A stretch of 22,709 nucleotides of DNA from positions 717-23,425 of IMG/VR virus record IMGVR_UViG_3300033148_002604. One strand, written 5' to 3'. The notes beneath the pieces are model-generated. The model was not told the origin of the DNA. It searched no databases and worked only from the letters and a program-made list of their open reading frames with translations. The DNA is from a virus. A program made the translations under genes and the position numbers. This document shows, piece after piece, positions 1-22,709 of the stretch (position 1 is its first letter; each line of letters begins with the position of its first letter).

Positions 1-184
1 AAATAATTGACGTCTCAATCATAATGTCAATATCATTGCCTGAGAGGTCAAAATCCAGTATCTCACAGGCTACAATAGCATGGCCTATGGTAGCTCGACC
101 GCAGGCAGCAATGATATTGCGTGATTCTGCCCGGGTAAACAGTGTGGTGTCCTCTAATATTTGACCTAATTTTTCAAATGTCAT
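1..184 (-). CDS. Small hypothetical protein, copy 1 of a duplicated gene (3' end cut by window edge)
   Basis: Reading right to left from an ATG at 184-182, 61 codons are open to the window edge. By comparison with the second copy (1646-1831) only the stop codon is missing. The start is supported by an AAGGAGAGG-type ribosome site just upstream. The protein begins MTFEKLGQIL and is mostly helical-looking, with a central RNIIAACGRATIGHAIVA stretch and an acidic, hydrophobic tail (FDLSGNDIDIMIE). It differs from copy 2 at six of 61 residues by eye. No family is recognised and no catalytic motif is visible. It sits at the downstream end of the visible minus-strand small-gene operon. Confidence 0.75.
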   Translation of the reverse strand, partial: MTFEKLGQILEDTTLFTRAESRNIIAACGRATIGHAIVACEILDFDLSGNDIDIMIETSII

Positions 185-223
185 TTACCCTCTCCTTTCG
201 CGCCCTATCTCTCAGGCACATGG

Positions 224-397
224 TTAATAGTCGTCCTCTCTCCCCCAACAGGTAGTGCAAATCTGATCAAACACACTACCTTCTGCACCACAATTAGGGC
301 AGACCCACCTATTGCCAGGGCAGTCTGTCCACCTGCACTCTCCGATGTTCGGGTCAATTTTTCGGCCGCAATCGGAACAAATCAATTCCTCTGTCAT
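224..397 (-). CDS. Small zinc-ribbon protein (57 aa)
   Basis: A 57-codon frame read from ATG 397-395 to TAA 226-224. It has eight cysteines: CSDC near residues 7-10, single Cys near 21 and 26, CPNC near 33-36 and CTTC near 47-50. Paired CxxC knuckles of this kind typically bind one or two zinc ions. A strong AAGGAGGAG ribosome site lies 7-8 bases upstream of the start. Its first 44 bases overlap the end of the upstream gene (354-716) in another frame, which fits translational coupling. Zinc-ribbon peptides of this size in phages are often small nucleic-acid- or protein-binding accessory factors, but no specific function can be assigned. Confidence 0.8.
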   Translation of the reverse strand: MTEELICSDCGRKIDPNIGECRWTDCPGNRWVCPNCGAEGSVFDQICTTCWGREDDY

Positions 398-716
398 TTT
401 TTTCTCCTCCTTCTCTTAGGTCAAGGGTCATGGTACCATGGCCCTGGTCAATAAATCCCACACGACTATACACTCGTCTGCGTGTAGGCCCCCTGCCGTC
501 CTCGCATGTGGGCTCGCACCAGAGGAAAGTCACCTTCCGCGAGGCGCACCACGTGAGGATACACTCCCACACGTGGCGGAGCTCGTTGAGATTGCCGTGT
601 CCGCGCCCTGACACAGCAGCAGAGCCACTGGTCAGAGGTTTAGAAAGCTCCACCTCACCCGTGGCATCAACATATGCCTCGATGTGGGTGGTCCGTAATC
701 TCAAAAAATTTTTCAT
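354..716 (-). CDS. GNAT-like small protein (putative acetyltransferase-related)
   Basis: 120 codons from ATG 716-714, with a modest AAGGATGAG ribosome site, starting just after the stop of the upstream gene. The central part resembles the C-terminal half of GNAT N-acetyltransferases: an RGHG stretch near residues 38-41 followed by a helix (acetyl-CoA pyrophosphate-loop-like), a strand KVTFLWCEP, and RRRVYSRVGF near residues 79-88, similar to the common R..Y.R.GF end motif, then a strand TMTLDL. The protein is short for a complete GNAT fold (usually about 140-160 residues), so it may be truncated, divergent or not enzymatic. The assignment is by pattern only. Other possibility: an unrelated small phage protein. 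Confidence 0.6.
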   Translation of the reverse strand: MKNFLRLRTTHIEAYVDATGEVELSKPLTSGSAAVSGRGHGNLNELRHVWECILTWCASRKVTFLWCEPTCEDGRGPTRRRVYSRVGFIDQGHGTMTLDLREGGEKNDRGIDLFRLRPKN

Positions 717-719
717 CTC

Positions 720-920
720 TCATCCTTGAAGTTGCAGTGGTTCAAATCCTTCTATGTCAGTTTTCAGATCAAATGCGAGATCCTCGTTACAATACATTTC
801 CCAGATACGATCTTTCAGATCGAAATCAGGGTCTCCATATTTATCCTGGATAGTTTCTATCAAATCATTGAGGTAGTTCCTGTGATCGTCCGGCATTTCT
901 GTCATGTCAAAAGTTTTCAT
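720..920 (-). CDS. Small acidic hypothetical protein (66 aa)
   Basis: ATG 920-918 is preferred to an in-frame start at 971 because AGGAGATAGGAAA lies directly in front of it. The upstream alternative would also overlap the preceding gene. The product starts MKTFDMTEMPDDHR and is strongly acidic (many Asp/Glu), with a probable helix around residues 10-27. No family recognised. It lies between two minus-strand small genes, with the next gene's ATG four bases beyond its TGA. Its ribosome-site leader is shared almost exactly with that of the 1319-1621 gene. Confidence 0.7.
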   Translation of the reverse strand: MKTFDMTEMPDDHRNYLNDLIETIQDKYGDPDFDLKDRIWEMYCNEDLAFDLKTDIEGFEPLQLQG

Positions 921-946
921 TTTCCTATCTCCTGTGTTTGGGGTTA
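914..946 (-). repeat. Shared leader repeat, copy A
   Basis: Bases 914-933 are identical to 1615-1634. The match continues, with a short indel, through a CCCCAAAC block (minus-strand sense). It covers the ribosome site AGGAGATAGGAAA and the ATG of the 720-920 gene. Confidence 0.7.
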
Positions 947-1101
947 TTGTGTAGCCAAATTTCTCGGCCATGCGCCTCTAAAAAGCCTGTATCTATCACA
1001 TTTTCCGGCTGTAATCCTAATAATTCGATTGCGAGTGCATGAATACAGGCATGGCTTTCATACACTTTTCCGGTATTGTCTTTTATCAGCAGTGTTGTCA
1101 T
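925..1101 (-). CDS. Small hypothetical protein (58 aa)
   Basis: 58 codons from ATG 1101-1099 to TAG 927-925, with GAGAGG at a good distance upstream. The product starts MTTLLIKDNTGKVYESH and ends HNNPKHRR. The N-terminal part looks like a beta hairpin and is followed by a short helix (HALAIELLGL). No recognised family. Its last codons overlap the leader and ribosome site of the next gene (start 920), as expected for a compact operon. It is below the usual length cut-off and easily missed. Confidence 0.65.
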   Translation of the reverse strand: MTTLLIKDNTGKVYESHACIHALAIELLGLQPENVIDTGFLEAHGREIWLHNNPKHRR

Positions 1102-1148
1102 CGTTTAACCTCTCAGTCCGGCCTGCTACGTGAGTAAGCCGATATTTA

Positions 1149-1322
1149 TCACAGTCTCACCGAAATTCTTTCGCCTTGGTAATTTGTAATTATAAGCCAA
1201 GGCAACCCATTATGATATACTTCCGCGATCTCATACTCCGTAAATATGACATCCTCTATAAATCGCTGAAAATCATAGCCTATTTTGTAACCATGCCCCT
1301 TTTTAACTGCTATGGGTTTCAT
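1149..1322 (-). CDS. Small hypothetical protein (57 aa)
   Basis: 57 codons from ATG 1322-1320 to TGA 1151-1149. The start overlaps the stop of the upstream gene as ATGA, and a GGGAGAGATGAGAG ribosome-site region precedes it. The product (MKPIAVKKGHGYKIGYDFQR...) has a basic N-terminus and an alternating hydrophobic C-terminal half ending PWLIITNYQGERISVRL that looks like beta strands. Function unknown. The ATGA junction and operon position argue that it is real despite its size. Confidence 0.65.
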   Translation of the reverse strand: MKPIAVKKGHGYKIGYDFQRFIEDVIFTEYEIAEVYHNGLPWLIITNYQGERISVRL

Positions 1323-1621
1323 CTCTCATCTCTCCCGTTTCTCTCTTCCTCCCATTCTAATATGTTATACGCCATGGTAATGGGCAAACCATCTTCATTC
1401 AGGGCCATTGTAATAGCCCTGATCATCAATCTCCGTTCTCTCTCCGTCGTGTCATAAAAACTACGACGAGAGAGATACAGTTTAGGGTTGTCCCCATCTT
1501 GCTCTCCACCGTAGCCGCTCCCTACATCGACCCACGATCCATTTGCCCATATTGCTATACGATCCCAACCCTCGGTCTCGAATAACTTTTTCAGTCGTCC
1601 AACTGCTTTTATTTTTTTCAT
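1319..1621 (-). CDS. Hypothetical protein (100 aa)
   Basis: 100 codons from ATG 1621-1619, preceded by AAGGAGATAGGAAA. The product starts MKKIKAVGRLKKLFE and has a Gly-rich middle (SGYGGEQDGD), then SRRSFYDTTERERRLMIRAITMAL, a likely amphipathic helix, and a charged tail. No family or motif recognised. It overlaps the following gene by the ATGA junction at 1319-1322. It is the largest of the small proteins in the operon after the GNAT-like one. Confidence 0.7.
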   Translation of the reverse strand: MKKIKAVGRLKKLFETEGWDRIAIWANGSWVDVGSGYGGEQDGDNPKLYLSRRSFYDTTERERRLMIRAITMALNEDGLPITMAYNILEWEEERNGRDER

Positions 1622-1648
1622 TTTCCTATCTCCTTTCGTTTGGGGTTA
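1615..1648 (-). repeat. Shared leader repeat, copy B
   Basis: Partner of the block at 914-946. It holds the ribosome site and first codons (MK) of the 1319-1621 gene. The two genes it serves are not otherwise visibly related, so the leader has been duplicated or retained independently of the coding sequence. Confidence 0.7.
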
Positions 1649-1831
1649 AATAATTGACGTCTCAATCATAATGTCAATATCATTGCCTGAGAGGTCAAAA
1701 TTCAGTATCTCACAGGCCACAATAGCATGGCCTATGGTAGCTCGACCGCAGGTAGCAATGATATTTCGGCATTCTGCCCGGGTAAATAACGTAGTGTTGA
1801 GTAATATTTGGGTGAGTTTTTCAAATGTCAT
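1646..1831 (-). CDS. Small hypothetical protein, copy 2 of a duplicated gene (61 aa)
   Basis: 61 codons from ATG 1831-1829 to TAA 1648-1646. GGGAGG lies seven bases upstream of this ATG, so it is preferred to a TTG two codons earlier. The product MTFEKLTQIL... is the paralogue of the gene at 1-184. The coding regions are about 90% identical by eye, with most differences in the first third of the gene. It is the first gene of the minus-strand operon and adjoins the divergent control region. No recognised domain. Confidence 0.75.
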   Translation of the reverse strand: MTFEKLTQILLNTTLFTRAECRNIIATCGRATIGHAIVACEILNFDLSGNDIDIMIETSII

Positions 1832-2012
1832 TTTCAATCCTCCCTTTTTTGATTTTGTGTTTTGCTGTCAATTTATACCCTGCATTTGGCGTGCCAAAAC
1901 TCTCAAAAAATAAATAAATCGCGCAAGTGTCTGTTTTCAGGCGATTATAAGCCTTACAGTTCAATAAATGAACATCTTATGGCTAAATAGACATATCAAA
2001 ATATTGACTCAA

Positions 2013-2086
2013 AATTGTCATAACAATATCAATAGGTTATAAAAAAAGCATAGCATAAGATATTGATATAATTAATGATGACAATT
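2013..2086. repeat. Inverted repeat of two paired boxes (operator-like)
   Basis: The left arm carries AATTGTCAT (2013-2021) and ATATCAATA (2026-2034). The right arm carries their reverse complements in mirrored order, TATTGATAT (2061-2069) and ATGACAATT (2078-2086). The box spacing differs between arms (4 versus 8 bases) and the arms are separated by about 26 bases, so this looks more like paired protein-binding sites than an RNA hairpin. A further AATTGTCA lies at 2686-2693, before the next gene. Confidence 0.6.
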
Positions 2087-2097
2087 TACGGAAAAGC

Positions 2098-2125
2098 TTG
2101 ACAAAATTTGTCAGTGATATATAAT
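2098..2125 (+). promoter_or_regulatory. Sigma-70-type promoter for the nuclease-Fis gene
   Basis: TTGACA at 2098-2103, a 16-base spacer, and TATAAT at 2120-2125, both exact consensus hexamers. A 13-base palindrome GACAAAATTTGTC (2100-2112) overlaps the -35 and spacer, a usual place for a repressor site. The expected transcript starts near 2132, and a ribosome site AAAAGGAGG precedes the ATG at 2151. Confidence 0.75.
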
Positions 2126-2150
2126 TAGGTATCAAAAGGAGGAAAATATC

Positions 2151-2687
2151 ATGGATATTAAAAAGTCAGGCATAGAGTTTGAGAAAAAGATAAAAAAACT
2201 TTTAAAACATGAAGGATATGAAGTACTTAAAAATGGTTGGCCTGATTATTTAGTAAAGGATAAAGAAGGTATCTTATGGTTCATGGAGATAAAAGCCCTT
2301 CACAGTCATCTTAGGAAAGCACAAAAACAAATGTTAAAGACATTAACTGATGCTGATTTAAATGTGCTGGTAGTTTCCGAAAACAAGCTGTCTGCCCCCC
2401 GGGAATGGATAAAGGCAAAAAATTATACATTAGGTGATATTCAAGATGATAAAATAGAGCCTTCAATCGATAGAATAATAGGATACATTCAAAAAGTAAC
2501 AGATATTTTACCTCAAAAGGCTAAAGGGAAACTTGATCTTGAAGCTATTCTTAATGAGATAGAGACAACAATCCTAAAGGAAAGTTTAATAGAATGTAAA
2601 GGGGATAAACGAATGGCCGCTAAGCTACTAAATATTAGTAGTCGGTCTTTACGTTACAGAATTAATAAATTAGGGATTGAAGGATAA
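2151..2687 (+). CDS. VRR-NUC-like nuclease fused to a Fis-type HTH domain
   Basis: 178 codons with a strong AAAAGGAGG ribosome site. Residues 1-75 look like a PD-(D/E)xK nuclease of the VRR-NUC/Holliday-resolvase-like type: helix with E9/E11, GWPDYL with D32, FMEIKA with E46 and K48, and a helix containing Q58/Q60. The key acidic residues and lysine are all present, so the domain appears catalytically competent. A linker (about 80-125) leads to a C-terminal region (about 130-176) with KGDKRMAAKLLNISSRSLRY, a clear Fis/HTH_8-type DNA-binding motif as found at the end of sigma-54 activators. It has its own consensus promoter with an overlapping palindrome, so autoregulation is plausible. The domain calls rest on motif reading; the role (regulator, recombination nuclease, host takeover) is inference. 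Confidence 0.75.
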   Translation: MDIKKSGIEFEKKIKKLLKHEGYEVLKNGWPDYLVKDKEGILWFMEIKALHSHLRKAQKQMLKTLTDADLNVLVVSENKLSAPREWIKAKNYTLGDIQDDKIEPSIDRIIGYIQKVTDILPQKAKGKLDLEAILNEIETTILKESLIECKGDKRMAAKLLNISSRSLRYRINKLGIEG

Positions 2688-2717
2688 TTGTCACTAAGAT
2701 TATTGTAAATTTTTTCC

Positions 2718-2747
2718 TTGACATCCCTGTATTCCCTCTGATACCAT
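2718..2747 (+). promoter_or_regulatory. Putative promoter for the replication-type HTH gene
   Basis: Exact TTGACA at 2718-2723, 18-base spacer, TACCAT (4 of 6) at 2742-2747. The expected start of transcription falls at or just before the ATG at 2756, and no Shine-Dalgarno sequence precedes that ATG. The mRNA would be leaderless or nearly so. Confidence 0.4.
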
Positions 2748-2755
2748 ACTGGGCC

Positions 2756-3235
2756 ATGATATTCAAAATTAAGAAAATTAACCCACCCTATACTCAAATC
2801 CACAACAACATCATCGACAACCCAGGCCTGTCCGGCAAGGCTAAATGGATATTGATATATCTCCTAAGCAAGCCTGCTGACTGGCAAGTGTATGAGCTGG
2901 ATGTTGAAAACCATTGTACCGACGGTCGTGACTCGATCCGCACCGGGATAAATGAGTTAATTAAAGCCGGGTATATCAAGCGTGATAAGCAACGTGATGA
3001 AATAACAGGACAATTTAAAGGGTATGAGTATGAAGTGCATGAACTTCCTATTAAATCAGGTATTTCCACCGAGAACGGATTATCCGACCTCGGGAAATCA
3101 GACATTAGTAATACTAAAAGAACTAAGGACGAAATATCACGAGATAAAGAACTAAACCATTTAGAGAAAAGAAAGACCGAAGAAGAACTCTGGGATGAAA
3201 TGAATAAGACCGGATACGGTATCACTAAGCATTAA
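2756..3235 (+). CDS. Winged-helix replication-type phage protein
   Basis: 159 codons. Residues 1-100 match the pattern of phage replication-initiator-like winged-helix proteins: FKIKKINPPYTQIHNNIIDN, then LSGKAKWILIYLLSKPADW, and a second half with GRDSIRTGINELIKAGYIKR (recognition helix plus wing) followed by a YEYEV strand. The C-terminal 60 residues are polar, low-complexity and highly charged, ending with an ELWDEMNKTGYG patch that could be a protein-interaction tail. In related phages such proteins precede helicase or loader genes or act as DNA-binding replication accessory proteins. Here the next gene is a probable small terminase. No ribosome site is visible, so start choice rests on length and the conserved N-terminus. 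Confidence 0.7.
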   Translation: MIFKIKKINPPYTQIHNNIIDNPGLSGKAKWILIYLLSKPADWQVYELDVENHCTDGRDSIRTGINELIKAGYIKRDKQRDEITGQFKGYEYEVHELPIKSGISTENGLSDLGKSDISNTKRTKDEISRDKELNHLEKRKTEEELWDEMNKTGYGITKH

Positions 3236-3245
3236 ATATTAACAC

Positions 3246-3272
3246 TTGACATATAGATCAGAGTAGGATAAG
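3246..3272 (+). promoter_or_regulatory. Possible promoter for the small terminase gene (weak)
   Basis: Exact TTGACA at 3246-3251 followed at 15 bases by GATAAG (4 of 6). It stands 35 bases before the ATG at 3281, again placing a transcript start close to the start codon. An AGGA lies 12 bases before the ATG, a poor ribosome site. Confidence 0.3.
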
Positions 3273-3280
3273 AGAATCTT

Positions 3281-3715
3281 ATGGCTAATAATAACCTATC
3301 AGAAAATCTTATAAATCCTCATAATATATTACCTGACGTTATAGATGAATTCGTTGTTACTGATAATGATCGCATGGCTTTCCTAAGTCTGTTTAGGGGC
3401 GTTAGACAGGTTGATATTGCTAAACAATTTGGTGTGCATCAGTCTCGGGTGTCTCAGATAGTGCAGGCATATAGGGATAATGAGCGATTACATAAACGTG
3501 TTAATAAATTATGGGGTAATAATACCTCTATTGAGGCACGTAAGCAAGCATTAGATATAATTGACAGTATTAAGCCTGACAAAGTCCCCCCTCAGAGCAA
3601 AGCTATGTCAGCTGGTATCCTAATCGACAAGGCAAGGCTATTAGATGGCGAGACTATAGAGCAAGGTGATGTCAATATACAGGTCAATGTGATTAATTAT
3701 AATAGGTTAGATTGA
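3281..3715 (+). CDS. Probable small terminase subunit (HTH protein)
   Basis: 144 codons. Residues about 46-70 form a helix-turn-helix (RQVDIAKQFGVHQSRVSQIV), and the later segment KAMSAGILIDKARLLDGE is the pattern seen in many phage small terminases just before the C-terminus. In those phages the small subunit recognises the packaging site and stimulates the large subunit. Position, upstream of the large terminase on the same strand with a non-coding gap nearby, agrees. It could instead be a sigma-like or transcriptional regulator, since three small genes separate it from the large subunit. Confidence 0.65.
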   Translation: MANNNLSENLINPHNILPDVIDEFVVTDNDRMAFLSLFRGVRQVDIAKQFGVHQSRVSQIVQAYRDNERLHKRVNKLWGNNTSIEARKQALDIIDSIKPDKVPPQSKAMSAGILIDKARLLDGETIEQGDVNIQVNVINYNRLD

Positions 3716-3946
3716 GTATAACTATGTGGCCCTTATATCAAAACTGACATGTTATTATTCTAAGTGGTTGATGTTAGGGTAGATATAAGATCGTAGTCAT
3801 ATAATATATATTATGTAAACTACTGAGGGGTGATTCATTTAAGCATGCTTATTTCCTATACAGACCCCCACCCCCGCTGAGGGAAGGCCCCCATATAATA
3901 TATATCTCACCGTATTTAGTTGGAGGTAAAATAAAAAGGAGTCCTA
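3716..3946. other. Non-coding gap with palindromes, direct repeat and C-rich island
   Basis: No ORF of useful size is present. Visible elements are an AT palindrome ATAATATATATTAT at 3801-3814; a 14-base direct repeat CATATAATATATAT at 3798-3811 and 3892-3905; a 10-base palindrome AAGCATGCTT at 3841-3850; and a C-rich island at about 3864-3893 (runs of five C twice, then GAGGG, then five C), unusual in this AT-rich sequence. Each copy of the direct repeat contains TATAAT but lacks a recognisable -35. Lying between the small and large terminase genes, it could hold the packaging site, an origin or phage-specific promoters; none is proven. Confidence 0.55.
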
Positions 3947-4168
3947 ATGTACAATGCCCATATTATTGAGAAATACCGCAAGATACAGGCTGAATTGAAG
4001 GCTATTTATTCTAAGTTAAGCGAGCTGGAAACGAGGGAAAGGGATTTAAAGCAGGATCTTCAATTATTAAGAGATGCATATCCAAGGACATCGGAGTTAA
4101 TTGAAGAGAATTTCTATGATGCTGCTCCGGGGATGAAGGTTGGGTTATCTATTGATGAGGAATCATGA
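3947..4168 (+). CDS. Small coiled-coil protein (73 aa)
   Basis: 73 codons preceded by AAAAAGGAG at a good distance. Residues about 5-50 (AHIIEKYRKIQAELKAIYSK..., continuing LSELETRERDLKQDLQLL) have a heptad-like pattern of Leu/Ile and charged residues, predicting one long coiled coil. The tail is acidic. No family recognised. It opens a run of three small genes leading into the large terminase, and could be a packaging or regulatory accessory protein. Confidence 0.7.
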   Translation: MYNAHIIEKYRKIQAELKAIYSKLSELETRERDLKQDLQLLRDAYPRTSELIEENFYDAAPGMKVGLSIDEES

Positions 4169-4189
4169 AATAAAAGGGAGGCATAATAG

Positions 4190-4360
4190 ATGGTAGATAG
4201 AGAGAGTGATACATATATATGTGCTTATTGCGGTAAGACTTATGGATATGCTCAGACGGAAGAAGAAGCCCAGGTAGAATTGAAAGAGAATTTTGGTGAT
4301 TTTCCTATATCGGAGTGTTCGGTTGTCTGTGATGATTGTTATAAGAAGATGGGGTTTTAA
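4190..4360 (+). CDS. Small zinc-finger protein (56 aa)
   Basis: 56 codons from ATG 4190 to TAA 4358-4360, with AGGGAGG upstream. CAYC near residues 10-13 and CSVVCDDC near 43-50 provide a four-to-five-cysteine zinc site, separated by an acidic helix (QTEEEAQVELKENFGD). It resembles generic phage zinc-finger peptides in size and layout but no named family can be given. It lies 21 bases after the coiled-coil gene and appears co-transcribed with it. Confidence 0.7.
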   Translation: MVDRESDTYICAYCGKTYGYAQTEEEAQVELKENFGDFPISECSVVCDDCYKKMGF

Positions 4361-4374
4361 TTCCATGTGAAACA
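4361..4374 (-). promoter_or_regulatory. Half-site resembling parS
   Basis: Read on the minus strand, the start TGTTTCACATG is identical to the first 11 bases of the palindrome at 6831-6846; the other half is degenerate. No T-run follows, so it is not a terminator. Confidence 0.3.
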
Positions 4375-4426
4375 AAAGGAATACTGTCCCTATTAATTTA
4401 AATGGACTGAGTTAGGTTGAGTTATA

Positions 4427-4840
4427 ATGGATATATTAGATGAGTTAACAGATGCTATCCAAGATTTTAGTAGAAGTCATGGGTATGAGCCTGAGAAGAT
4501 TGAATTAAGTTCTAAGAAGTGGAAAACATTTACAAATGAGGTTTGCGGTATAGTTGCAGAATCTTCTCATTTTGCTATAAACACGTTTCGAGGCATTCCT
4601 ATTGAAGAAGTTAAAGGCCGTGGGGAAGCTAATTCTATTGTGCTTGTTCCTCCAGCGAGATACAGGTATTTTTTCTCTGAGGCAAGTAGAAAGTCAAATA
4701 TCTGTGCTACTGAGATTGTAGAACGCCACCGTGAGCTTTATGGTGTTCCTTTTTGGATGGATAAGGGAGCGATTTTAACTGACAATGAAGTTGAAAACAA
4801 AAGAACCATCCAAGCCTATGAGAGGGGCTGGTGTTTATGA
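4427..4840 (+). CDS. Conserved-looking hypothetical protein upstream of terminase (137 aa)
   Basis: 137 codons; only a weak AGGTTGAG-type ribosome site. The first part (MDILDELTDAIQDFSRSHGY) is helical. The middle has PEKIELSSKKWKTF and FRGIPIEEV, a pattern met in short phage proteins that handle a mixed alpha/beta fold. The C-terminal part contains PPARYRYFF and ERHRELYGVPFWMD. No enzymatic motif is evident and the function is unknown. Its end overlaps possible upstream starts of the large terminase, so the two are probably translated together. Confidence 0.65.
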   Translation: MDILDELTDAIQDFSRSHGYEPEKIELSSKKWKTFTNEVCGIVAESSHFAINTFRGIPIEEVKGRGEANSIVLVPPARYRYFFSEASRKSNICATEIVERHRELYGVPFWMDKGAILTDNEVENKRTIQAYERGWCL

Positions 4841-4841
4841 C

Positions 4842-6305
4842 ATGAACATAACTCTGCCCTATAATTTCACGCCGAGAACGTATCAGCAGCCGTTATTAAA
4901 GGCTCTTAACCCTGTTTATAAAGGCGATAAGCAGAAAAAAAAGATGATCTTGGACAAGAAAGGTAAACCTATTGTTGTTAGAGATGCTTTAAAGAGGGCT
5001 TGTTTAGTGTGGCATCGCAGAAGTGGAAAAGACATTACTTGCCTAAATTATCTGATCTCACAGATGTGGAATCGTGTAGGGGGATATTACTATTTTTTGC
5101 CTGAGTATAATCAGGGCCGGAAGGTTATGTGGGATGGTATAGAGCAGGATAAGGCTAAACAGCCTTTTAAATATATGGGTCATTTCCCTGATGAACTTCT
5201 TCCTAAGAATGGCCGAAACAATCAGGAAATGAAGATTACCATGAAAAATGGCAGTATTTTTCAGATAATCGGGACAGATCGGTACGACAGTGTGATGGGA
5301 ACTAACCCTGTGGGCTGTATTTTTTCAGAGTTCAGCCTGCAAGATCCCTGGGCCTGGGAATATATCAGTCCTATTTTGGCAGAGAACGAAGGTTGGGCTA
5401 TTTTTAATTTCACGCCAAGGGGAATGAACCATGCTTTTAAGTTGTTTAACGAAGTTCAAGATAATCCTAATTGGTTTACTGAGGTCCTTACCGTAGATGA
5501 AACCAGACGAGATGACGGAACTCCTGTAATAACCGAGGAAATGTTGCAAGCTGAGAGAGAAAGAGGCGCAACGGAAGCTTTTATACGCCAGGAGTACTAT
5601 TGCGACTTTACCGCCAGTTCCGAAAACAGGCTTATTTCGCTTGATCTGATCCTTGAAAGCAAACAGAGAAGCTATCATCAATCAGTGTATGGCATAGCCC
5701 CTAAAATCCTGGGTGTGGATGTGGCAGAGGGCGAGGTTGAGGGCGATAGCCATGCTATGATAAAGAGACAGGGTTTGCAGGCGTTTGATCTGGTCGTAAG
5801 AAAGGATTGCGATACGATGGTATGGGCTAATCAGGTGAGCAACGAAATATTAAAATGGAAACCCGATGCGGTGTTTGTGGATGGAATTGGAGTTGGGGCA
5901 GGGGTTGTGGCGAGGCTGAAACAGTTGGGTCATAAGAAAATAATAAGCATAAAAGCCGGTCAATCAAGTTCCAGGCCAGGAGAATACCGAGATATTAAGA
6001 CTGAAATGTGGGACAGCTGTCGGGAATGGATGGATGATGGCGGGGCCATCCCTGACGACAAAGGCTTGACAAGATCGCTCTCATCTGGTATTAGGGATTT
6101 TGATAGCTCAAGCAGGATGTTTATGCTGTCAAAGAAAAAGATCAAAGAAGATTATGGGTATGACAGCCCTGATGAGGCTGATGCCCTTGTTCTGACATTT
6201 GCTCAGAAGGTAAATCCGGGTATGGGTTCGGTAGGGGTTGGCAGAAACAAAGACCGACAACGGGCGCAATCTTACGATCCTCTTGGCAGAAGAAAGGCAG
6301 CATGA
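4842..6305 (+). CDS. terL: Terminase large subunit (packaging ATPase/nuclease)
   Basis: 487 residues from ATG 4842; an in-frame ATG at 4785 would add 19 residues. The later start places the conserved YNFTPRTYQ segment at the N-terminus as in relatives. The ATPase domain shows a Walker A-like HRRSGKDI (about 58-65), Walker B GCIFSEFS (about 158-165) and the coupling-type FNFTPRG (about 189-195). The RNase H-like nuclease domain shows VDVAEG (D293), VFVDGIG (D347) and SPDEADAL (D444/D447), giving the three acidic positions for metal binding. It drives DNA into the procapsid through the portal and cuts the concatemer. The next gene starts within its stop codon (ATGA at 6302-6305). Identification is firm. 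Confidence 0.95.
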   Translation: MNITLPYNFTPRTYQQPLLKALNPVYKGDKQKKKMILDKKGKPIVVRDALKRACLVWHRRSGKDITCLNYLISQMWNRVGGYYYFLPEYNQGRKVMWDGIEQDKAKQPFKYMGHFPDELLPKNGRNNQEMKITMKNGSIFQIIGTDRYDSVMGTNPVGCIFSEFSLQDPWAWEYISPILAENEGWAIFNFTPRGMNHAFKLFNEVQDNPNWFTEVLTVDETRRDDGTPVITEEMLQAERERGATEAFIRQEYYCDFTASSENRLISLDLILESKQRSYHQSVYGIAPKILGVDVAEGEVEGDSHAMIKRQGLQAFDLVVRKDCDTMVWANQVSNEILKWKPDAVFVDGIGVGAGVVARLKQLGHKKIISIKAGQSSSRPGEYRDIKTEMWDSCREWMDDGGAIPDDKGLTRSLSSGIRDFDSSSRMFMLSKKKIKEDYGYDSPDEADALVLTFAQKVNPGMGSVGVGRNKDRQRAQSYDPLGRRKAA

Positions 6306-6637
6306 CTAAGAAAGAAGCTAATGAACTTCTAAATTCTTTTCAGAATCAACAAAAAGAATTATTGGCTGTAATTGAGAAATATGGGGGAGAATTACATCAG
6401 AATGATTTTGATAAGGAATTTGAAGACCTTGTAATAATTGACAATAAAGTATATCGAAATTCTCGAACTTTTGGTTTTACTGGTCTTACTTTCTGTCTAC
6501 ATAATTCCTCGTTATATCATTGTGAGTGGGCTAAATGGCTTCAGTTATTAATGTTTATGATTTTTTTAGGTAAGATAAAAATAAAAGGAAATCTTCCAGA
6601 CGTATATTATTGTGTTAATCAAACAGGGGCGGCCTAA
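6302..6637 (+). CDS. Hypothetical protein following terminase (111 aa)
   Basis: 111 codons starting in the ATGA overlap with the terminase stop. The N-terminal 45 residues are a charged helix (MTKKEANELLNSFQNQQKEL...); the rest is more hydrophobic, with LTFCLHNSSLYHCEWAKWLQ and a C-terminal hydrophobic stretch LLMFMIFLGKIKIKG that might touch a membrane. No recognised domain. Its AT-rich codon use is similar to neighbours. Function unknown. Confidence 0.6.
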   Translation: MTKKEANELLNSFQNQQKELLAVIEKYGGELHQNDFDKEFEDLVIIDNKVYRNSRTFGFTGLTFCLHNSSLYHCEWAKWLQLLMFMIFLGKIKIKGNLPDVYYCVNQTGAA

Positions 6638-6640
6638 CTT

Positions 6641-6784
6641 GTGTCCAGAACCCTTGACCGCCTTGAACGGCTTATCCGGTTTATACGGAATTGTGTTGTA
6701 AATAAATATACAGGAGAATTGATTATCCAGTTCTCTGAAGGGATGCCAGTAGATATAAGAAGAAGGGATAAAATAAAACTTTAA
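6641..6784 (+). CDS. Tiny YezD/DUF2292-like protein (47 aa)
   Basis: 47 codons starting at GTG 6641, with AGGGGCGG 11-12 bases upstream, ending TAA 6782-6784. The product starts MSRTLDRLERLIRFIRN (amphipathic helix) and then has YTGELIIQFSEGMPVDIRRR, a two-strand pattern 'YGxhxIxFxxGxxxxI' like the small DUF2292/YezD family found in bacteria and phages, ending DKIKL. This is a pattern resemblance only, and the family itself has no known function. It sits between the 111-residue gene and a strong terminator. Confidence 0.55.
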   Translation: MSRTLDRLERLIRFIRNCVVNKYTGELIIQFSEGMPVDIRRRDKIKL

Positions 6785-6816
6785 CAGGTACTTGCTGACC
6801 TCATAAGAGGGATTAG

Positions 6817-6864
6817 AAGCCTGGTACGAGTGTTTCACATGAAACATTCTGCCAGGCTTTTTTT
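6817..6864 (+). terminator. Rho-independent terminator with an internal palindrome
   Basis: AAGCCTGG (6817-6824) pairs with CCAGGCTT (6852-6859), followed by a run of seven T from 6858. Between them lies a second self-complementary stretch, TGTTTCACATGAAACA (6831-6846). The structure ends the terminase transcription unit 30 bases before the next ATG; no obvious promoter fits between, so read-through probably feeds the late genes. Confidence 0.85.
6831..6846. promoter_or_regulatory. parS-like palindrome within the terminator loop
   Basis: TGTTTCACATGAAACA differs at one central base from the classical ParB-binding parS consensus TGTTTCACGTGAAACA. Whether it binds ParB or is just the inner stem of the terminator cannot be told from sequence. 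Confidence 0.45.
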
Positions 6865-6893
6865 ATTCACAAACTAATTTAAAGGAGGACAAA

Positions 6894-7415
6894 ATGAAAA
6901 AGCGAATTCTAACTTGGGCAGGAGTGTTATTGCTAATTGGCATGGTGACAGTCGTATGGGCGACAGATATCAAAGACGACATGAGCTATAAAGGCGCAAG
7001 AGTGGATGTCAAAGATGGAGGTAGTTTTGTTTTTGATAACACTTCCAGCATTAGAAAAACTCCTACGACTTTGAGTTTTGTTTCAGGAACTGGTTATACC
7101 GTGACTGGTCCATCAGCGGGAAATATATTTATTATTCCTACATCCGCAACGGATGAACCGGCCTTATCATCTTGGCCTTCAGGGGTCACGGTAATAATTC
7201 CTGCTCCGAGTGCTACTACTTATGGATGGGAACCTACTATTATTAATCAAAGTGGCACAAGCCCTATGGTTCTTTATATTGATGGAACTAAGTTAATAGG
7301 TGCATCAGGCACTACCGAAGTCCATGATGCCGATGCTGCGGGCGACAGTTACACTCTGTCCTATTGTGAAGAGACAGGCGTTACTGTTTATGTAAAATGT
7401 AAAAATATTAATTAA
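6894..7415 (+). CDS. Secreted/virion-type beta-rich protein with signal peptide (173 aa)
   Basis: 173 codons with an excellent AAAGGAGG ribosome site. The N-terminus MKKRILTWAGVLLLIGMVTV followed by VWA-T is a textbook Sec signal peptide (basic n-region, 15-residue hydrophobic core, VWA cleavage motif). The mature part is Thr/Ser/Gly-rich and beta-stranded. Its last 50 residues (from about TKLIGASGTTEVHDADAAGD, then SYTLSYCEETGVTVYVKC) resemble the C-terminal head or tail fibre-type domains of phage decoration proteins. Located right after a terminator and before the GNAT/portal genes. Probably a virion surface or fibre protein, or a secreted early product; function unproven. Confidence 0.75.
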   Translation: MKKRILTWAGVLLLIGMVTVVWATDIKDDMSYKGARVDVKDGGSFVFDNTSSIRKTPTTLSFVSGTGYTVTGPSAGNIFIIPTSATDEPALSSWPSGVTVIIPAPSATTYGWEPTIINQSGTSPMVLYIDGTKLIGASGTTEVHDADAAGDSYTLSYCEETGVTVYVKCKNIN

Positions 7416-7416
7416 A

Positions 7417-7905
7417 ATGGTTGAAATAGTGGTTGAAATAGTTCCTACAACCAATGACCATCTTCCGGCACTTTGGGATATTCTAAAAGAATGGCCGGGA
7501 TACCTGGAAGATGGAGACCCGATCACCTATAAACAATTTGAACAATGGTGGAAACGAACGGTTGTGGATAGTCTGACAGGAATTGATAAAGGAAAGGTTG
7601 TGGGTTGCGGATTTCTTGATGGGATATATGAACCGGTGTACGCAACTATTGTTGTGTTTAAGAAGAAAGGCTACCTGAACCCTAAGATGATTTCTGCAAT
7701 CCTAAAGAAAGCATTACCCTATTTTTTTGTTCATCACGATATAGCATCACTAAGAGCCTTTGTACGTAAGGATTACAAGGCGAGCATCAGGCTTTTAGAG
7801 AGATTGAAATTTAAAAAAGAAGGCAGGATGAGACGATACAAGAAAATCAACGGTGTTTGGTACGACTATGTCGTGGCAAGCATCCTTAGAGAGGAAGTAT
7901 TATGA
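7417..7905 (+). CDS. GNAT-family N-acetyltransferase (phage structural-module type)
   Basis: 162 codons starting one base after the previous stop. The fold order fits GNAT: an N-terminal strand-helix (VVEIVPTTNDHLPALWDILK), a strand KGKVVGCGFLDGIYE, a strand ATIVVFKKKGY followed by a helix (NPKMISAILKKAL), then SLRAFVRKDYKASIRLLERL and FKKEGRMRRYKKINGVWYDY, the usual 'N..S..L..L.F..EG..R......G...D' end. This kind of acyltransferase is a regular companion of the portal in BPP-1/epsilon15-like podophages, but its substrate is not known. The canonical acetyl-CoA loop (Q/RxxGxG/A) is replaced by KKGYLN, so catalysis may be altered. Confidence 0.75.
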   Translation: MVEIVVEIVPTTNDHLPALWDILKEWPGYLEDGDPITYKQFEQWWKRTVVDSLTGIDKGKVVGCGFLDGIYEPVYATIVVFKKKGYLNPKMISAILKKALPYFFVHHDIASLRAFVRKDYKASIRLLERLKFKKEGRMRRYKKINGVWYDYVVASILREEVL

Positions 7906-8105
7906 GCTTTTTAAAACCGGAAGCGCCCGCAACCCAGCCATATGTTCCGCCACCTACGGAGAGTGATGAGGATATACAAAGGAAAAAAGCAGAAGAAATT
8001 GCCCGGTTGCGTAGGATGCGAGGGCGAAGTTCGACAATTTTGACAGGCGGTATGGGAATTTTGGGCGGTACGCCAACAAAGCAAAAAACATTGTTAGGCG
8101 GCTGA
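7902..8105 (+). CDS. Small conserved protein upstream of portal (67 aa)
   Basis: 67 codons beginning in the ATGA overlap with the GNAT gene, with AGAGGAAG upstream. Starts with a Pro-rich segment (EAPATQPYVPPPTESDED), then a basic helix (RKKAEEIARLRRMRGRSS) and a Gly-rich tail TILTGGMGILGG...TLLGG. The RGRSSTILTGG-type tail followed by KTLLGG recurs in small proteins encoded just before portal genes in related podophages. The function is unknown; a connector-assembly or DNA-binding role is only a guess. Confidence 0.75.
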   Translation: MSFLKPEAPATQPYVPPPTESDEDIQRKKAEEIARLRRMRGRSSTILTGGMGILGGTPTKQKTLLGG

Positions 8106-8109
8106 TATT

Positions 8110-9771
8110 ATGGATGAAAAAGCCAAAAAAATAATTAATCGGCTTGACCAGCTTATAGAAATTAAAGAGCCTCGATTGTCTGTGTATCAGGACATTATTG
8201 ATCTTATCTTGCCGGGGCTTGAAAGTATTTTTCAGGAAAAACGAATCGGCAAAAGACAGGGCAAGAACAGATATGATGGAACAGGCGTATCCGCCCTTCA
8301 GTTGTTTGCCGATGGTCATTATGGTTATCTTGTAAGCCCTTCCCTCGATTGGTTGCGTTTTAGAATGAGACGTAGAGAGTTAGGGGAAATACGCGAAATC
8401 AGGATATGGCTTCAGAACCTTGAAGAACATTATTACGGGGTGTTCAACCAGACTAATTTCTATGAGTCCATGAGTACATATTTTGAGTATGCCGGGGCGT
8501 TCGGCTTTGCCGATATGTATTCCGAGGAAGATTTAAAAGAAGGAAAGATCGTATTCAACGTCTATCATCCTGGTGAAATATATCTTGCTGAAAATCAATA
8601 TGGTAAAGTAGATACGGTTTATCGTAAATGCAAAATAGAAATTCGTAAAGCCATTGATATGTTTGGTAAAGCAAAGTTTACCGAAACCATGTTGAAGACT
8701 GCCAGTGATAGTCCTTACCAAAAATACGAGTTTGTACAAGCTACCTATCCCAATGACGAGTTTGATAGCACTAAATTAGCATCTAAGTTTAAGCAAGTGG
8801 CTTCTGTGTGGGTTATGATTGATGCTGATAATAAAGATCATTCAAAGATAATGAGAGAGAAGGGTTATGACATCAACCCTCATCATGTATGGCGATATAA
8901 GAAAGGTATAACACCATATGGTCAAGGCCCGGCTGAAGATGCGCTTATCGAAGTCATGGGAGCCAACATTATTTCCAAAGATTTATTGGGTGTTGCGAAC
9001 TTAGCGGCTAAGCCTGCTTACAATGTTCCGTCCGAGTTAGAAGGCGAGGTAGATGTCAGGCCAGACGGTATGAACTACTATAGCGAGAAAGGCAAAATAA
9101 TAACTCCTGTGCATACCGGCAATAACTTTCCTGTTAGTTTTGAAGAAAGACAAAGAATACAACAAATGGTTGAAAAGCATTTTAAAGTACAATTTTTTAT
9201 ATTGCTTGCCAGCCAGGAAGGAACTACTAAGACCGCGACCGAGATTATAGAACTGCAAGGTGAGAAAGCGGCTGTGCTTGCCAGACCGATTACAAGACTT
9301 TTTACCGAATGTCTGAATCCTATCATTGATCGGGTATGGGATATTGAATCGGCGGCAGGAAGGATACCTGAGTTGCCCCCGATGTTAGAGGACTATATCG
9401 GGGAGAACTGGGACCCTGAATTTGTAGGGCCGTTGGCGCAAGCGCAAAAGAAATTGTTTGAAGTGCAGAGCATAGCTCATGGTCTTGAATCTCTTGGTGG
9501 TATGGCTCAATTATTTCCAAACGTTTTAGACATTGTAGACGAAGATGAAACTGCCAGGGATATGTTAAGGGCGCATAACTTTCCACAGAAAGATATTAAG
9601 GATAGAGATAAAGTCAAGAAAATCAGGGACGCAAGAGCGCAAGCTATCGCCCAGGAGAACGCCCAGGAAGATATGGCTCAAATGGCTGAGATGGCCGGAA
9701 CAATGGCAAAGGCTGATAAGGCTTCCGGCGGAAAGATGAGTAAGGCTATAGAAGAAGGAATGCCTGTGTGA
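8110..9771 (+). CDS. Portal (head-tail connector) protein, T7-type
   Basis: 553 codons; matches the length and layout of the T7 gp8-like head-tail connector family. Visible landmarks are an N-terminal helical segment ending KRQGKNRYDGTG, SALQLFADGHYGYLVSPSLD, WLRFRMRR, the stem/clip-like FEYAGAFGFADMY, and a long C-terminal helical region rich in Ala/Met/Lys (EDMAQMAEMAGTMAKADKA). Twelve copies should form the ring at the packaging vertex through which the terminase drives DNA and to which the tail attaches. The stop overlaps the next gene as GTGA. Preceded by the small KTLLGG protein, as in relatives. Confidence 0.92.
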   Translation: MDEKAKKIINRLDQLIEIKEPRLSVYQDIIDLILPGLESIFQEKRIGKRQGKNRYDGTGVSALQLFADGHYGYLVSPSLDWLRFRMRRRELGEIREIRIWLQNLEEHYYGVFNQTNFYESMSTYFEYAGAFGFADMYSEEDLKEGKIVFNVYHPGEIYLAENQYGKVDTVYRKCKIEIRKAIDMFGKAKFTETMLKTASDSPYQKYEFVQATYPNDEFDSTKLASKFKQVASVWVMIDADNKDHSKIMREKGYDINPHHVWRYKKGITPYGQGPAEDALIEVMGANIISKDLLGVANLAAKPAYNVPSELEGEVDVRPDGMNYYSEKGKIITPVHTGNNFPVSFEERQRIQQMVEKHFKVQFFILLASQEGTTKTATEIIELQGEKAAVLARPITRLFTECLNPIIDRVWDIESAAGRIPELPPMLEDYIGENWDPEFVGPLAQAQKKLFEVQSIAHGLESLGGMAQLFPNVLDIVDEDETARDMLRAHNFPQKDIKDRDKVKKIRDARAQAIAQENAQEDMAQMAEMAGTMAKADKASGGKMSKAIEEGMPV

Positions 9772-10025
9772 ACAAAAAAGAGAAAGAGCTAAGAACCGCA
9801 TATAGGAATGTTTTCAGCACATTGCAAGGCCAAAAGGTTTTAGGGCATATGTTAGAGGAACTTGGGTTTTACGGATTATCAGTCACGGAAGAACAAAGAG
9901 CGACATCTAATTATGCAAGAAATCTCTTGAATAATTGTGGGCTTTGGCCCTGGCCCGGAAGTGGAATAGGTAAGGAACAGATACCGAAAGCTTTGTTTGC
10001 TAATGTGCATCCAAAGGAAGATTAA
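9768..10025 (+). CDS. Bbp19-like phage protein (85 aa)
   Basis: 85 codons from GTG 9768, overlapping the portal stop (GTGA), with GAAGGAA upstream. The pattern AYRNVFSTLQGQKVLGHMLE followed by ELGFYG... and EEQRATSNYARNLLNNCGLW matches the Bbp19-type family (a short helical protein regularly placed between portal and scaffold/capsid). Its job in the virion or assembly is not established. The alternative is an unrelated small helical protein, but position and motif agree. Confidence 0.75.
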   Translation: MNKKEKELRTAYRNVFSTLQGQKVLGHMLEELGFYGLSVTEEQRATSNYARNLLNNCGLWPWPGSGIGKEQIPKALFANVHPKED

Positions 10026-10178
10026 ATGCCCTGTATTCCATGTGGAGATAAATACAAATTAGGCGAAAAGGGCAAGTGTATGTATCCAACGAAAGAGGCA
10101 TGTGAGAAAGCCTATAAAGGCTATTTGTTTAAAAAATATAATAAAGGAGGACAGAAGGATGGCAAAGCGAAGGGTTAA
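10026..10178 (+). CDS. Small Cys-rich phage protein (50 aa)
   Basis: 50 codons from ATG 10026 (immediately after the previous stop) to TAA 10176-10178. Begins MPCIPCGDKYKLGEKGKC and continues MYPTKEACEKAYKGYL, a four-Cys pattern (CxxC...C...C) recurring in tiny phage proteins near head genes. No ribosome site beyond the AAGGAAG inside the preceding gene. Its 3' end overlaps the next gene by 20 bases. It probably binds a metal through C3, C6, C18 and C26; function unknown. Confidence 0.65.
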   Translation: MPCIPCGDKYKLGEKGKCMYPTKEACEKAYKGYLFKKYNKGGQKDGKAKG

Positions 10179-10380
10179 AGTTGTTATCGTAAAATGCGGG
10201 GAATGTTCACATAAATATCAGGTGACGGTTATACCTGGCGAATTGCAAAAGACTTTTTGCCCTAAGTGTTTTGCACCAAACGATGCTTTTAAGAAGGTGA
10301 ACCCAAATATCGGGATTAAAAAAGAACCGGAAAAAGAAGAAGTAAAGGCAGTTAAACCTAAAAGAAAATCTAAAAAATAA
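10159..10380 (+). CDS. Small zinc-ribbon protein (73 aa)
   Basis: ATG 10159 is preferred to an upstream in-frame start at 10102 because AAAGGAGG lies at 10143-10150 directly before it and the product then starts MAKRRVKVVIVKCGECSHKY. CGEC (about 13-16) and CPKC (about 33-36) form a zinc ribbon; the rest is a very basic, low-complexity Lys/Glu tail (KPKRKSKK at the end) suited to nucleic acid or scaffold contact. It sits between the Cys-rich peptide and the scaffold, 12 bases before the scaffold ATG. Role unknown. Confidence 0.75.
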   Translation: MAKRRVKVVIVKCGECSHKYQVTVIPGELQKTFCPKCFAPNDAFKKVNPNIGIKKEPEKEEVKAVKPKRKSKK

Positions 10381-10392
10381 GGAGATAAGCAC

Positions 10393-11160
10393 ATGGCAGA
10401 TGACAACCTGAACACAGATCCTGGGACGGGAGAACCTATTGTTAATGACCCTGGCAATAATCAACCAACATGGATGGCGCAGTTACCGGATGACCTGAAA
10501 ACCAATGAGGTTTTGACCAAATTTGAAACAATTGGTGACCTTGGAAAGAACTTTATTGATCTTCACGGGAAATCTGAAAATGCTATTCAGAAATTAGGGG
10601 AAAATGCCACGGATGAGGAAAAGGCTACCTTTTGGAATGCCATAGGGCGGCCTGAATCACCGGAAGGTTATGAGTTTGAGAAAATTCAAATGCCTGAAGG
10701 GATTCCGTATGATGAAGAAGGTGAGTTAGCATTTAAGAAATTCGCTCATGAAGTTGGCATGACCTCACAACAGGCAGCAAGCCTTCATAAATGGTATGGC
10801 GATAGGCTTGTAGCGGCTCATACCGAGCTTGAAAAAGCTGGTAAAGCCATTGAGGATAAGGCTATTGAAGACCATAAGAAAGAATGGGGTGTTGAATATG
10901 AGGCTAATAAAGTCTTAGCTGAAAGAGGCTATGAGAAACTTGGGGAACTTGCAGGGGTGAAGGAAGAGTTTATGAAATTTATGACAGACTCGGAACTTCG
11001 CCATAATCCGCTGTTTCTTAAAGTATTTTTAGCCCTTGGCAAGTCTATGAGCGAGGATAGTTCCGGCGATACTCACCTTGATACTATAACAACGGAGGTA
11101 AAAAAGGATGTGTTTGGAAATGTAGAGATGTCGTTTCCAAACACTCCTGGTATGGAATAA
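10393..11160 (+). CDS. Scaffolding / capsid assembly protein
   Basis: 255 codons, AAGGAG ribosome site. The composition is typical of phage scaffolds: very acidic and helical, without a catalytic motif. The N-terminus has LPDDLKTNEVLTKFETIGDL with NFIDLHGKSENAI; the middle shows the conserved EKATFWNAIGRPESPEGYEF; then long helices (SQQAASLHKWYGDRLVAAHT...). Position directly before the major capsid gene is decisive. It should build the procapsid core and leave before or during packaging. Confidence 0.85.
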   Translation: MADDNLNTDPGTGEPIVNDPGNNQPTWMAQLPDDLKTNEVLTKFETIGDLGKNFIDLHGKSENAIQKLGENATDEEKATFWNAIGRPESPEGYEFEKIQMPEGIPYDEEGELAFKKFAHEVGMTSQQAASLHKWYGDRLVAAHTELEKAGKAIEDKAIEDHKKEWGVEYEANKVLAERGYEKLGELAGVKEEFMKFMTDSELRHNPLFLKVFLALGKSMSEDSSGDTHLDTITTEVKKDVFGNVEMSFPNTPGME

Positions 11161-11177
11161 TCAAGGAGGTATAAAAT

Positions 11178-12164
11178 ATGGCAACTAAAAATGCTTATGG
11201 AACTCTGACATGGGCAGAAGTGGCAAAGAGGCTTGACCCAAAAGGGGGTGCTTTGGCAATCGCTGAGGTTCTTGAGGAAGAATGGCCTATTTTCACACAT
11301 GCTCCATGGGTAGAGGCTAATGATAAGATGTCTCATAGGGAAGCAAGGCGATTATCGCTTCCGACCCCAAGTTGGCGTAAGGTCAATAAGGGTGTTGCGG
11401 TAAGTGCATCTCGCACGACTCCCGTGATTGATACCATTGGTCTTTGTGAGGATTACGTTGAGACCGATGTAGAAATCATTAATGCTTTTGATAATAAGAA
11501 GCAAGCCCGTATTACTGAGGCTCGCGCTCATATTGCCGGTATGCGGCAGGAACTGGAGGCAACCCTTCTTTATGGAAGTACAAATACTACGCCAGAGGAA
11601 TTTAATGGCCTTTCAACCAGAATGGCTTCTCTGGTTACAGCGGCAAATGTTCTCAACGCCGGCGGCAGTGGTAGCGATTTGACTTCTATCTATGTGGTTA
11701 TGTGGGGAATAGACAAGGTTTTTATGGTCTATCCTAAGGATACCATATTGGGAATCCAGCATCAGGATTTAGGTGAAGTTACTGTCAGCGATGCTACAAC
11801 GTCAAGGGCAAGCACATCACAATACCAGGCGTACAGAGATCACTTTGTTGTAAAGGCCGGTCTTGTGGTCAAGGATGATCGTTGTATTGGCCGGATTGCA
11901 AATATTGAGTCGACAGGGACAGTCAACATCTTCGATGAGGATGATTTAATTACCCTGATTCATAGAATGCCGAAGGGACTGAAGCATATCTATGTTAATG
12001 ATACTATCGCAATTCAGATGCACATTGCTATGAAGGATAAAAACAATGTGACCTTTAGTCCTGGTGAGGGTGATGGCCTGTTCGGTCAGGAAATTGCTCG
12101 ATGTCTTGGCAATCCAATTTATAAGGCTGATGAAATTCTTATTACCGAGAGTGCAATCAGTTAA
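11178..12164 (+). CDS. Major capsid protein (HK97-fold, BPP-1/epsilon15-like)
   Basis: 328 codons with a strong AAGGAGG site, suiting a highly expressed protein. The sequence pattern fits the widespread podophage capsid family: TLTWAEVAKRLDPKGGALAI, ILEE-like VLEEEWPIFTHAPWVEAN, RRLSLPTPSWRKVNKGVAVS, IGLCEDYVETDVEII, LEATLLYGSTNTTPEEFNGL (the 'ExxFGxxxxxPexFxGL' hallmark), and the C-terminal lattice-forming part. There is no visible cleavage-site pattern. Flanked by scaffold and cement genes. Host and phage identity cannot be told, but the role is firm. Confidence 0.9.
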   Translation: MATKNAYGTLTWAEVAKRLDPKGGALAIAEVLEEEWPIFTHAPWVEANDKMSHREARRLSLPTPSWRKVNKGVAVSASRTTPVIDTIGLCEDYVETDVEIINAFDNKKQARITEARAHIAGMRQELEATLLYGSTNTTPEEFNGLSTRMASLVTAANVLNAGGSGSDLTSIYVVMWGIDKVFMVYPKDTILGIQHQDLGEVTVSDATTSRASTSQYQAYRDHFVVKAGLVVKDDRCIGRIANIESTGTVNIFDEDDLITLIHRMPKGLKHIYVNDTIAIQMHIAMKDKNNVTFSPGEGDGLFGQEIARCLGNPIYKADEILITESAIS

Positions 12165-12190
12165 ATTAACCAGAAAGGAGGTATAGCGAA

Positions 12191-12637
12191 ATGGCAATGA
12201 TTGATGAATTGTTAGAAATGTCTGATGCACAAACTCCGTCAAGCAAAAGTTCCGGCAACAAGAATATGTCAGAGGACGTAATTGATCTTGGAGCTTCTGG
12301 CACAGACGGCTGGGGGACCAGCCTTGCCAATAGGATTGGTGGGACAGGGCTTAAATGGCATTTACAGGTAAATACTGTTTTGGTTGGTGCAAGCGCGGCT
12401 ATCATATGTGAGCTTAAATACCATACGTCTACATCCATGAAGTCTGCGGGAACTGTGCTGATTAGACATACCATTCCGGCTTTGAGTGCTGCCGGATACC
12501 GAAGGAGCTTTGGTGTTCCTTTAAGCACCTTATCTCGTTATTTAGGATGTCTCTATACTATCAGCGGAGGGACTTTGACTTCAGGCAAGATAGATTCCTG
12601 GCTTGCTCCTGATACGGGGGATATGCCGTTATCATAA
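12191..12637 (+). CDS. Bbp16-like capsid cement protein (148 aa)
   Basis: 148 codons with AAAGGAGG upstream. VIDLGASGTDGWG (about 31-43), the strand-rich LKWHLQVNTVLVGASAAIIC and ELKYHTSTS, and GYRRSFGVPLSTLSRYLGCL with YTISGGTLTSGKIDSWLAPD follow the layout of the Bbp16 jelly-roll cement protein of BPP-1, which clamps capsid hexons. Its place directly after the capsid gene is the same. The assignment is by pattern and context. Confidence 0.8.
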   Translation: MAMIDELLEMSDAQTPSSKSSGNKNMSEDVIDLGASGTDGWGTSLANRIGGTGLKWHLQVNTVLVGASAAIICELKYHTSTSMKSAGTVLIRHTIPALSAAGYRRSFGVPLSTLSRYLGCLYTISGGTLTSGKIDSWLAPDTGDMPLS

Positions 12638-12653
12638 ACAATTAAACAGGCCG

Positions 12654-12669
12654 GAAAGAACAATCTTTC
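12654..12669 (+). other. Small intergenic hairpin after the cement gene
   Basis: GAAAGA (12654-12659) and TCTTTC (12664-12669) can pair around an ACAA loop. No T-run follows, so it is not a classical terminator; it could stabilise or process the capsid/cement part of the late mRNA. Weak evidence. Confidence 0.3.
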
Positions 12670-12694
12670 TGAAACCTATAAAATAGGAGGTCTT

Positions 12695-13468
12695 ATGAAA
12701 AAGCGATTGATTGATAGGAAATTTCCTAAGTTGTTGGAAACTTTAAAGGCCACCGATGTTCTTGATAGAATTGAGTCTGTCAAGAACAAAGATGGTCGTA
12801 GGCAGTATCATATTGATGCTACATCCGGTAAGATTACCACTATCTTGCCTGATGGAATGGATATAAATTCACCCTGGATACATGCTTATCAAGATCCTGA
12901 CAGAAATTGTCGGTTATATCATTTGCTCTTTGACTGTTTTGAATTTATTCCGACTACTTGTATGAATTGCTGGAAGGTTGTTGCTCGGCCAAGATCGGTA
13001 AAGGAATTAATTGCTGTTGCCAAAGCTCAAGAAATTTTAGGCTTTTATGGCAAAGCAGGTATTGAGGAAAGACCTTATGTTCACGCCCTCTATGGAGCTT
13101 ACTGGTACACAAACTCTAAAGAGGAAGGTGAGGAACGATATGAACAGGTGAAGAAGTTTCTGGCAAAGGAAATCTCACCGGATATAAAGGTTATTCTCAA
13201 AAAATACTGCTCTGAAATGGAAGCTAAACTTGGACCAAGCACAGGGTATAAGCAACCAACATTAGCAAAATATTGGGAACATCGAGTTGGTGAATTGGTT
13301 GATTTGCCTGGGGATAAAACCTTGCAACCAAAATATTTAAAAGATCACGTTATGCTGAATTGGTTGCGATTTGCCTATGTCAACGGCGATAATACCGTTC
13401 TGGAATTTAATGAGGGCAAACATTTCACATCACAACCTGTTACATACAGGAATAATAGGGAGGAATAA
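12695..13468 (+). CDS. Conserved phage hypothetical protein with Cys cluster (257 aa)
   Basis: 257 codons with ATAGGAGG upstream. C72, C81, C89 and C92 lie close together, the last two in TTCMNCWKVVARPRS (about 87-101). The C-terminal half has AGIEERPYVHALYGAYWYTN, EEGEERYEQVKKF and PDIKVILKKYCSEMEAKLGP, segments I recognise as conserved in environmental caudoviruses without assigned function. The Cys spacing suits a metal site. Between the cement protein and the adaptor, a head-completion or virion-enzyme role is possible but not shown. Confidence 0.75.
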   Translation: MKKRLIDRKFPKLLETLKATDVLDRIESVKNKDGRRQYHIDATSGKITTILPDGMDINSPWIHAYQDPDRNCRLYHLLFDCFEFIPTTCMNCWKVVARPRSVKELIAVAKAQEILGFYGKAGIEERPYVHALYGAYWYTNSKEEGEERYEQVKKFLAKEISPDIKVILKKYCSEMEAKLGPSTGYKQPTLAKYWEHRVGELVDLPGDKTLQPKYLKDHVMLNWLRFAYVNGDNTVLEFNEGKHFTSQPVTYRNNREE

Positions 13469-13471
13469 ATC

Positions 13472-13876
13472 ATGGCAAGAAAAAAGAGATATATGTGTTT
13501 AACCGAGTGTCAGATTTTTGTAGAGATTGAGGGGAAAACTTATCCAAAACGATATAAGTTTGGTGATCCGATTGAAGCACATGAAGCTCCTAATGCACAT
13601 TTCATTGAAGTAGATGAAAGAGACTATGAGGCAGCGCCACGGGAAATCATGGAGCGAATTTTAGATGATCTTGGAATTGGATATCAACATGATTGGACAG
13701 ATGACACTCTTCAAAGAATTTATCTTGCTTATTTGCATAGTGAGAAAAAGAAAGAAGAACTGGAATCCTTAAAGAAAAGGGCCAAGGAAATAGGTGCTAA
13801 GGTTTATCATGGCTGGAAAGATCCACAGAAATTCAGGAAAGCAATTGAAGCTAAGGAAATTCAAATGAGTGCTTAA
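13472..13876 (+). CDS. Hypothetical head-region protein (134 aa)
   Basis: 134 codons, start three bases after the previous stop, with GGGAGG upstream. N-terminal half is beta-like with YKFGDPIEAHEAPNAHFIEV, a pattern common in short phage head proteins. The C-terminal half (from TLQRIYLAYLHSEKKKEELE) is a charged, coiled-coil-like helix ending near KDPQKFRKAIEAKE. No enzymatic motif. Co-transcribed with the 12695 gene and the adaptor; may be a head accessory protein. Confidence 0.7.
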   Translation: MARKKRYMCLTECQIFVEIEGKTYPKRYKFGDPIEAHEAPNAHFIEVDERDYEAAPREIMERILDDLGIGYQHDWTDDTLQRIYLAYLHSEKKKEELESLKKRAKEIGAKVYHGWKDPQKFRKAIEAKEIQMSA

Positions 13877-13889
13877 TTAGAGGTCTAAC

Positions 13890-14744
13890 ATGGCAATCGA
13901 AGGCGATGTTGATATATGCAATCTGGCATTGCATAAGGTAGGAAATCTATCTATTACAGCCGCAGAACTCGCTGATCCTGGTAATGAACCGGCAGCCTAT
14001 CATTGTGCGTCCTTGTATGAACCTGAGCGAGATATGATGCTTGCGGCCCATCCCTGGAATTTTGCTTTAAAGCGAGTCGAATATAATATTGATGATCTCA
14101 AGGATACTATTACGGCTTCGACTGCTGCCAGCCCTGTTGTCATTACCGGTACGGATATTTCGGTTGCTAACATTCTTGAGGGTCTGGGTGTTTACATCTG
14201 GGATACCGGCATAGACGATCTTGACGGTGATATTTATGTGGCTACTAATGTAGTCGATGCTTCACAAACCCTTGAGCTTTACAAGAGAGATAGAATTACA
14301 AAGGTTGATGGGAGTGCCTATGGTGTAGCAACTTCCGGTTATATCAGGCTTGCTCCATTGTTAAGCGAGTATGATTATATGTTCAAATTGCCGGATAATT
14401 GTTTAAGAGTTTTTAAGTTAATGCCCGCTAATTACAACTTCACGGTAGAACAGGGATATTTATTGACTGATGATGATGAACCTCATGTTAAATATATTGA
14501 AAAGGTTACGGATGTTAGTAAATATCCTGCTCCGTTTGTAATGGCATTAGCTACTAAAATGGCAGCAGAACTCTGGTCGGCTTTAGCAGGAAAGCCAAAA
14601 GAAAAAGCAAGGACTTTAGAATATCTTGAAAAAGTTGTATTGCCACGAGCGCAACGATTAAATGCTATTGAGAAATTGGATAAAACTAAAGGTCGTAAAT
14701 CTGATTTAAATGAGCTTACCGCATGGCAAAAAGAAGGGCATTAA
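13890..14744 (+). CDS. Head-tail adaptor (gp11-like tail tubular protein A)
   Basis: 284 codons. The N-terminus DVDICNLALHKVGNLSITAA, LYEPERDMMLAAHPWNFALK and the later YDYMFKLPDNCLRVFKL match the podophage adaptor family that forms the ring between portal and nozzle. The two conserved blocks are separated by about 95 residues (63-157) of beta-rich sequence not typical of the core fold, an inserted domain. The helical C-terminus (MALATKMAAELWSALAGKPK...) is as expected. Its last 22 bases overlap the next gene's start. Identification good, insert noteworthy. Confidence 0.85.
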   Translation: MAIEGDVDICNLALHKVGNLSITAAELADPGNEPAAYHCASLYEPERDMMLAAHPWNFALKRVEYNIDDLKDTITASTAASPVVITGTDISVANILEGLGVYIWDTGIDDLDGDIYVATNVVDASQTLELYKRDRITKVDGSAYGVATSGYIRLAPLLSEYDYMFKLPDNCLRVFKLMPANYNFTVEQGYLLTDDDEPHVKYIEKVTDVSKYPAPFVMALATKMAAELWSALAGKPKEKARTLEYLEKVVLPRAQRLNAIEKLDKTKGRKSDLNELTAWQKEGH

Positions 14745-17700
14745 TCCTGTGTTTTATATTGCTTTTTGTGTCAAGTTATGCACTTGCGCAGGACGATGCA
14801 TATCTATTCTCAAATTTTACGGCAGGGGAGCTTACCAGAAAACTTGATTCCCGGATGGATTTCAATAAGTTTTTCAATGGTGCAAGAACCCTTGAGAATA
14901 TGATTGTCTATCCTCAGGGGGGAGCGTCTAAACGGCCTGGGTTTAAGTTCATCCATGAAGCTAAATTCTCCGATAAAGAATCCCGCCTGATTCCTTTCGT
15001 TTTTTCCGATACGCAAGCTTATATCCTCGAATTTGGAGACGAATATATCCGCTTTTATATGGACGGCGGAATAATTGTAGAGGACGGCTTCGATCTAATA
15101 AGCACCGGCGGTTTTGAAGGGGGAGTGACCAATTGGGAAGCGTTAAGTGGAGCTTCCCGATATGCCAGTGGGGTTACTTATCAGGCCGGGTCATATAGTT
15201 GCTTGCTCACAGAAGTGGGTGGCACGGGAACGGGCTATCATCCGACAGCCTGCTGCACCGACCCTGACGATGATCAGGATAATACGACTGGGTGGACTCA
15301 AGGTGGTACTGCAACAATTTCAAGTGAGGCTGGAGGAGTAACAGGCCAGCGGTTGAAGGTTGCAGCCACAGGAGGGGCTAATGCAAGGGCTTACAAATCT
15401 GGTATAACTCTGATCGCTGGTAAATTATATAGATTGAAGGTAAAGGCTGGGGCTGATGTTGGAGATGAACATGAGATTCGGATATACTCAAGTGTATATG
15501 GTGGTGATGCTTATAATTCCGGTGAGATCGCAGGAGAAGGAGCAGGAACATGGACTACATATGATGTAATTTTTGAGTGTCCATCAACTGAGACAACTTG
15601 GCAAATTTATTTAACGGCTATCAACAACGGCGACAACGCCTATTTCGATAATGTCAGCCTGAACCTGCAAAACCCGACTGCCGGTTCCGGTATGTGGCAA
15701 CATGTTGATAGCGGGATCACGGAATTTGAGCCTTATGAACTATCTTGGTATGCCCTTGAAGGCTCTTCAGGTGTGACTTATACTTATGCTGTATTGGACT
15801 ATGTGAGTGGAGCTACTTTAGTATCGGGTGTTACGGACGCCGATTCACCCGGGGCCTGGACTACAAAAAGAATCTGCAATTTTACTGCACCTGTTGATTG
15901 TACGGGTGTGACAGTCGAATTTATCTTAAGTGAAACAGGCGGAACTACATGCTATTTCGATACAGTAATCTTAAAACATACAGCCTACCCTTATGAAGTA
16001 ACCACGTCTTTTGAAGAAGATGATCTAAGCATTATCAAATATGCTCAGTCAGCAGATATCCTCTATCTTGTGCATCCTGATTTTGCTCCACAGAAATTGA
16101 GCAGATCGGGGCATACCGACTGGACACTTCAAGATATAAGTTTTAAGCCGTTTCCTTCAAGCGTGCAAGACACTGATATATCTTCCGGCATTACAATTAT
16201 GTATAGCACATTTGGTTCGGGCGTGACCGTGACTGCCGATGCAGGAACATTCCAAAGTGGAGATGTAGACAGACAGATTATTTATGGAACTGCCAAAGCT
16301 ATTATTACAACCTACACCAGCGCAACACAAGTCACAATAGATATTATTGATGACTTTCCCGAATCGGACGTGACTATTCCTTCCGGTGATTGGACTTTGA
16401 GAAATACACCTACAGGGAAAATTACACCTAATAAAAAAGAACCTCAAGGGGCTGTAATAACCATTACCTCTTCCAAGAATTCTTTCAGGGCAGGAGATAT
16501 AGGGAAATATATAGCAGTCCATGATGGGTTTGTGAAATTATACGGTTATCAGACAGCCAGTTCTGTAACAGGTGAAATCTTAAAAGTATTAGATGCTGTA
16601 ACTGCTACCGATACTTGGACCTTGGAATCAGATGATTGGTCGGCTTCCAATGGTTATCCATCATGTGTAGAATTCTTTGAGGAACGGTTATATTTCGCAG
16701 GTTCTAATGCTTATCCCCAGACTTTATGGGGGAGCCAGAGTGGAGATTACGAGAATTTTACGCCTGGGCCGGACGATAGTGATGCCGTGACATTCACGAT
16801 TGCAGCAGATCAGGTTAATGTTATCCGCTGGATGAAAGCTATTGATAAATTGCTTATTGGAACGATCGGCGGCGAATGGTGGATGGCTGGTTCAGGGGAT
16901 TGGGATCCGGTAACACCTTCTTCTGTGACTATCAGGAGAGAAACGAATTATGGTAGTCAGAATATTAATCCGATTGTAATTGATAATTCAGTTTTGTTTG
17001 TCCAGAAACCAGGCAAAAAGATAAGACGGTATGGCTACAATTATACTGAGGACGCTTATAGAGGACAAGATATATCTATCCTTGCCGAACATCTAACAAA
17101 CAATTATGCAATTACAGAATTAGCATATCAGCAGAGTCCGAATCAAATATTATGGGCATTGCGGGCAGATGGGGATTTGCTTGGTCTGACTTATATGCCG
17201 GAACATGAGATTTCAGCATGGCATAGACATAGCACGGAAGGCGATTTTGAGAGCATTGCGGTAATTCCCGGAACTATCCAAGACGAACTTTGGGTAATTG
17301 TAGAGCGATTTATTGATGGTGTTCAATACCGATTTGTTGAGCAAGGTCAGTCTGACGAATGGGATTATACATGGGGCGAAACGACAACTACAAATGATGC
17401 GACATATCCGATGGATGATGGGTGTACGCTTCTAATTGAGAGTGATACCACGGATGGAAGCCAGGTATTCGTAGATAGCAGCCCTTATGCCCATACTATT
17501 AGTTATACAGGAGACATAGAACATAGTACAACACGACAGAAATTTGGGGCGAGCTCTATTTTTATGGATGGAATAAATGACTATCTATCCCTTGCTCAAC
17601 ATGATGGATTTAAGTTTGGGAGTGGAGATTTTACGATTGATTTTTGGACTAATAATTTAGGTGGTGGAGGGGAAGCCCTTACTTATGGTGATAAGGGGGT

Positions 17701-18826
17701 TGAAATAGCTTGGTATGTTAATGTGGGGCCTGCAACTGGGACTCAGAAGTTTACTTTCTGCTATACGACAACAGGGTTGAATTATGTGTCTTTGCAGAGC
17801 GGGGCTGTTATACTTTCTGCTACCCAATGGTATCATATCGCAGTTACAAGAAAAGATGGAACTACATATCTGTTTGTGGATGGTGATTTACAAACTACAG
17901 AGGCCAGCGGGACAACTTCCTATTTTGAGCTTACTCCTGGATGGGCAGATTCTAAGCTTTATGTGGGAAATGACCATTTTGCAACGGCAGACACAAGTGG
18001 TTATTTAGATGAAATCCGTATCGTAAAGGGTGAGGCAATTTGGACTTCTGATTTTATCCCCCCTGCCCGTATATACAGCGACCCTGTTTACGCTACCACA
18101 ACCACGGAAACCATGACCGATTCAGAGGCGGGGTTCTATATTGATTCCGGCCTTATTTATGACAATAGCTATGACATTGCCGATATAAGCGGCACCTCTC
18201 CTATTATCATTACGTTAGAAGAAGCTCACGATATTGTAAGTGGAGATACGGTCTATATCAAGAGTGTCCAGGGCATGACAGAATTGAACGACACTGATTG
18301 GTCAGTGTTGAGCGTGGGCGGTGTCACGGTGGCCATTAAGCAGGATGGTACGCTTTTTGGCACATATACACAGGGCGGCACAGTACAAGTACTCACCAAT
18401 AGCGTAACCGGCTTAGAGCATTTAGCAGGTGTAATGGTAAGTATTCTTGCAGATGGAAATGTTTTAGACGATCAACAGGTGACTTCTTCTGGTGGTCTAA
18501 GCTTTTCAGATTATTATAAGGAAATTCATGCAGGTTTAGGATATACGGCTACACTTGAAACTGTGGATGTGCCAAAGCAATTCGGGAAGGCAAAGAGATT
18601 GCCTCAAATACACCCACGGTTTTTCAGAACTTCCTATGCTGAATTTGGGCCTGATACAGACCATCTTACTACTGTAAATTTTCCAAGCGGGGAAACCCCA
18701 TTCACGGGCGAAATGGAAAAAGGTTTGAATTTCCCTAAAGGTTGGGGAACAGAACAAGTAATTATGTTCACAAATGACGAACCATTGCCTATGGCTATAT
18801 CGGGCATTATAGTGGATTACGAATGA
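14723..18826 (+). CDS. Tail nozzle protein (gp12-like tail tubular protein B) with signal peptide and lectin-like inserts
   Basis: 1367 codons, far longer than the usual ~800. Residues 1-22 (MAKRRALILCFILLFVSSYA, then LA-Q) form a clear Sec signal peptide. From about 27 (LFSNFTAGELTRKLDSRMDF, continuing FNGARTLENMIVYPQGG) the nozzle fold begins; it resumes at about 429 (FEEDDLSIIKYAQSADILYL, then PQKLSRSGHTDW) and ends with YAEFGPD...MAISGIIVDYE. Inserts: a carbohydrate-binding-like beta sandwich at about 125-176 plus 324-420, itself interrupted by a second such domain at about 177-323; a LamG/concanavalin-like domain at about 890-1122 (SIFMDGINDYLSL, FTIDFW, WYHIAVTRKDG, YLDEIRIVKG); and a small repeat domain near 1155-1215 (HDIVSGDTVYIKSVQGMTEL). 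No good ribosome site; it overlaps the adaptor by 22 bases. Likely forms the tail tube tip and contacts glycans. Confidence 0.85.
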   Translation: MAKRRALILCFILLFVSSYALAQDDAYLFSNFTAGELTRKLDSRMDFNKFFNGARTLENMIVYPQGGASKRPGFKFIHEAKFSDKESRLIPFVFSDTQAYILEFGDEYIRFYMDGGIIVEDGFDLISTGGFEGGVTNWEALSGASRYASGVTYQAGSYSCLLTEVGGTGTGYHPTACCTDPDDDQDNTTGWTQGGTATISSEAGGVTGQRLKVAATGGANARAYKSGITLIAGKLYRLKVKAGADVGDEHEIRIYSSVYGGDAYNSGEIAGEGAGTWTTYDVIFECPSTETTWQIYLTAINNGDNAYFDNVSLNLQNPTAGSGMWQHVDSGITEFEPYELSWYALEGSSGVTYTYAVLDYVSGATLVSGVTDADSPGAWTTKRICNFTAPVDCTGVTVEFILSETGGTTCYFDTVILKHTAYPYEVTTSFEEDDLSIIKYAQSADILYLVHPDFAPQKLSRSGHTDWTLQDISFKPFPSSVQDTDISSGITIMYSTFGSGVTVTADAGTFQSGDVDRQIIYGTAKAIITTYTSATQVTIDIIDDFPESDVTIPSGDWTLRNTPTGKITPNKKEPQGAVITITSSKNSFRAGDIGKYIAVHDGFVKLYGYQTASSVTGEILKVLDAVTATDTWTLESDDWSASNGYPSCVEFFEERLYFAGSNAYPQTLWGSQSGDYENFTPGPDDSDAVTFTIAADQVNVIRWMKAIDKLLIGTIGGEWWMAGSGDWDPVTPSSVTIRRETNYGSQNINPIVIDNSVLFVQKPGKKIRRYGYNYTEDAYRGQDISILAEHLTNNYAITELAYQQSPNQILWALRADGDLLGLTYMPEHEISAWHRHSTEGDFESIAVIPGTIQDELWVIVERFIDGVQYRFVEQGQSDEWDYTWGETTTTNDATYPMDDGCTLLIESDTTDGSQVFVDSSPYAHTISYTGDIEHSTTRQKFGASSIFMDGINDYLSLAQHDGFKFGSGDFTIDFWTNNLGGGGEALTYGDKGVEIAWYVNVGPATGTQKFTFCYTTTGLNYVSLQSGAVILSATQWYHIAVTRKDGTTYLFVDGDLQTTEASGTTSYFELTPGWADSKLYVGNDHFATADTSGYLDEIRIVKGEAIWTSDFIPPARIYSDPVYATTTTETMTDSEAGFYIDSGLIYDNSYDIADISGTSPIIITLEEAHDIVSGDTVYIKSVQGMTELNDTDWSVLSVGGVTVAIKQDGTLFGTYTQGGTVQVLTNSVTGLEHLAGVMVSILADGNVLDDQQVTSSGGLSFSDYYKEIHAGLGYTATLETVDVPKQFGKAKRLPQIHPRFFRTSYAEFGPDTDHLTTVNFPSGETPFTGEMEKGLNFPKGWGTEQVIMFTNDEPLPMAISGIIVDYE

Positions 18827-19605
18827 GACTGAAGAAAACCATAATTTGTTTAATTATTTTGACTTTCGGAGTGATTGCTTTTACAGGAAGCGATGCTTTT
18901 AAATATCATAGTCAACGAGTCTACAAAATTTTTAACGATGATCTTGTACCTAAGCAAACGGGGCAAAGTGGAAAGTATCTAATAACTGATGGGGGTAGTT
19001 CTTCATGGACAGATTCAGGTGATTTTGCCAGTGCTACTATAGGGGATGGAACTAATTACACAGAAATCAAATCAGACGGTGAAGTTAATCTGCATGGTAC
19101 GGCCAGAGTTAAAAGGGCTTCGTGGTTGCCATTTAATTCTTTAAAAGCACCAGGAACAAAACCGGCGGAGTTTAAAGAATGGGGAATAAGTGGAGTATGG
19201 GAATTTTCGGATGGAACTGATGATACAGTAGTTTTCAACATCCAAACCCCTGCTTACATGGATATAACCGTTGCCCCGTCAATACTGGTAGGATGGAGTA
19301 CAAATACAACGGCAACGACTGAAACGGCGATCTGGCAATTGGAATATTTATGGACTTCAGAAGGAGAAGACACAACCGCAGCAGCGCAGGGAACTTTAAC
19401 TGTTAATTCCAACGCTGTTGCTCAGGCGAATGGTTTGGTTGTTGCAAAAATCACGGGCATTGATTTACCGAGTGCGACAGATGCCTGCATACATTGTAGA
19501 TTTAAAAGGTTAGGCGCTGATCCAGCTGATGATTTAACTGACACGGCAGAGCTTCACGGAATTTGTTTTAAGTATACCTCAGATAAATTAGGTGAGGCTC
19601 TATGA
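18823..19605 (+). CDS. Fibre-like virion protein with N-terminal signal peptide (260 aa)
   Basis: 260 codons, ATGA overlap with the nozzle stop. The first ~25 residues (MRLKKTIICLIILTFGVIAF) are a basic-then-hydrophobic signal or anchor segment. Next come QTGQSGKYLITDGGSSSWTD and GDFASATIGDGTNYTEIKSD, motifs common at the start of tail fibres, then from about 95 a beta-rich domain (VWEFSDGTDDTVVFNIQTPA...WQLEYLWTSEG) like receptor-binding or collar jelly-rolls of environmental phages. Its position between nozzle and internal virion proteins suits a tail appendage. Receptor unknown. Confidence 0.75.
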   Translation: MRLKKTIICLIILTFGVIAFTGSDAFKYHSQRVYKIFNDDLVPKQTGQSGKYLITDGGSSSWTDSGDFASATIGDGTNYTEIKSDGEVNLHGTARVKRASWLPFNSLKAPGTKPAEFKEWGISGVWEFSDGTDDTVVFNIQTPAYMDITVAPSILVGWSTNTTATTETAIWQLEYLWTSEGEDTTAAAQGTLTVNSNAVAQANGLVVAKITGIDLPSATDACIHCRFKRLGADPADDLTDTAELHGICFKYTSDKLGEAL

Positions 19606-19638
19606 TAAAGAAAAGAAGACCAATTTAAAGGAGCAATT

Positions 19639-20097
19639 ATGTTTGCACTTATAATGGCCGGACTTGGAATGGCAATGACAGCATATGGTCAAATTAGTGG
19701 CGGGCTTGCTCAAAAGAGTATGGCAGACCGTAATGCTCAGATTGCTATGCAACAAGCTCAAGCAGCAAGGGCGGCAGCGGCAGTCAAAGCTCAATTAACA
19801 AGAAAGAAAGGGGAGCGTCTGAAGTCAGCCCAAAGAGCTAAAATGGCTATTACAGGGGCAGAGCTTGGTAGTGGAAGCTTTCTTGAAGTTGCTGGTGAGA
19901 CTGAAAAAGATATTGCCCTTGATGTGGCTACAGTCTTATGGGGCGGGGAAACAGAAGCAAGACAATTTGAAAGCCAGGCAGCTATGGATAGATGGACAGG
20001 GAAACAGGCAAGAAAGGCTGGCTGGATTAAAGGATTTGGAAGCCTACTTGGCGGGACAGCCGGAATTAATATAGCAGCGTCTAAAATAACGGGTTAA
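19639..20097 (+). CDS. Internal virion protein (gp14-like)
   Basis: 152 codons, AAAGGAG ribosome site. Short hydrophobic N-terminus (MFALIMAGLGMAMTAYGQIS), then a long Ala-rich helix (NAQIAMQQAQAARAAAAVKA), the typical 'GSxxxVxxETEKDIxLDVxTVLxGGExEARQFExQAAMDRWxGKQARKAG' layout, and a Gly-rich tail FGSLLGGTAGINIA. This is the gp14/internal-core type that is ejected first and forms a pore in the outer membrane in T7. Followed by two larger core proteins, as in T7-like phages. Confidence 0.8.
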   Translation: MFALIMAGLGMAMTAYGQISGGLAQKSMADRNAQIAMQQAQAARAAAAVKAQLTRKKGERLKSAQRAKMAITGAELGSGSFLEVAGETEKDIALDVATVLWGGETEARQFESQAAMDRWTGKQARKAGWIKGFGSLLGGTAGINIAASKITG

Positions 20098-20098
20098 T

Positions 20099-21604
20099 AT
20101 GCCTAAAATACCACAATATCAGAGAACTCAATTACCTTCAGGGCAAGTGCCAAGTGTAAGGGGTGATTTAGCCACAGCAGCATTAGTGCCAAAAGCAATA
20201 GCGGGTGTGGGCGAGGAAATGCAGGACGTAGGGGTGTTGCTTGCCAAACATGCGGCGGCAAAACAAGACCAGCGAAATGATCTTGAAACCCTATCTCTTT
20301 GGAATCAATGGCAAGATAAAGCCTTTACTATGAGACAGGGGTATATGGGGCAAAAAGGATTGAAAGCCACTAATATAGTTTCGGAGTACCGTACAGAATA
20401 TGAAAAAGGATTTAGTGAATTTCTAAAAGGAGCTTCTAACGATCAGGTTAAACAAGCCTTGGCAAAAATAAATAGTCGGTCAAGAATGACTGGGCTTACC
20501 TCTCTTGCTACATATTCAAGGGCTGAAACAGAAAGATTTAAAGGACAAGAATTTGCTGATTTAAAATTACATGCCCGAAATGCTGTTTTAGAAGATTCAA
20601 GCGATGCTTCTTTTTCTGAACAAGCAGGGATTGGATTAGCTTTTATTTCAAAGAACTATCCAGGTGATGAGAATAAAAAGGCTGAGTTTTATAAAGAAAT
20701 TATAGATACCAGGGTTAGGGGCTTAATAGACAGTGACCCTGTTAAGGCTAAACAGGTGTTGAAAGACAATAGGGTTGCTTTGGGTGATGATTTTTATACA
20801 TTACAGGATAAATTAAAATCAAGCGAGAAAGCCAAGGAAGATGAGGTTAAACGACAAGCGAAAATAGTTGAAACGGTTGCCGAAAATTTAAAGAAAGAAG
20901 CGGTTTTAGAAACTGAGGATAATTTTCTTGATTTAAGTTTAAAAGATCAACTTACTATTCCAATGGTCAGGGATTCTGTACTTTCTGTACAACGTCAAGA
21001 GCATTGGATAAGTACGGTTGATAAACAGGCAAAAGGTGAAAAGATTTTTACTGTTACGGATTCAGGCTACTATGCAGAAAGAGAACAGGCTATTATTGAA
21101 GCAGATGGCAATTATGATTGGCGGTTAATACATCCTATAGATAAAAAACTAAACCGAACAGATGCTAATTTCCTTCGTAAGTTTGCAAAGGAAATTGCTG
21201 ATCCGAAAACAAGTTACATTGCGAAAATGACTTCAGAAGCAACTAAGACTATTGAAAAGCAAATTCAAAAGGGTAATGAGCTTGTCGGATGGGATCAAGC
21301 TACGGTTGATATTGCCCATAATGTTAAAATGGAACTACGCAAACAAATAGATGCTGAAGATGATTTAACTAAGAAACGTAATATGCTTGACCCAAGCCAC
21401 AAGGATTATATTGTCAGTAAATTAATCACGCCACATCTTCATACGCTTAATGAACAAGTAGAAATAATGGCAAGGAAATTTGAGGGGTTTGGAGAAAAAG
21501 AACCTGAAGAAAAGTCAAAATACCAAATTACAGCTACCGACCCTACTACTGGCAAAAGAGTAGGGTGGGATGCAGAAGAAAGAGAATGGAAACCAATCAA
21601 ATAA
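20099..21604 (+). CDS. Internal virion (ejection) protein, gp15-like
   Basis: 501 codons, start one base after the previous stop; weak ribosome site. N-terminal PKIPQYQRTQLPSGQVPS is the usual start of such core proteins, followed by helices with DLATAALVPKAIAGVGEEMQ and long charged helical stretches throughout (for example MTSEATKTIEKQIQKGNE). The C-terminus TGKRVGWDAEEREWKPIK is a short beta hairpin. No catalytic motif. It should line the trans-envelope channel with its neighbours. Assignment is by composition, size and gene order. Confidence 0.7.
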   Translation: MPKIPQYQRTQLPSGQVPSVRGDLATAALVPKAIAGVGEEMQDVGVLLAKHAAAKQDQRNDLETLSLWNQWQDKAFTMRQGYMGQKGLKATNIVSEYRTEYEKGFSEFLKGASNDQVKQALAKINSRSRMTGLTSLATYSRAETERFKGQEFADLKLHARNAVLEDSSDASFSEQAGIGLAFISKNYPGDENKKAEFYKEIIDTRVRGLIDSDPVKAKQVLKDNRVALGDDFYTLQDKLKSSEKAKEDEVKRQAKIVETVAENLKKEAVLETEDNFLDLSLKDQLTIPMVRDSVLSVQRQEHWISTVDKQAKGEKIFTVTDSGYYAEREQAIIEADGNYDWRLIHPIDKKLNRTDANFLRKFAKEIADPKTSYIAKMTSEATKTIEKQIQKGNELVGWDQATVDIAHNVKMELRKQIDAEDDLTKKRNMLDPSHKDYIVSKLITPHLHTLNEQVEIMARKFEGFGEKEPEEKSKYQITATDPTTGKRVGWDAEEREWKPIK

Positions 21605-22709
21605 GTATACAACCTGATTACAATAAATTGCCTGAAGGGTTTATTCCAGATCCACCTAAAGGTTTTGTGATTGATAAAAAGGTAGACCAATCAACCTTTA
21701 ATTCTGCTGTTTCAGCTACAGGAAAAAATTGGGATGCTTTTTTAAATTCTTTTCAAGTACCAGAAGAAACAAAAGAAGAAGAAATACATATTGAATCTGG
21801 TGTTGACTCTCAAATGATGCCTGAAATTTCAGAGGCCTTTAAGCAGGGGTTTCAGAGTTCGGTGACAGGATTAGTTTATAGAAATGAATTACCAGAACAA
21901 TTAATCCCTGAAGAAGATATGACAACCGCGCAAAGAATAATGGCACAAACAGGAACGCTTGCTGGTGATTTCCCTTTCATGATAGGCGGGGCTATGATTG
22001 GTGGATTTAGTGGTGGGCCATTAGCACCGTTTACAGCATTAGGCGGGGCATTTGCTTTACCTGCCGGATTACGCAAGCTCTATATAGATCGAATCCAGAA
22101 GGGGGAAGTGAAATCATTTGGTGACTTTTGGAATAGATTGACAGGAGCAGCTTATGAGACTTTAAAAGGGGAAGCTATTGGTGTTACCACAAAGGCTGCT
22201 GGCAAAGCAATTCCATTAATGAAGGGTTTTCCGGCTGAGATAGGAGCGATGGTAACAGTTGGTAATGCCCTCGAAGGAACTATCCCGAAACCACAGGAAT
22301 TTTTGGATGCTGCTATTATAATTGGTGGTATGAGATTGGCTACAAAAGCTGCTACAGCTAATAAACTACGAGAGATTTACAAGAAGAATGGTAAAACCCC
22401 GACTGAGGTTTTAAGAGATATTGAAGAAGATCCTTTGATTCGCAAGGAAATCCTTAGTGATGATGTGGATATCCCAAAAATATATCGGCCAAAGCCAAAG
22501 GTCGAAAAGGTCATTGAACTTCCACCTGAAAAACCCACAGCCAAAGAACCGTGGGTTCCTGAACTTGCTAAAAAACTTAAATTATCTGAACAAGAAATTG
22601 TTGACCAACTTCCGCGAAATTTAAATGAACTTCTTAAACCAGCGAATAAAAACTTACCCATAGCAAAGGCATATAAAGAAGTCCTTGCCGAATATCCTGA
22701 GTTGAAACC
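21586..22709 (+). CDS. Large ejection/polyvalent virion protein, N-terminal part (runs off window)
   Basis: Open for 374 codons from ATG 21586 (overlapping the previous gene) to the window edge. Starts METNQISIQPDYNKLPEGFI. A Gly-rich hydrophobic stretch (residues ~130-160: FPFMIGGAMIGGFSGGPLA..., then FALPAGLRKLYIDRIQKGEV, SFGDFWNRLTGAAYETLKGE) is the pattern of large phage ejection or 'large polyvalent' proteins, which may carry lytic or other enzyme domains later. A Pro/Lys-rich linker follows (about 293-325). Only the N-terminal part is visible, so downstream domains (for example transglycosylase) cannot be seen. Confidence 0.75.
   Translation, partial: METNQISIQPDYNKLPEGFIPDPPKGFVIDKKVDQSTFNSAVSATGKNWDAFLNSFQVPEETKEEEIHIESGVDSQMMPEISEAFKQGFQSSVTGLVYRNELPEQLIPEEDMTTAQRIMAQTGTLAGDFPFMIGGAMIGGFSGGPLAPFTALGGAFALPAGLRKLYIDRIQKGEVKSFGDFWNRLTGAAYETLKGEAIGVTTKAAGKAIPLMKGFPAEIGAMVTVGNALEGTIPKPQEFLDAAIIIGGMRLATKAATANKLREIYKKNGKTPTEVLRDIEEDPLIRKEILSDDVDIPKIYRPKPKVEKVIELPPEKPTAKEPWVPELAKKLKLSEQEIVDQLPRNLNELLKPANKNLPIAKAYKEVLAEYPELK

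Follow-up and report, generated by a model that had tools for sequence, protein, structure and literature searches.

Results

Architecture of the gene

The question raised by this locus is whether a phage nuclease of the VRR-NUC type has been joined to the DNA-binding domain of a transcriptional regulator and, if so, what such a protein would do in a phage control region. The window (the whole stretch of DNA analysed, 22,709 nt) belongs to a 23.4-kb virus fragment. The gene in question starts with ATG, and its features are given in Table 1. The VRR-NUC nuclease and the Fis/HTH_8 tail form a genuine fusion, which is well supported in both sequence and structure. It is a new domain architecture built from known parts, from which we infer the function discussed below.

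Table 1. Features of the fusion gene, its upstream region and the following gene (positions in the window)
Feature	Position	Strand	Basis
Divergent intergenic region, 313 bp, A+T-rich (30% GC), between leftward small genes and fusion gene	1838..2150		Sequence, ORF list
Sigma-70-type promoter, TTGACA-16-TATAAT	2098..2125	+	12/12 matches; consensus match only
Perfect 15-bp palindrome TGACAAAATTTGTCA over the -35 element, candidate operator	2099..2113		Sequence; comparable palindrome in 26% of shuffles
Ribosome-binding site AGGAGG, strong	2137..2142	+	Sequence
VRR-NUC + HTH_8 fusion gene, 178 aa	2151..2687	+	ORF; Pfam/PHROG/NCBIfam; AlphaFold2 model and structure matches
VRR-NUC PD-(D/E)xK domain, residues 4-87 (D32, E46, K48, Q58)	2160..2411	+	4QBN, Z 10.9 over 84 residues; conserved columns; phage VRR-NUC profile, 41 bits
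Linker, residues 88-126, low confidence, predicted helix 106-118	2412..2528	+	pLDDT about 35-65
Fis/HTH_8 DNA-binding domain, residues 127-177	2529..2681	+	HTH_8 E 1.4e-6; Fis Z 9.6, NtrC4 Z 9.6; response-regulator tail identity
Replication-initiation/DnaD-like N-terminal domain protein, next gene	2756..3235	+	phrog_428, phrog_4707, phrog_186, E 3e-19 to 5e-14

The Pfam VRR_NUC profile matches residues 12-75 with an E value of 8.6e-4 and 19.8 bits, which is under the curated cut-off of 23.8. This cut-off is an annotation convention and not a biological trait. Three other phage VRR-NUC proteins score 22.6 to 23.9, suggesting that it is tight for phage members of the family. PHROG searches match the N-terminal domain to an endonuclease family (3.9e-7) and to a Holliday-junction-resolvase family (3.7e-6). 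At least 120 phage VRR-NUC loci were recovered with a degenerate DNA pattern centred on the PD...ExK core, and residues 10-79 score 41 bits against a profile built from 80 of these proteins. When the protein is aligned with other phage VRR-NUC proteins, G29, P31, D32, F44, E46, K48 and Q58 fall in columns that are conserved in at least 90% of rows, and the PD, ExK and conserved Gln of the family are thus all present (D32, E46, K48 and Q58). In stNUC the Gln of the pair K47-Q57 bonds to the catalytic Lys (PMC4103454). The 10-residue spacing of K48 and Q58 equals that of this pair (PMC4103454), which identifies Q58 and not Q60 as the family glutamine. The preliminary description had listed both glutamines with D32, E46 and K48; all of its residues hold, at near-invariant columns, except Q60. 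Judged from the alignment the active site looks intact, the helix-1 Glu being one departure: the usual column for this residue in the E-PD-ExK motif holds G7, with E9 and E11 close by. About six residues found ahead of the PD motif in relatives are also absent.

AlphaFold2 was run with 41 aligned sequences and gave a mean pLDDT of 78, with both domains confident and the linker (about residues 80-120) poor; a single-sequence run gave a pLDDT of 48 and the aligned run was used instead. The N-terminal part of the model has a helix (3-20), three strands (24-27, 33-36 and 42-48), a second helix (56-67) and a further strand (71-76). The C-terminal part has helices at 130-148, 153-159 and 164-174, and here the HTH is predicted to be intact with pLDDT above 90. 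Searches with Foldseek and VIA-align found 4QBN as the best structural match to the first half of the protein, which also matches a second VRR-NUC structure (4QBO), archaeal Hjc resolvases and FAN1. The second half matches Fis and NtrC4 (Z about 9.5-9.6), and also NtrC1 and NtrX. Among the listed viral models there was no good match to the whole protein. The preliminary description had made its case depend on structure prediction, and both the PD-(D/E)xK core and the HTH are seen in the model and in the structure matches.

Closest relatives of the C-terminal tail

The C-terminus had been described as a Fis/HTH_8 motif of the sigma-54 activator type, and this assignment is borne out by the profile match to residues 134-174 (28.4 bits, above the Pfam cut-off of 22) as well as by the structure matches. 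PDB sequence matches of the tail include the NtrC4 DNA-binding domain. Over about 49 residues the tail is 44-55% identical to most response-regulator tails, and identity to other virus-borne tails is lower (35-43%). In 395 genomes of a deltaproteobacterial phylum, the best tail matches end open frames of ~460-490 aa, a length that fits sigma-54 response regulators, and cover their C-termini. One of these matches, at L261, belongs to a frameshifted regulator that has a receiver and an AAA+ domain and adjoins a pilin-like ORF, suggesting that it is PilR-like. By sequence comparison, then, the tail has its nearest relatives in the DNA-binding domains of sigma-54 response regulators of the NtrC/PilR type and not in Fis itself. 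Fis (1FIA, 3IV5) shares the HTH fold (Z about 9.5 over 51 residues) but stands alone, at about 98 aa, and is only about 20-26% identical to the tail. The suggestion that the protein is a tool to hit host Fis sites is therefore unsupported, and we reject cutting at such sites. A Pfam search of the 178 aa did not find the AAA+ central domain of sigma-54 activators. A PADLOC match was to the HTH of an RtcR-like protein only and does not point to defence.

Rarity of the fusion and similar tails on other nucleases

The preliminary description had proposed a search for the same architecture in phages, and this search indicates that the fusion is rare: among the matches listed, none of the 120 phage VRR-NUC loci carries an HTH_8 tail. 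The VRR-NUC ORFs at L158, L181 and L139 have extra sequence and no HTH_8; two of these phage domains, at L181:3541-4251 (-) and L158:7000-7659 (-), carry long unassigned extensions (more than 100 aa) at the N- or C-terminus. In the deltaproteobacterial phylum, a family search found the tail on none of 14 VRR_NUC proteins, and no VRR-NUC/HTH_8 fusion was found in the 395 genomes, where matches were to the tail only and nearly all in frames of response-regulator size. Searches for direct homologues of the protein came up empty in IMG/VR and in GTDB contigs, both scanned with exact peptide patterns, and in INPHARED phages; a plasmid search gave one weak match, to the HTH only. A WOR-3 phylum (147 genomes) and a spirochaete phylum (247) gave nothing at E 1e-9; the empty scans had no positive control and bound the rarity only loosely. 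In the literature we found nothing that joins the HTH_8/Fis family, a nuclease and a phage.

Tails of this type are, however, present on other nucleases. On viral contigs, L014:3427-3873 (-) encodes a GIY-YIG (MUG113/T5orf172) nuclease of 149 aa that ends in a strong HTH_8 tail, and L054:2552-3088 (+) encodes a 178-aa protein, also with a strong HTH_8 match, whose cysteine-rich N-terminus is endonuclease-VII/HNH-like but below the Pfam cut-off. In a bacterial genome, L295:5342-5839 (+) combines GIY-YIG and HTH_8 in a region that is not obviously prophage, with no ATG near the frame start. Taken together, these three cases suggest that the addition of HTH_8 tails to nucleases recurs, the VRR-NUC version having been seen once. 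Two further HTH_8-tailed proteins on viral contigs (L037 and L044) have no recognised nuclease domain. The L014 fusion lies near a small HTH gene that resembles a terminase small subunit. A relaxed HTH pattern returned, on viral contigs, mostly a repeated protein of another kind: a near-identical ORF of ~110-120 aa with MNRTLDQAAAVLGIGPRKLRARMRELGLLNHAGELIS, weakly HTH_8-like, is present in L015-L036, L038-L043, L045-L052 and L055-L056.

The upstream region and the neighbouring genes

The fusion gene is the first rightward gene of the divergent region. The palindrome on its -35 element reads TGACA-N5-TGTCA. Response regulators of one sulfate reducer mostly bind inverted repeats of 4-6 bp with 3-8 bp spacing (PMC3333781), and NmpR, an NtrC-like regulator, binds GCGCA-N5-TGCGC (PMC11841059). 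The palindrome has the geometry of such sites and is thus a candidate operator, which is suggestive only. The divergent region contains four TTGTCA half-sites. None of 2000 shuffles had that many copies of TTGTCA, but 7% had at least one 6-mer present four times, and a palindrome of similar quality arose in about a quarter. Operator-like sequence is thus present on the promoter, with weak statistical backing. Of the divergent operator region described earlier, the divergent control region stands and the case for an operator is weak.

The gene after the replication-initiator-like one encodes a small HTH protein and precedes that of the large terminase; terminase, portal-type connector, head and tail genes thus lie downstream of the fusion. 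The closest phage relative is the sibling contig L002, whose terminase is 66% identical in the best segment. In its sequenced 7.7 kb L002 keeps the small HTH gene and the terminase but is without the fusion gene and the replication gene, suggesting that the function of the fusion gene is not core. Just upstream of the gene at 2756 there is a second promoter-like site (window 2718-2747; TTGACA-18-TACCAT, with TG before the second hexamer).

Discussion

Comparison with known systems

The fusion protein shares the fold and the PD-ExK-Q residues and spacing of single-domain phage VRR-NUC proteins (4QBN, 4QBO, 4QBL; PF08774), but these are mostly about 80-130 aa and, in the 120 loci sampled, have no DNA-binding tail. 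It shares the HTH_8 fold with the tails of NtrC/PilR-type sigma-54 regulators (2M8G, 3E7L NtrC4; PF02954), but differs from these regulators in being phage-borne, in having a nuclease and in being without a receiver or AAA+ domain. L014 and L054 resemble it in carrying the HTH_8 tail at the C-terminus of a nuclease; their nuclease folds are different and their tails are only 37-43% identical to that of the fusion protein, so separate acquisitions are likely. Fis-type domains dimerise. Prokaryotic members of the VRR-NUC family form dimers and cleave four-way junctions, and the role of the phage members is thought to be in recombination, replication or packaging (PMC4103454). FAN1 has the VRR-NUC core in common with the fusion protein, and is a large monomeric 5'-flap nuclease in which an insertion is proposed to block dimerisation (PMC4103454).

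Possible functions

The most likely reading, which we put forward tentatively, is that the gene encodes a dimeric junction nuclease, made early, which is tethered to DNA and may regulate its own gene. An early phage VRR-NUC nuclease, Holliday-junction-resolvase-like, would carry a captured NtrC/PilR-type DNA-binding domain, and the protein would probably act as a dimer because both types of module dimerise in solved relatives. The nuclease could cut branched DNA from phage replication, recombination or packaging. The tail may tether it to duplex DNA with a preference for short inverted repeats like the one on its own promoter, where binding might cause negative feedback. Early expression is suggested by the position of the gene only. 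This reading is backed by both folds, the conserved D32, E46, K48 and Q58, the replication-initiator-like gene next to it, the 12/12 promoter and the strong ribosome-binding site; against it are the displaced helix-1 Glu, the missing residues before PD, the shuffle statistics and the absence from L002.

Several of the same observations would suit what is mainly a Cro- or CII-like early regulator, whose HTH would occupy the divergent region and whose nuclease fold would be there for dimerisation, cutting rarely or never. The gene is the first rightward one, ahead of the replication initiator, there is a palindrome over its own -35 element, and no other CI/Cro-like gene was recognised adjoining the divergent region. 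However, the retention of all four of D32, E46, K48 and Q58 is unexpected for a mere scaffold and the operator statistics are weak, and we regard such a regulator as unlikely.

It is also rather improbable that the protein is a VRR-NUC junction nuclease of the ordinary kind, to which the tail adds only non-specific DNA affinity, the domain gain being incidental and of no site-specific use. That phage VRR-NUC proteins are mostly single domains (PMC4103454) and that the fusion was found once among the loci listed are consistent with an incidental gain, but the HTH is predicted to be intact with high confidence and tails like it are seen again on other nucleases. With the Cro- or CII-like regulator, this reading is the main rival of the tethered nuclease.

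A free-standing homing-type or selfish endonuclease, with a nuclease and a DNA-binding tail promoting its own spread, would share the modular nuclease-HTH layout, the patchy presence (the gene being absent from L002) and the tail type found on GIY-YIG and endonuclease-VII-like nucleases. We consider it very unlikely: no intron or intein was seen, the gene has a perfect promoter match of its own and lies in a control region, not inside a conserved target gene, and L002 differs over the whole flank and also lacks the neighbouring replication gene, so that no clean empty site is seen. Least probable is a nuclease aimed at the host, which the captured domain would bring to host promoters under an NtrC/PilR-type regulator, there to cut or block them; the tail's identity of about 44-55% with the DNA-binding domains of bacterial response regulators would agree with this, but the position of the gene fits self-regulation equally.

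To return to the tethered junction nuclease, a wider scheme, which we advance as a doubtful one, is that phages repeatedly add NtrC/PilR-type tails to unrelated nuclease folds and so make site-directed nucleases; here the junction nuclease would be steered to the phage control or origin region, cutting there and regulating its own gene. If the tail gives sequence preference, the protein would combine a junction-type nuclease with a naturally occurring targeting domain, and with the GIY-YIG and endonuclease-VII-like cases it would point to one type of DNA-binding tail reused across phage nucleases. The fusion protein is a compact, testable case that may couple DNA processing with transcription control.

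Repeats among the leftward genes

There is a direct repeat at window positions 1-186 and 1648-1833 (89.8% identical over 186 bp), and a small leftward gene is carried in it twice. Another repeat, of about 34 bp, is found at 914-946 and 1615-1648, near gene starts.
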